From NCBI GenBank assembly GCA_002790655.1, contig PFVO01000008.1, positions 1 to 49,114 on the forward strand: a stretch of 49,114 nt of DNA, in the 5' to 3' direction. Source of the DNA: Candidatus Moranbacteria bacterium CG_4_9_14_3_um_filter_44_28 (lineage in GTDB: Bacteria > Patescibacteriota > Minisyncoccia > Moranbacterales > UBA11712). Of this stretch, positions 1 to 49,114 are shown one piece after another (within the stretch, counting starts at the first letter, position 1; each line of letters begins with the position of its first letter). The notes below the pieces were generated by a model that worked only from the letters and a program-made list of their open reading frames with translations, made no database searches and had not been told where the DNA came from. The position numbers and the translations under genes were made by a program.

Positions 1-323
1 GCATTCCAGTTTTTTTGAACATCCTCGCCGCTGTGTTCGTGTTCCATATTCCCAAGGTTCGACCTTGGGGAACCCGAAGGTCGAACCTTGGAATTCAACG
101 CTGTTTCGGTTTCAATTATCTTATATCCGTTATCTCTGATTACCCGCTTCACATTTTCCTTGTCCAAAACATCCGCATCATATTCAACATAGGCTTTTTT
201 GGTCGCAAAATTCACGGACGCGTCCAAAATGCCTTTGGTTTTCAAAAGTTCCTTTTCGTTCGAGACGGCACAACTGGCACAGGACATCCCGGAGATATTT
301 AAAATAATTTTTGCGTGTTTCAT
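1..323 (-). CDS. copA: Copper-transporting P-type ATPase, N-terminal fragment
   Basis: Partial: the gene begins at ATG 323 and runs off the left edge of the window. The first 70 residues form a heavy-metal-associated (HMA) domain with the metal-binding motif GMSCASCA near residue 12, followed by a His-rich linker (MEHEHS). This is the usual start of a CopA/CopB-type cation-pumping ATPase that exports Cu(I) across the membrane. The ATPase core lies outside the window, so a stand-alone HMA protein cannot be excluded. The gene lies 69 bp downstream of the SafE-cupredoxin gene on the same strand, which suggests a copper-handling operon. Right after the HMA domain a palindrome (52-91) adds an Arg/Ser/Gly-rich peptide in frame. 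Confidence 0.75.
   Translation of the reverse strand, partial: MKHAKIILNISGMSCASCAVSNEKELLKTKGILDASVNFATKKAYVEYDADVLDKENVKRVIRDNGYKIIETETALNSKVRPSGSPRSNLGNMEHEHSGEDVQKNWN
52..91. repeat. Palindromic element inside copA
   Basis: Two 19-bp arms (52-70 and 73-91) are inverted copies with one mismatch, separated by 2 bp. Each arm contains the smaller palindrome AAGGTTCGACCTT. The element is in frame with the HMA protein and encodes about 13 residues in the linker. Confidence 0.8.
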
Positions 324-392
324 AAAAATAACCTAAATCACAGCCGAGTTTGAGTTTGCGAAAAACTAATGTTCTTCAAAAAATTTATTTTC

Positions 393-1550
393 CTATTCCA
401 CCAAAAATTTACCGCGTACCATTCCCATTCCGCAACTGAATGGTATTTCGCGCGTGCCGGTTGGCGTAAAACTGATTATATTTTCCCCGCTATTGATGTT
501 TTTGGCAATACCAAGGATCGGGATAATAATTTTATTCGTGCAACCGCTTACCTGAACGCCTTTTACAATCCATTTTACCGGAACACCTTTCTTGATTTTC
601 AAAGTGCTCGGTTCGAATCCCCGGCTTGTGACGGACATTTCTATTTTTTGCTCATTTTGATTTGAAGAAACGTCTGAATTATCTTTTTCCGCCGCCCGGT
701 CAATGCTTGCGATATTACTGATCACGCTATTTTTGACTCCTTTGAGCGCCAGGGCCGATTTAAAAGTAAAAATTGCAAAAACCAAAATTAAAATCCCGGC
801 AACTTTCTGAAATACCCCGAACTTTTTATCCCGCGCCCAGGTGGCGGCAATCCCCAAAACCAAAAGAACCGGCATTGTTCCCAGAGCGAAAAGAAACAAA
901 CTCAAAGCTCCTCTTGAGAAACTCCCCGAAACCAAAGCCAGAACCTGCATGCTCTGAGTGAAGCCGCAGGGAAGAAAAAAAGTGATTGCTCCTAAAAGAA
1001 ACGGGGCGGCCTGATGTTGGGATTCTTCCAGCCTTATCAGTTTTTTCGTCATGCTGGGAAAAAACCTGATCCCCGTTTCGGAAAGCGAAGGCGTAATTCC
1101 CAGAATAGAAAGACCTAGCTAGCCCATTATTGCCGCAACGACGATTGTATAAACCGAAACAAAATTTCCGCTGATATTGATTGTTCCGCCAATCACACCC
1201 AGCAATCCGCCGAGCAGGAAAAAAGTGATTAGTCTCCCAATGTGAAAAAGAAAATTCGGCTTGACGGTTCGGCTGAAAAAATCTTTTTCGCCGCTCCTGT
1301 ACTTTTCCGAAAAAACGATTACCACTCCTTCGACAACGGCGAGACACGAGAAAACTGACGCGACAAGGCCTACAAGAAAAGAAATACCAAGCGTAAGATT
1401 TGACCCTCGAAAATTGAATTTATCCAGCCAGCCCGCGTTCTGAAATTCCCGGTACAAAAAAAGAACGACTGTTATAATTAAAACCGCGAAAACCCAGCTT
1501 GATAAGCTGTTTTTTGAATTTTCTCCTGTTTTACGATCCGGAAACTGCAT
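393..1550 (-). pseudogene. SafE/TauE-family membrane protein with C-terminal cupredoxin domain, interrupted by an in-frame TAG
   Basis: The frame is open for 386 codons except for one TAG at 1119-1121. The part before it (143 residues) has several membrane helices typical of the SafE/TauE (UreH/DsbD-like) family, including a Cys in the FSCLAVVEG helix. The frame resumes directly after the stop with LGLSILGITPSL, which is what this family carries at that point, then further helices, then a cupredoxin-like domain (about the last 85 residues) with putative copper ligands in GCTN and CGMGM. In the family, such proteins handle copper next to CopA, which is also the neighbour here. Either this is a recently inactivated gene, or the amber codon is read through, or it is a sequence error. 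The gene itself ends in TAG. Confidence 0.8.
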
Positions 1551-1608
1551 TGAGAAAACTTACAGGTTGCTTTAGATAATACGCCGGCAAAAAAGAAATA
1601 TTTGCACG

Positions 1609-1633
1609 AAAAAGACCGGGCATTGGCCCGGCC
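1609..1633 (-). terminator. Rho-independent terminator of the HtrA-like gene
   Basis: GC-rich 8-bp stem (1614-1621 with 1626-1633, one G-U pair on this strand) with a 4-nt loop, followed on the minus strand by five T. It lies 28 bp after the protease stop codon. Confidence 0.8.
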
Positions 1634-1660
1634 TTTTTATCTCAAGATTATATCTGAAGA

Positions 1661-3073
1661 TCATTTCTTTTCTGAACTTTTCTCCACGCTCTTGGCCTGT
1701 TCCTGTTTTCCACCACTTTTTTTCACCACCAAAACAATTATCAACACCACAATCCCCACGAAAATCAGCCCGCCGACCGCCAGCGCCGCGAAAATTATCC
1801 AGCCCCAGCCGGAAGAGGATTTATTCTCCCCGCGGGCGACTGCTTCCTGAGACTTGGTGATATAGCTTTGCACATCGAGATTGTCCGGATACAAATTTTT
1901 CGCTTTTTCAAATTCCTTGAGGGCGTCGGAATATTCTTTCTGATTGAAAAATTCCAGTCCTTTCGCCCAAGCGGCCGTGGAAAGACTTTGAGCGGTCAGG
2001 TTGACGTTGTTTCTCGAGAGCAGTCTTTTCACTTCGTCAACTGAAATCAAAAAGTTGAATCCCTCCCCGCCCGGCTGGTCGCCCAGACTCCAGGTGGTGA
2101 CGCCGACTACTTCTCCGCCCGTGTCCACCGCCGGCCCGCCGGAATTGCCGTGAGTGATAGCCGCGTCGGTCTGAAAGGCCTCCGTTCCGTCGGTCAGTTT
2201 CTTTTTGGCCGAAATCACGCCCTTAGTCATCGAAGGCTCAAGCTGCGATCCTTCATCGGTTAGTTGTCCCATCAGTTCCTGAACGATTCCCGGATATCCG
2301 ATGGCGTAAACTTCTTTACCAATCTGAATATTTTGGGTGTCGCCTAATTGAATGGTCGGGAAGTTGCTTCCCTCAATTTTCAAGACCGCCAAATCGTTGG
2401 AATCGAATTCGCCTTTGTAAGGCGAATCAATAAACCGGGCCGGTTTTCCGACCTGCTCCACTTTTTTCTGGCTTCCGAAAGCATATCCGGTCTGGATATA
2501 ATTTGATTTTTTGATGTTATCAATCTTCAGCTTCCCGCTCCGGTAGTCCTGATAAAGGTCATCGGCCAGTTTCTGGACATCGCCCCCGTAGGTTGACTGC
2601 AAAGTCTGCTGATAGGCCTGCTCGACGATGTCGGCGGGGGGATTGTAGCCAAGCGTCGCCGCCGCCACCGTGCTCACCGCGTCTTTGAAAATGATCGGCG
2701 CCATATCGGAAAGAGCGTAATAGGCCGTAAGCTGATCATCCGGATTGGCCACGTGCCCGTTTGTCACAAAATACCCGTCGGGGCTTACGAAAAATCCAGA
2801 GCCAGTTGCTCCGATCGTAAAGGGATAACTTTTCCCCGCGAGAGCCGGCGTATTTAGCTCCATCGCCGCCGCGGCCTGGATGATTATTTCTCCCGTGACG
2901 ATGTTGGTCACCTGCACCACGGCCGGCTTGGCAAGAAGCAGGTTTGTCTGTATCGCGTCCGCGCCCGTTGCCGCATTTGACGCGCCAAGACACGCCGCCG
3001 GAGAGAAAGAAATTAAAAATGCCATCAGCAAAACTCCCATTTTTGCCGACAGCTTGGTTTTGAGATGCTTCAT
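1661..3073 (-). CDS. Exported HtrA/DegP-like serine protease with C-terminal TPR-like segment and membrane anchor
   Basis: 470 residues. A signal peptide covers about residues 1-30. The trypsin-like triad is visible: His107 in TNGHV, Asp227 in NDLAVLKIE, Ser311 in THGNSGGPA. About 120 residues separate His and Asp, against roughly 30 in DegP; the extra part (about 111-215) is helical and may be a lid or substrate-binding insert. There is no PDZ domain. Instead, residues about 365-415 look like a TPR repeat, then comes a transmembrane helix (about 425-452) and a Lys/Glu-rich tail. The likely role is quality control of envelope proteins. The ATG start is chosen because the signal peptide follows it directly. 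Transcribed alone, with a terminator at 1609-1633. Confidence 0.88.
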   Translation of the reverse strand: MKHLKTKLSAKMGVLLMAFLISFSPAACLGASNAATGADAIQTNLLLAKPAVVQVTNIVTGEIIIQAAAAMELNTPALAGKSYPFTIGATGSGFFVSPDGYFVTNGHVANPDDQLTAYYALSDMAPIIFKDAVSTVAAATLGYNPPADIVEQAYQQTLQSTYGGDVQKLADDLYQDYRSGKLKIDNIKKSNYIQTGYAFGSQKKVEQVGKPARFIDSPYKGEFDSNDLAVLKIEGSNFPTIQLGDTQNIQIGKEVYAIGYPGIVQELMGQLTDEGSQLEPSMTKGVISAKKKLTDGTEAFQTDAAITHGNSGGPAVDTGGEVVGVTTWSLGDQPGGEGFNFLISVDEVKRLLSRNNVNLTAQSLSTAAWAKGLEFFNQKEYSDALKEFEKAKNLYPDNLDVQSYITKSQEAVARGENKSSSGWGWIIFAALAVGGLIFVGIVVLIIVLVVKKSGGKQEQAKSVEKSSEKK

Positions 3074-3298
3074 TTTGTTTTTGTTATTTGATTACCAGTT
3101 TGATTACCAGCCCGAAAGCCTGGTTTTATTATATACCATATCGGGAAATTAGAACAATAGGGAAGAAAAATTGACAAATTTTCAGATTTTTTAGATTTGT
3201 GGTATTATAAAAATAATCCATCCCGCCGCTCGCGAGCAGCAGGATACCTAAATTTTTGATTTTTGATATTTTATATAAACTTAGATCAGGGGTGACTT

Positions 3299-3724
3299 AT
3301 GGATTACAGCTCAAGCTATCAATATTCGGGAAACGTGCCGCCGGAAGCCGGAGCGGCCGCTTTTGCTCTCGCTGGAGGAATGTTTTTGTTCGTAATGTTT
3401 TTGGTGCTGGTAGTTTATGTGATCGCGGCGATTTCGCTCATGAAAATCGCCAATCGCACCAACACTCCCAACGCCTGGTTCGCCTGGATTCCGATTTTGA
3501 ATCTTATTTTGATGATTCAAATCGCCCAGCGTCCGATGTGGTGGCTGGTTTTCTTTCTGGTGCCGATCCTGAACATCGCCGGAATTGTTTTCGGCATCAT
3601 TCTCTGGATTGACATCGCCAAGCGGCTTGGGAAATCCGCGGTTTTCGGAGTTCTGGCCGCTCTTATTCCGATTATCTTTATGCCTTATCTGGCTTTTTCC
3701 AAGAGTGACATTCCCGCGCAGTAG
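3299..3724 (+). CDS. DUF5684 integral membrane protein
   Basis: 141 residues with three to four hydrophobic helices and the characteristic stretch TNTPNAWFAWIPILN of DUF5684 proteins, common in Patescibacteria. The helices lie at about 22-48, 60-77, 82-106 and 112-130. The function is unknown; some family members are fused to signal peptidases, but this one is not. A good ribosome binding site (AGGGGTGA) lies 6 bp before the ATG. A -10-like TATTAT is near 3204. The gene is monocistronic; the next gene starts 120 bp later. Confidence 0.8.
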   Translation: MDYSSSYQYSGNVPPEAGAAAFALAGGMFLFVMFLVLVVYVIAAISLMKIANRTNTPNAWFAWIPILNLILMIQIAQRPMWWLVFFLVPILNIAGIVFGIILWIDIAKRLGKSAVFGVLAALIPIIFMPYLAFSKSDIPAQ

Positions 3725-3846
3725 AAACAAAAATACTGAAATTTATACTACGCAGCCAGACTTTCTTTGGTTTGGCTGTGTTTTTATAGCAGGAATTATG
3801 CTAACTTACGAATAGAATTCATCGGCAGACTAGTATTAATATTCAA

Positions 3847-4983
3847 ATGACGAAGAAAAATATTCTTGTTATTGCTATTCTCGTTGTCGCCCTGGCCATT
3901 TTTGTCAGCCTGACCTATTTTTTGTTTATTCCGAAACAGACGAAAACGATCGAGAACAGCCCCATCCAAAACTCATCAATCCCCCAACTGAAATCCTTCA
4001 AGGGCGTCTTGGCAGGTATCCTCGAAGAAGCCGAAATCAAAACCGAGGAAATCAAAAAGGAAATCACCGAAGCAATTCCCAATCCGTTCGCCAACAAAAA
4101 AACGGAAAATGCAACGCCAAATCCGGACAATAGTTTCACTTTCGCCATTCTCGGCGATACGCAATATTTCACCGCCGGAAACCCGAAAGGAAATTTTCAA
4201 AAAGCGGTTTCCCAAATAAAAGAGCATAATCCCGATCTCATTATCGCCGTGGGCGACCTCGTCAGCAACTGCAAGGGAAAAAGCAGTGACGCGCAGGATT
4301 ATAATAACTGGAAAAATATTTTGGGCACGTTTATCGGGAAAACCTACGCCGTTCAGGGAAATCACGATCGGGTGAAAAACGTTGACAAATGCGATAAATT
4401 TTGGACGGATACTTTCAGTTTTCCAACTAATGGCCCGGAAGGTTTCGCCGAGTTTGCCTATTCCCTCGATGTCAAAAACTCCCATTTTGTTTTTCTGGAC
4501 AGCGACAAGCCGGACAGCCACCAGATAAATAAAACTCAAAGAGAATGGCTGGAAAAAAATTTAGCCGCCAACAAAAAAGAAAATACTTTTGCCATATTTC
4601 ACGAACCGGCTTATCCGGTGAGCGACAAAAAGGGAGAAAGTCTTGATTTTGATCCTTCGCAGCGAAATGCTCTCTGGGAAATTCTGGACCGGCACAATAT
4701 CACGGCCGTTTTCAATGGCCACGAGCACATCGTGAGTCGCCGGAAAATCACAAGTCAAGTTTCTTCCGTCGCCAAAAACAGCGTTTATCAGTTCGTCTTC
4801 GGAAACACCGATTCTTTTAACCATGGTCTCCCCGCCGCCGGCGTCGCCGAATACGCGAACCAGGGACAGGGCCGCTTCGGCCTTGTTCGCGTGAACGGCA
4901 AAGAAATCACGGTCGAAACTTATGACCCCAACGGAAAACTCCTCAACACTTTCACCCACACACCAGAAAGCCCTGGACGCTGA
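3847..4983 (+). CDS. Membrane-anchored calcineurin-like metallophosphoesterase
   Basis: 378 residues: one N-terminal transmembrane helix (about 6-28), a charged linker (30-95), then a metallophosphatase domain. All binuclear metal-site motifs can be seen in order: GDTQ (residue about 101), GDLV, GNHDR, the single His in FHEPAYP, and GHEH. The active site should face outward. The substrate cannot be read from sequence; relatives hydrolyse phosphoesters, nucleotides or phospho-lipids. Both flanks are non-coding and no operon partner is evident. Confidence 0.88.
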   Translation: MTKKNILVIAILVVALAIFVSLTYFLFIPKQTKTIENSPIQNSSIPQLKSFKGVLAGILEEAEIKTEEIKKEITEAIPNPFANKKTENATPNPDNSFTFAILGDTQYFTAGNPKGNFQKAVSQIKEHNPDLIIAVGDLVSNCKGKSSDAQDYNNWKNILGTFIGKTYAVQGNHDRVKNVDKCDKFWTDTFSFPTNGPEGFAEFAYSLDVKNSHFVFLDSDKPDSHQINKTQREWLEKNLAANKKENTFAIFHEPAYPVSDKKGESLDFDPSQRNALWEILDRHNITAVFNGHEHIVSRRKITSQVSSVAKNSVYQFVFGNTDSFNHGLPAAGVAEYANQGQGRFGLVRVNGKEITVETYDPNGKLLNTFTHTPESPGR

Positions 4984-5062
4984 CCCGAGGAGCTAACAAG
5001 CCAATGCGGCTTTCGGTGCGGGGTAAACTTTTTCGAAATAGAGAATTCTGAATTTATCTTGC

Positions 5063-5096
5063 AAAAAATACGTACTCAAATACGTACGTATTTTTT
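5063..5096. terminator. AT-rich bidirectional hairpin between convergent genes
   Basis: 12-bp stem AAAAAATACGTA / TACGTATTTTTT (5063-5074 with 5085-5096). It ends in T-runs on both strands, between the phosphoesterase (+) and arsM (-), so it can stop transcription from either side. Confidence 0.65.
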
Positions 5097-5100
5097 ATCT

Positions 5101-5122
5101 CCCCCGCCGAAACCCGCGGGGG
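5101..5122. repeat. Intergenic palindromic repeat, copy 1
   Basis: CCCCCGCC...GCGGGGG palindrome. Related copies occur at 5921-5943 and 6987-7013, all in gaps beside arsM and the HEPN/MNT genes. The shared core is CCCCCGCCGAAA(T/C)CCGCGG. Confidence 0.7.
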
Positions 5123-5139
5123 TCAAAACTGGCAAAAAA

Positions 5140-5886
5140 TTATTTTTTTCTTTTTGTCGCTTTTATCTTGAGACTCTCAAGAGGAATTCCCTGATATTGC
5201 TTTTTGCTGATATCTTTGTCCTCGGAAAGTATTTCGACCTCGAAACCGGCTTTTTTTATTTTCTCGATATAGTCGTCGCGTAGAAGCGCTCCGGCGACGC
5301 ACCCGGCAAGAAGGCTCTCATCGTTTCGCATTTCTTCGGGAAGATCCTCAAGAAGCACAATATCCGACACGAACATTTTTCCGCCGGGCTTCAGCACCCG
5401 CCAAACTTCCCGAAAAACCTTGCTCTTGTCAGGCGCTAGGTTGATAACGCAGTTGCTGATCGCGATATCAAAAGAATTGTCAGCGACCGGAAGCTCCTCG
5501 ATATCTCCCAGTTTGAACTCGACGTTTTTATACCCGTATTTTTCGGCATTTTCCCGGGCTTTTTCGACCATCTCGGCAGTCATATCCACCCCGACAACTT
5601 TACCCGCCTTGCCCACACGCGTGGCCGCCAGAAAACAATCGAATCCCGCTCCGGACCCGAGATCCAAAACGATGTCCCCTTCTTTGATTTCAGCCATTGC
5701 CACCGGATTGCCGCAGCCAAGCCCCAGATTGGCCTCGGAAAATTTCGCGATATCGTCTTTCGAATAGCCAATTTCCGCGGCGACTTTGCCGGATGTCTTT
5801 CCGTTTCCGCAACAAGAACACCCGGAAGATTTCGCGATCTTCGAATAGCTGTTCCTCACAACTTCTTTCACTTCGTCTTTTCGCAT
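5140..5886 (-). CDS. arsM: Arsenite S-adenosylmethionine methyltransferase
   Basis: 248 residues, a class I Rossmann methyltransferase with motif [10 protein letters not shown] at 73-81. Cysteines typical of ArsM are all present: the N-terminal SCC pair (about 23-26), Cys58 in GLGCGNP, Cys146 in ISNCVINL and Cys196 in AGCVAGA, which in the family bind As(III) and support its stepwise methylation to volatile species. The N-terminal YSKIA segment is also typical. The length is slightly short of the usual 260-280, but the arsenic-binding Cys set is complete. No arsR or arsB is adjacent. A MerA-like or generic methyltransferase is less likely given the Cys pattern. Confidence 0.88.
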
Positions 5887-5920
5887 AATTTTTTTGAGAA
5901 TATTTTAATTGCTTATAATT

Positions 5921-5943
5921 CCCCCGCCGAAATCCGCGGAGGA
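5921..5943. repeat. Intergenic palindromic repeat, copy 2
   Basis: Same core as the 5101-5122 element (CCCCCGCCGAAATCCGCGG), lying between arsM and the HEPN gene. Confidence 0.7.
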
Positions 5944-5966
5944 GTTTAAATAAAACAATTTTACAA

Positions 5967-6377
5967 TCAATGAAATTTTAACCTCGATTGTTTCCGATGT
6001 ATAAATGCTTCGGCTTTCAGAAAAACTTTTTTCGTCCAGTCCAAATATTCTTTCGCTTCTTTTTGCGAAATTATGATTCCGTCTCCGTATAAGTCCCAGT
6101 TTCTTTTCGAGCGCATTTCATCGGCCAGGATTTCAATTTCCGAATCTTTCAAAAAGAAAGCCAGTTTCCTTATAAGCTCGACATAATGGCCCCGGCGTGA
6201 TTTTACCCGCAGGCCATTTTCAGCGCAAACGGCCATGGCCAGTTTAAGGAGCGCGTCGTAACAAAAGCGGAAACGCACTTCTGGCACATCGGCTTCGGCA
6301 GCAATTCTCAAATCCCTTCCAGCTGATTTGTAGTATTTTTCTATTTGTTTTCGGGAAAACCGAAATTTCTCAAACAT
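5967..6377 (-). CDS. HEPN-domain protein paired with MNT nucleotidyltransferase
   Basis: 136 residues, all-helical, matching the HEPN fold: the N-terminal RKQIEKYYKSAGRDL helix, a central YDALLKLAMAV helix and the C-terminal motif RSKRNWDLYG. In HepT-type RNases the motif is Rx4-6H; here the His position is occupied by other residues, so this may be a catalytically weak or non-RNase HEPN variant. The start codon touches the stop of the upstream MNT gene (TGA followed directly by ATG), so the two are co-translated. It is likely the effector half of a toxin-antitoxin or nucleotide-modification pair; this is inferred from context. Confidence 0.78.
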   Translation of the reverse strand: MFEKFRFSRKQIEKYYKSAGRDLRIAAEADVPEVRFRFCYDALLKLAMAVCAENGLRVKSRRGHYVELIRKLAFFLKDSEIEILADEMRSKRNWDLYGDGIIISQKEAKEYLDWTKKVFLKAEAFIHRKQSRLKFH

Positions 6378-6923
6378 TCAGATTATTTTTATTTTTTTCT
6401 GCGAGAATATATTTTTCAAAAATTCATCGCCAGCTTTTTTCTTTTTTTTGAATTCCGCGGAAGAAAAATCGACGATATTGATTTCCCTCTGAATTTCCTT
6501 CATGAGAGGAAGGATCAGTCTCTTAGCCTCAAGGGAGGAGTGTTCACCGACAAGCAAAAGGTCAATGTCGCTTTCCTGCTGAAGAGAATCTTTGGCGTAG
6601 GAGCCGAAAATATAGGCTTCCCGCAAACCTTTCAGTTTTGAGAGTTTTTCTTTCAGCGATTCTTCGATTCCGTATTTTGCCCGGAAGAAATGCTCCAGCT
6701 CCCGAAGCAACGGGTATTTTTTGTTCAGATTGAAATATCTTTGGTTACCTTGCATCTCTGAAACGAGGACTCCTTCGTTTTCCAGTTCCTTCAGCTTCCT
6801 GAAGAGATTTCCCGGATTCACCCCCAAAAGATCCGCCAGTTCATTGACATAGTGGCGCCTCTTCTGGTTCAAGAGAAAATATCTCAAGACTTTAATTGTA
6901 ATTTTCGAGCGGAACTCGAACAT
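6378..6923 (-). CDS. Winged-helix/MNT nucleotidyltransferase fusion (antitoxin-like)
   Basis: 181 residues. The N-terminal 75 residues form a winged helix (RRHYVNELADLLGVNPGNLF reads as helix-turn-helix). After that comes a minimal nucleotidyltransferase domain with the signature GS-x10-DxD: GSYAKDSLQQESDID at about residue 107. In MntA/HepT systems the MNT protein adds AMP to the HEPN toxin and silences it. The fused DNA-binding domain suggests autoregulation, and two identical 15-bp near-palindromic sites lie just before the start codon (6935-6971). It is the first gene of the pair, as is usual for the antitoxin in many of these operons. Confidence 0.82.
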   Translation of the reverse strand: MFEFRSKITIKVLRYFLLNQKRRHYVNELADLLGVNPGNLFRKLKELENEGVLVSEMQGNQRYFNLNKKYPLLRELEHFFRAKYGIEESLKEKLSKLKGLREAYIFGSYAKDSLQQESDIDLLLVGEHSSLEAKRLILPLMKEIQREINIVDFSSAEFKKKKKAGDEFLKNIFSQKKIKII

Positions 6924-6934
6924 TTGTTATTGTT

Positions 6935-6971
6935 TATTATTACAATAATCATTGTATATTATTACAATAAT
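6935..6971. promoter_or_regulatory. Tandem operator candidates upstream of the MNT/HEPN operon
   Basis: The 15-mer TATTATTACAATAAT occurs exactly twice, at 6935-6949 and 6957-6971, start to start 22 bp (about two helical turns). Each copy is a near-palindrome (ATTATT-AC-AATAAT). They lie 12-48 bp upstream of the start codon, as expected for binding by the fused winged-helix domain. Confidence 0.6.
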
Positions 6972-6986
6972 ATGTCAACCCCGGCT

Positions 6987-7013
6987 CCCCCCGCCGTCGA
7001 AATCCGCGGAGGA
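6987..7013. repeat. Intergenic palindromic repeat, copy 3
   Basis: Contains CCCCCCGCCGTCGAAATCCG and the closing GCGGAGG arm. It is the same family as 5101-5122 and 5921-5943, with a 3-bp insertion (GTC). Confidence 0.65.
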
Positions 7014-7043
7014 TTGTTCGACCTTAGTGAAGCATTAATATCG

Positions 7044-7187
7044 CTAGGTGAATAAAGATAGTAATCTATAGAGTCCCCAAAGACCAAGTGATATACCTAC
7101 GAGCGATATGAAGCCAAATATTTTTCCATAATTTACTACACCGGAATTTAGTCTTGTTACATAAACTAAGGTTCTATAATCAGTCAT
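7044..7187 (-). CDS. Small membrane protein (47 residues)
   Basis: Short open frame starting ATG 7187, 8 bp after the stop of the membrane protein gene upstream, with an AAGGCGA ribosome binding site. It has a basic N-terminus with YRTLVYVTRL and one strongly hydrophobic helix (about residues 24-45: FGFISLVGISLGLWGLYRLL). I do not recognise a family. Its tight placement suggests it is co-expressed with the 167-residue membrane protein and may act with it. Confidence 0.5.
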   Translation of the reverse strand: MTDYRTLVYVTRLNSGVVNYGKIFGFISLVGISLGLWGLYRLLSLFT

Positions 7188-7195
7188 TCGCCTTT

Positions 7196-7699
7196 TTAAT
7201 CCGAAAAGGAATGAATACATTCTTCCTTGAGATTCAAATTTTTTTCAAGATCTTCTCTTAATTCATCATTTAGCTCATCCATTTCAGGAAATTTATCCGG
7301 AAATAAAACCCAACAAAATTTTTTGAACTTATAGTGTAAAGTATATTTTTCGTATTCTTTTTCGCCAAAATCAAATCCTTTGATTAATATTTTTCCCCAC
7401 ATAATTTCTCTTTCTTTATATATCGAGTAAGTAATAGCAATAATATTCAACGCTATTGATAACAACAATATTTTTAGTGACAATGCAAAATCAGATTGAT
7501 CAATTTTTTTATTGAGAAAACTAGAAGATACTATTGTGAAAAAAATACTTAATGCTCCACCAAGAAACAAAACAAGATAATACAGGTATTTTCTCCATTC
7601 CCTTATTATCGAATTGTATTCTTTATGAAATTCAAGCGTATCTTTCTTAATTTTTTCTAATTCTGCATTTTGTCTATTTTTTATTTCTTCAATATTCAT
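7196..7699 (-). CDS. Unknown membrane protein with N-terminal coiled coil
   Basis: 167 residues, no recognised family. Residues 1-35 are charged and heptad-like (coiled coil). Two transmembrane helices follow at about 38-60 and 73-93, and the rest is cytosolic, acidic and ends in EECIHSFSD. Base composition is clearly AT-richer than neighbouring genes, with many AT-ending codons, which fits recent acquisition. Together with the 47-residue protein it may be an accessory membrane module next to the HEPN/MNT pair; function unknown. Confidence 0.6.
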   Translation of the reverse strand: MNIEEIKNRQNAELEKIKKDTLEFHKEYNSIIREWRKYLYYLVLFLGGALSIFFTIVSSSFLNKKIDQSDFALSLKILLLSIALNIIAITYSIYKEREIMWGKILIKGFDFGEKEYEKYTLHYKFKKFCWVLFPDKFPEMDELNDELREDLEKNLNLKEECIHSFSD

Positions 7700-7806
7700 T
7701 ATAATTTATTATCTCCTTTTTACTATATGTCACTTCTTAGAGCGTTAGATGCAAAAGACACTAATCTGCTCTCGGTGGGTTGCCAGCTCCTGGAATTAAG
7801 TATTTT

Positions 7807-7857
7807 CTGCCCCTATCCTATTCCCAAACCGCCTGTTTTATCAAGAAAAAAAGCCCC
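7807..7857. repeat. Degenerate intergenic repeat, copy 1
   Basis: Shares TGCCCCTATCCTAT and a trailing CAAGAAAAAA with 8639-8688, about three quarters identical overall. The two copies flank the decayed DUF5678/retropepsin couplet in the same orientation. Confidence 0.5.
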
Positions 7858-7893
7858 GGGTGAGGCAGAAAGATCATATCTTATTTATTTTTC

Positions 7894-8289
7894 TCACTTC
7901 TTTTCTTTTAATTCAATCTCCTCTTTTTTATAGTCAAACTTGACGACAAACAAATCAAAGAATCCTACTTGTCCGAGCACTCCATATCCCATCTTGGCAA
8001 TACCCGGCAGAAATCCCGCTTTTATTTTGTGCGGCCAGCCGCCAACCCGAATGATAATTGGATAAATATAATGAGGTTCAAGAGCTCCAGTTATTCCACA
8101 CACATCCTGTCTTTCACCTGAAGTTATATCGATGCCTAATAATTATCCTATTTGAGCGTCAAATATGCAACAATCCGCGCCAGAGTCAATTAGTACTTCA
8201 TAATAGACAGAATACTCTTCGTATAATATTTCAACAGGAATGACCGACCTCAAAATTTCCGGGCCGTATTTTTTGTATTTGAATTTCAT
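7894..8289 (-). pseudogene. Retropepsin-like aspartic protease, interrupted by an in-frame TAA
   Basis: 132 codons in one frame. The translation has the retropepsin active-site motif LIDSGADCCIFDAQIG, then TAA at 8143-8145, then LLGIDITSGERQDVCGITGA and a normal C-terminus. In the family this point reads ...DAEIGELLGID, so TAA most simply replaced a GAA (Glu) codon. The start ATG overlaps the stop of the upstream DUF5678 gene (ATGA), so the two were translationally coupled. Such DUF5678/retropepsin couplets recur in Patescibacteria; the couplet's substrate is not known to me. Confidence 0.75.
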
Positions 8290-8482
8290 AGCCCGAAGCC
8301 AACGTAGGTAATCAACTTCTCTGGCATGCGCGTCAAAATCGGGTCGTTATAACCCTTTTTTTTGCTTTTTCCATTACTTCTCTAACTGTTTTCCCACTCG
8401 CGACAACTGTTTTCTCATCTTGCTTCAAAGCAACCCAAAGACCTTTGTATTTTTTATAAATTTTTGTCCAATCAATAGCCAT
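8286..8482 (-). pseudogene. DUF5678 protein with a one-base deletion in a poly-A tract
   Basis: Starts MAIDWTKIYKKYKGLWVALK, typical of DUF5678. After EKAKK the frame breaks at an A8 tract (8 T on the + strand at about 8356-8363). Restoring one A gives KKGYNDPILTRMPEKLITYV and a stop overlapping the retropepsin ATG, exactly as in intact relatives. So this is a one-base homopolymer deletion, or a site that depends on slippage, or a sequencing error. Confidence 0.72.
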
Positions 8483-8638
8483 ATAATGATATTACTATAA
8501 GTTAATAGGAAAGTAAAGCGTATTTCGCTCATTTTATTATACAAACGACGAGGAAATTTAAATTCATGCATGATGTAAAAACAGGCCACTTTATTTACCC
8601 TGATATTCAATGTTGGGGTGAAGGAAAAATTCACTTTC

Positions 8639-8688
8639 TTGCCCCTATCCTATCTCAAACTGCCAAATTTGCCAAGAAAAAAGGGGTA
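8639..8688. repeat. Degenerate intergenic repeat, copy 2
   Basis: Related to 7807-7857: shared TGCCCCTATCCTAT, then CAAAC-GCC and CAAGAAAAAA at the same spacing. Confidence 0.5.
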
Positions 8689-8760
8689 CCAAGGTCTCGA
8701 TGTCCAATGACACCAACTTTGATTTTTTTCAAAATCATTTCCTCCTTTTATTTTTAAGTT

Positions 8761-8796
8761 GCAAAAAACAGCCCCTGAGGCTGTTTGCTTTTTTCA
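8761..8796. terminator. Bidirectional hairpin terminator
   Basis: Stem AAACAGCC / GGCTGTTT with CCTGA loop, T-run on both strands. It separates the decayed couplet from lgt. Confidence 0.7.
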
Positions 8797-8967
8797 CGAT
8801 TGAATTAAAAACTATCTAGTACACAAAAAAGCGAACAACCCCAAGCGATTCTGGTTTCGGTGATTCCTTCTGAAGTTGTTTGCAAAATATCTCATGCTTT
8901 CAGTTTATACTACAATACATTTTTCTGCAAACTAGATACCAAATACTTAATACTCTATACTTTATAC

Positions 8968-9816
8968 ATGCTATTCAACACATATTCTTGGCAGCATTTG
9001 CCCCAAAATTTAAATCCAATTGCTTTCAACATCGGCCAAATTGAAATTTCCTGGTACGGGATTATGTACCTGGTTGCTTTTGCGATTGTTTATTTTTTGG
9101 TCCGCTACCGGATCCGGACGGAGAAATTGGGAATTTCGTTTGAAACCGTTCAAGACTTTTTCCCATGGGGAATTGCCGGATTATTATTAGGCGCAAGACT
9201 CGGGGATGTTTTCATTTATGACTGGGGTTATTTCCAAAATCATCTCTCCCAAATTTTTCTGCCGTTTGACATTTACAACCACTGGCAATATATCGGGATT
9301 TATGGAATGTCGTATTTTGGAGGATTGATTGGCCTCGCGATCGCTTTTTATATTTTTTGTAAAGTAAAAAAAATAAGCTTTTTAGAATTTAGCGACCTTT
9401 TCGCCCCTGCCATTCCGCTTGCATTCACTTTCGGCCGGATTGGAAATTTTATTAACGGAGAACTTTGGGGACGCGTGACGAAAGTTTCTTGGGGAATTTA
9501 TTTTCCGGCGGATTTTTCCGGACAGCTCCGACATCCTTCGCAGATTTATGAAGCATTCCTCGAAGGAATTTTTCTTTTCGTAATTTTATGGAGCATTAGA
9601 AAAATAAAATTTCCGGTCGGATATCTTACTGCGTTTTATCTTATCGGCTACGGCCTCGTCCGCTTCACCAGCGAATTTTTCCGTGAGCCAGACAACGGGT
9701 GGTTTGTTTTTTCGCTTACGATTGGGCAGTGGTTTTCGGTAGCAATAATGATAATGGGAATAATAATCATTTTCCCAAAAAGAAAGAGTAGCCAAAATAA
9801 TGGCCAATCCGCTTGA
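8968..9816 (+). CDS. lgt: Prolipoprotein diacylglyceryl transferase
   Basis: 282 residues from the ATG at 8968. Lgt moves a diacylglyceryl group from phosphatidylglycerol to the lipobox Cys of prolipoproteins at the membrane. Seven or so transmembrane helices are visible, and the family signature GRIGNFINGELWGR lies about residue 160, with the conserved YGMSYFGGLIG and the C-terminal REPDNG segments. The frame is open further upstream, but that part is AT-rich repeat DNA and does not resemble Lgt, so 8968 is preferred; there is no clear Shine-Dalgarno sequence, so the mRNA may be near-leaderless. purB follows 59 bp downstream. Confidence 0.93.
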   Translation: MLFNTYSWQHLPQNLNPIAFNIGQIEISWYGIMYLVAFAIVYFLVRYRIRTEKLGISFETVQDFFPWGIAGLLLGARLGDVFIYDWGYFQNHLSQIFLPFDIYNHWQYIGIYGMSYFGGLIGLAIAFYIFCKVKKISFLEFSDLFAPAIPLAFTFGRIGNFINGELWGRVTKVSWGIYFPADFSGQLRHPSQIYEAFLEGIFLFVILWSIRKIKFPVGYLTAFYLIGYGLVRFTSEFFREPDNGWFVFSLTIGQWFSVAIMIMGIIIIFPKRKSSQNNGQSA

Positions 9817-9875
9817 TAATTTTCTGTTTTCCCCCTACTATTTTATTAGATATTCTTACGTCAATTCCAACCTCT

Positions 9876-11204
9876 ATGATCCCAAGATATACAAAGAAAG
9901 AAATGAGCCAAATTTGGAGTAATGAAGCCAAATTTCACAATTGGGCAAGAGTTGAGGTAGCCGTTCTTCAAGCGAAAGTTAATCTCGGCTTGCTCGACAT
10001 CACCATTCCAGATAAATTGGCGGAAAAAATTAAAATTGATCCTACCGAAATCGACCGGATAGAAAAAGAAATTACTAGACATGATATGGCCGCGTTTCTC
10101 TTGCATACTTCTCCTCAACTTCCCGAAGAGTTGCGTCCGTTTTGGCATGCCGGAATGACGTCATACGACATAGAGGATACGGCTTTGAGCCTGCAGCTTA
10201 TAGCAAGCGTAAAACAGATTATTGCAAGAATAAAAAAAGTAAAAGAAGTTCTAAGGATCAAAGCGCTTAAGTATAAATACACTCCGCAAATTGGGCGAAC
10301 GCACGGAGTGCACGCTGAGCCAATCACATTCGGGGTGAAGTTAGCAAAATGGTATGATGAATTTTCCCGCCATGAGAAGAGAATGGCAAAGCTGCTTGAA
10401 CAAGTTTCTGTCGGGAAAATATCCGGAGCAGTTGGGATGTACACGCTCGACCCAAAAATCGAAGAGGAAGCGTGTAAATTGCTAGGCCTTAAGCCGGTGA
10501 TGGCAACACAAATAGTTGCTCGCGATATCATCGCTGAATACATTTCGACATTGGCGATCATTGGAGGGACACTGGAAAAAATCGCGGTTACAATTCGGAC
10601 ACTTCAGCGAACAGAGATTCTCGAAATGCAAGAATATTTTGATATGAAAAAACAAAAGGGTTCATCTGCCATGCCTCACAAAAGAAATCCGTGGGGACAT
10701 GAGAATGTTTCTGGAATGGCGAACGTCATGCGAGGCTATGCTGGAATGGCACTCGCAACAATTTCCAGCTGGGATGAGCGAGATCTTTCAAATTCAGGAC
10801 AAGAGAGGATTTATATTCCAGATTCTTCGATTCTTCTTGACTATATGTTCGCCCGCCTGACCGGTGAGATGGAAAAATGGATTATCTATCCCAAAAAAAT
10901 GAAAGATAATTTGAATCTTACGAAAGGATTAGTATTTTCACAGAATGTGCAGACGCTACTTGCTGAAAAGAGCAGTCTGCCCAGAGAAGTTGCCTACAAG
11001 ATTGTGCAGGATATTGCCCAGGCCTGCTGGGAAAACAAGAAGGATTTTTTTAAAGCCCTCAACAAAAACAAGAAAGTAAGAAAATACTTAAGTGAAAAGG
11101 AGCTTAAGAAATGTTTTGATCTCGACGCCAAGCTCAAGTACGTGGATTATATTTTCAAAAAAGTATTTGGAACAAATATCCCGAGCGGAGTCGAGGGATC
11201 TTAA
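9876..11204 (+). CDS. purB: Adenylosuccinate lyase
   Basis: 442 residues from MIPRYTKKEM. Catalyses two fumarate eliminations: SAICAR to AICAR in IMP synthesis, and adenylosuccinate to AMP. The fumarase/aspartase superfamily signature SSAMPHKRNP is present at about residue 265, with the conserved HDMAAF and GRTHGVHAEPITFG motifs that hold the catalytic His residues. The longer frame from 9813 adds 21 unrelated residues and overlaps lgt, so the internal ATG is used. The purC-purE fusion follows 17 bp later, making a purine transcription unit. Confidence 0.95.
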   Translation: MIPRYTKKEMSQIWSNEAKFHNWARVEVAVLQAKVNLGLLDITIPDKLAEKIKIDPTEIDRIEKEITRHDMAAFLLHTSPQLPEELRPFWHAGMTSYDIEDTALSLQLIASVKQIIARIKKVKEVLRIKALKYKYTPQIGRTHGVHAEPITFGVKLAKWYDEFSRHEKRMAKLLEQVSVGKISGAVGMYTLDPKIEEEACKLLGLKPVMATQIVARDIIAEYISTLAIIGGTLEKIAVTIRTLQRTEILEMQEYFDMKKQKGSSAMPHKRNPWGHENVSGMANVMRGYAGMALATISSWDERDLSNSGQERIYIPDSSILLDYMFARLTGEMEKWIIYPKKMKDNLNLTKGLVFSQNVQTLLAEKSSLPREVAYKIVQDIAQACWENKKDFFKALNKNKKVRKYLSEKELKKCFDLDAKLKYVDYIFKKVFGTNIPSGVEGS

Positions 11205-11221
11205 TAAATTACTAAAATAAT

Positions 11222-12541
11222 ATGGCCGGATACAAAAAAGGAAAACTCGTCGCGGAGGGGAAAACGAAAAAAATTTGGGAAAACAAAAATGACCGCAAAA
11301 CGGTCATCGTTGAATACAAAGACGACATCACGGCTTTCAACGATCCCAAATTCACCAAAAAATTCAAAAGCAAGGGGAAGAGCTCTAATCACACAACCTG
11401 CCGGGTGTTCGAACTCCTCGCGAAAGCCGGCATTCCAACAGCCTACCTTGAACAAATTTCCGACATGGAGTTTGCGGCTGAAAAATGCGAGATGATTCTC
11501 TTGGAAGCCGTGTCCCGGCGCTATGCGTTCGGTAGCTATCTCAAGCGCAATCCCCAATTTGCGGCGCCTGTTGGCAAACCGCCGGTATATTTCCGCAAAC
11601 TGGTCAATGAACTTTTCATAAAAAGCACCAAAGGAAAATTGGTAATTGGCGGAGAAACGCTGGTGAAAGGGCTTACGATGGAGCAGGACGATCCGCTGAT
11701 TCTCGATCCTTTTCAGAAAAAATGGAAACTGATGTTTCCGAAAATACCGATTTGGGATCCGAAATCCGATTTGAAAAGAACCGTTGAGCGCAAAAAAGTG
11801 CTTCTGGGAGATTCGAAGCGGCTGGAGATTATAGACGAGATAATGCGAAAGACTTTTCTCGTCCTTGAAGGAGCATTTTCCCAAAAAAAATTCAGGCTCA
11901 TTGACATGAAAATTGAATTCGGGATTACGGAAAAAGGAAAGCTCGTCGTCGCGGATGTCATTGACAATGACTCCTGGCGGCTTCGCGATACGGAGTGGAA
12001 AGAATTTTCAAAACAGGCTTTCCGGGATGGAGAAGCGCTCGGCGAAGTTGAATTCAAATACGGGGTTGTGTCTGATCTGGTAAGCGATTTTCCGAATATC
12101 CCTTCCCAGGCATTGGTCTTGTGGACGGGTTCCGAAAAGGACGAAATGCCGGAAGTTCCCGAGATTCCCGGAATATTGATGATAAAAAAAGTTATTTCGG
12201 GGCATAAAAAGACTTCTTTTTGTCTTGACGAGCTAAAAAAACTCGAGAGAGAATTTCCGGGCGGCGGGGTTATCATCGCCAAAGTGGGAATGAGCAACGG
12301 GCTCGGGCCAATTCTTGCGACTCACACCCACTGGCCGGTGATTTCCATTCCGGCGAGTGCCAAGTCATTTCCGGACGATGTTTGGAGCGCGCTTCGCATG
12401 CCTTCCGACGTTCCCATGGCGCTTATCGAAAAAGACTCCAACGCGGTTGATTTCGCGCTCAACATTCTTGCCAAAAAAAATCCGATTCTCTATATGAACC
12501 GGAGGTACAAAATCGAACAGCTCGACACGGATACTAATTAA
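11222..12541 (+). CDS. purC-purE: Bifunctional SAICAR synthetase / AIR carboxylase (PurC-PurE fusion, PAICS-like)
   Basis: 439 residues. Residues 1-about 275 are PurC (VAEGKTKKIWE, DDITAFN, SRRYAFGSYLKRNP, DVIDNDSWRL), which condenses CAIR with aspartate. Residues about 285-430 are PurE-like: LVLWTGSEKD in place of the usual VMGSxSD, SGHKKTS in place of SAHRTP, and SNGLGPILATHTHWPVISIP, DVWSALRMPSD, which resemble the CO2-dependent class II PurE of animal PAICS. The domain order is also that of animal PAICS. No purK (needed for class I PurE) is in the window. Both domains appear complete. It ends 2 bp from the convergent purM gene. Confidence 0.9.
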   Translation: MAGYKKGKLVAEGKTKKIWENKNDRKTVIVEYKDDITAFNDPKFTKKFKSKGKSSNHTTCRVFELLAKAGIPTAYLEQISDMEFAAEKCEMILLEAVSRRYAFGSYLKRNPQFAAPVGKPPVYFRKLVNELFIKSTKGKLVIGGETLVKGLTMEQDDPLILDPFQKKWKLMFPKIPIWDPKSDLKRTVERKKVLLGDSKRLEIIDEIMRKTFLVLEGAFSQKKFRLIDMKIEFGITEKGKLVVADVIDNDSWRLRDTEWKEFSKQAFRDGEALGEVEFKYGVVSDLVSDFPNIPSQALVLWTGSEKDEMPEVPEIPGILMIKKVISGHKKTSFCLDELKKLEREFPGGGVIIAKVGMSNGLGPILATHTHWPVISIPASAKSFPDDVWSALRMPSDVPMALIEKDSNAVDFALNILAKKNPILYMNRRYKIEQLDTDTN

Positions 12542-12543
12542 AC

Positions 12544-13719
12544 TCAAAATTCAAAGGTCCCTAAACTCGAAGCAATATTTACTTTATTTCCTTTATTTTT
12601 ATTTCTTTCACACTTCCCCAATTCGTAGAAAGCGACGTTTGTTTTTTTGGAAACAGAATCTATCGCATCTTTCAGTATTCCACCCTCGCCGGAGCCGACC
12701 GCTTCCATTCCTATCCCCATATTGAAAGTCACGCACATATTTTTCCAGCTTTCTCCGCTTTCGCTTTGAATTAATCTGAATAATGGCGGCGGATCGGGAA
12801 TTTTTTTTACGTATTTTATGCCTTTTCCCAAGTTGCTTATTTTCGTCAGCCCCCCGCCCGTGTTTATCGAAATGCCATGAAGAAGGCGAAATGCTTCCTT
12901 TTTTTTGAGCTCATCAATCAACAGTTTAATTACAATCGCCCATTGGCGCATGGGGGAAAGAATGGCTTTTCCCACGGTCATTTCCAGTTCTTCTTTATAA
13001 TCTCCGACTTTATATCGTCCCGCATACTTGTTTTTTCCGAAAAGAAACGGGTATTTTTTGTTGTAATCGGAATGCATTAGCGCCGTTCTCGTGAAGGTGA
13101 GTCCGTTCGTCATCTGACCGGAGTTCGGTTTTTCCTCCCACTTCGCCTGCCCGGCGCTCGAAAAACCGAAAATCAAATCCCCCGATTTAATGTTGCCCTT
13201 TATTATGTCTTCTTCGCGAGCCTTGGAACGAATATCCATGTCGATAGCGTAAGAGTTCACTTGATCCGGAAGATCGGCGGTTTCCCCTCCCAGAAATTCG
13301 ATATTGATTCCGAATTGTTTGTACAATTCAATATTTTTTTGGATTCCCATCCCAAGCTGCCCGAGAATTATGTCTTTCGGAACATTTTTTGAGTTTATGT
13401 TGACAACATCCGTAAGCTCGTAGTGCTCAATGAATCCGCTCGCGGCGATATCGCTCGCGTTCGAGGAAAGAGCGTCGTTAATATCTCCCTGAAAAATAGT
13501 TTCGTCTCTCGTTTCAAAATAGTGGAGGCACCTCTGGATGCTTTTACTGCCGCTTCCGTCGGAATGTTTCACTTTCATGAAGCCTGGATTTTTTTTATCA
13601 CGCGCCATCACGCAAAAAGCGCCGGGAAAATCGTTCCTCACAATTTTTTCAAAGACACTCTTCACGGCACCTTTGTGCGGATCAACGCCCAATTTTTCGT
13701 AAATGCTCTTTTTCGCCAT
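12544..13719 (-). CDS. purM: Phosphoribosylformylglycinamidine cyclo-ligase (AIR synthetase)
   Basis: 391 residues, ATP-dependent closure of FGAM to AIR. Recognised from the PurM core: GDINDALSSNASDIAASGFI, LGGETADLPDQV, GLTFTRTALM and TGGGLTKISNLG, plus the C-terminal NMGIGMEAV. It is longer than the usual 345 residues, like the variant in Bacteroidetes and other lineages. It is the last gene of the purL-purQ-NTPase-purM unit, starting 8 bp after the NTPase gene. Confidence 0.9.
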   Translation of the reverse strand: MAKKSIYEKLGVDPHKGAVKSVFEKIVRNDFPGAFCVMARDKKNPGFMKVKHSDGSGSKSIQRCLHYFETRDETIFQGDINDALSSNASDIAASGFIEHYELTDVVNINSKNVPKDIILGQLGMGIQKNIELYKQFGINIEFLGGETADLPDQVNSYAIDMDIRSKAREEDIIKGNIKSGDLIFGFSSAGQAKWEEKPNSGQMTNGLTFTRTALMHSDYNKKYPFLFGKNKYAGRYKVGDYKEELEMTVGKAILSPMRQWAIVIKLLIDELKKKEAFRLLHGISINTGGGLTKISNLGKGIKYVKKIPDPPPLFRLIQSESGESWKNMCVTFNMGIGMEAVGSGEGGILKDAIDSVSKKTNVAFYELGKCERNKNKGNKVNIASSLGTFEF

Positions 13720-13727
13720 CTTATGCG

Positions 13728-14270
13728 CTATAAATTATTTAAGATGAAATCAACCCGCTCTTTGACAGTCGGCATCACCGGCACTTTGACAATCGGATAA
13801 CCAAGACGCTTGTAACTCGATTCCAGCAATCTTTGAATCTTGAGTGCATCTTCCTTTGGTTGTATTCTCGCGTAATCCTTTTTGTAAGGATACATCTCTA
13901 ATAGAAATATTTTTTTGTAACTGCTCCCTTCCACAGCTTTTGTGAGATATGTATCTTTTGTGGAAAGCCCCGCCATTTGATAATAGGCGATGCTGTCCGG
14001 AACACCAAGATCAAAAAAAATAATTTTACCTTTGGGCAATTTTTTTTCGAGTTCGACTTTCATCTTGAGCATTTTCTTCTGAAACGCTCCCTCGTCGCCC
14101 CGGATGTCTTCTATATTTTTCCCCCGGGCAATTTCTTTATCAATAAAAATTCGCGCCATTTCATACTGAACTTTGTATCCGCGCCGTTCCAGTTCCTTGA
14201 GAGCTGTTGTTTTTCCCGCGCAAGGACCTCCGGTGATGATGTACCAGTTGTTGCTTTTCTTCGCTGGCAT
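13728..14270 (-). CDS. P-loop NTPase of the AAA_28 / NadR-like type inside the purine operon
   Basis: 180 residues with a Walker A motif GGPCAGKTT at about residue 14-22 and a FFDLGVPDSIAYY segment resembling the Walker B/lid region of AAA_28 and nucleoside-kinase-like proteins. No transmembrane segments. It sits between purQ (3 bp gap) and purM (8 bp gap), so it is certainly co-transcribed. The job is unknown: a nucleotide or nucleoside kinase that feeds or senses purines is the natural guess, but nothing in the sequence proves the substrate. Confidence 0.75.
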   Translation of the reverse strand: MPAKKSNNWYIITGGPCAGKTTALKELERRGYKVQYEMARIFIDKEIARGKNIEDIRGDEGAFQKKMLKMKVELEKKLPKGKIIFFDLGVPDSIAYYQMAGLSTKDTYLTKAVEGSSYKKIFLLEMYPYKKDYARIQPKEDALKIQRLLESSYKRLGYPIVKVPVMPTVKERVDFILNNL

Positions 14271-14273
14271 TTT

Positions 14274-15050
14274 TTATTTGAAATATTTAACCGCGTTTTG
14301 GAAAATCTTTATCCCGGGACCATCTTTTGGGACTGGTTTTCCTTCGCGCATATATTTTTCCTTGAGATACGGCCAGTGGGGCAGCTGGTGAAAAAACATC
14401 GCCCTTTCCGGATGAGGCATCATCCCAAGTACTCGTCCTTCACACCCTAAAACTCCAGCAATATCTTCGAGCGAACCGTTAGGATTGGCTTCGAGATTCT
14501 GATAGCGGCAGATTTCTCCCCGGATATACTTCGCGGCAACCAATTTTTTTCTTTTCAAATCGGCAAGCGTTCTCTTGTCGGCGTAATATTTTCCTTCCCC
14601 GTGCGCGATCGGAATCATGAGCGTCCTGATCCCTTCCAGCCACGGACTCTTTCCTTCGATTTTAATATCAACCCACCTATCGAGGTATCGGGCTGAATCA
14701 TTGAAAGTCAAGGCGCCGGGCAAGAGCCCGAGATTGGTGATAATCTGAAATCCATTGCAAATTCCGATTGCCAGTTTGTCCTCGCCGACAAAGCGCTCCA
14801 GTTCCTCCCAAAGGTGATTTCTCGCCTTGTTAGCATAAGCTTTGCCTGATCCGGTGTCATCGCCGTAGGAAAAACCGCCTGGGAATGCCAATATCTGGTA
14901 GTCTCTTAACCTTTTCTTGTTTTCAATCAAATCATTTATGTGGACAATATCTGCCCGGGCTCCGGCTTTTTCAAAGGCAAATTTTGTCTCTTCTTCGCAA
15001 TTAAGTCCGTATCCCGAAAATACAAGCGCTTTTGGCATTTTTCTCTTCAT
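14274..15050 (-). CDS. purQ: FGAM synthase, glutaminase subunit
   Basis: 258 residues, class I glutamine amidotransferase that supplies ammonia to PurL. The catalytic Cys98 lies in GICNGFQ, and the His/Glu pair in PHPER near residue 230. FPGGFSYGDD is also conserved. It starts 7 bp after the purL stop. Slightly longer than the small PurQ of Gram-positives (about 227). Confidence 0.95.
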   Translation of the reverse strand: MKRKMPKALVFSGYGLNCEEETKFAFEKAGARADIVHINDLIENKKRLRDYQILAFPGGFSYGDDTGSGKAYANKARNHLWEELERFVGEDKLAIGICNGFQIITNLGLLPGALTFNDSARYLDRWVDIKIEGKSPWLEGIRTLMIPIAHGEGKYYADKRTLADLKRKKLVAAKYIRGEICRYQNLEANPNGSLEDIAGVLGCEGRVLGMMPHPERAMFFHQLPHWPYLKEKYMREGKPVPKDGPGIKIFQNAVKYFK

Positions 15051-15057
15051 AAAAATT

Positions 15058-18033
15058 CTAGAAATTCTTAAATTTTTCCTTATACGCTTTCAATGCCTTG
15101 CTAACTCCCAGATTAACAATACTTTCCCCTGTTTTATTCTTTATCCTGATGTTTTCGCCTCTCGTTATTTTTCCTATCAAAACCGGTTTATTGCGGGCCA
15201 TTATCTTTTCAAAATTTTCCCTGTTCTTCGGCGCGACCGTGGCCAGAATTCTTCCCTGGCTTTCCGAAAACAGAACCTCGCCGTCGCTTTCGGCCGAGCC
15301 CGGAATATTCTCAAGGGAAATATCCATCCCCAGTTGCCCCGCCATAGCCATTTTCATGAGCGCCACCGCCAAGCCACCTCTTCCAACACTGATGGAAGAA
15401 GAAATTATTTCCTGCTGCGCGCATTCATAGAAATCTTCGTATATTTTTTTGTTTTTCGCCGCGTCAACTCTCGGAACTTTGTTTCCCAGATAATCTTTTC
15501 TTTCTTTCTGGCTGATCATAGAAAAATATTCGGAAGCTCCCAGCTCGTCATTGGTCTCGCCCAGAATGTATGCCAGATCACCCGGAAATTTCGGTTCGAT
15601 TGAAACAGCCTTATAAACGTCGGGAATTATTCCGATGGCGGAAATGAGAAGAGTGGGCGGAACCGAAATCTTGATTGGATGTCCTTGATCGTCAAATCCT
15701 TTGAAGTCGTTGAACATGCTGTCTTTTCCGGAAATAAACGGCGTGCCGAAAGAAACGGCGCAGTCGTAGCAGGCTTTTACCGCCTGCTTCAGTTGATAGA
15801 GCTTTTCCGGCTCGTTTGAACTGCACCAGCAGAAATTGTCGAGAAGCGCCAGCCTGCTTATATCGGCTCCGCCCGATACCGCCGCGCGAATGGCGGAATC
15901 AATCGCCGAGCTCGCCATATGATAGGTATCAATGTCCGAGTAGCTTGGATTTATTCCGAAAGAAAGAGCTATTCCTCTGTCCGAGTGAAGCACCGGTTTT
16001 ACAACCGCCACATCAGCATTGATTCTTCCCCGACCCTGAATGGGTTTTATTACCGATGTTCCCTGTACCTCATGGTCGTATTGGCGGGAAATGAAATCAT
16101 AGCCGGAAATATTGAGCCTCCTTAGCATCTCCACGACCGTCTTCGTCCAGTCTTTTTTCGGCTCATATGGAGGCTCCTGGTGCCTCATGGCGATTTTTTT
16201 CGTCTTTATTTTTTTCTCGGGTAGCCCGTCGTGAAGAAAATCCATATCAACATCCATGATTGTCTTTCCTTTGGATTTCACGACGCACTTTCCGCTGTCC
16301 GTGAATTTCCCGATGACAGTGGCCTCAACGCCTCTTTTCTCCATTAGGTTTCTGAACTCTTTCCATTTTTTTTCCGGGATGGCAAGTGTCATTCTTTCCT
16401 GCGATTCGGAAATCCAGATTTCCCACGGTTCGAGCCCCGGATATTTCAAGGGGACTTTGTCCAGCTGAACCGCGCACCCGCCGCACTCCTTGGCCATTTC
16501 CGCAACGGAACACGAAAGTCCCCCCGCGCCATTGTCGGTGATGCTGTTGTATAAGCCCAGATCTCTCGCCTCTTTCACCACCGAGTCGCTAAGTTTTTTT
16601 TGGGTTATGGGATCTCCGATTTGAACGGCCGTGGCAGGACTGCCGCTGTCCATGGCTTCGGAAGAAAAAGTCGCGCCGTGAATTCCGTCCCGCCCCACCC
16701 TTCCGCCGATCATGACGACAAGATCTCCCGGTTGAGCTTTCTTGTTGTGGGAGTCGCGACCTTGAATTTTTCTTGGTATGAGCCCGACTGTTCCCACGAA
16801 CACAAGAGGTTTTCCTCTGTAACGCTCGTCAAAAAAGACAAATCCCTGCGAAGTCGGGATGCCGCTGCAGTTTCCGCCGACATTTACTCCCTGAATCACG
16901 CCCTCCATGATTCGTTTTGGAGACAGCATTTTTTGCTTTCTTTCGGCGTCCCGGTACAAAGACCTTTTTTCTTCCGGATCGGCAAAACAATATCCGTAGA
17001 TATTCACGATAGGTTTTGCTCCCAGCCCGAAGCCGATGGTGTCGCGGTTTACTCCCACAATCCCTGTAATTGCGCCGCCGAAGGGATCAAGAGCCGAGGG
17101 ACTGTTATGCGTTTCCGCTTTGTGGGTTACGAGATAATCCCTGTCGAATTCGATAGCGCCCGAGTTGTCGGTGAAAACGGAAACGCAAAAATCTTTTCCG
17201 CCTTTCTTTTTTCTGATTTTTTCGGTGGCCGCTTTGATATAGCCCCTGAAAAGTCCATCTTTTATTTCATCCATCGGATCGGCGAAGATCGTGTGTTTGC
17301 AGTGCTCTGACCATGTTTGGGCGATGGACTCGAGTTCAATATCAGTCGGTTTTCTGCCAAGATTGTTGAAATAATTTCTGATGGCATAAAGATAATCCAA
17401 ATCCAGAGCCAAGGGTCCTCTTCTGGTCCCGTCGGAATTTTCAATCCCCTTTTTCCCGAGGAGCGCCAGTTCTTCGTCACTGATATTCAGATCGACTTCT
17501 TTAATCAAAAAACTCGCATCCAATTTCACCTTGGGAACAACAATTCCCATTCCTTTGTCTTTTTTGTACTCGGCGTACGATTTAATTTTCGCTCTTTGGA
17601 TCAACGGGTTGTATAAGCTGTCGGCAATTTTTTGGATATCTTTTTTTGAAAGTTTCTCTTCAACGAAAAAAACGAGCGAAGAATAAACACCTTCGCCGCT
17701 TTTGAATTTCTTTTTCAGCAAATCCTCTATAGTTTCCTTTGCGGTGTTCCCAACATTATCCGTCACGCCGGGAAGAAATCCAATCTCAACCGCCCAGTCG
17801 AATTTTTGCGGCATTTCACAATTACCGGCCAAAGCCTTTTCCATCAGAGGATTAGCCAAAACCTGCGCGGCTTTTCGGACTTCACCGGCGCTTATATTCG
17901 CATCAATTGTATAGCAGTCTCTGATCCGAACTGATCTTATTTTTCCCTTAAAACCAAGGTTTTCAAACTGTTTTTTCTTGACAGCGGCCCTCGCGTCGGG
18001 GATTATATATTTTATCTCAATTCTCGCTGGCAT
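15058..18033 (-). CDS. purL: FGAM synthase, large subunit with PurS-like N-terminus
   Basis: 991 residues, catalyses FGAR to FGAM with PurQ. Residues about 200-980 are the two-fold PurM/PurL-like synthetase core: TWSEHCKHT (catalytic His), KAETHNSPSALDPFGGA, GRVGRDGIHGATFSS, FGTPFISGKDS. The first 170 residues contain two PurS-like segments (RDCYTIDANIS...LANPLMEKA and VFFVEEKLS...LYNPLIQRA), as in the N-domain of large PurL, so a separate purS gene is not needed. The protein is intermediate between the small PurL (about 740) and the 1,300-residue form with built-in glutaminase. Ends in TAG, with purQ next. Confidence 0.94.
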   Translation of the reverse strand: MPARIEIKYIIPDARAAVKKKQFENLGFKGKIRSVRIRDCYTIDANISAGEVRKAAQVLANPLMEKALAGNCEMPQKFDWAVEIGFLPGVTDNVGNTAKETIEDLLKKKFKSGEGVYSSLVFFVEEKLSKKDIQKIADSLYNPLIQRAKIKSYAEYKKDKGMGIVVPKVKLDASFLIKEVDLNISDEELALLGKKGIENSDGTRRGPLALDLDYLYAIRNYFNNLGRKPTDIELESIAQTWSEHCKHTIFADPMDEIKDGLFRGYIKAATEKIRKKKGGKDFCVSVFTDNSGAIEFDRDYLVTHKAETHNSPSALDPFGGAITGIVGVNRDTIGFGLGAKPIVNIYGYCFADPEEKRSLYRDAERKQKMLSPKRIMEGVIQGVNVGGNCSGIPTSQGFVFFDERYRGKPLVFVGTVGLIPRKIQGRDSHNKKAQPGDLVVMIGGRVGRDGIHGATFSSEAMDSGSPATAVQIGDPITQKKLSDSVVKEARDLGLYNSITDNGAGGLSCSVAEMAKECGGCAVQLDKVPLKYPGLEPWEIWISESQERMTLAIPEKKWKEFRNLMEKRGVEATVIGKFTDSGKCVVKSKGKTIMDVDMDFLHDGLPEKKIKTKKIAMRHQEPPYEPKKDWTKTVVEMLRRLNISGYDFISRQYDHEVQGTSVIKPIQGRGRINADVAVVKPVLHSDRGIALSFGINPSYSDIDTYHMASSAIDSAIRAAVSGGADISRLALLDNFCWCSSNEPEKLYQLKQAVKACYDCAVSFGTPFISGKDSMFNDFKGFDDQGHPIKISVPPTLLISAIGIIPDVYKAVSIEPKFPGDLAYILGETNDELGASEYFSMISQKERKDYLGNKVPRVDAAKNKKIYEDFYECAQQEIISSSISVGRGGLAVALMKMAMAGQLGMDISLENIPGSAESDGEVLFSESQGRILATVAPKNRENFEKIMARNKPVLIGKITRGENIRIKNKTGESIVNLGVSKALKAYKEKFKNF

Positions 18034-18097
18034 TGTTAAAATATCGCATAAATACTTTATTTAATGATATCAAAGCAACCACAAAAATACAATAAAT

Positions 18098-18127
18098 TTG
18101 ACAACCCCTTTACTAATTTGCGATGAT
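18098..18127 (+). promoter_or_regulatory. Candidate sigma-70 promoter for the AdoMetDC-like gene
   Basis: TTGACA at 18098-18103 and GATGAT at 18122-18127, spacing 18 bp, 39 bp before the start codon. The purL promoter must lie in the same gap on the other strand. Confidence 0.5.
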
Positions 18128-18165
18128 GTTTTTAAAGATCTGACATCCAAAAAGCAGGAGGCGTC

Positions 18166-18522
18166 ATGCTGAACAAAATTTCTCTAACCGGCAAAAAGTG
18201 CGTTATCGCCCACCTGCTCAATGAGAGTCAGGTGAGAAGTTTTCTGGAGTATTGCTGCATCCGGTCCGGACTCAAAGCCAAAGGTAGTCCTAAGGTTAAG
18301 CTGCACCAGAAACACATGGTGCCTGAAGCCTCAGGTTTGGGCGGCTACCAAAAACTGCAGGAAAATGGATCTATCGGGGTCAGTACTTTTCCCTATCTCG
18401 ACAGAGATGGAGGGTTTGTCGAGGTTTCTGTAAAATTAACCGGAGAGGTCGAAAACTTCCGGGAAATTGCCGAGGCCGGCATTCAACAGTTTTTCGGAGC
18501 TCTCACGGTCATTGAAAACTGA
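18166..18522 (+). CDS. Small protein resembling S-adenosylmethionine decarboxylase fold (catalytic site not conserved)
   Basis: 118 residues with an AGGAGG ribosome binding site 5 bp before the ATG. By eye it follows the layout of bacterial SpeD: VIAHLL (for VISELWG), an LK-x-GSPKV-LHQK segment, GLGGYQKLQENGSIGVSTFP (for GVSGVV-ESH-IHSFPE), then a strand and helix. The self-cleaving ESH site, whose Ser becomes the pyruvoyl cofactor, reads ENGS here, so decarboxylase activity is doubtful. It is followed by its own terminator, so it is monocistronic. Function unknown; the fold assignment is a weak inference. Confidence 0.4.
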   Translation: MLNKISLTGKKCVIAHLLNESQVRSFLEYCCIRSGLKAKGSPKVKLHQKHMVPEASGLGGYQKLQENGSIGVSTFPYLDRDGGFVEVSVKLTGEVENFREIAEAGIQQFFGALTVIEN

Positions 18523-18540
18523 TTAAGTTCCGAAGAACCA

Positions 18541-18568
18541 GGCAGGGTCGAAGACCCTGCCTCTTTTA
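18541..18568 (+). terminator. Rho-independent terminator
   Basis: Perfect 9-bp stem GGCAGGGTC / GACCCTGCC with GAA loop, then TCTTTT. It ends the AdoMetDC-like transcript. Confidence 0.9.
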
Positions 18569-18707
18569 ATTTGTTTAGAGATTAATTCTGATGTTTTATT
18601 TGCTTCTTAATATCCTAATACATTATATTTAAATCAAGAAACAGCACCTATCAAATCCAAAAAGAGGGTTGATTGAAAACCCGCAATGAAAACAGGAGGA
18701 ACATCAG

Positions 18708-19655
18708 ATGAATAACATTCCCTATCTGCTTCTTTGCGACTATGATCTAACCCTCTTTAATACCAAAGACCGCTCCCCCAGAGGGATCGGTCTTGCGGAG
18801 GGTTACGAGTATGCGGTCCTGCAAACTTTTGGACCGCAAGGATTAATTTATTTTCGTGAAGGGGGAGGACTTCACAATCGGGCGTGCAGCGAAGTTGTGG
18901 TTTCACTGGTAAAACGAGATCAAAATCTTCTCAATATTGCGCGTGAAAAACATGCGGAATTAATTTCCTCTTCTCAGGAACTGCTGCGAGTCATTGCGGC
19001 TCCATGGAATGAATCAAACCCGATAGCCACTCTCTCCGAATTGCTGGTTTATCATAAACTCCAGTTATTTCTAGAAGAGATAGGGCTTAACTGGCCTCTA
19101 CCTTATTCCGGAGTATGCGATTTTTTCCAAACTGTTACGAGCTTAAGAGAAAAGGAGGGATTGCCAATTCAGATCGGTATACTAAGTTCGGGACACACCC
19201 CCTTCATTGAAAAGACGCTTTCTCTTTGGAAAATCCCCTACCCGCGGATAATGGTTATGGATGATGACATCCGTTATCTGAAGCATCCAAAGGATCCCCA
19301 GGACAAGGTAAAACCGGCGCCATTCCCATTCAAATTTCTTCAGATCCGTTGGCTGAAACAGTTCAACGGCAATACGCCGGTTAGCCCGGCTCAACTCCGC
19401 GCCAGCCTGCCACGGATTATGTACTTCGGAGATGATCCTCACAAGGACGGAGGACTGGCAAAAAACGTTGGAGTTCTCTTTGGATGGTTCCGCGAGAAGA
19501 ACAAGGATGAAACCGGTGCTTACCCTAACGAACTCCCTGAAAATTTCTTTTCTTTCTCTGATTGGGGCAAGGTCGTTGATTTCCTCGCACGGCGCGACGT
19601 GAAAAAAATGCTGAAAAGCGGCATTCCGCTGGAGGAAATTTTTTCCCATTTTTGA
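18708..19655 (+). CDS. HAD-superfamily hydrolase
   Basis: 315 residues. The four HAD motifs are visible: I CDYDLTLFNT (nucleophile Asp11), II ILSSG, III a Lys in KVKPAP, and IV YFGDDPHKDGG. It probably removes phosphate from a small metabolite or nucleotide with Mg2+. A cap insert of about 130 residues separates motifs I and II. A strong AGGAGG site precedes the ATG. It lies alone between two terminators. The exact substrate cannot be told. Confidence 0.8.
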   Translation: MNNIPYLLLCDYDLTLFNTKDRSPRGIGLAEGYEYAVLQTFGPQGLIYFREGGGLHNRACSEVVVSLVKRDQNLLNIAREKHAELISSSQELLRVIAAPWNESNPIATLSELLVYHKLQLFLEEIGLNWPLPYSGVCDFFQTVTSLREKEGLPIQIGILSSGHTPFIEKTLSLWKIPYPRIMVMDDDIRYLKHPKDPQDKVKPAPFPFKFLQIRWLKQFNGNTPVSPAQLRASLPRIMYFGDDPHKDGGLAKNVGVLFGWFREKNKDETGAYPNELPENFFSFSDWGKVVDFLARRDVKKMLKSGIPLEEIFSHF

Positions 19656-19680
19656 GAACAAAGGACGCCCTGCATGAAAA

Positions 19681-19715
19681 AAGGGTGGAATCAACTGGTT
19701 CCACCCTTGTTTTTT
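19681..19715. terminator. Bidirectional rho-independent terminator
   Basis: 10-bp stem AAGGGTGGAA / TTCCACCCTT, 8-nt loop, T-runs on both sides. It serves the HAD gene (+) and the purN-like gene (-). Confidence 0.88.
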
Positions 19716-19761
19716 TACCTTTCAAACGCACTACCGCTGAATCCTTTTGGCGCTGGCTTTA

Positions 19762-20457
19762 TTAAGTTTTCATCAGCCGGGGGTATCGCTCTTTCGCCGC
19801 AATTCGCGCCTGGTCCATCAGCGTTCTTTCCTCATCCGTTTCGTACACCCGAGGCACGGGAATGGGCTTAGCTTTCCCGGTTGCCAAAAGATAAAGCCCT
19901 TCGATCTGTACTTCGTGCTCGATCGGCAGCAATCGGCGGGAAATTTCTTCATCTGTTTCATGCTCCTAATAATCTTCGTAGTGGACATAGACGACATCGC
20001 CGTCGTCATAATCCTTGTGGGCATACTGGCAAAAGACAGGAATAGGCCGTTTTTCGCCTATCTTTTTACAGAACCAGAGCTGGGCGTATATTCTCCTCTC
20101 GTAATACATGAATCTTCCGCCGGGACCCAGGTGCTGGTTTAGTCCCTGAAAGCGCTCGGTGACATAATCCGGCGTATAGGGCTCCCAGCCCAACTGATGA
20201 AAATAATCCGGCCTGTAGATGTCCATAATTTCCAGAAGTTGCTGACCAAGGTTATCCCTTTTGCTATTGATGACGTAGATATTCTTTTGCGGAAAACCGG
20301 CATCAATGACTTTTTTTATTCCGCCAGCCATTGGATTACTTGAAATTATAGCCACGGTTTTTACTAATCCATGTAGTTTTCCACCCGGCTTTTGCGCTTC
20401 AAGAATAGCCAGATTTGTAGAACCCCCACCCGAAATTAAATTTACCGTAGTAATCAT
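19762..20457 (-). pseudogene. PurN-like formyltransferase, interrupted by an in-frame TAG
   Basis: One frame of 232 codons with TAG at 19966-19968. The N-terminal 163 residues resemble GAR transformylase: ISGGGSTNLAIL (phosphate-binding loop), VAIISSNPMAGGI, NQHLGPGG (for NIHPSLLP, with the catalytic Asn and His) and HKDYDDGD (with the catalytic Asp). Immediately after the TAG the frame continues for 68 residues with coding character and the helices expected of this family's end. The stop most simply replaced a Gln (CAG) codon. A GGAGG site precedes the ATG. If active it would formylate GAR in purine synthesis, near the pur clusters; a related formyltransferase with another substrate is possible. 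Confidence 0.72.
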
Positions 20458-20556
20458 ATTTCCTCCAAATCTAATAGGATCTTTTTAAAAGGAGCGACCT
20501 CCTGGCCCCTCCATTTTGCCTGTTATCAAGCTAACAAATACACCGCCCAAAAGCAA

Positions 20557-20585
20557 TTGACAGAAAAAACTATATATGATACTAT
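20557..20585 (+). promoter_or_regulatory. Strong sigma-70 promoter
   Basis: TTGACA at 20557-20562 and TACTAT at 20580-20585, spacing 17 bp. It lies just left of the GIY-YIG element and is likely the original promoter of the zinc ribbon/RGG gene at 20984. Confidence 0.8.
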
Positions 20586-20613
20586 CATCAGCAGTTATCG
20601 AATTAGGCGTATC

Positions 20614-20903
20614 ATCCCTCACCACTTTTACTTTTATGTATTTTATGTGTATCTCATAAAGAATGAGAAAAATGAGATTTACACAGGTTGTACAAGCGAT
20701 CTTAGAAAGAGAATAGCGGAGCATAATAAGAACAGAGTTGCGTACACAAAGCATAAAGGTCTATGGGAAATCAGATACTACGAGGCTTTCTCTTGCAAAT
20801 ACGATGCATTCAAGCGGGAAAAGAGCTTGAAAAGGCACGCGAGAGGAACTCAAGAGTTGAAAGAGCGGCTGGCTGGCAGTCTAAAGTAAAAGTGGTGAGG
20901 GAT
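20614..20903 (+). mobile_element. GIY-YIG gene bounded by perfect 21-bp inverted repeats (minimal mobile unit)
   Basis: The segments 20614-20634 and 20883-20903 are exact inverted copies (21 of 21, beginning ATCCCTCACC on the left). The GIY-YIG reading frame starts right after the left arm and its stop codon lies in the right arm, so the 290-bp unit is essentially all coding. A further TTAGGCG motif lies outside each arm at unequal distance. No obvious target-site duplication is seen. The unit sits between a strong promoter and the leader of the zinc ribbon gene, as an insertion in a 5' untranslated region would. Confidence 0.65.
20636..20889 (+). CDS. GIY-YIG endonuclease-like protein
   Basis: About 85 residues, similar to the UvrC/homing-endonuclease GIY-YIG domain: VYLIKN, EIYTGCTSDLRKRIAEHN (the YIG strand and catalytic Arg) and a Glu in FKREKSLK. 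The start is unclear. In the frame of the domain the first usual start is GTG 20647, which removes the first strand. An ATG at 20636, directly after the left inverted repeat, would give the canonical MYFYVYLIKN if one T were added to the T4 run at 20641-20644. So either translation starts at a rare codon or a one-base deletion has occurred. Small proteins of this type are typically mobile or nicking nucleases. Confidence 0.7.
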
Positions 20904-20912
20904 AAAATAAAG

Positions 20913-20980
20913 TCGTTCGCCTAAGTGAGAACTATCTTGAGCCGAAAGGCCCGGGATTATTAACAAGTTAGGCGAAACGA
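20913..20980 (+). promoter_or_regulatory. Leader hairpin of the zinc ribbon/RGG gene
   Basis: TCGTTCGCCTAA (20913-20924) is complementary to TTAGGCGAAACGA (20968-20980) with one bulged base. The right arm ends 3 bp before the ATG at 20984, so pairing could hide the ribosome landing site. A third TTAGGCG copy at 20603-20609, before the GIY-YIG unit, could compete for pairing. A regulatory role is inferred. Confidence 0.4.
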
Positions 20981-20983
20981 GAA

Positions 20984-21211
20984 ATGGATTATCAAAACAG
21001 ACCCCAGCGCCAGATGCACGACGTGTCTGCTCTGGGACTCAAGTGCGAGGAATGCGGCGCCGAAATCAAAGAGCTTCCGTTCGAGCCCACCAAGCGCGAC
21101 GACGGAACCTACGGCCGGCTTTACTGTCAGCCTTGCAACCGCAACCGGCGCAAAAGCTTCGGCGGCGGCGACAGAGGCGGATTCGGCGGCGGTCGAAGAG
21201 ACCGATACTGA
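20984..21211 (+). CDS. CxxC-x17-CxxC zinc ribbon protein with RGG tail
   Basis: 75 residues. Two Cys pairs, CEEC (about 21-24) and CQPC (about 48-51), form a small zinc ribbon, and the tail is Gly/Arg-rich (GGGDRGGFGGGRRDRY), a common RNA-binding feature. Proteins of this design recur in Patescibacteria and may be RNA chaperones; that role is inferred. It has its own terminator and a long leader with a hairpin that could control translation. Confidence 0.75.
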   Translation: MDYQNRPQRQMHDVSALGLKCEECGAEIKELPFEPTKRDDGTYGRLYCQPCNRNRRKSFGGGDRGGFGGGRRDRY

Positions 21212-21225
21212 ACCGAATCGCAAAA

Positions 21226-21256
21226 CAACCCCGACACAACGTCGGGGTTGTTTTTG
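21226..21256 (+). terminator. Rho-independent terminator
   Basis: 10-bp stem CAACCCCGAC / GTCGGGGTTG with ACAAC loop and TTTTT tail. Confidence 0.92.
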
Positions 21257-21290
21257 TTATTTCAACTGCTAATGTTACAATAACACCTGG

Positions 21291-22088
21291 ATGCGAAAAG
21301 GATACAAAAAACTGCTCGTAATCCTTCTGACAGCCGCCGTGTTGCTGGCGGGATATTTCCTCTTTTTCTGGAAAAAGCTGGCCTCGGAACCCCCGAAGCC
21401 AACTGCCCAAAATAACCAGATCGCCCAGAATCAAAAAGGAGAAGCGAAAAACTCCGAAACGGAAAACCAGACGGAGGAAAAGAAAACCGAGCCAGCCGAA
21501 GAAAAACCCGCTCCCAATATCCCCGAAAAATTTCTTCTCGAAATTCCCTTCTATTCCCAGACTCCGCTTTCCAAATGGGACGCTTTTCACGAGGAAATGT
21601 GCGAGGAAGCCTCGGTCCTGAACGCCGGCCTGTATCTTGCCGGCAAAAAACTGACCAAAGAAGAATTTGAAGCCGAGCTTCAGAAAATGCAAAAAACCGA
21701 AAAAAAAGAAATCGGCGAGTGGAAAAGCACGACTATCACCCAGATAAAAAAACTAGTTGATGTATATTTTGATGGAGCGATAAAAAGCAAAATTGTCGAT
21801 AATCCTTCAATCGAAGATATTGAAACGGAAATCTCTGCCGGAAATCCGGTGATTATTCCTCTTTCCGGCCGCGACATCGGAAACCCGAACTTTACTCCCC
21901 CGGGACCGGTCTATCACATGCTGGTCATCAAAGGCTATGATTCGCAAAACTTTATCACCAACGACGTCGGCACGAGAAAAGGAAATTCATACGTTTACAA
22001 AAAAGAAGTGCTTATGAAAAATATGCATGATTGGAACAAGAAAAATATACATGCGGGAGGCAAAAGAATTTTAGTGCTTACAAAATGA
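21291..22088 (+). CDS. Membrane-anchored C39-like cysteine peptidase
   Basis: 265 residues: an N-terminal transmembrane anchor (about 8-27), a Lys/Glu/Pro-rich linker (30-75), then a papain-like C39_2 domain. The catalytic Cys is in EEMCEEAS (about residue 104), His in PVYHMLVIKGYD (about 206), and the Asn/Asp in ITNDVGTRKG. The domain should lie outside the membrane and cleave peptides or wall cross-links. It begins a run of three exported proteins with two lysozyme-like genes. Confidence 0.8.
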   Translation: MRKGYKKLLVILLTAAVLLAGYFLFFWKKLASEPPKPTAQNNQIAQNQKGEAKNSETENQTEEKKTEPAEEKPAPNIPEKFLLEIPFYSQTPLSKWDAFHEEMCEEASVLNAGLYLAGKKLTKEEFEAELQKMQKTEKKEIGEWKSTTITQIKKLVDVYFDGAIKSKIVDNPSIEDIETEISAGNPVIIPLSGRDIGNPNFTPPGPVYHMLVIKGYDSQNFITNDVGTRKGNSYVYKKEVLMKNMHDWNKKNIHAGGKRILVLTK

Positions 22089-22186
22089 CTAATTTCTATT
22101 AGAAATTGGATATTGGATATTCTAAAACTTGCCGTTTTGCCAAATCTGCTATAATATAACTAAAGCCATAACCAAAAAACTATTTT

Positions 22187-23188
22187 ATGTACTGTTTAGT
22201 TGACTTCAGAAACCGTCCTCAACTTCAATATACTTTCCGATCCCGCGGAAAAGCCCGCGAGTATCTCGGGAAAATAAAAAACAATCCTTTGGGAGTAACT
22301 GCCATTTATCCCGACGGCCGGCGGGAGTATTTTGAACAGGGCCTGCCCAACGGGTTTCTCCGGCACTGCGACAAGAGCGCCCAAATAAAAAAGGGCTGTC
22401 ACGCGAAATACAAAATCCGGGAACTCAATACCATTGACGGATTAAGAAGGAACGCGAGCACCCCGGAAAGCGCAAATCTTGGAAACTGGAGAGGAAAATC
22501 CGTTTTTTCTCTTTTTATGCTGGGGAATAAAAAAGTTTACGCGGGGCTGGCAATCGTTTCACTCATCGTATTTTCCTCTTCCTGGTATTTTCAAAATCAA
22601 TACGGAGAGAACGCCATTGCCCAGTCAGAAAACGCGGGAAATGAAACCTCCGGCCGGGTTGCCGGCGCGGCTGACGAGAAAATCGGGAATTCCGAAGAAC
22701 CGGCCGATTCGCTTCAGCTTGCCGACGAAGAAATCATTATGAGTCTTCTCGGAAAAATCGAGGAGGCAAAACAAGGAGAGTTTGAAACCGAAATTCTGCG
22801 CTACATCAAAGGCCGGCCGATGGAAAAAATGGCGCCCTATATCGCCAAACAGCCGAGAATCGTCGCCGCTTTCATTGTCGGAATTGCCATGAAGGAAAGC
22901 AAGTTTGGTCTTTACGCCCCGCACAGCGGCGGGCGGGATTGCTATAACTACTGGGGCTATAAAGGCCGGGAAAACACGACTGCTTCCGGATATTCCTGTT
23001 TCAATTCACCCGAGCATGCCATTCAGGTGGTCGGGAAAAAGATCAATTCTCTTGTCGCCCGGGGAATATCAAATCCGGCCCAGATGATCAGCTGGAAATG
23101 CGGCTCGACCTGCTCGTGGGACAACCCCGAAAACGTGCGCAAATGGATCGCGGACGTGGGAATTTATTTTCACAAGATAAACTCATAA
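22187..23188 (+). CDS. Membrane-anchored lysozyme-like (glucosaminidase-type) protein, paralogue 1
   Basis: 333 residues. The N-terminal 90 residues are cytosolic and unlike anything I know (YCLVDFRNRPQLQYTFRSRG). A transmembrane helix follows (about 113-133), then a linker, and a C-terminal domain of about 115 residues with VGIAMKESKFG (putative catalytic Glu) and RDCYNYWGYKGREN and GYSCFNSPEHAIQVVG, typical of lysozyme-like peptidoglycan hydrolases common in Patescibacteria. Two Cys pairs may form disulfides. The next gene carries the same C-terminal domain with a different N-terminus. Confidence 0.75.
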   Translation: MYCLVDFRNRPQLQYTFRSRGKAREYLGKIKNNPLGVTAIYPDGRREYFEQGLPNGFLRHCDKSAQIKKGCHAKYKIRELNTIDGLRRNASTPESANLGNWRGKSVFSLFMLGNKKVYAGLAIVSLIVFSSSWYFQNQYGENAIAQSENAGNETSGRVAGAADEKIGNSEEPADSLQLADEEIIMSLLGKIEEAKQGEFETEILRYIKGRPMEKMAPYIAKQPRIVAAFIVGIAMKESKFGLYAPHSGGRDCYNYWGYKGRENTTASGYSCFNSPEHAIQVVGKKINSLVARGISNPAQMISWKCGSTCSWDNPENVRKWIADVGIYFHKINS

Positions 23189-23190
23189 TT

Positions 23191-23213
23191 TTGCTTATAT
23201 AAGCAATTTTTAG
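23191..23213 (+). terminator. Short hairpin terminator
   Basis: TTGCTTATATAAGCAA palindrome followed by five T, 3 bp after the stop of paralogue 1. Confidence 0.6.
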
Positions 23214-23231
23214 AGCGTCGTAAAAAACCCC

Positions 23232-23260
23232 TTGACGGCCTTTGCCGCTTCTGCTAGCAT
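23232..23260 (+). promoter_or_regulatory. Sigma-70 promoter of lysozyme-like paralogue 2
   Basis: TTGACG (23232-23237) and TAGCAT (23255-23260), spacing 17 bp. About 190 bp of leader follow before the start codon. Confidence 0.7.
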
Positions 23261-23315
23261 AACTCTCGTCAATAATAAATGGAGTAGCTATTAGTGCTAT
23301 TCTTTTTTTGTTGTT

Positions 23316-23392
23316 CACCCCGTCGAATTTCGCGCAAGCGAAACATTCTGCGGGGCCTGCCCCGTTAAATATACAAATTTAACCGGGGCCGC
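23316..23392 (+). promoter_or_regulatory. Structured leader with two consecutive hairpins
   Basis: Hairpin 1 (about 23318-23355): CCCCG...CGGGG outer stem around TTCGC-GCAA-GCGAA. Hairpin 2 (about 23355-23392): GCCCCGTTAAAT pairs with ATTTAACCGGGGC around a short AT loop. Both lie in the long leader of paralogue 2. They may be dispersed palindromic repeats or a regulatory element. Confidence 0.5.
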
Positions 23393-23452
23393 AAGCCGAA
23401 AACGGCCCAAAATGGTCTTTTCAGCCCAAGATAAATTTTGAAAAACTTGCCA

Positions 23453-24403
23453 ATGAGTAACTGGAGTAAATCCGCTTTCTACGGGGGGATTTATACCAAA
23501 ACTCAACCGCAAACAAACTGCCTGCAGTGTGATGCGAAAATCAGCTGCAAATACTACAAATTCGCAAACCAGCTCAAAAACTATCAGGAAATTCTGAAGG
23601 CGGGCTGGGAGAAGTCAAAAAACTTGTCCCGTACCACAGGGACTTTCGGTCAGCTATATAGACACACCCAAACCAAAGTACAGGCAAAATGGCCTGTAGT
23701 GCGGGGACTATATCTTTCGATAAAAGACAACCTGAAGATCCACCTGACCAAAAAGCAGGAGCTTTACTGGCCGCTTTTGATTTCGGCCGTCCTTTTGCTT
23801 TTAGTTCTTGTTTCCAAAATCGCTTTTGCCGGGAGTCTCGCGTCGCCCAATAATTTTCCCATTGAGGATAGTTCGAAATTCAATCTGATCGGCTTTGAAA
23901 AGAAAACTGCCTCGGGAAAAATCTGCTCAAAAGATGAAAAAGCCGACAGCCGGATCGAAAAAGTAGCCGAAGCAAGCGACAATAAAAAAGAAGAGCTCAA
24001 AAACGAAATCGCAAGCGTCGTGAAAAATACTCCCATGGCCGCTATGATTGATTCTATTTCCGAAAAACCGCGTCCGGTCGCCGCTTTCATTGTCGGAATC
24101 GCGATGAAGGAAAGCAAATTCGGAGTCTACTCGCCGAAGAAGGACAGGCGGGATTGTTATAACTACTGGGGCTATAAAGGAAGAGAAAACGTGACAGCCG
24201 GCGGATATTCCTGCTTCAGCTCGCCCGAGCATGCCGTCGAAGTTGTTGGTGGAAAAATAGAATCACTTGTTGACCGCGGCGTGAAAAACCCGGCTCAAAT
24301 GATTTCCTGGAAATGCGGCCGATCCTGCGCCGGCCACGGCCAAGCCAACGTTCAGAAATGGATTTCGGACGTGGCGATATACTTCAATAGAATAAATTCA
24401 TAA
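23453..24403 (+). CDS. Membrane-anchored lysozyme-like protein, paralogue 2
   Basis: 316 residues from the ATG at 23453 (an alternative TTG lies 15 bp upstream). The N-terminus has a four-Cys cluster (CLQCDAKISCKYYK) that could bind metal, then a basic linker, a transmembrane helix (about 103-123) and a Lys/Glu-rich spacer. The last 115 residues are a close copy of the paralogue 1 domain: VGIAMKESKFGVYSP, RDCYNYWGYKGREN, GYSCFSSPEHAVEVVG, MISWKCGRSC. The N-terminal parts are unrelated, so only the wall-active domain was duplicated or recombined. It has its own promoter and terminator. Confidence 0.78.
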   Translation: MSNWSKSAFYGGIYTKTQPQTNCLQCDAKISCKYYKFANQLKNYQEILKAGWEKSKNLSRTTGTFGQLYRHTQTKVQAKWPVVRGLYLSIKDNLKIHLTKKQELYWPLLISAVLLLLVLVSKIAFAGSLASPNNFPIEDSSKFNLIGFEKKTASGKICSKDEKADSRIEKVAEASDNKKEELKNEIASVVKNTPMAAMIDSISEKPRPVAAFIVGIAMKESKFGVYSPKKDRRDCYNYWGYKGRENVTAGGYSCFSSPEHAVEVVGGKIESLVDRGVKNPAQMISWKCGRSCAGHGQANVQKWISDVAIYFNRINS

Positions 24404-24413
24404 AAACCTTCAG

Positions 24414-24441
24414 AAAAACGGCCTTCGGGCCGTTTTTCTTT
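24414..24441. terminator. Strong bidirectional terminator
   Basis: 10-bp stem AAAAACGGCC / GGCCGTTTTT with a TTCG loop. T-runs on both strands, ending paralogue 2 (+) and rpoD (-). Confidence 0.93.
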
Positions 24442-24472
24442 TGTGTTATGTGTTGCGTGTTATGTGCCACGT
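24442..24472. repeat. Short tandem repeat (TGTTATG/GTTGCGT type)
   Basis: GTTATGTGTTGCGTGTTATG reads as imperfect units of about 9-10 bp. The same motif family occurs inside femAB at 40311-40345. Confidence 0.6.
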
Positions 24473-24474
24473 GA

Positions 24475-25767
24475 TCAATAATCCTTCAGTTTCCCCGCCA
24501 AACCGCTCTGCCTGATTTTTTCCAAGGCTTTGGCTTCGATTTGGCGAATGCGCTCGCGCGTCACTCCGAATTCATGTCCAACCTCTTCAAGCGTGTGCGT
24601 CACTCCGTCTTCAAGTCCAAATCGGATTTTCAATATTTTTTGCTCACGCGGGGTCAAATCTTTCAAAACCAAGTCAACGTGATCGGCCAGAAGTTTTCTG
24701 GCCGCGCTGTGATGAGGCATAATCGTCTCCGTGTCTTCAATGAAGTCTCCGAGAATGCTGTCATCCTCGCTGTCTCCCACCGGCGTTTCGATGGAAACGG
24801 TCTCCTGGGAAATTTTCATGATATGGCGCACTTTTTCCACTTCAATTCCCATTTCGGCCGCGATTTCTTCAGGAAGCGGATCGCGCCCCAAATCCTGCAC
24901 CAGCCGCCTCGTCGCCTGCGTGTATTTGTTGATTGTCTCCACCATATGCACCGGAATGCGGATTGTCCGGGACTGGTCGGCCAGCGCCCGCGTGATGGCC
25001 TGCCTGATCCACCAGGTGGCATAAGTGGAGAATTTATAACCTTTTCGGTAATCAAATTTCTCGACCGCCCGAAACAAACCGATGTTTCCCTCCTGAATGA
25101 GATCCAGCAAAGATAGATTGGCGCTCCGCCCGACATATTTTTTGGCAATGGAAACAACAAGACGCAAATTTGCTTCCGCCAATTTTTGCTTGGCGGCAAG
25201 ATCTCCTTTTTCGATTCTCTTGGCCAAATGGACTTCTTCCTCGGCTTTGAGAAGCGGAACTCGGCCGATCTCGCGAAGATACATCTGGACCGAATCCGCG
25301 GAAATGTCACCAAGATCCAGCGGAATGTCTATGTCTTCAACCTTTTTTTCCTGAATTTCGGCTTCTCTTTCAACTTCTCCCTTTATCACTTCGTCGGAAC
25401 TGACAATCTTCACTCCGGTTTTTTCCAGTTTTTCATAAAGTTCCTCAAGCCCGCTCAAATTTTTTTCCACTTCGGGAATAGCGTGAAGAATTTCATCTTC
25501 CGTGATAAAGCCTCTTTGCTTTCCAACCCGCAACAGTTCGCTTATCTGACTTGTTTCTTTTGCCGCAATTGGTTTCCCCGGCAGTTTTGGAGCACCTTTT
25601 CTTTTTTTCTCTTTCGTTCCCGATTTTCTTTTTCTCGAGGCAACTTTTTTCCGAACAGCTTTCCCTCCTCTCCTTTCAAGCCTTCCTTTTTTCGCCGTTT
25701 TTCTCATTGCCCTTTTCTTCCGCCGTTTTTCCTTTCTTTTTTTCCCGGCTTTCTTTTTCCTCGCCAT
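24475..25767 (-). CDS. rpoD: RNA polymerase primary sigma factor
   Basis: 430 residues. The first 65 are almost all Lys, Arg and Ala, a basic tail probably contacting DNA or RNA. Regions 1.2 to 4.2 follow: [12 protein letters not shown] (1.2), [26 protein letters not shown] (about 2.3-3.0, split here only by my reading), and [19 protein letters not shown] (4.2, -35 recognition). A full group 1 sigma. dnaG lies directly upstream with a 7-bp gap, the conserved macromolecular synthesis arrangement. Confidence 0.96.
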
Positions 25768-25774
25768 AAAAATG

Positions 25775-27586
25775 TTAACTTATTTGACTTAACATCGAAG
25801 TGAGATTCTGAAATTCGCCCATAAGTTCTTTGACTTTTTTCCTGTCCCCGCTTTTTTCCGCCGCTTTGATATCCTGCGCAATCCCGACAATTTTCCTCTT
25901 CATATTTTCGCTTTTCAGGCGCTTGAGGCTTTTTTTGAGCTCTTCCGCCGGGTCCAGACCCGACAAATCGCCGAACTCCACTTCCGCCTCAAAAACCGCT
26001 TCGTCGAGAAACTTCTCTGTTTCGTAATCAGGAAAAACGGCCTTAAGCGCCTCAAGGCTCGCATTTTCTCTTTTTTCTTTTATCGCTGAAATAATTTTTT
26101 TCTCCTTTTCGCCCTGAAAATCAGAAATGCTTACTTTCTCGATTTCCCGCCGGCATTCTTTGGGAAAAGCCGCGAAAATTCCGATCATTCTTTTTGTCAA
26201 AACTGACTGGCCGCCGGCGCCGGCAGTCTTTTGCTTTTCGGGGGAAACAGCTTCTTTCTTTTCCGATTTTACTTTTCGGATCACTTCAGACAAAACTTTT
26301 TCGCCCGTTTCCAGCTTTTCCGAGAGAACTCTTATCCAATGAGCCTGCTCCACGGGATTAGCGACGTCTTTTATCACATTGAGAAGCTCCCGGGCAATTT
26401 TTTTCTTGCCGACAGGGCTTTTCGCGTCGTAACGGGAAAAAGCGTCTTTGAAATAATAGTCTAAAATGCTCTCGGCTCTTTCAACCGCCTCTCGCCAGAG
26501 CTTTGGATTTTCCCGAATGACATCGGCCGCGTCTTTTCCGCCGTCAAGCAGAATTATTTTAACATCTAATTCACTCCCAAGACAAATCCTGATGCTTCTT
26601 TTAGCCGCCTCTTGGCCGGCCACGTCCATATCGAATCCGATTTTCAGGTTTTCCGTATAGCGCTTGATGGTTTTTACCTGCTCCGGCGCGAGCGCCGTTC
26701 CTGAAACGGCAATTGTGTTTCCGAATCCGGCCTGATGCGAGGCAATCACATCCATATTGCCCTCAACCAGAATCGCCTCATCTCGTTTTTTGATTTCAGT
26801 TTTGGCCAGATGCAAGCCGTACAAAATTTTGCTTTTGTCATAAAGCTCGGTTTGAGAGGTATTGATATATTTAGCTGTTTTTTCATCGCCTCCTGGAGCC
26901 ACCCGGGCGGAAAAACCGACCACTCGTCCCATAATATCCTGAATGGGAAACATAATCCGGTCCCGGAAACGGTCGTAGTATTTTGTATCTTGTATTTCGT
27001 ATTGTGTATTTTGTATTTTTTGTGCCGAATCTTTTTCGACCAATATTCCTGTTTTGGAAATATCAGCAATATCATAATTCTTCTTTAGTAAAAATTCCAG
27101 CAGATTCCGCCATCCGTCCGGCGCGTATCCCAAACGGAATTTTTTTATCGTTCCATCATTGAGTCCCCGTTCATGCAGGTAATTCAAAATTTTTTCTTTC
27201 CCTCTTCCTTCCCAAAGATTTTTCTCGTACCACTTCGTCGCCAACTCGAGAATTTCAAATAATTTCTTTTTGCTGGATTCCAACTTCTCATCTCTCGCCT
27301 CCCGCTTCTTAAGCGTAATCCCCGCCTTCTGCGCCAGCTGCTCGAGGGCTTCCCGAAAACCGATTCCCTCCATTTCCATGACAAATGTGAAAATGTCTCC
27401 GCCTTTTGAGCACCCAAAACAATGAAAACTCTTTCGCTCCTCGCTTACCATAAAAGACGGCGTTTTTTCATTATGAAAAGGACAGAGAGCTTTCCAGTTG
27501 CTCCCTGCTTTTGTGAGCCGGATATACTCACCGACCAAATCAACGATGTCTATTCGATTTTTTATTTCTTCAACGTCGGAGGACAT
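25775..27586 (-). CDS. dnaG: DNA primase
   Basis: 603 residues. The CHC2-type zinc site is C35-x2-H38 ... C56-x2-C59 ([21 protein letters not shown]). The RNA polymerase/TOPRIM core contains [16 protein letters not shown] and [12 protein letters not shown]. The C-terminus would bind the replicative helicase. A tandem-repeat segment adds [14 protein letters not shown] in frame just before [14 protein letters not shown], at a point where other primases have a short loop (26978-27017). Co-transcribed with rpoD. Confidence 0.95.
26978..27017. repeat. In-frame tandem repeat inside dnaG
   Basis: Imperfect units of about 10 bp (TTTTGTATCT, TGTATTTCGT, ATTGTGTATT, TTGTATTTT). On the coding strand they read ATACAAGATACAAAATAC-like. 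Confidence 0.7.
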
Positions 27587-27624
27587 TTAAGCTAATAACA
27601 CTCTAGCTGAAAGCCAAGATTTAT

Positions 27625-27942
27625 TCAACCTTGCACGCCTATTTCCCCAATCAACCATTCTTTATACTTTCTACTGAATCCAACCGGCAGTTTCGCAACA
27701 CACGGCACCGAATAAGAATGCATTTTTTCGACTTCGCTGACAATTTTCCGGTATTTTTTCTCTGTTGTCTTTCCAATCAGCACGTACTCTTTGCTCTGCT
27801 CGATTTTGTTCTTCCACCAATACAAACTTTCAATTGGAAAAATATTAGCGCAGACAATCAGGCGCTTTTTGAGCAAATACCGCGCGATTTTTTCGGCTTC
27901 TTTTTTGGTCGGATTGGTGATATATACAAAAACGTATTTCAT
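27625..27942 (-). CDS. cutA: Divalent-cation tolerance protein CutA
   Basis: 105 residues from the ATG at 27942, whose ATGA overlaps the stop of the superoxide reductase gene, so the two are translationally coupled; the longer frame to 28005 is rejected. CutA hallmarks: [38 protein letters not shown] and [10 protein letters not shown], and the length matches the trimeric family. It is linked to copper/metal tolerance, but its biochemical role is unsettled. Confidence 0.9.
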
Positions 27943-28344
27943 GTTTTCCATAACCCGTGCAAATTGCAGTATTCTCTCGCAATTATATTTTCCGCCTCGA
28001 CGCAAAATTCGGCTTCGGGCTTGCCCGCCAAAGCTTTAGCGTCGGCGGGCGCATCTCCGGGTTTCAGAAATTTCCGATAAACTTTTCCGTCAACCAGAAT
28101 TTCGATCCACTCTATATAGTGAGCTTCCTCCATCGGGTGAGGTACTGACCCGACTTTCACTTTCACTCCTTTTTCTGTTTTTTCAATCACCGGAACGTGT
28201 TTTTCTAACCCCTCATCCTGATTTTTTTTCAATCAGTAATTCCATGGGCTCATTACAACAGACCAACTGCCCCGCTCCCGCGTGCACAACTTCCACAACA
28301 TTCCCGCAAATATTGCATTTATAGATCTCGTTTATTTGTGTCAC
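27939..28344 (-). pseudogene. Desulfoferrodoxin / superoxide reductase with a one-base insertion in a poly-A tract
   Basis: From GTG 28344 (AAGGGGA site before it) the frame encodes a desulforedoxin domain with four Cys (C10, C13, C29, C30 in YKCNICGN and LVCCNEPME). It breaks at an A8 tract (28222-28229): seven A would join it to [20 protein letters not shown] and the SOR domain with the iron ligands in [16 protein letters not shown] and CNLHGLW. All ligands survive, so the gene was recently functional or is rescued by slippage; sequencing error is also possible. A palindrome at 28023-28050 adds [10 protein letters not shown] in frame. SOR reduces superoxide to peroxide in anaerobes. Confidence 0.82.
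28023..28050. repeat. Palindrome inside the superoxide reductase gene
   Basis: GCCCGCC...GGCGGGC stem (28023-28029 with 28044-28050) around AAAGCTTTAGCGTC. It is in frame, encoding an Ala-rich peptide that relatives lack between LKPGD and KPEAEF. Confidence 0.75.
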
Positions 28345-28403
28345 GAAATCCCCTTAATATTTACTATTTTTTAATACGCTAACGCCTATCATTTCTTCCG
28401 ATT

Positions 28404-29303
28404 TTATTCATTCTCCAAACGCAGCCTCCATTTTTTCACCATCTCCACCGCCTCCTCGTACTCCTCCTTGGTAATTGGTCCCTCAAGCTCCGGATATTCG
28501 CTTGCCTTCCAGTAGGGGCGATACTGGTCCATGATGTTTATAAAAGTATTTTTGGAAATTTCCGCCGCCAGAAATTTCATAACTTCTTGCGTGCCAGCTA
28601 GGTCATTGGGCAGAACCAGATGGCGAACAAGCAATCCTCTTTTGGCAATTCCGTCTTCAACTACTAAATCTCCGACCTGCCAGTGCATTTCACGGATAGC
28701 TTTTTTCATTATGTCGAAATAATCAGAAGCAGCAGAATATTTTTGAGCAACCTTATCATCAGCATATTTGGCATCGGGCATATAGATGTCGACGATTCCA
28801 TCCAGAAGTTTCAGCGTCTCAATTGAATCGTAGGCATTGGTGTTATAAACAAGAGGAATCTTGAGTCCCCTTTCAACCGCAAGCGGCAAAGCCTCGAGAA
28901 TTTGCGGAACTTGGGAGGTGGGCGTTACGAAATTTATATTGTGACACCCCAAGCTCTGAAGCTCCATCATCATCTGCGCCAATTCCCCGGCATCAACTTC
29001 TGCTCCAATGCTCAATTGCGAAATATCATAGTTTTGGCAATAAACGCAAGCCAGATTGCAACGGGTGAAAAAAATTGTTCCCGACCCGCGCCGGCCAACC
29101 AGACAACTTTCCTCGCCAAAATGGAGGTGATGCGACGAAACCATTGCCTTTGCCCCCAGTTTGCAAAACCCTCTTTCACCTTCCAGTCGATTCACCCCGC
29201 ACTTCCGCGGACACACGCGGCAATTTGTAAGCAACGTTCGAGCTTTTTTGATTCTTTTATCAAATCTCTTCTTGCCAAGATTAAGATAGGCAGGATATTT
29301 CAT
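28404..29303 (-). CDS. Radical SAM protein, PflX-like (PFL-activase homologue)
   Basis: 299 residues. The radical SAM cluster motif is CNLACVYCQN (about residue 84), and an N-terminal Cys-rich segment (CRVCPRKCGVNRLEGERGFC) probably binds a second iron-sulfur cluster, as in COG1313 PflX proteins. These resemble pyruvate formate-lyase activases but are rarely next to a PFL, and none is seen here. The target is unknown. It is the last gene of the minus-strand set starting with the zinc ribbon gene at 30711, with DUF3175 69 bp upstream. Confidence 0.85.
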   Translation of the reverse strand: MKYPAYLNLGKKRFDKRIKKARTLLTNCRVCPRKCGVNRLEGERGFCKLGAKAMVSSHHLHFGEESCLVGRRGSGTIFFTRCNLACVYCQNYDISQLSIGAEVDAGELAQMMMELQSLGCHNINFVTPTSQVPQILEALPLAVERGLKIPLVYNTNAYDSIETLKLLDGIVDIYMPDAKYADDKVAQKYSAASDYFDIMKKAIREMHWQVGDLVVEDGIAKRGLLVRHLVLPNDLAGTQEVMKFLAAEISKNTFINIMDQYRPYWKASEYPELEGPITKEEYEEAVEMVKKWRLRLENE

Positions 29304-29371
29304 TTAGCTAAACTTCTTAACTCCTCCTTCGCCAGTGTCAATTATTTCTTCGTTAGGAAAAAGTATTTTTC

Positions 29372-29650
29372 TCACTTTTTTAACCTTCTTAGCTCCTTTT
29401 TCGCTTTCTCCAGTATTTTTTTCTGTTTCAAGTCCAAATTCTTCCCCGCCCGGTTGATATAGAAATTGAGCATTGACATCGCCGACTGAAAGGGACCGGC
29501 TTTGCGCCTAGTGCTCCCCATCGCCGAACGCATCAAAGACTTCGCGATTTTTTTCGGATTTTTCCACGTAAATACTCCTGTTTCAAGATCGAGGGCGGTA
29601 CTTTCTTTAGTTACTTCCTGTGACCACTTGGATTTCTTTTTTCTAGCCAT
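29372..29650 (-). CDS. DUF3175 protein
   Basis: 92 residues, basic. Matches DUF3175: KWSQEVTKESTALDLETGVF, KNPKKIAKSLMRSA, and PFQSAMSMLNFYINRAGKNL. The function is unknown. Its ATG overlaps the TAG of the epimerase-like gene upstream (AATGGCTAG), indicating translational coupling. Confidence 0.82.
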   Translation of the reverse strand: MARKKKSKWSQEVTKESTALDLETGVFTWKNPKKIAKSLMRSAMGSTRRKAGPFQSAMSMLNFYINRAGKNLDLKQKKILEKAKKELRRLKK

Positions 29651-30368
29651 TAAAATACTTTTTTATATACCCAACTTCTTTTTTCAGAAACGCAATATTT
29701 TTTATTTTGATATCGCCTTCAATAACAATCGGCACATATAAATCTTGAAGCGGTTGAATAGATTTCAGAAAATCTTTTGATACTATTCGCAGAGATTGAT
29801 GGGTTCTTTTTCTAAAAGTTCCGCTAAAATGAATTTGAGATATCCTAGATCTATATTTTTTCACTATGTATTCTGTTTCGTACCTTGACTATGAATAGGC
29901 GTGTGAGACATCGAGGCAGAGCTTTATATTCCGATACCTCCTGAAAATATTTTTGAGATTTGACGATTTGTATTTGCTATTGATCGAAAGATTTTCCGTT
30001 GCAACATTGAATTTATATTTTTGAAGAACATGGGGCGGGGGCAAATTGTCCGGATGAATTATTACATTCTTCGCATCCACCTTTTTATATAATTTCTCGA
30101 TAACATCCAGTTGCTTAATTAATTCTCTTCGATTTTCGCTTTTCTTTGCTAATTCAAAAGGAGCGTGAATAGTCACATATTCCAGAAACTTTAACTAGGC
30201 TGTGTTTCGTGGCGACAGTTGAGTAGCATACAATTCTTCCCGCGACCCGAACGTTATCTCAATCCCTGAAACATCCAAATTTCTAGCATATTTGATTAAT
30301 TTATCTTTATCCTTTGATTTTTCCCAGCTCCAGACATTGCCCAAAGCAAAACTAAAAATTCTTGGCAT
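29643..30368 (-). pseudogene. Sugar-phosphate isomerase/epimerase-like TIM barrel, interrupted by two in-frame TAG codons
   Basis: 242 codons in one frame from ATG 30368. Stops at 30195-30197 and 29889-29891, both TAG. The parts read MPRIFSFALGNVWSWEKSK..., then LKFLEYVTIHAPFELAKKSE...NVIIHPDNLPPP...ENLSINSKY...KLCLDVSHAYS, then SRYETEYIVKKY...RISQIHFSGTFRKRTHQSL and a normal end. The order and motifs (IHAPF, IIHPD, ENLS, LDVSHAY, IHFSG) match the xylose-isomerase-like AP endonuclease 2 family, which binds metal with such His, Glu and Asp residues. Both ambers fall between conserved blocks and no frameshift is present. Recently inactivated, read through, or miscalled. Confidence 0.72.
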
Positions 30369-30429
30369 AAATAATTGAAAAATTTTAATTGCGGCGGGGA
30401 CTTTTCTTTTGCTAGTCTTTACCAAAATT

Positions 30430-30711
30430 TTAGCTTCGCCACCTTTTGAGTTTCGGAATTGTGCTTTCCGCCATTTCGCGGGCTTTTTCTTCCGGCATTC
30501 CGAATTTTTCCATCGCAATTTTCACCTGCATTTCAATGAATTCCGGCATTTCCATCTTAGCCGTGAACTCGCCGTTTTGAAAGCAATATCTGCAATACTC
30601 ACTACTCGGGCTCCCATCCGCGTTCGTCCCAAAATCTTCGGGCTTTGCCATCGGCATCCCGTAGCTTTGACAGATTTTTCCGCCGCCTGGCACGGTCTGC
30701 ACTTTATTCAT
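30430..30711 (-). CDS. Putative zinc ribbon protein (Zn_ribbon_2-like) with one Cys missing
   Basis: 93 residues. The stretch CQSYGMPMAKPEDFGTNADG and EYCRYCFQNGEF matches the short zinc ribbon family normally reading CQSCGMP...YCxYCxQNG. Here the second Cys of the first pair is Tyr, so zinc binding is probably weakened. The C-terminal half is helical (EFIEMQVKIAMEKFG). It heads the minus-strand gene set, upstream of the epimerase-like gene. The role is unknown. Confidence 0.7.
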   Translation of the reverse strand: MNKVQTVPGGGKICQSYGMPMAKPEDFGTNADGSPSSEYCRYCFQNGEFTAKMEMPEFIEMQVKIAMEKFGMPEEKAREMAESTIPKLKRWRS

Positions 30712-30739
30712 GGTTTTATTTCTTAAAATTAATTATTTT

Positions 30740-30824
30740 CGGAAGGGGAGGGAGTCGAACCCTCGATACCTTGCGGTATACCCGCTTTCCAAGCGAGCGC
30801 ACTAGGCCACTATGCGACCCTTCC
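30740..30824 (-). tRNA. tRNA-Ser (anticodon GGA)
   Basis: 85 nt, class II tRNA. The acceptor stem GGAAGGG / CCCTTCC, a long variable arm (ATACC-GCAA-GGTAT), the T-loop GGTTCGACTCC and anticodon loop TTGGAAA give anticodon GGA (Ser UCC/UCU). CCA is not encoded. It is not a suppressor tRNA. Confidence 0.95.
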
Positions 30825-30831
30825 AGACTAT

Positions 30832-30857
30832 AAAGCGAGGCTTAGTTGCCTCGCTTT
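30832..30857 (-). terminator. Hairpin between ppsA and the tRNA
   Basis: 10-bp stem AAAGCGAGGC / GCCTCGCTTT with TTAGTT loop. It follows the ppsA stop by 30 bp on the minus strand. Confidence 0.75.
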
Positions 30858-30887
30858 TAATCTAGCAGAAACATGGTAAAATTCAAA

Positions 30888-33401
30888 TTACTTTTCCATT
30901 TTCTCTATCTCGACCATCGTCTTTATCACCGTATCGGGATTCAAGGAAATCGAATCGATTTTTTCTTCAACGAGGAATTTGGCGAAATCGAGAAAGTCTG
31001 ACGGAGCCTGGCCGCAGATGCCGACTTTGCGGCGAGCTTTATGCGCTTTTTGGATCACTTGCCGGATAAGTTCTTTCACGGCATCGTTGCGTTCGTCATA
31101 GACATGCGAAACCTTGGCACTGTCGCGGTCCACTCCCAAAGTCAGTTGCGTCAAATCATTCGAACCGATGGAAAATCCGTCGAAAATTTTTGAAAATTCT
31201 TTTGCTAAAATAACATTCGAAGGAATTTCGCACATCACATAGACCTGAAGTCCATTCACGCCGCGTTTGAGACCGTATTTTTCCATTTCGGCGAGTACTT
31301 TTTTTCCTTCTTCGACCGTGCGGCAAAAGGGGATCATCGCTTTCATGTTCGTGAGCCCCATCTCGTCACGGACTTTTTTGAAAGCCAAACACTCAAGCCG
31401 AAACCCTTCTTTGTAGTCATCGTCGTAATACCGCGAGGCGCCCCGCCAGCCGATCATCGGATTTTCTTCCGCCGGCTCGAAATCGGCGCCGCCGATGAGA
31501 GTCGCGTATTCATTCGTCTTGAAGTCTGACATTCGGACAATCACATCCTTTGGATAGAAGGCGGCGCAAATCCGCCCGATCCCTTCGGCCAGTTTGTCCA
31601 CAAAAAATTCTTCTTTGTTTTTATAGCCCTGCGTAAGCTCATTGATTTTCTTTTTTTCCTCTTTGTCTTTCACTTTTTCAAAATGAATGAGCGCCATCGG
31701 ATGAATTTTGATGTATTCGGTGATAATGAATTCTTCGCGGGCGAGCCCCACCCCATCATTGGGGATGAAAGACAGGTCAAACGCCTGTTCGGGATTTCCC
31801 ACGTTCATCATTATTTTAGTTTTAGTTTTTTTGATTTCCCGGAGATTGGTTTTTTTGATTTCAAATTTCAAGAGTCCCTCATAGACGTGGCCCTCTTCGC
31901 CCTCGGCACAGCAAACTGTTACTGGTTTTGTGTCTTTGATGGCATTCGTTGCGTTTCCGGTTCCGACAATGCACGGAATCCCAAGCTCGCGCGAGACAAT
32001 AGCCGCGTGGGATGTCCTGCCGCCGGAATTGGTGACGATGGCCGCCGCAATTTTCATGATCGGCTCCCAATCCGGATCGGTCATCTCGGTCACCAAAACT
32101 TCTCCTTTTTTGAACTCGGAAATCTTGGCCACTTCTTTGATCACATTGGCTTTCCCTTGTCCAATCTTATTCCCCACCGCCGCGCCGGAGCATAAAATTC
32201 TTCCTTTTGATTTCAGAATATATTCTTCGAGAACATTTTTCTTTTTTTGCGACTGAACGGTTTCGGGCCGGGCCTGGACGATATACAAATTTTTGTCCCG
32301 TCCGTCTTTGGCCCACTCGATATCCATCGGTTTTTTGTAATGCTCTTCAATAAGCACTCCCCAGTTTGCCAACTTCAAAACTTCCTCATCCGTGAGACAA
32401 AAATGTTTCCGGTCTTCCTGAGAAACTGCCACGTTTTGCGTCGAAGCGCTTCCCCCGACGGAATAAACAAGTTTTGTTTCTTTGCTACCCAGCTTTTTCC
32501 CGACAATGGACTTAAAGCCCTTTTTGAGCGTCGGCTTGTGAACAAAAAACTCGTCCGGATTGACTTTTCCTTTGACGATATTTTCCCCGAGTCCCCAAGA
32601 GCCGTTGATGACAACAACATCTTTGAATCCAGACTCCGTGTCGATAGTAAACATCACCCCACTTGAAGCCTCATCCGAGCGGACCATCTTTTGTACGCCC
32701 ACCGAAAGAGCGATTTCGAGGTGATCAAAACCCTTATCCACGCGGTAGGAAATGGCCCGGTCGGTAAAAAGAGAAGCAAAACATTTCTTAATAGACTCCA
32801 GGAGCTGATATTCGCCGGTCACGTTGAGATATGATTCCTGCTGGCCGGCAAAAGAAGCTTCTGTTAAGTCTTCAGCAGTTGCCGAGGAGCGAACGGCGAC
32901 GTCCACTCCGCCCGCGAAATGATTGGTGTGGTCTTTTCTGTCCCAGGAAATTTTGAAGCTGCGACTGGGATTATATTCTTTGGAAAGTTTCACGTACGCG
33001 TCAACGATGGCATTCCGGAGGTCAACTGGAAATTCCGCCGAAAGAATGGCTTGGCGTGCCCGATATCCCCGCTCGGCCAGATTTCGCATATTACCGGTAT
33101 CAAGACCCTCGAGAATTTTTTCAATATCGTCATCAACTTCATTTTGGCGCAGGAAATACCGATACGCTTCCGAAGTTATCGCAAAGCCATCCGGTACTCG
33201 AATGCCTTTTTTTCGAAGATTCCGGTACATCTCCCCGAGAGAAGCATTTTTCCCACCAACGAGAGGAACGTCTTTGATGCCGGTTTCCCGAAACCAAAGA
33301 ATATATTTGTTTTTTCCGCCAGAGGCGCCTGCCCGAATTGCTTTGCGAATCAAAGCAGGCGGGGACCAGCCTTTGGCTAGCATTTTCTTATGGCTTATCA
33401 T
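30888..33401 (-). CDS. ppsA: Phosphoenolpyruvate synthase
   Basis: 837 residues. Converts pyruvate plus ATP to PEP plus AMP. Visible: N-terminal ATP-binding domain (DVPLVGGKNASLGEM, AVRSSATAEDL), the swivelling phosphohistidine domain with GGRTSHAAIVSRELGIPC, and the C-terminal barrel (IGSNDLTQLTLGVDRDS, GICGQAPSD). The N-terminus holds an unusual peptide (WSPPALIRKAIRAGASGG) encoded by a 61-bp palindromic element (33318-33378); without it the protein would start near KNKYILWF. No clear ribosome binding site precedes 33401. It follows pyk by 24 bp, so the enzymes for both directions between pyruvate and PEP share a transcript. Confidence 0.93.
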   Translation of the reverse strand: MISHKKMLAKGWSPPALIRKAIRAGASGGKNKYILWFRETGIKDVPLVGGKNASLGEMYRNLRKKGIRVPDGFAITSEAYRYFLRQNEVDDDIEKILEGLDTGNMRNLAERGYRARQAILSAEFPVDLRNAIVDAYVKLSKEYNPSRSFKISWDRKDHTNHFAGGVDVAVRSSATAEDLTEASFAGQQESYLNVTGEYQLLESIKKCFASLFTDRAISYRVDKGFDHLEIALSVGVQKMVRSDEASSGVMFTIDTESGFKDVVVINGSWGLGENIVKGKVNPDEFFVHKPTLKKGFKSIVGKKLGSKETKLVYSVGGSASTQNVAVSQEDRKHFCLTDEEVLKLANWGVLIEEHYKKPMDIEWAKDGRDKNLYIVQARPETVQSQKKKNVLEEYILKSKGRILCSGAAVGNKIGQGKANVIKEVAKISEFKKGEVLVTEMTDPDWEPIMKIAAAIVTNSGGRTSHAAIVSRELGIPCIVGTGNATNAIKDTKPVTVCCAEGEEGHVYEGLLKFEIKKTNLREIKKTKTKIMMNVGNPEQAFDLSFIPNDGVGLAREEFIITEYIKIHPMALIHFEKVKDKEEKKKINELTQGYKNKEEFFVDKLAEGIGRICAAFYPKDVIVRMSDFKTNEYATLIGGADFEPAEENPMIGWRGASRYYDDDYKEGFRLECLAFKKVRDEMGLTNMKAMIPFCRTVEEGKKVLAEMEKYGLKRGVNGLQVYVMCEIPSNVILAKEFSKIFDGFSIGSNDLTQLTLGVDRDSAKVSHVYDERNDAVKELIRQVIQKAHKARRKVGICGQAPSDFLDFAKFLVEEKIDSISLNPDTVIKTMVEIEKMEK
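33318..33378. repeat. 61-bp palindromic element, copy A (inside ppsA)
   Basis: Ends GCCAGAGGC and GCCTTTGGC are inverted 9-mers (one mismatch), with nested GCCTGC/GCAGGC and GCTTTG/CAAAGC stems. 56 of 61 positions match copy B at 35500-35560 in inverse orientation; all five differences are transitions. Confidence 0.85.
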
Positions 33402-33425
33402 TTATTTTTATTTTCAAATTTTGAA

Positions 33426-34868
33426 CTACTTTATCTCTTCTATCTTAACGAGACTCATATGCTCCCGTTTGACATGCGGGCGGCCGGCAACAATTACCAC
33501 CCGGTCACCTTTCTTAAACACTTTGTTTTTTTTGAGAGTTTCAATCGAACGATCGAGTAGCTCATCCAGATCCCGGCAGTCAGGGAGGATGAAGCTCTCA
33601 ACGCCCCAGACAAGGGTGAGTTGATTGCTTGTTTTCTCGTTGTTGGTCATCACGAACACTTCCTGCTCCGGCCGGTGGCGGGTAATCATCCGGGCTGTAA
33701 ATCCGCTGACGCTCGCCACTACAATCGCTTTTGCGCCGCTGTCTTTCAAAAGTTCGTGGGCCGATTGGGCCACCGCCGCCGAAACCGAAGACGTTTGGTC
33801 TCCCAAAAATCCGTGTCCGAGATCATCAAAAGGCGATTCTTCCGTTTTTTCGATAATTTGACGCATCGTCCGAACCGCTTCAACCGGATATTTTCCGCTG
33901 GCCGTCTCGCCGGAAAGCATAACCGCGTCGGCATGGTCAACCACGGCGTTGGCGACATCCGTCACTTCAGCCCGCGTCGGCCGGGGATTCCTGATCATCG
34001 AGTCAAGCATTTGAGTGGCTACAATGGCCGGCTTTCCCGCCCGAAGGCTCTTGGCTGTCATTTCTTTTTGCAAAATCGGAATCTCCTCCTGCGGCATTTC
34101 AATCCCAAGGTCGCCCCGGGCCACCATGATCGCGTCCGCCGCCCGGAGAATCTCGTCAAAATTTTTCACTGCTTCCCTCCGTTCAATTTTGGCAATCACC
34201 TGCGGCAGCCGGCCGTGGTTTTTTGTTTTTTTCTTGATCAATTTTTTGAGATTTCCAATTTCTCCGGCTGATCGCACAAAAGACATTGCCACAAAATCAA
34301 CATCTTGAGACAGAATAAAATCCAAAACTTCTTTGTCTTTTTGTGTTAGCGCTCCGATTTTTGCCGAGATTCCGGGAATATTCACACCTTTTTTCGGCTT
34401 GATAATTCCTTCGTTCATCGCTTCGCACTTCACGAACTTCCCGTTTTTGCCGATAACTTTCAGTTTGATCAATCCGTCTTCAATCAGAATCTCGTTGCCG
34501 AGTTTTGCCAGCCTAACTGCTTCCGGAAGGTCCAAAAAAATAATTTTTCCTGCTTCCCCCAATCTCCCCAATTTCCCCAATCTGCCTAATCCGGCTCCAA
34601 CCCGAACAATTTCTCCTCTTTTTACTTTTTGATCCTTGCCATTTGCTATCCTTATCCTCGGCCCCTGGAGATCCGCCATTATCCCAATCGGCCGTTTCAT
34701 CTTCTTCCCGATTTTCCTAATCTCTCTTATCACCCTCCCGTGCCAGGCAAAATCAGAGTGCGAAAAATTGAGCCGGGCGACGTTCGTCCCATCTTCAATT
34801 ATCTTCGTCAAAACTTTTCTTCCCTCCGACGCCGGGCCGATAGTGGCGATAATTTTGGTACGTTTCAT
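33426..34868 (-). CDS. pyk: Pyruvate kinase
   Basis: 480 residues from MKRTKIIATIGPAS; the longer frame from 34895 is not family-like. PEP plus ADP to pyruvate plus ATP, the last glycolytic step. Motifs: LNFSHSD, IMADLQGPRIRI, AKIERREAVKNFDEI, MVARGDLGIEMP, MLDSMIRNPRPTRAEVTDVANAV. A tandem repeat adds GLGRLGKLGRLGEAG (residues about 93-107) in frame in the B domain (34555-34595). The C-terminal regulatory domain is present. Ends in TAG, 24 bp before ppsA. Confidence 0.95.
   Translation of the reverse strand: MKRTKIIATIGPASEGRKVLTKIIEDGTNVARLNFSHSDFAWHGRVIREIRKIGKKMKRPIGIMADLQGPRIRIANGKDQKVKRGEIVRVGAGLGRLGKLGRLGEAGKIIFLDLPEAVRLAKLGNEILIEDGLIKLKVIGKNGKFVKCEAMNEGIIKPKKGVNIPGISAKIGALTQKDKEVLDFILSQDVDFVAMSFVRSAGEIGNLKKLIKKKTKNHGRLPQVIAKIERREAVKNFDEILRAADAIMVARGDLGIEMPQEEIPILQKEMTAKSLRAGKPAIVATQMLDSMIRNPRPTRAEVTDVANAVVDHADAVMLSGETASGKYPVEAVRTMRQIIEKTEESPFDDLGHGFLGDQTSSVSAAVAQSAHELLKDSGAKAIVVASVSGFTARMITRHRPEQEVFVMTNNEKTSNQLTLVWGVESFILPDCRDLDELLDRSIETLKKNKVFKKGDRVVIVAGRPHVKREHMSLVKIEEIK
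34555..34595. repeat. In-frame 9-bp tandem repeat in pyk
   Basis: On the coding strand, units AGATTGGGG / AAATTGGGG / AGATTGGGG. Same unit family as in murE (39162-39190) and mutM (47346-47373). Confidence 0.8.
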
Positions 34869-34884
34869 GATCTTATTGTAAACC

Positions 34885-34914
34885 AAAACGAGCAAACTTA
34901 AAAGAGCTTGCTCG
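34885..34914 (-). terminator. Hairpin terminator after the DUF4870 gene
   Basis: CGAGCAA / TTGCTCG stem with an 11-nt loop and TTTT on the minus strand, 30 bp after the DUF4870 stop and 17 bp before the pyk start. Confidence 0.6.
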
Positions 34915-34943
34915 CCTTACATTTCAAGAAATTGCCGGCTGTT

Positions 34944-35294
34944 CTAACTTATCAGCTTGAAACCGCCAATCACCGGAAGCTCCTTCATTTCGCCTTTGGC
35001 CGCACTCACGATTCCCAAAATCATAAACACAAGTCCGGCAATGGCTACCAGCGGCATAAGGAAAATCCCGATTACAACGAACGAGAGAACCGCTGAAACC
35101 GTCCATCCGATAAATCCAAAGAGAAGAAGATCCAACTGCTGATTGGCATGAAATTTGGCAAAGGGGCTGTTTTTCGCATCCGTCACTAAAGGGATAAAAA
35201 ACAAAATCGGAATAATATAGCCAATAATAGCAAAAGCTTTGTTTTTTTCCGCGTCTTGCGGATCCGCTTTTTGAGTTTGGTTTTCTTCGGTCAT
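34944..35294 (-). CDS. DUF4870 (Tic20-like) membrane protein
   Basis: 116 residues: acidic N-terminus, then three transmembrane helices. FHANQQLDLLLFGFIGWTV matches DUF4870. The family function is unknown, though it is often found near envelope and secretion genes. It is monocistronic, with a terminator between it and pyk. Confidence 0.8.
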   Translation of the reverse strand: MTEENQTQKADPQDAEKNKAFAIIGYIIPILFFIPLVTDAKNSPFAKFHANQQLDLLLFGFIGWTVSAVLSFVVIGIFLMPLVAIAGLVFMILGIVSAAKGEMKELPVIGGFKLIS

Positions 35295-35373
35295 AAATTC
35301 ACCTCGCTTTCTGTTTTAAAGATTTTTAATTTATTAGCAAACTTCCAAGTTCGACTTGATTTCCCTTACTATA

Positions 35374-35817
35374 TTAAAGCATACTTTTTAATTCTCGCAA
35401 AATATCGTCCGGGATTGGGTCTCTTTTCGGACTTATTCCCGAATACCGCCACGTACTGATCAAACGAATCTTTTGCTGCGTAAAAGTTTTTCTTTTTTCA
35501 GCCAAAGACTGATTCCCGCCTGCTTTGATTTGCAAAGCAATTCGGGCAGGTGCCTCTGGCATGACATTTTTACTTTTTCCTTTTATCTGGTACATTGCCC
35601 AAATTTCACTCGACCATACTCTTTTTCCATTTTTGGTATGAGTCGAGGCGGGTTGCATAACCGCGATGGTATTTGCCGCCACTCCCTCCTCCACTCTCTG
35701 CGGATTATTCACCAAGCGCAAAACTCTCTGAGCCGTCAATCCATAATGCCTCATCTTCCCAATGGCGTGCTGTGTCCACTCATATTTTTCCGTATTTTTG
35801 GGAATTTTAAATCGCAT
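35374..35817 (-). CDS. Uncharacterised protein with in-frame palindromic insert
   Basis: 147 residues. The N-terminal block YEWTQHAIGKMRHYGLTAQR, the central WSSEIWAMYQIKG and the C-terminal LISTWRYSGISPKRDPIPDD look like a conserved small family in Patescibacteria; the HAxxRM-like start hints at a DUF4258/toxin-type RNase fold, but I cannot confirm that. Between the last two blocks about 25 residues (APARIALQIKAGGNQSLAEK) come from the 61-bp palindromic element copy B. The frame is kept across it. Confidence 0.65.
   Translation of the reverse strand: MRFKIPKNTEKYEWTQHAIGKMRHYGLTAQRVLRLVNNPQRVEEGVAANTIAVMQPASTHTKNGKRVWSSEIWAMYQIKGKSKNVMPEAPARIALQIKAGGNQSLAEKRKTFTQQKIRLISTWRYSGISPKRDPIPDDILRELKSML
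35500..35560. repeat. 61-bp palindromic element, copy B
   Basis: Inverse orientation to copy A relative to the host reading frame; 92% identical. The host frame is preserved (61 bp plus flanking bases gives a net multiple of three). Confidence 0.85.
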
Positions 35818-35853
35818 ATAAAAAACTTTCTAAAGTGTAGCCTTAGGAAATAA

Positions 35854-36741
35854 TTACACATCCATTCCCCGCAACCTCTTTACTCTCTCCGCGATCGGCG
35901 GGTGGGTTTGGAAGAGATTTGATATTTTTTTGCCTTTGAAAGGATTAGCGATAAAGAGATGCGCTGTTGCTCGGTTGGCGTGGCGCATCGGCGTCGGGTC
36001 GGCGGAGATTTTTTCGAGCGCGCCGGCAAGGCCTTCCGGATAACGGGTTAACAACGCTCCGTCGGCGTCGGCCAGAAATTCGCGCTTTCGGGAAATAGCC
36101 AGTTGCACAAGCATCGCCGCCAGCGGCGCCAAAATCGATAAAATTATTCCCGCAATGAATAAAATTAATCCCAGTTGTCCGCGATCCCGGTCACCATCTC
36201 CGCCTCCAAACCACGCCCAGCGGCGAAACCAATCAGCCATAAGAGCCACAAACCCGACTAAAACTACGATAATAGTCGAAAGCAGTATGTCTCGATTGCC
36301 GATATGGGAAAGTTCGTGGGCGATAACGCCTTCCAATTCTTTCTTCTCCAATTTTTCCGCCAGACCCGTTGTAACAGCAATCACCGCATGTTCCGGATCA
36401 CGCCCGGTTGCAAAGGCGTTCGGAGACGGATCATTGATGACGTAAATTTTCGGCACCGGTAGTCCGGCCGTGATGCAAAGATTCTCGACAATGTGATAGA
36501 TTTCCTTCGCGTTTTCGTGGGTCACTTCCTTCGCCCCGCTCATAGCAAGAACAATTTTGTCGCTCCACCAGTAAGAAGCAAAGCTCATGAGCGTGCTGAA
36601 AATAACCGCGACGACCAAAATCACCGAATTGTTCATCGCCTGCGCGAAAACATATCCAACACCAATGACAAAGATTAAAAAACCTGTGATATAGATCCAG
36701 GTGAGTCGGGTATTTTTATCGGCTTGGGTATATATTGTCAT
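35854..36741 (-). CDS. htpX: Membrane zinc metalloprotease, HtpX family (M48)
   Basis: 295 residues. Zinc site HELSHIGN at about residue 138, third ligand Glu in the REFLADADGALLTRYP region, and four hydrophobic helices (two N-terminal, two flanking residues about 150-210). HtpX degrades misfolded membrane proteins with the active site in the cytosol. lemA lies upstream, a pairing seen in many bacteria. The gap to lemA is filled by tandem-repeat DNA. Confidence 0.92.
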   Translation of the reverse strand: MTIYTQADKNTRLTWIYITGFLIFVIGVGYVFAQAMNNSVILVVAVIFSTLMSFASYWWSDKIVLAMSGAKEVTHENAKEIYHIVENLCITAGLPVPKIYVINDPSPNAFATGRDPEHAVIAVTTGLAEKLEKKELEGVIAHELSHIGNRDILLSTIIVVLVGFVALMADWFRRWAWFGGGDGDRDRGQLGLILFIAGIILSILAPLAAMLVQLAISRKREFLADADGALLTRYPEGLAGALEKISADPTPMRHANRATAHLFIANPFKGKKISNLFQTHPPIAERVKRLRGMDV

Positions 36742-36743
36742 GA

Positions 36744-36845
36744 TATTGCAATTCGTAAATTGTAATCAGTAATTTGGATTTACATAAACCAAAACCGAAG
36801 GATTTTCTATCCCAATTACAAATTACCAATTACTAATTACAAGTT
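36744..36845. repeat. AT-rich repeat block between lemA and htpX
   Basis: Units like AATTACAAATTACCAATTAC at the right end, and their inverse (GTAAATTGTAATCAGTAATT) at the left, around a unique 28-bp centre. They could form a long hairpin. Confidence 0.55.
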
Positions 36846-37394
36846 TTAGAATTCCACTTTCACGGCCTCTTTAGCTTCACCTTCCGCTTCAAAAAATTCC
36901 CGGGCAGTAAAATTCAGCATTCCCGCAAAGATGTTGTTCGGGAAAACCTGAATTTTTATATTGAAGTCGCGAACGTTTCCGTTGTAGAATCGGCGCGATG
37001 CCTGAATTTTGTCTTCAGTGTCAGCCAGTTCTCCCTGAAGCTCCAAAAAATTCTGATTTGCCTTGAGATCCGGATAAGCTTCCGCCACCGCAAACAAACT
37101 TTTGAGAGTCTGCGAAAGCATATTTTCGGCTTGCGCCTTGTCGCCGGCCGATTGGGCCGCCATCGCCCGGGTTCGAGCTTCGGTCACTTTTTCAAAAACT
37201 TCTTTTTCGTGCTGGGCATAGCCTTTCACCGTATTTACAAGATTCGGGATGAGGTCATACCGCCTCTTGAGCTGGACGTCAATGTCACTCCAAGCCTCAT
37301 CCACCCGGTTTTTGAGTCGGATAAGCCCGTTATAGATCGCAACCGCCCAAATGACGAGCACGGCAACTATTCCCAATATAATCCACATAACCAT
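36846..37394 (-). CDS. lemA: LemA family membrane protein
   Basis: 182 residues: one N-terminal transmembrane helix, then a long helical bundle with the family pattern YNGLIRLKNRVDEAWSDIDV, RRYDLIPNLVNTVKGYAQHE and ANQNFLELQGELADTEDKIQ. The function is not firmly known; it often accompanies HtpX, as here. Confidence 0.93.
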   Translation of the reverse strand: MVMWIILGIVAVLVIWAVAIYNGLIRLKNRVDEAWSDIDVQLKRRYDLIPNLVNTVKGYAQHEKEVFEKVTEARTRAMAAQSAGDKAQAENMLSQTLKSLFAVAEAYPDLKANQNFLELQGELADTEDKIQASRRFYNGNVRDFNIKIQVFPNNIFAGMLNFTAREFFEAEGEAKEAVKVEF

Positions 37395-37436
37395 ATGTTT
37401 GTTAGTTAATGCTTATTTTTTAATGTCAAAATAACG

Positions 37437-38237
37437 TTACTGATTAATGTCTCTCTCCATCGCCGCCCGCAACATCACCCTTGCAAATGAAACATTTTCT
37501 TTCACTCTGTCTCCCTTGTTACCCAGATAATCCAGTGAAGAATTTTTAACAAGCGACAAGTCCACCCTATTGGAATACGCCCCCGCCACTTTTCCTGATT
37601 CAACGCCGGCAATTTCTAGTATTTCTTTTCTATAAAAAAATCCGATTTGAAAGAGCAGGAAAAATAGTAGCACCAAAGACGCGCCAAAAGCAAATTTTGG
37701 AAGAAATGGCAATTTCCCGACCGGCTCCGGCGCAAAACTCGGCGAAAATCTTCTCGCTTCATTTCGGACCTCAAATTCTTTTATTGTTTCCTGATTTTTC
37801 TTTTCAGTCTTCTGAATCTTTACCTGCACTATTTTTCTTAAATCAACTGTCGGCAGTCTTCTCCCAATCCGCAGAGAAGTAAAATCTGTCTTTCGCATAT
37901 CTGCTTTCCGTTCAATTTGGTTTGTTTGGTTTGCCTGATTCACCGCAAATGCTTTTTGCAATCCGGGTTCTTGTTTCAGTTCTGTTTTTTCCACCGCAAT
38001 TTTTTCTTTCTCGACAGGTTTGATTTCAGCTTCCAATATTTTTGCTTCCGCTTTTTTCGCCGCAATATCTTTTTCAAACTCCCAAAACCACTCCCATATT
38101 GTATACCAGCGTTTGCCAATTCGGATTGAACCGAGATCACCTCGCCTCGCCAAAAGACCCAAATACTCTTGGGCATATTTTTTTTCTTTGGCAACTTGAG
38201 AGAGCAAGACAAATTTTTTTCTGAAGTCCTCCTGCAT
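37437..38237 (-). CDS. Winged/excisionase-like HTH protein with single membrane anchor
   Basis: 266 residues from MQEDFRKKF (the ATG at 38252 is also possible). The first 45 residues (SQVAKEKKYAQEYLGLLARR, RIGKRWYTIWEWFWEF) resemble an excisionase/MerR-type helix-turn-helix. A long Lys/Glu-rich linker follows, then a transmembrane helix (about 185-207), then about 60 exposed residues. This HTH-TM layout recurs in Patescibacteria. It might link DNA binding to an envelope signal; this is a guess from the domains. Confidence 0.6.
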   Translation of the reverse strand: MQEDFRKKFVLLSQVAKEKKYAQEYLGLLARRGDLGSIRIGKRWYTIWEWFWEFEKDIAAKKAEAKILEAEIKPVEKEKIAVEKTELKQEPGLQKAFAVNQANQTNQIERKADMRKTDFTSLRIGRRLPTVDLRKIVQVKIQKTEKKNQETIKEFEVRNEARRFSPSFAPEPVGKLPFLPKFAFGASLVLLFFLLFQIGFFYRKEILEIAGVESGKVAGAYSNRVDLSLVKNSSLDYLGNKGDRVKENVSFARVMLRAAMERDINQ

Positions 38238-38373
38238 AGCTATATAATACAATAGGAACGCATTTGATGTCTACAACAAATATCGGGTATTTATTCCCGC
38301 ACTATATAACTATTATGCATTATACAATTTTTACTTATTTCCATTTTCGCAAAAGTTATTGTAAAATATAGCT

Positions 38374-38820
38374 ATGGAGACTTTCAAAGACTATTTTATC
38401 CTTATTGTTCCCCTCGCCGTAGGAGGATTTACTCTTACTCTTAAGTTTGTCATCTTTTCCGTTAAACACGGGGTCAAGTGGGAATATTTGCTAACCCACG
38501 GCCACATGCCAAGTTTCCATACGGCCTTCACTATCTCGACGTTAACCTCGATCGGCTACTACGCCGGCACTGCCACTCCAATCTTTGCTCTTGCCGCCAT
38601 TTTTGCCATAGTCATTATCGATGACGCCATCAGACTTCGAGTTTACTTGGGTGATCAGGGAAGATATCTAAACAAACTGGTTGAGGAATTGCCAATTAAC
38701 AAGAAAAAATTCCCTCGCCTCAAAGAGAGAATCGGCCACCGCATGAGCGAAGTAATTGTCGGCGGAATAATAGGCTTTGGACTTACCCTAATTCTCGCAA
38801 AACTTCTCGAATCACTTTAG
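38374..38820 (+). CDS. Divergent PAP2 family (DUF212) membrane protein
   Basis: 148 residues, five or so hydrophobic segments. The pattern GHMPSFHTA and the C-terminal RIGHRMSEVIVGG resemble the divergent PAP2 motifs GGMPSSHS and GHTPxEV. It probably dephosphorylates a lipid phosphate, perhaps undecaprenyl pyrophosphate, but catalysis is unproven. It ends in TAG and overlaps the 3' end of the convergent murE gene by 38 bp. Confidence 0.85.
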   Translation: METFKDYFILIVPLAVGGFTLTLKFVIFSVKHGVKWEYLLTHGHMPSFHTAFTISTLTSIGYYAGTATPIFALAAIFAIVIIDDAIRLRVYLGDQGRYLNKLVEELPINKKKFPRLKERIGHRMSEVIVGGIIGFGLTLILAKLLESL

Positions 38821-40129
38821 GGTCGTTCCAAGGAATTCTTTTTTTGCCGATTGCCATCGTTTCTTCCGCTCCTTTTCCGGTGACAATGACAATATCTCCG
38901 CGCTTTGCAACTTGCAGAGCTTTTTTTATCGCTTCGCGGCGATCCAATATACGCCAGGCGTTCATATTTTCTTTCCGGTATTTAGAGACTCCGTCAAAAA
39001 CTTCGTCAATAATTTTCTGTGGATCCTCATTATACGGATCTTCATTTGTTACGATACAATAATCCGCATGCCGCGCCACAATCTCTCCCATAATCGGACG
39101 CTTGCCTCGATCTCTTTCCCCGCACGCCCCAAACACAGCAATAATTTTCGACTCCCCCATTTTCCTTATTTCCCCAATCTCCCCGATTAATCGATACAAT
39201 TTCTCCAGCGAATCCGGCGTCACCGCGTAATCAACAATTATTTCAAGTCCGCGATCATTTTCGATGCGTTCCATTCTCCCCGGAATTTTTTTTATCTCTT
39301 CTAGCGATTCGGAAATTTTTTCGAGCGGAATTCCCTGTGAAAGCCCCACGCAAGTCGCCGCCAGAGCATTTTCGATATTAAATTCGCCAGGCAAATGTAA
39401 AGTGAATTGAGAATTGAGAATTGTGAATTGTGAATGATCGATATTCAGCTTAATATTTTCAGCTACAACTGTTTTAAAATTTGAAATTTGAACTTGATTT
39501 GAAATTTGAAATTTGAAATTTGAAATTTTTAAGGCATAGCCGTAAATTTTCCTCGCTGGATACTTCAGAAAATCTTCCGCATTCTCCATATTGAGATTGA
39601 CTACTGCTACCCCATTTTTATTTTTCGCTATCATCGCAAACAATTTTTCTTTCGCCTTCCGGTAATTTTCCATCGTCTTATGGTAATCCATGTGCTCCCG
39701 CGTCACATTCGTGATGACCACCACATTAAAATCCACGCCCCAAACCCGATTTTGATCCAGCGAATGCGATGTCACTTCGATCACTGCATAATCACAGCCG
39801 GCTCGAACCGCCTCTCGCAAATGTTTTTGCAACCGAAAACTTGAAAGGGTCGTGAATTTTGTATCGTTTATCCATTCTTTCTCGCCAATCTTAAAATTAA
39901 TCGTCGAAGCGACCGCGATTTTGCTTGCCCTGTGGCCATCAGGCTTTACGGGGCGCCCCGCTTCTTCCAAGATCTTCGCAATCATCTGCACTGTCGTCGT
40001 TTTTCCGTTCGTCCCCGTTACTCCGATAACCTTCAATTTTCTCGACGGAAACCCATACCAAACATTCGCCAAGACGGCTTGGAAGAGATGGTAGATATTT
40101 TTGATGGATTGGGGGATAACTTTCTTCAT
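38783..40129 (-). CDS. MurE-type Mur ligase lacking the N-terminal domain
   Basis: 448 residues. ATP site GVTGTNGKTTT at residues 37-47; only about 33 residues precede it, so the usual UDP-MurNAc-binding domain 1 is missing. The central ligase domain (EVTSHSLDQNRVWGVDFNVV, LPGEFNIENALAA) and the C-terminal domain (RMERIENDRGLEIIVDYA, TNEDPYNEDP) are present. The amino-acid specificity motif reads NEDPY, not the DNPR typical of meso-diaminopimelate enzymes. It likely adds the third residue of a stem peptide. Two families of tandem repeats are embedded in frame (39162-39190 and 39401-39529). Confidence 0.85.
   Translation of the reverse strand: MKKVIPQSIKNIYHLFQAVLANVWYGFPSRKLKVIGVTGTNGKTTTVQMIAKILEEAGRPVKPDGHRASKIAVASTINFKIGEKEWINDTKFTTLSSFRLQKHLREAVRAGCDYAVIEVTSHSLDQNRVWGVDFNVVVITNVTREHMDYHKTMENYRKAKEKLFAMIAKNKNGVAVVNLNMENAEDFLKYPARKIYGYALKISNFKFQISNQVQISNFKTVVAENIKLNIDHSQFTILNSQFTLHLPGEFNIENALAATCVGLSQGIPLEKISESLEEIKKIPGRMERIENDRGLEIIVDYAVTPDSLEKLYRLIGEIGEIRKMGESKIIAVFGACGERDRGKRPIMGEIVARHADYCIVTNEDPYNEDPQKIIDEVFDGVSKYRKENMNAWRILDRREAIKKALQVAKRGDIVIVTGKGAEETMAIGKKRIPWNDPKVIREVLRELG
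39162..39190. repeat. In-frame GGGGAGATT-type repeat in murE
   Basis: Coding strand units near GGGGAGATTGGGGAAAT. Encodes the GEIGEIRKMG peptide. Confidence 0.75.
39401..39529. repeat. In-frame GAATTGAGAATTG and TTTGAAATTTGAA repeats in murE
   Basis: Two blocks: 39401-39435 with GAATTGAGAATTGAGAATTG units, and 39474-39529 with TTTGAAATTTGAAATTTGAA units. Together they encode Asn/Gln/Phe-rich peptide before LPGEFN, where other MurE proteins have a short loop. Confidence 0.8.
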
Positions 40130-40164
40130 TTTTCTAGTGAGCTAAGCCCGACTTAGCTCAGTCA

Positions 40165-41223
40165 TTATAAGAGTCTTTTTATTTTCTGCAATATTTTATA
40201 CAAGCTGTATTTTCCCGGATTTAAAACTATATCCCAGCACCCCGGAAACCGAATCGGCTCAACTTCCGGCGCAAAGCCGGTTTTGAATTTTGTGATTCCT
40301 TCCCGACTACTCATGTTATGTGTTGCGTGTTGCATGTTGCGTGATATTTTCACTCCTCCAAAATCATACCTCACGCATCCGGCTTTTTTTGCATCCAAGA
40401 TTTGCTGCCACTGGAGAAGATACGGTGCCATTACATCGCGGTAAGCATAATCCGACGCCCCGTGCATGTAGGTCGCTACTTTTCCGAAAAAAGAAACGAT
40501 GTTTGCGGATATAACTTTCCCCTCATATTCTGCCACGTATAATTTCAAAACGTCGTCCGAAATCATCTCAAACATTTTCCGATAATACTCATCCGGATGC
40601 GGCGTTATTTTATCGCGCCTCGCCGTAATTTTTATTAACCTCAAAAACTCACCAAAATACTTTATGCTTTCTACTTGATACTTGATACTTTTTACTTTCA
40701 CTCCTCGCTTTTCCGCCAATCTTATATTGTATCTCGTCTTCTGTTTCATCTGCGCCAAAATTTCCCCTTCGTTTCCCGAAATATCAACCACCAATATCTC
40801 CCCTGACTGAACATCAACCGGCGATTTTTTGATCTTTATTCCGCTCGGTAAATTTTCTTTAATTAATTTCAGATCCTCCTCGCTGTTCGGTTCAACCCGA
40901 ATCCATCCAATTCTATTCTTCCGAGCTAAAATAAACAAACCGTCCAAAAACTTTTTTATTTTTGATATGTATATTTGCTTTTTGCTATTTACTATTTTAT
41001 TTATTATCGGGCCGCGCGGAATATAAAAATAATCACCGACTATCGGCAATGTATGAGTGATGATGTTCGCATATGCCACTGGTTCGCCGTCGTCATCACT
41101 TGCTGAAACGTCATGCGTTTTTCTACCATAACTCTCCTGAAACTTCCACCAGTGTTCCGACTGCAAAAAACCGCCGTCAGGAGAATTGATTTGAATAAAG
41201 TTATCAGTCTGATTGTTTGCCAT
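40165..41223 (-). CDS. FemAB/FemX-type peptidyl aminoacyltransferase
   Basis: 352 residues, two GNAT-like halves as in FemX: FLQSEHWWKFQESYGRKTH, GPIINKIV, then MKQKTRYNIRLAEKRGVKVK and ANIVSFFGKVATYMHGASDY. Such enzymes add amino acids from tRNA to the lipid-linked wall precursor. Two in-frame tandem repeats (40311-40345 and 40655-40697) lengthen loops at SIKYQVESIKYF and MQHATHNM. It stands next to the MurE-type gene in a wall-synthesis setting. Confidence 0.88.
   Translation of the reverse strand: MANNQTDNFIQINSPDGGFLQSEHWWKFQESYGRKTHDVSASDDDGEPVAYANIITHTLPIVGDYFYIPRGPIINKIVNSKKQIYISKIKKFLDGLFILARKNRIGWIRVEPNSEEDLKLIKENLPSGIKIKKSPVDVQSGEILVVDISGNEGEILAQMKQKTRYNIRLAEKRGVKVKSIKYQVESIKYFGEFLRLIKITARRDKITPHPDEYYRKMFEMISDDVLKLYVAEYEGKVISANIVSFFGKVATYMHGASDYAYRDVMAPYLLQWQQILDAKKAGCVRYDFGGVKISRNMQHATHNMSSREGITKFKTGFAPEVEPIRFPGCWDIVLNPGKYSLYKILQKIKRLL
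40311..40345. repeat. In-frame repeat in femAB, TGTTGCGTG type
   Basis: CATGTTATGTGTTGCGTGTT units. Same family as the intergenic repeat at 24442-24472. Confidence 0.7.
40655..40697. repeat. In-frame repeat in femAB, CTTGATACTTGATAC type
   Basis: ACTTGATACTTGATACTT units. Similar AAGTAT/ATACTT units lie before lgt (about 8939-8968). Confidence 0.7.
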
Positions 41224-41229
41224 GTATGA

Positions 41230-41300
41230 ATTGTCATCCCTGCGAAAGCAGGGATCCAGAAAATTAATTGCTAGATTCCCGCTTTCGCGGGAATGACAAG
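41230..41300. repeat. Pair of inverted 30-bp repeats between femAB and ruvA
   Basis: Arms 41230-41259 and 41271-41300 are inverted copies (24 of 30). Each arm is itself palindromic (CCCTGCGAAAGCAGGG; CCCGCTTTCGCGGG), so two small hairpins or one large one can form. It is akin to the widespread GTCATTCCCGCGAAAGC repeat. Confidence 0.85.
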
Positions 41301-41302
41301 TA

Positions 41303-41872
41303 TTACTTCCCGAGATTCTTCAGCGCCTGTTTCACCCTATCTGATACATCTTTGATATCCTTCGGCACGACTTTCAAGGCTTCGCGGGCTTGCGACACCG
41401 TATACCCCAAAGAGGCAAGTGCTTCAATGGCTTCCGAATCGGCTATGGCCGCTCCTTGGTCTTCGCCCGGAAGCTCCGCGATTCTGTTTTTAAGCTCGAG
41501 GATGACCCGCTCGGCTGTCTTTTTGCCGACACCAGATACCCTGGTTAATATCGAGGAATCACCGGAAATCACCGCCGCTCGGATTGTTTTTGGTTCGGCA
41601 ATGGAAAGAATTCCAATACCCGCCTTCGGCCCGATTCCGGAAATGGAAATGAGAAGTTCGAACATTTCAAGCTCGTCCAAAGTCATAAAGCCGTACAAAG
41701 ATAAAGTATCCTCACGAACATAAATGTATGTGTAGAGTTCAATCTCATCTTTTCCGGCAATTTTCCCCATTGCGAAATCGGTAACAAAAATCTTGTAACC
41801 CACGCCAGCTACATCCACAACTACGTAATGATCCCTGAAAAAGGCAATTTTTCCTTTGATTTTAGCAATCAT
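41303..41872 (-). CDS. ruvA: Holliday junction DNA helicase subunit RuvA
   Basis: 189 residues. N-terminal OB fold (MIAKIKGKIAFFRDHYVVVD), two helix-hairpin-helix motifs (ISISGIGPKAGIGIL and VSGVGKKTAERVILELK) and a C-terminal RuvB-binding domain (ALASLGYTVSQAREAL). It binds four-way junctions and loads RuvB. ruvB and ruvC are not in the window. Confidence 0.95.
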   Translation of the reverse strand: MIAKIKGKIAFFRDHYVVVDVAGVGYKIFVTDFAMGKIAGKDEIELYTYIYVREDTLSLYGFMTLDELEMFELLISISGIGPKAGIGILSIAEPKTIRAAVISGDSSILTRVSGVGKKTAERVILELKNRIAELPGEDQGAAIADSEAIEALASLGYTVSQAREALKVVPKDIKDVSDRVKQALKNLGK

Positions 41873-41873
41873 T

Positions 41874-41966
41874 GAGATGCGAATTTACGCGAATTACAAA
41901 GCGAATTAATCCGAATAATAATATTCGCATACATTTGCTTAAACATTCGCGGCTATTCGCATTCTA
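41874..41966. repeat. GCGAATT-type repeat block between ruvA and rpsT
   Basis: Repeated GCGAATT units on both strands (GCGAATTTACGCGAATTAC ... ATTCGCGGCTATTCGC), potentially hairpin-forming. The ruvA promoter must lie here. Confidence 0.55.
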
Positions 41967-41974
41967 GCATTTGG

Positions 41975-42003
41975 TTGCCAAAAAACAAGCGTTGTGTTAG
42001 AAA
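41975..42003 (+). promoter_or_regulatory. Promoter of rpsT
   Basis: TTGCCA (41975-41980) and TAGAAA (41998-42003), spacing 17 bp, 29 bp before the start codon. Confidence 0.5.
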
Positions 42004-42031
42004 TACTAAGGTAAAAATAATCTACTCATTT

Positions 42032-42298
42032 ATGCCAATAAAGCAATCTGCCAAAAAATATCTGCGCGCCTCACGAAAACGCGCAGCGCAAAACGCGAAG
42101 ATTAAGAAAACTTTCAAGGAAGCGGTGAAAAAAATTAGCGACCTAGCAAAAGCCGGAAAAATTGAAGATGCCAAAAAAATGTTTCCTTCTGTCCAAAAAG
42201 CCCTCGACAAAGCCGCCAAAGTCGGTGTCATCACCAAAAACACCGCCGCCCGCAAAAAATCCCGGCTTGTGAAGATGATGAAGAAAGCGGGAAAATAA
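42032..42298 (+). CDS. rpsT: 30S ribosomal protein S20
   Basis: 88 residues from MPIKQSAKKYLRASRKRAAQ; the longer frame starting at 41975 would begin inside the promoter. Typical S20: helical, Lys-rich, NTAARKKSRLVKMMKKA at the end. It binds 16S rRNA early in assembly. Transcribed alone. Confidence 0.95.
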   Translation: MPIKQSAKKYLRASRKRAAQNAKIKKTFKEAVKKISDLAKAGKIEDAKKMFPSVQKALDKAAKVGVITKNTAARKKSRLVKMMKKAGK

Positions 42299-42312
42299 TA
42301 TCTCTTCCAAAT

Positions 42313-42350
42313 AAAAAGACCGCCCTGATTCAATGTCGGAGCGGTTTTTG
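42313..42350. terminator. Probable terminator after rpsT
   Basis: ACCGC / GCGGT stem with a long loop, TTTTTGG on the + strand and AAAAAG-derived T-run on the other. Confidence 0.55.
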
Positions 42351-42397
42351 GCTTCATGGTCTTTTTCTAATCAACGAGATTAGGAATTTTCCAATTT

Positions 42398-42784
42398 TCA
42401 AATTCCCTTAACAAAAAGGCCTGAATTCGGCAACGGCCTTTTTATAATTTGGCCATTATAGGTTATTGCTATGCTCGCCACGCCACTTCCCAGAAAGCAA
42501 TAAGGGCAAATGTTATCCCTCCGGAAAGCGCGCATGAAACCAGATGGATCCTGACCGCTTCCCTTGCAAGATTCACAAAGATGAAGACTTATTTTCAATC
42601 TTTTTTTCCCAGAAATGACGACTAGTGGAATGCGTCGGTCGTGTTTGAGCTTGATAGCAATCCACCGCTTGAAAAAATTATATATTTGATTATTGGCCTC
42701 CCCGATATTTGCTTTCTTTTCTGCACGAAGAAATTTTTGAATCGCCACAAACATTTGCCGGTCAGAAACTTCTCTTGCCTCCAT
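42398..42784 (-). CDS. Uncharacterised protein with DnaJ-like zinc ribbon
   Basis: 128 residues, strong AAGGAGG site 8 bp before the ATG. Two Cys pairs, CESCKGSG and CPYCFLGSG, resemble half of a DnaJ zinc-binding domain, so zinc binding is likely. No family name is known to me. A hairpin (42413-42443: AAAAAGGCC / GGCCTTTTT) that looks like a terminator overlaps its last codons. It is 12 bp downstream of the membrane protein gene, likely one operon. Confidence 0.6.
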   Translation of the reverse strand: MEAREVSDRQMFVAIQKFLRAEKKANIGEANNQIYNFFKRWIAIKLKHDRRIPLVVISGKKRLKISLHLCESCKGSGQDPSGFMRAFRRDNICPYCFLGSGVASIAITYNGQIIKRPLPNSGLFVKGI

Positions 42785-42796
42785 AAGTATTCCTCC

Positions 42797-43288
42797 TTAT
42801 TTCATCCCCAGCTCTTTTTCCAGAGCGGCGATTTCAGTTTTAAGTTTCTCGATCTTATCCGGCATCTGCACAAGATATTGTTCCTTGCTTGCCAGCACTT
42901 TGAATTTTTTCAACGCTTCCTTGAGTTCACATCCGTCGTCTTGAGTATAAGATTCTTGAATCAGTTCACCGATTCGTTTGGCATATTCCGGGCATATCTT
43001 TATTACTTCTTTGGCTTCTTGCGCTTGGACTTCCGGAAGATACCATCTCCAAGTGAATTCGGAGGAAAATACATGAAAGCATACGACGAGATAGTACAGA
43101 AGAAAAAAACAACCAAAGACAATTTTCAATCGTGTTGATGATGTTCCGCCAAATTCAAGATGCAAAAGTATCCACAAACCGCATACTGTAGCCGCGAGAG
43201 CCGACAGAACAATCACCTTCAACACAAATCCCGATAGATTATTGCACCACCGCGCCAGTTTCTTTTGAAACGGATTCAGTTTTTTCAT
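42797..43288 (-). CDS. Uncharacterised two-helix membrane protein with C-terminal coiled coil
   Basis: 163 residues from the ATG at 43288 (an AAAGGAGAT site sits 8 bp upstream; an earlier TTG would start inside that site). Transmembrane helices at about 21-43 and 56-78, then a soluble helical region ending in IEKLKTEIAALEKELGMK, a coiled coil. No known family. Ends just before the zinc-ribbon gene. Confidence 0.6.
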   Translation of the reverse strand: MKKLNPFQKKLARWCNNLSGFVLKVIVLSALAATVCGLWILLHLEFGGTSSTRLKIVFGCFFLLYYLVVCFHVFSSEFTWRWYLPEVQAQEAKEVIKICPEYAKRIGELIQESYTQDDGCELKEALKKFKVLASKEQYLVQMPDKIEKLKTEIAALEKELGMK

Positions 43289-43445
43289 CGCCATATCTCC
43301 TTTGGATGTTTTATTCAATTGTTAAACAACAGCCCTTTATAGATATTTCTCAATTTAGTGTCAAGTATTTTGTCTAATTTAAAAGAATAATTGGCTTTTA
43401 TAACAGCAGTAATGCGATTATTGATTGTAATTGTTGACAATTTTA

Positions 43446-43474
43446 TTGACACTAAAATATAAGCGTGCTATCCT
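43446..43474 (+). promoter_or_regulatory. Promoter of the TrmB-like gene
   Basis: TTGACA (43446-43451) and TATCCT (43469-43474), spacing 17 bp. A second TTGACA at 43434-43439 gives a 12-bp direct repeat that could be an operator. Confidence 0.7.
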
Positions 43475-43476
43475 AA

Positions 43477-43557
43477 CCTCACCCTAACCCTCTCCTTATC
43501 AAGGAGAGGGAAATCGTCGCCTCCTTCTCCTTAACAAGGAGAAGGCTGGGATGAGGT
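43477..43557. repeat. Composite palindromic repeat in the TrmB leader
   Basis: Two perfect hairpins, CCCTCTCCTT-ATC-AAGGAGAGGG and CCTTCTCCTT-AAC-AAGGAGAAGG, inside an outer inverted pair (CCTCACCCTAA with CTGGGATGAGG). Its last bases (GAGGTGA) provide the ribosome binding site of the next gene. Confidence 0.85.
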
Positions 43558-43565
43558 GAAAACTT

Positions 43566-44315
43566 ATGACCCTCGAAAAACAACTCCAACAACTCGGATT
43601 CCACGAAAAAGAGGCAAAAGTGTATCTCGCCTCTCTTCAGCTTGGGCAGGACACGGCTTATCACATTGCCCAAAAGTGCGGACTGAAAAGAGCTACGGTA
43701 TATTTCACGCTCAACCTCCTTGTCGAGCGCGGACTCGTTTCCATTTGGAAAACAAAAAAGGCGACGCTTTTTCGGGCCGCCAACCCTAAAAAGCTTTTCA
43801 CCCAGCTCAAACGAAAAGAAGAAACGCTCGCAGAAATTTTTCCCCTACTTCAATCAATTTATAACTTCGACGAAGACCGGCCGAACATCCAAGTCTTTGA
43901 AGGGCAAGAAGGCGTGCGGCAAATTTACGCGGAAATTGTTGAATATCTCGCGAGAGGAAAAGAAATTCAGTGCTGGGGAGACATCAGTCATGTTTTCGAC
44001 TACCTCGAAGATATAACCGAAAAATTATTCAGAGAAACCAAAACCAGAAAATACAAGATCCGGGAAATTCTGAACGCGAGTGAGAAAAACAAGGAATACG
44101 TGAAATCAATCCGCAAAAACAAAAATCCGAATCATAAGATCCGGTTTCTTTCGGAAGACAAAATGTTTTCCGGAAACGACAATATTGTTTTCGGAAACAA
44201 AATGGCCATCTTTTCCACCCAAAACAAGCTTTTCGCGACTGTCATAGAAAGCCAGGATATTGCCAGATCATATAAAATACTATTCAACCTCGCCTGGGAA
44301 AATGCAATTGATTAA
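43566..44315 (+). CDS. TrmB family transcriptional regulator
   Basis: 249 residues. Winged helix at 1-70 (LGFHEKEAKVYLASLQLG, AQKCGLKRATVYFTLNLL), a coiled coil, and a C-terminal effector-like domain (VFEGQEGVRQIY, IVFGNKMAIFS) as in TrmB proteins without the sugar-binding half. It probably represses transcription of genes not in this window or its own. It is expressed from 43446-43474 and its ribosome binding site is part of the palindromic repeat. Confidence 0.82.
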   Translation: MTLEKQLQQLGFHEKEAKVYLASLQLGQDTAYHIAQKCGLKRATVYFTLNLLVERGLVSIWKTKKATLFRAANPKKLFTQLKRKEETLAEIFPLLQSIYNFDEDRPNIQVFEGQEGVRQIYAEIVEYLARGKEIQCWGDISHVFDYLEDITEKLFRETKTRKYKIREILNASEKNKEYVKSIRKNKNPNHKIRFLSEDKMFSGNDNIVFGNKMAIFSTQNKLFATVIESQDIARSYKILFNLAWENAID

Positions 44316-44320
44316 AAAAT

Positions 44321-44773
44321 TTATTTCTTCATTTTCAACCGATAGACATTCGTCTCCCGCAATTCAAATTTGAGTTTTTAATAAAGTTTGTTGGCAACAA
44401 CGCGGGAAGGACGGCTAGTAAGCTCTAGAAAATGAAGCCTTTGTTCTTTGGCTCGTTTAATTAAATGATTCATCATTTTTGTTCCATACCCCTTGCCCTG
44501 ATGTCTGGGATGAACAACGACATCATCAATATGCGCGCCCTTTTGCACCAAGCTTTCGAGATAATGCAAACTTCCCATACCAATGATTTTCCCCTCGATC
44601 TCTAGCAAATGCACTTCCAGTGAGGGAGATTTTTTCAATTCTTTGAGTCTTTCTTTCTCGATTTTTATTCCCTTGTCAGATAAAACTGCTAGAAGATCGT
44701 TTATATCATCGGCATGTTCGGCGGATATTTTCTTCTTATATTTTAGTTGATAAATTTTTTCTTTTTTATTCAT
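44321..44773 (-). pseudogene. GNAT acetyltransferase, cut near the end by an in-frame TAA
   Basis: One frame of 151 codons with TAA at 44378-44380. Before the stop: IIGMGSLHYLES, IDDVVVHPRHQGKGYGTKMM (acetyl-CoA loop Q-x-K-G-x-G) and SRPSRVVANKLY. Directly after: KLKFELRETNVYRLKMKK, which is the normal last strand and helix of the GNAT fold. TAA most simply replaced AAA (Lys). The truncated protein would lack the final strands and probably be unstable. It faces the TrmB gene with a 5-bp gap. Confidence 0.75.
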
Positions 44774-44805
44774 AAAATTTATTCGGAAACCCGGCTTCTT
44801 AAATT

Positions 44806-45765
44806 TTATATCATCGCCACAAATCTATCCAGCGCCAGTTCAATATCAACTTTTCCGGTCTTCGACTGAATATCAATCTCGCAAAGTTTCTTGTATAAAT
44901 TCTTCAATTCCTCAAGGGAAAATTTTCCTGCCTGTTCCGCACTTTTTTTCGCCACAAAGGGATGAATCTTGAGTTTACTGGCAATTTCCGGCGGTGAAAT
45001 ATTTTTCTCGGTGAGTGGTTTCACCTTCAAGAGATTTCGAAACTGGAAAAAATACATCGAAAGGAGATAGAAAGGATCATCACCGGCGCTCAAATGGTCA
45101 TGAAGCAATTTCACGGCCGTTTTTTTGTCGCCCCGCGCAAGCGCGTCAACCGTCCTGAAAATATCCGTGTCAATTTTCGATTTCACCAAAAACTCAACGT
45201 CTTCGCCCGTAATTTCTCCGCTATTTTTGTAGTTTATCAACTTTTCAATTTCTTTCGAAAGCAAATCCAGATTGTTCCCAATAAAAAGAGACAATTTTTC
45301 AACCGCCCCGGCGCTAATTGAAATTTTACCGCCCCCCATTTCCCTGATCGTCCCAGTTATCCAATTTTTCAGTTTCACCCCGTCGAGCATTTCAAATTTC
45401 TGGCATTTTCCCGCCTTGAGCAAAAATTTCGCCAGCGGATTTTTTCTGTCAAGATCATCCCCTTCCCAAAAAACAAGAATGGCGCTTTCAAATTCACCTT
45501 TGCTTTTTCTCTTGAGAAATTCAAGCAGGCTCTCGCCGGCCAAATCTTTTTTCGCAAGAATATTTTTAATCACAATCAGTTGTTTTAATGAAAACAGACT
45601 ATCTGAAGAAGCGTCGAGGATAATTTTATCTAAATCGTGGTCTTTCTCCGAAAAATCAAACAGTCCCGCCACGGCGGGATTGTTTTTTTCAGCGAACTTT
45701 TGTTTTATCTCGGCAAGTTTCCGGTTTGAGCGAAACTCATCCCCGCCGTAAAGAAATATAATCAT
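44806..45765 (-). CDS. holA: DNA polymerase III delta subunit
   Basis: 319 residues. Clamp-loader delta: MIIFLYGGDEFRSNRKL, ILVFWEGDDLDRKNPL, GNNLDLLSKEIEKLINY, VDALARGDKKTAVKLLHDHL and YFFQFRNLLKV. It opens the sliding clamp. No Walker A lysine, as expected for delta. Last gene of the polA-mutM-DUF3048-holA set. Confidence 0.93.
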   Translation of the reverse strand: MIIFLYGGDEFRSNRKLAEIKQKFAEKNNPAVAGLFDFSEKDHDLDKIILDASSDSLFSLKQLIVIKNILAKKDLAGESLLEFLKRKSKGEFESAILVFWEGDDLDRKNPLAKFLLKAGKCQKFEMLDGVKLKNWITGTIREMGGGKISISAGAVEKLSLFIGNNLDLLSKEIEKLINYKNSGEITGEDVEFLVKSKIDTDIFRTVDALARGDKKTAVKLLHDHLSAGDDPFYLLSMYFFQFRNLLKVKPLTEKNISPPEIASKLKIHPFVAKKSAEQAGKFSLEELKNLYKKLCEIDIQSKTGKVDIELALDRFVAMI

Positions 45766-45787
45766 GTTGTTTGCCTAACGTTCGATG

Positions 45788-46900
45788 TTAGGGTTGCAGT
45801 ACCCACTTCAGCGCCTGCCCCGGCTCGAGAACCTCAACCCAGATTTGCCCGGGAACAAACTTCACTTCTTCACCCTTGTCATCGTACATAAAAAGTTTCG
45901 AAGCCCATTTGGACTTGTCCTTTTTCCAGCGGCCTTTCATTTCTTTTCCGTTGAAATAATAATAGGCATCGCCCTCACTCACCGAGTCAAATTGGGGATC
46001 GCCGATCTGAACATTATTATACTGACCTTCGATTTGCTCAGAAGAAGCGATTACAATTGCAATGTTTTTTGGCGCCAGTCTCTTTCCATTGTTCGCGTCA
46101 ATGTCAGCCACCTTGTTCCAGCTTCGAAGATAGGTATTGGTCGCTTTGTCATAATCATAATCTGCCGCGTACGGCCCGGCAAAACCAACCCGCAAATGCC
46201 CTCCGCTCGGCCGCTGATCCACGGGAGCTTCAGCTTGGTGAGGATAACCCGAAAATTTGTTTTCCATTCGATAGTTTCTCGCCTTGGCACATTCCAAAAG
46301 CTTGTCGAATCTGGCAAACCCATTATCCGGCGCCGGAACTCCCGCTTTTCGAAAACCACATTCGGGGGCCTTGTTTCCAAAACTGCCGTTGAGATCAAGA
46401 TTGTCAATCACTTTTTTGTTCAAAATATCTCCGGCAAAATGAGATCCTCCCCAATGGGCAAAGATCGCGTCCCACCCGGCGGCCAGCGCAATATAATCAT
46501 GACGGGAAGAGCGAATAGAGCCCACTTCGGACGGATTTCCGCAAACATAAACGGCCATAAGCCGCGTGATACTGGCAGTAATCGCCGGCATTTCAAGAAC
46601 GAGATCGGCGTCTGAAAACCCGCTGTCGGGCCGCACCGAAAGATCAGCCGCTTCCATCACCGCAATCGGCCGGCGGTTCCAGTTCGTACAGGTAAGACTC
46701 GTAAAGGGACTCACTTCTCCGGTATTCAGCGGCGCGCCCATTTCCACTTCTCCCTTCATTGAGTTGAGGTTCAGAGGATTAACCTTTTTCCTGTACCAGC
46801 CAAAATAAAATACCAGCCCCGCCATAATGACCAGAATAACAATGATAATTATCACTTTAGTTTTCTTCTCCGTAATCTGAAATCTTTCGATTAAGTTCAT
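45788..46900 (-). CDS. DUF3048 (YerB-like) membrane-anchored protein
   Basis: 370 residues from MNLIERFQI (33 residues of earlier frame are rejected as leader). A transmembrane helix lies at about 18-36, then an extracellular DUF3048 domain: RRPIAVMEAA, RPDSGFSDADLVLEMPA, GSIRSSRHDYIALA, IFAHWGGS. The function is unknown; YerB is an exported lipoprotein in Bacillus. It lies between holA and mutM, 17 bp after mutM. Confidence 0.85.
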   Translation of the reverse strand: MNLIERFQITEKKTKVIIIIVILVIMAGLVFYFGWYRKKVNPLNLNSMKGEVEMGAPLNTGEVSPFTSLTCTNWNRRPIAVMEAADLSVRPDSGFSDADLVLEMPAITASITRLMAVYVCGNPSEVGSIRSSRHDYIALAAGWDAIFAHWGGSHFAGDILNKKVIDNLDLNGSFGNKAPECGFRKAGVPAPDNGFARFDKLLECAKARNYRMENKFSGYPHQAEAPVDQRPSGGHLRVGFAGPYAADYDYDKATNTYLRSWNKVADIDANNGKRLAPKNIAIVIASSEQIEGQYNNVQIGDPQFDSVSEGDAYYYFNGKEMKGRWKKDKSKWASKLFMYDDKGEEVKFVPGQIWVEVLEPGQALKWVLQP

Positions 46901-46917
46901 ATTTTTTATTTTAATAA

Positions 46918-47808
46918 TTACTTCTGGCACCGGGGGCAAAAGAAGGTCCCGCGTTGCCCCATTTTTTCTCTCTGAATAATTGTACCACACCGCGGACATT
47001 TCTTGCCAGCCTGACGGTAGACTTTCATAACTTCCTGAAATCTTCCCGGCGCGCCAGCTGTGTCGCGGTAGTCGGAATCTGACGTCCCGCGAAGTTTTAT
47101 CGCTTTTTCAAGAACTTTTTTGATAGCTATGAATAATTTTCGCCTCTCTTCTTTTTTTACTTTATCCGCCGGGCGGCTCGGCAAAATTCCGGCTTCAAAC
47201 AAAATTTCGCTGATATAAATATTTCCGATTCCGGCAATTTTACTCTGGTCCATCAAGAGTAGCTTGATTTTCGTTTTTCGCTTGTCCAGAATCTCGTCAA
47301 ATTTTTCAAAAGTGAAATCGGCGTTCATTGCGTCCACTCCTAACTTCCCGATTTCCCCAATCTCCCCGATTTTATCCGAATCCACCAACATTATTTTTCC
47401 AAATTTTCGAAGATCCGAAAACTCCAACGTTCTCCCGGATTTGAGGTAAAAAATATGATGAATATATTGATTGACTTTTTCAGAAAAATAATCACCCCCC
47501 CTTTTGTTCCCCCCCTTGGCAAGGGGGGGAGGTGGAGGGGGGATCCTGTAATTTTTCGGCTTAACGAGCAAATGTCCCGTCATTTTGAGATGAATATAAA
47601 TCGTTCTCCCACCCGATAAATTCAAAAAGATATTTTTTCCAATTCTTTTCGCTCCCAAAATTTCTCTATCCCTTATCTCTTTCTCAAATCTCTCGAGCGG
47701 TATTTTCACCGACTTTTTCCAGTCACTCCAAAAACCGGTGATTATATCACCCTTGATTTTTCCGTTCAAATCCGAAATGATTGTTTGAACTTCGGGTAAT
47801 TCCGGCAT
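46918..47808 (-). CDS. mutM: Formamidopyrimidine-DNA glycosylase
   Basis: 296 residues. Catalytic Pro2 and Glu3 (MPELPEVQT), Lys57 region (AKRIGKNIF), HLKMTGHLLV, SDLRKFG, MDQSKIAGIGNIY and a C-terminal zinc finger (CPRC-x16-CPRC). Removes 8-oxoguanine and ring-opened purines. Two in-frame inserts: a C-rich palindrome (residues about 88-107, 47494-47542) between HLLVKP and FSEKV, and a KIGEIGEIGKLG tandem repeat (47346-47373, residues about 146-157). Both lie at loops by comparison with the family. It follows polA by 10 bp. Confidence 0.95.
   Translation of the reverse strand: MPELPEVQTIISDLNGKIKGDIITGFWSDWKKSVKIPLERFEKEIRDREILGAKRIGKNIFLNLSGGRTIYIHLKMTGHLLVKPKNYRIPPPPPPLAKGGNKRGGDYFSEKVNQYIHHIFYLKSGRTLEFSDLRKFGKIMLVDSDKIGEIGEIGKLGVDAMNADFTFEKFDEILDKRKTKIKLLLMDQSKIAGIGNIYISEILFEAGILPSRPADKVKKEERRKLFIAIKKVLEKAIKLRGTSDSDYRDTAGAPGRFQEVMKVYRQAGKKCPRCGTIIQREKMGQRGTFFCPRCQK
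47346..47373. repeat. In-frame GGGGAGATT-type repeat in mutM
   Basis: Coding strand units near ATCGGGGAGATTGGGGAAAT, matching pyk and murE. Confidence 0.8.
47494..47542. repeat. C-rich palindrome in mutM
   Basis: CCCCCCCTTGGCAAGGGGGG core hairpin with longer C- and G-rich arms. Encodes the Pro-rich IPPPPPPLAKGG peptide in frame. Confidence 0.85.
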
Positions 47809-47818
47809 AAGCGCTTCG

Positions 47819-49114
47819 CTAAATTTCCCCCCAATTATCTCCTACTTTCACGTCTGCTGCCAGCGGGGCTGAAAGTTTATAGATGCTTTCCATCGTTGCT
47901 TTGATATCTTTGGCGAGTTTCTCCACTGCCTCTTCCGGAACTTCAAAAAGAAGTTCGTCATGAATCTGAAGAACCATTCGAGCTTTAGGATGTTTCTCTC
48001 GAATCAATTTATCCGCTTCAATCATTGCCAGTTTGATAATATCGGCCGCCAGCCCCTGAATGGGCATATTGACCGCCATCCTTTCGGCTTGATTGCGAAG
48101 CTGAATGTTAGTCGAATTAATCTCCGGAATATAGCGGCGTCGGCCGAGTTCGGTCTCAACATAACCTTTCTCGCGAGCGGAAATTTTCACTTCATCCAAA
48201 AATTGAGCCACTTGGGGATAGTTCTCAAAATATTTGCGAATGAATTCGCGGGCCTCTTCCTGCTTCACTCCCGCGCTCTGGGCAAAGCCGAAAGTGCTCA
48301 TTCCATATATAATCCCGAAATTGAGAGCTTTGGCCGCCCGGCGCATCTTGTCCGTGACTTTTCCCGGATCAATCTTATTGATTCGGGCCGCCGTTGCCGT
48401 GTGGATATCTTCATTATTAAGAAATGTTGTAATCATTTTCACGTCGCCGGAGAGATGAGCGACGATGTGAAGCTCGATTTGCGAATAATCAGCGCTTATC
48501 AATTTGTAGCCGTTTTCTGCTTCAAAAGCGGTTCGAATAAGCTGTCCCAGTTCTGTACGGATAGGAATATTTTGCAAATTTGGCTCTGAAGAAGACAAGC
48601 GGCCAGTAGCTGTCACAGCCTGATTGAAAGTTGTGTGAATTCTTGATTTTTCATCAGCCAGATTCGGAAGTGTATCGAGATATGTCGTTTTCAGTTTGAA
48701 TAATTCTCTGTACTCCTCGATTTTTCCGATTATTGGGTGAAGACCTTTTATTTTCTGAAGTTCCGGCGAAGCCGTTGAAAAACCGGTTTTCCCCTTTTTA
48801 ATGTCTTTGGCGGGAATTTTCAGCTTTTCAAATAAAACTTCCCGCAGTTGAACCGAGGAATTGACGTTGAATTCAGCGCCCGCCAATTTTTGAATTTCCT
48901 TTTCCAGCTTCTTGACTCTCCGGTCGAGCTTGGCCGAAATTCCCTTGAGCACTGTTTTGTTTATCTTTATTCCCGCCTTTTCCATATCAGCCAAAATCTC
49001 AACGAGTGGCATCTCAAGCTCCTCAAAAAGATTCTTCAATGTTTTCTCTCTTCCCTCGGAAATCTGCTCCCGGCTGATTTCCTCGAGTTTTTCCTCGAGT
49101 TTTTCCTTGAGCGC
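47819..49114 (-). CDS. polA: DNA polymerase I, C-terminal part
   Basis: 432 codons, incomplete at the right edge of the window; the frame is open to the edge. The polymerase domain has motif A (ADYSQIELHIVAHLS), motif B (RRAAKALNFGIIYGMSTFGF) and motif C (QIHDELLFEV), ending at the family's usual NWGEI. Any 5'-nuclease or 3'-5' exonuclease domain lies outside the window. The first visible residues are a KLEEKLEEKLEE helix encoded by a 12-bp tandem repeat (49081-49107). It ends in TAG, which shows that TAG is a real stop here. Confidence 0.95.
   Translation of the reverse strand, partial: ALKEKLEEKLEEISREQISEGREKTLKNLFEELEMPLVEILADMEKAGIKINKTVLKGISAKLDRRVKKLEKEIQKLAGAEFNVNSSVQLREVLFEKLKIPAKDIKKGKTGFSTASPELQKIKGLHPIIGKIEEYRELFKLKTTYLDTLPNLADEKSRIHTTFNQAVTATGRLSSSEPNLQNIPIRTELGQLIRTAFEAENGYKLISADYSQIELHIVAHLSGDVKMITTFLNNEDIHTATAARINKIDPGKVTDKMRRAAKALNFGIIYGMSTFGFAQSAGVKQEEAREFIRKYFENYPQVAQFLDEVKISAREKGYVETELGRRRYIPEINSTNIQLRNQAERMAVNMPIQGLAADIIKLAMIEADKLIREKHPKARMVLQIHDELLFEVPEEAVEKLAKDIKATMESIYKLSAPLAADVKVGDNWGEI

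What the first reader, a model, noticed from the sequence alone, without database searches (positions are those of the whole stretch)
20614..20903. Minimal mobile unit: GIY-YIG gene between perfect 21-bp inverted repeats
The inverted repeats are identical (20614-20634 and 20883-20903) and the 250-bp gene fills the space between them. The left arm ends one base before an ATG; the stop codon is inside the right arm. No transposase is present, so the nuclease itself may drive movement, as in homing endonucleases, but the terminal repeats are more like a transposon. It appears to have entered the leader between a strong promoter and the zinc ribbon gene.
Basis: partly seen in the sequence, partly recalled or inferred. 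Interest (0 to 1): 0.72.

Follow-up and report, generated by a model that had tools for sequence, protein, structure and literature searches.

The report
Self-folding mobile element carrying GIY-YIG nuclease

Summary
The 21-bp inverted repeats are real, perfect, and bracket a GIY-YIG frame. The ATG after the left arm is out of frame with it. The unit belongs to a family. Of 110 GIY-YIG genes read from one order (128 genomes searched), 39 are closely bracketed by inverted arms, against 3 of 660 random stretches. Arm sequence follows the nuclease clade, not the host. The same arms occur without the gene, as 53-168 bp hairpins with mostly unrelated loops; the window's own genome has five. They lie in RNase P RNA, in tmRNA, in frame in a tRNA-synthetase gene and a P-type ATPase gene, and in spacers. 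ATPase and tmRNA sites are empty in relatives, and two solo copies in one genome share a loop but not flanks. The stem is 20 bp and covaries. Best reading: a palindromic mobile element resembling Rickettsia palindromic elements and rRNA intervening sequences, whose gene-bearing copies encode the nuclease that probably acts on the arms; movement by the nuclease is inferred, not shown. At the window's own site the six relatives without it carry a short hairpin, so insertion there versus loss elsewhere is unresolved.

The parts
20557..20585 (+). sigma-70-like promoter of the leader (TTGACA 20557-20562, TACTAT 20580-20585)
   Evidence: read by eye; a TTGACA or TTGACT box stands at about the same place in all 8 family genomes
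20603..20609 (+). TTAGGCG, first strand of the conserved leader stem
   Evidence: conserved in 7 of 8 family genomes, ATAGGCG in the eighth
20612..20613 (+). TC, probably the outermost two bases of the element (asymmetric end)
   Evidence: one end TC(A/G)TCCC and the other read as TT(A/G)TCCC in 34 of 44 scorable elements; net insert in an ATPase gene = TC + ATCCC..GGGAT
20614..20634 (+). left arm of the element
   Evidence: same kind of arms at five other places in this genome
20636..20659 (+). out-of-frame ATG reading frame (7 codons and stop), not the nuclease start
20635..20889 (+). GIY-YIG nuclease reading frame (start codon uncertain, GTG 20647 possible); stop in the right arm
   Evidence: Pfam PF01541; Y, Y, Y-x-G, H, E invariant and R nearly so in 27 aligned; pN 0.16 against pS 0.86 versus G004
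20883..20903 (+). right arm of the element
20918..20924 (+). CGCCTAA, conserved leader strand complementary to both TTAGGCG copies
   Evidence: 8 of 8 family genomes
20968..20974 (+). second TTAGGCG, just upstream of the zinc-ribbon gene
20984..21211 (+). zinc-ribbon-like 75-aa gene behind the leader (host gene)
   Evidence: no Pfam or NCBIfam match

Best explanation
This is a gene-bearing copy of a palindromic mobile element family. Each copy ends in two arms of about 20 bp that pair into one stem. Gene-bearing copies hold only a small GIY-YIG nuclease of the UPF0213-like kind. Solo copies keep the arms around a short, mostly unrelated loop and would be moved in trans. Shown: the family, the matched arm-nuclease pairs, the covarying 20-bp stem, in-frame and RNA-gene insertions, empty sites in relatives, a solo duplicated within one genome. 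Inferred: the nuclease recognises the folded stem or cruciform and cuts at its foot or at the target; the element goes in as a hairpin without target duplication at T/A-rich sites; the stem lets host RNAs still fold and in-frame copies still be translated, which is why copies survive in genes. In the window the copy lies in the loop between two pairing strands of a conserved leader RNA, so its stem keeps those strands together.
For: 39 of 110 GIY-YIG genes bracketed by arms with score >=14 (28 of 39 perfect, 30 of 39 of 19-21 bp) against 6 of 880 and 3 of 660 controls. On the protein tree the bracketed state needs 8 changes (shuffled mean 32.4, 0 of 500 as low), and arm sequence follows nuclease clade: class A 9 rows, support 99/98, hosts in three families; G119 carries a class A and a class B pair, G009 and G108 more than one class. 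Solo class A hairpins in 9 of 128 genomes by a strict pattern, reversed-pattern control 0 of 128. Solos in 8 of 9 genomes with the class A nuclease and 8 of 119 without (p 7.6e-8; within families f1+f7 8 of 8 against 8 of 34, p 1.1e-4; not corrected for relatedness). Stem covariation at positions 4, 10 and 15-19, falling to shuffle level at position 20. In-frame copies in a P-type ATPase of 3 of 20 genomes read, absent in 17; tmRNA copy in 1 of 7; RNase P RNA copies in 4 of 8. Two solos in G119, loops 90% identical over 96 nt, flanks unrelated.
Against: No movement and no cutting has been observed. Most solo loops are unrelated to each other and to the gene-bearing copies, which simple internal deletion does not explain. 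Solos occur in 8 genomes where no class A nuclease was found. 71 of 110 GIY-YIG genes have no such arms, so arms are not general for the protein. G.T and C.A mismatches in arms are equally common on the ORF strand (7 and 7), so RNA against DNA folding is undecided. The window's own site has no clean empty counterpart, and its nuclease start is doubtful. The tmRNA and leader junctions do not fit one exact end rule.
Confidence: 0.62

Rival explanations
1. The palindromic elements are moved by another enzyme (a transposase elsewhere in the genome), and the GIY-YIG gene is a passenger that some copies picked up.
For: Solos exist in 8 genomes without the class A nuclease; most loops are unrelated, as if any DNA between arms can be carried, even a tRNA gene.
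Against: Arm class follows nuclease clade in several clades, which a passenger gene would not do; the spacing leaves room for the nuclease alone. No search for transposase genes was run.
Confidence: 0.17
2. A free-standing homing endonuclease gene that enters structured RNA genes and leaders by ordinary homing; the arms are only a stem that keeps the host RNA folding, as in rRNA intervening sequences.
For: Same leader site in G000 and G004; insertions in 16S rRNA, RNase P RNA and tmRNA; strong purifying selection on the protein.
Against: Gene-less hairpins with the same arms at many non-homologous sites, including spacers and in-frame positions in proteins, are not what homing gives; each genome shows several sites.
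Confidence: 0.13
3. The arms are a host-encoded RNA hairpin (for regulation, processing or transcript stability) that recurs in the genome, and the nuclease gene landed in one of them.
For: Stem covariation; non-carriers have a short hairpin at the same place in the leader and in RNase P RNA.
Against: Arms differ between nuclease clades inside one genome and follow the nuclease across hosts; copies within coding sequence and copies absent in close relatives.
Confidence: 0.06
4. Chance or assembly artefact.
For: Draft assembly; out-of-frame start.
Against: Same unit in an independent assembly, G004 (Candidatus Moraniibacteriota, JAPLXD010000001.1), and the family statistics.
Confidence: 0.01

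Closest known systems
Rickettsia palindromic elements (RPE)
   Same: Small palindromic elements, inserted in frame in protein genes as well as elsewhere; several sequence families in one genome (passages of PMC10969869, give ~150 bp, ten families, in-frame insertions)
   Different: Here some copies carry a nuclease gene matched to the arms; the RPE passages seen name no enzyme. Host lineage unrelated; no sequence comparison was made.
Intervening sequences (IVS) of 23S rRNA, with S23 protein
   Same: ORF in the loop of a stem made by the element's own terminal inverted repeats, inserted in a helix of a structural RNA (Coxiella IVS: 428 nt, 28-bp stem, passages of PMC4990558)
   Different: GIY-YIG nuclease instead of S23 protein; not confined to rRNA; solo copies and in-frame protein insertions.
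[quoted passage not shown] 2024)
   Same: The paper found GIY-YIG ORFs only in rRNA insertions unlike group I or II introns, at sites of low sequence conservation, and judged them outside spread by homing (part 1 of section 5 and passages of PMC11270868); L046 here is of that kind
   Different: The words inverted and hairpin do not occur in its main text; arms, solos, non-rRNA sites and arm-nuclease pairing are not treated in what I read.
REP elements with RAYT (Y1) transposases; IS200/IS605 (recalled)
   Same: Hairpin ends, no target duplication seen, gene-less hairpins beside a gene-bearing copy
   Different: GIY-YIG fold in place of HUH Y1 enzyme; arms of about 20 bp far apart, not short hairpins at each end.
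Free-standing GIY-YIG homing endonucleases (recalled)
   Same: Nuclease fold and intact catalytic residues
   Different: Single catalytic domain of about 84 aa without a separate DNA-binding part; flanked by arms; dispersed sites.
UPF0213 proteins (BH0048, PDB 1zg2) and Slx1-type nucleases (Slx1 recalled)
   Same: Sequence match to 1zg2 E 1.7e-5; single GIY-YIG domain
   Different: Housekeeping or unknown role there; no arms known to me.

Membership tests
Classical insertion sequence / MITE | Terminal inverted repeats at both ends of dispersed copies | tested here: met
Classical insertion sequence / MITE | Transposase gene in the autonomous copy | tested here: not met
   only a GIY-YIG frame between the arms in the window; the other bracketed loci were found by that gene and the arms leave room for little else
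Classical insertion sequence / MITE | Target site duplication | tested here: inconclusive
   no duplication at the ATPase site of G119, where the net insert is 72 nt; other junctions ambiguous
Rickettsia palindromic element-like | Palindromic element in frame inside protein genes with the gene left open | tested here: met
   ATPase in G119, G122, G124; class I tRNA synthetase in the own genome
Rickettsia palindromic element-like | Sequence relation to RPE families | not tested
   no RPE sequence was fetched
rRNA intervening sequence | Excision from RNA by RNase III without ligation | not testable with these tools
   needs RNA data
rRNA intervening sequence | Located in rRNA | tested here: not met
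   window copy lies in an mRNA leader; one related copy is in 16S rRNA (L046)
Homing endonuclease gene | Intact nuclease fold and catalytic residues | tested here: met
Homing endonuclease gene | Fixed target site, occupied or empty in relatives | tested here: inconclusive
   leader site occupied in 2 of 8 family genomes, other 6 carry a short hairpin there; the family as a whole has many sites
Group I or II intron | Catalytic RNA core | tested here: not met
   Rfam scan of the window finds only a tRNA

The most novel reading that the evidence does not exclude
A new kind of mobile element, neither a transposon with transposase nor an intron with homing nuclease: a self-complementary DNA unit whose arms fold into a 20-bp stem (in one class a three-way junction), cut and moved by a junction-type GIY-YIG nuclease encoded in its own loop. 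It has several arm/nuclease specificities and populations of gene-less passengers that can rest in essential RNAs and proteins.
Probability: 0.42. Interest if true: 0.92.

Novelty: new variant of a known kind. Interest (0 to 1): 0.8.

Why it matters
What moves palindromic elements that enter protein and RNA genes in frame has no answer in the papers I saw. Here the gene-less elements share their arms with copies that encode a nuclease, which gives a candidate enzyme and a direct test. It would also explain the GIY-YIG insertions in CPR rRNA genes that a 2024 study could not place, and part of why small GIY-YIG genes are so common in these small genomes (115 of 128 genomes of the order).

Tried and rejected
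Chance repeat: rejected by controls. Intron: no catalytic RNA found. Single-copy regulatory hairpin: rejected by copies at unrelated sites. Recent horizontal transfer of the window copy from G004: not supported; synonymous sites are saturated and the protein (82%) is only somewhat more alike than the zinc-ribbon (74%) and C39 (61%) neighbours.

Selection at the RNA level through G.U pairs: no bias. Internal deletion as the source of solos: loops mostly unrelated. Class A arms in viral contigs: none for one arm pattern; a class A protein profile found one weak match of 30% identity, not followed. The genome-contig scan gave only three loci, one being G004 and two of other GIY-YIG kinds in which I saw no arms by eye. 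Class B solos against class B nucleases: 4 of 13 solo genomes, p 0.014, but class B nucleases were not fully counted. L055 and L064 looked like RNase P RNA insertions by eye, but Rfam did not list them, so I do not count them. No structure prediction and no transposase search was run.

Full report
Observation. The two 21-nt arms are exact and enclose a GIY-YIG frame whose stop lies in the right arm. The nearest solved structure by sequence is the UPF0213 protein BH0048 (1zg2, E 1.7e-5). The residues usually taken as catalytic in GIY-YIG (names recalled) are kept: Y4, Y6, Y16, G18, H30 and E62 invariant and R26 at least 90% in 27 aligned proteins. One correction: the ATG at 20636 is out of frame. 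G004 starts with ATG directly after its arm, and the window has two extra bases there, so its start is GTG 20647 or is broken. Against G004, pN is 0.16 and pS 0.86, so the body has been under purifying selection.

Host. The window is contig C34 of a 794-kb draft genome. The nearest named relative is G004, the same sequence as a Candidatus Moraniibacteriota MAG (L288 identical to L028; Parcubacteria group). In this order 115 of 128 genomes hold GIY-YIG matches.

Family of gene-bearing units. I read 110 of the GIY-YIG places listed (30 with loci from that call and 80 of the next; the list was itself cut) and scored inverted repeats hugging the gene. The result is two-peaked: 39 of 110 reach score 14 or more, 28 of the 39 being perfect and 30 of the 39 being 19-21 bp long, against 6 of 880 mismatched flanks and 3 of 660 random stretches. 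The stop codon lies wholly in the right arm in 26 of 39. One of the 39 (L110) looks self-palindromic and may not belong. On a protein tree (83 columns, many weak forks) the bracketed state needs 8 changes (shuffled mean 32.4, 0 of 500 as low). Arm sequence goes with the nuclease clade: ATCCCyCACC, GCACTAA, CACACC, CCGTTAGA and others. One genome can hold two or more matched pairs (G119, G108, G009), and one clade crosses host families. That ties arms to nuclease rather than to host or site.

Gene-less members. Class A arms pair around short loops, 53-168 bp in all. A strict paired pattern hits 9 of 128 genomes and its reversal none. A single 14-nt arm hits 26 of 128, with 52 hits in G119. The own genome has five solos besides the window unit: two on C11, one each on C23, C25 and C32. 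In 63 class A elements extracted from the loci I held (59 gene-less; the outer nine bases were partly fixed by my search), the stem runs 20 bp. Position 17, for example, has four pair types with 54 of 63 Watson-Crick against a shuffled mean of 18.2 and maximum of 30; pairing drops to shuffle level at position 20. The outer ends are unlike: TC(A/G)TCCC at one and TT(A/G)TCCC at the other in 34 of 44 scorable elements (11 of 20000 shuffles as high; the other 19 of 63 had some other triplet at an end). Solos accompany the class A nuclease: 8 of 9 genomes with it, 8 of 119 without (relatedness not corrected beyond the two-family subset, 8 of 8 against 8 of 34). Class B arms also occur as solos in 13 of 128 genomes, reversed control none. 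Several of these fold as a three-way junction with two small hairpins.

Sites and empty sites. In a P-type ATPase gene (Pfam) 20 of 24 loci could be read. Three have an in-frame class A hairpin (G124, G119, G122) and 17 do not, among them same-genus genomes of each; at G119 the net insert is 72 nt between TAT and AAAAAC with no duplication. In tmRNA G004 has one, and six of the seven read lack it (G001 had no full match). In RNase P RNA, class A arms are in G000, G001, G004 and G005, another arm class in G007, and a short hairpin in G002, G003 and G006. In a class I tRNA-synthetase gene of the own genome the insert adds about 33 codons in frame, in a linker that varies in the other seven genomes, so that site is not a clean empty one. 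One GIY-YIG unit of the CACACC class lies in the 16S gene of G001. In G119 two solos share loops (90% over 96 nt) but not flanks, the best sign of copying within a genome. Two more similar solos lie 1.2 kb apart in G109 (flanks shown but not compared).

The window's own site. G000 and G004 carry the unit between TTAGGCG and CGCCTAA of a leader conserved in all eight family genomes (308 and 305 nt between those strands); the other six have 43-46 nt there, including a weak hairpin (lengths of the six counted by eye from its output). G000 is nearer to the non-carrier genus g2 than to G004 (zinc-ribbon 85-87% against 74%; synthetase 79% against 60%). So this is either ancient presence with loss or two arrivals at one site; the data do not decide. 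In G004 the second base of the left arm has changed from T to C and its partner in the right arm from A to G, one compensatory change.

Mechanism. The paired state of the arms is selected or renewed in every class, host genes stay open or foldable around the element, and the gene-bearing copies hold a single-domain nuclease of a fold that in Slx1 cuts branched DNA (recalled). I therefore think the nuclease acts on the folded arms and that the element inserts as a hairpin without duplication. The steps from folding to insertion are inference. Whether the fold matters as RNA or DNA is open: G.T and C.A mismatches are 7 and 7 on the ORF strand. Eight genomes have class A solos but no class A nuclease found, which could mean loss of the gene-bearing copy, an incomplete assembly, or another mover.

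Literature. A 2024 study of CPR rRNA insertions (abstract, passages and part 1 of section 5 seen) reports that all its GIY-YIG ORFs lie in insertions unlike either intron group and judges them outside spread by homing. RPE insertions in frame were seen as passages of a MITE review and the Coxiella IVS as passages. Six searches of the open-licence PMC library showed no paper in their listings joining GIY-YIG with palindromic elements of bacteria. The only paper holding both 'GIY-YIG' and 'palindromic element' is on fungal mitochondria (listing only). Subscription papers are mostly not in that library.

Noticed in passing
L188:824-990 (G119) and L214:767-933 (G122): Class A arms enclose a whole tRNA gene (83-84 nt) inside a tRNA cluster; the loop content looks free to vary.
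   Followed up: partly
window 20603-20974: Leader of the zinc-ribbon gene has TTAGGCG twice and CGCCTAA once, conserved in eight genomes: two mutually exclusive stems are possible, perhaps a regulatory switch; no Rfam match.
   Followed up: partly
L047, L050, L051, L053: A different GIY-YIG clade without arms sits beside tRNA genes in four genomes, in L050 and L053 with what looks like a partial repeat of the tRNA start on the other side (by eye).
   Followed up: no
L002:1400-1900 (G000:C14): The second GIY-YIG gene of the own genome lies between longer repeats (..GAAATGACAA / GTCATCCCGAGCGGAG..), maybe another repeat family with its own GIY-YIG gene.
   Followed up: no
G007:C38, L235 and L135: RNase P RNA stem-loop with CCCAGCCCCAG arms where sister genomes have class A arms and a loop that looks partly alike; a GIY-YIG gene with arms of the same class begins 5 bases upstream of the RNA match.
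   Followed up: partly
L271-L287 (several genomes): Class B solos of 65-70 bp fold as a three-way junction: 18-19 bp stem plus two small hairpins whose sequences differ between copies.
   Followed up: partly
window 20984-21211: 75-aa zinc-ribbon-like protein with a Gly/Arg-rich C-terminus and no Pfam or NCBIfam match, present behind the leader in all eight family genomes.
   Followed up: no
L180:829-928 (G000:C23): A solo lies shortly behind a promoter-like site and before a small gene that reads like a KH-domain protein (by eye), another leader insertion.
   Followed up: no
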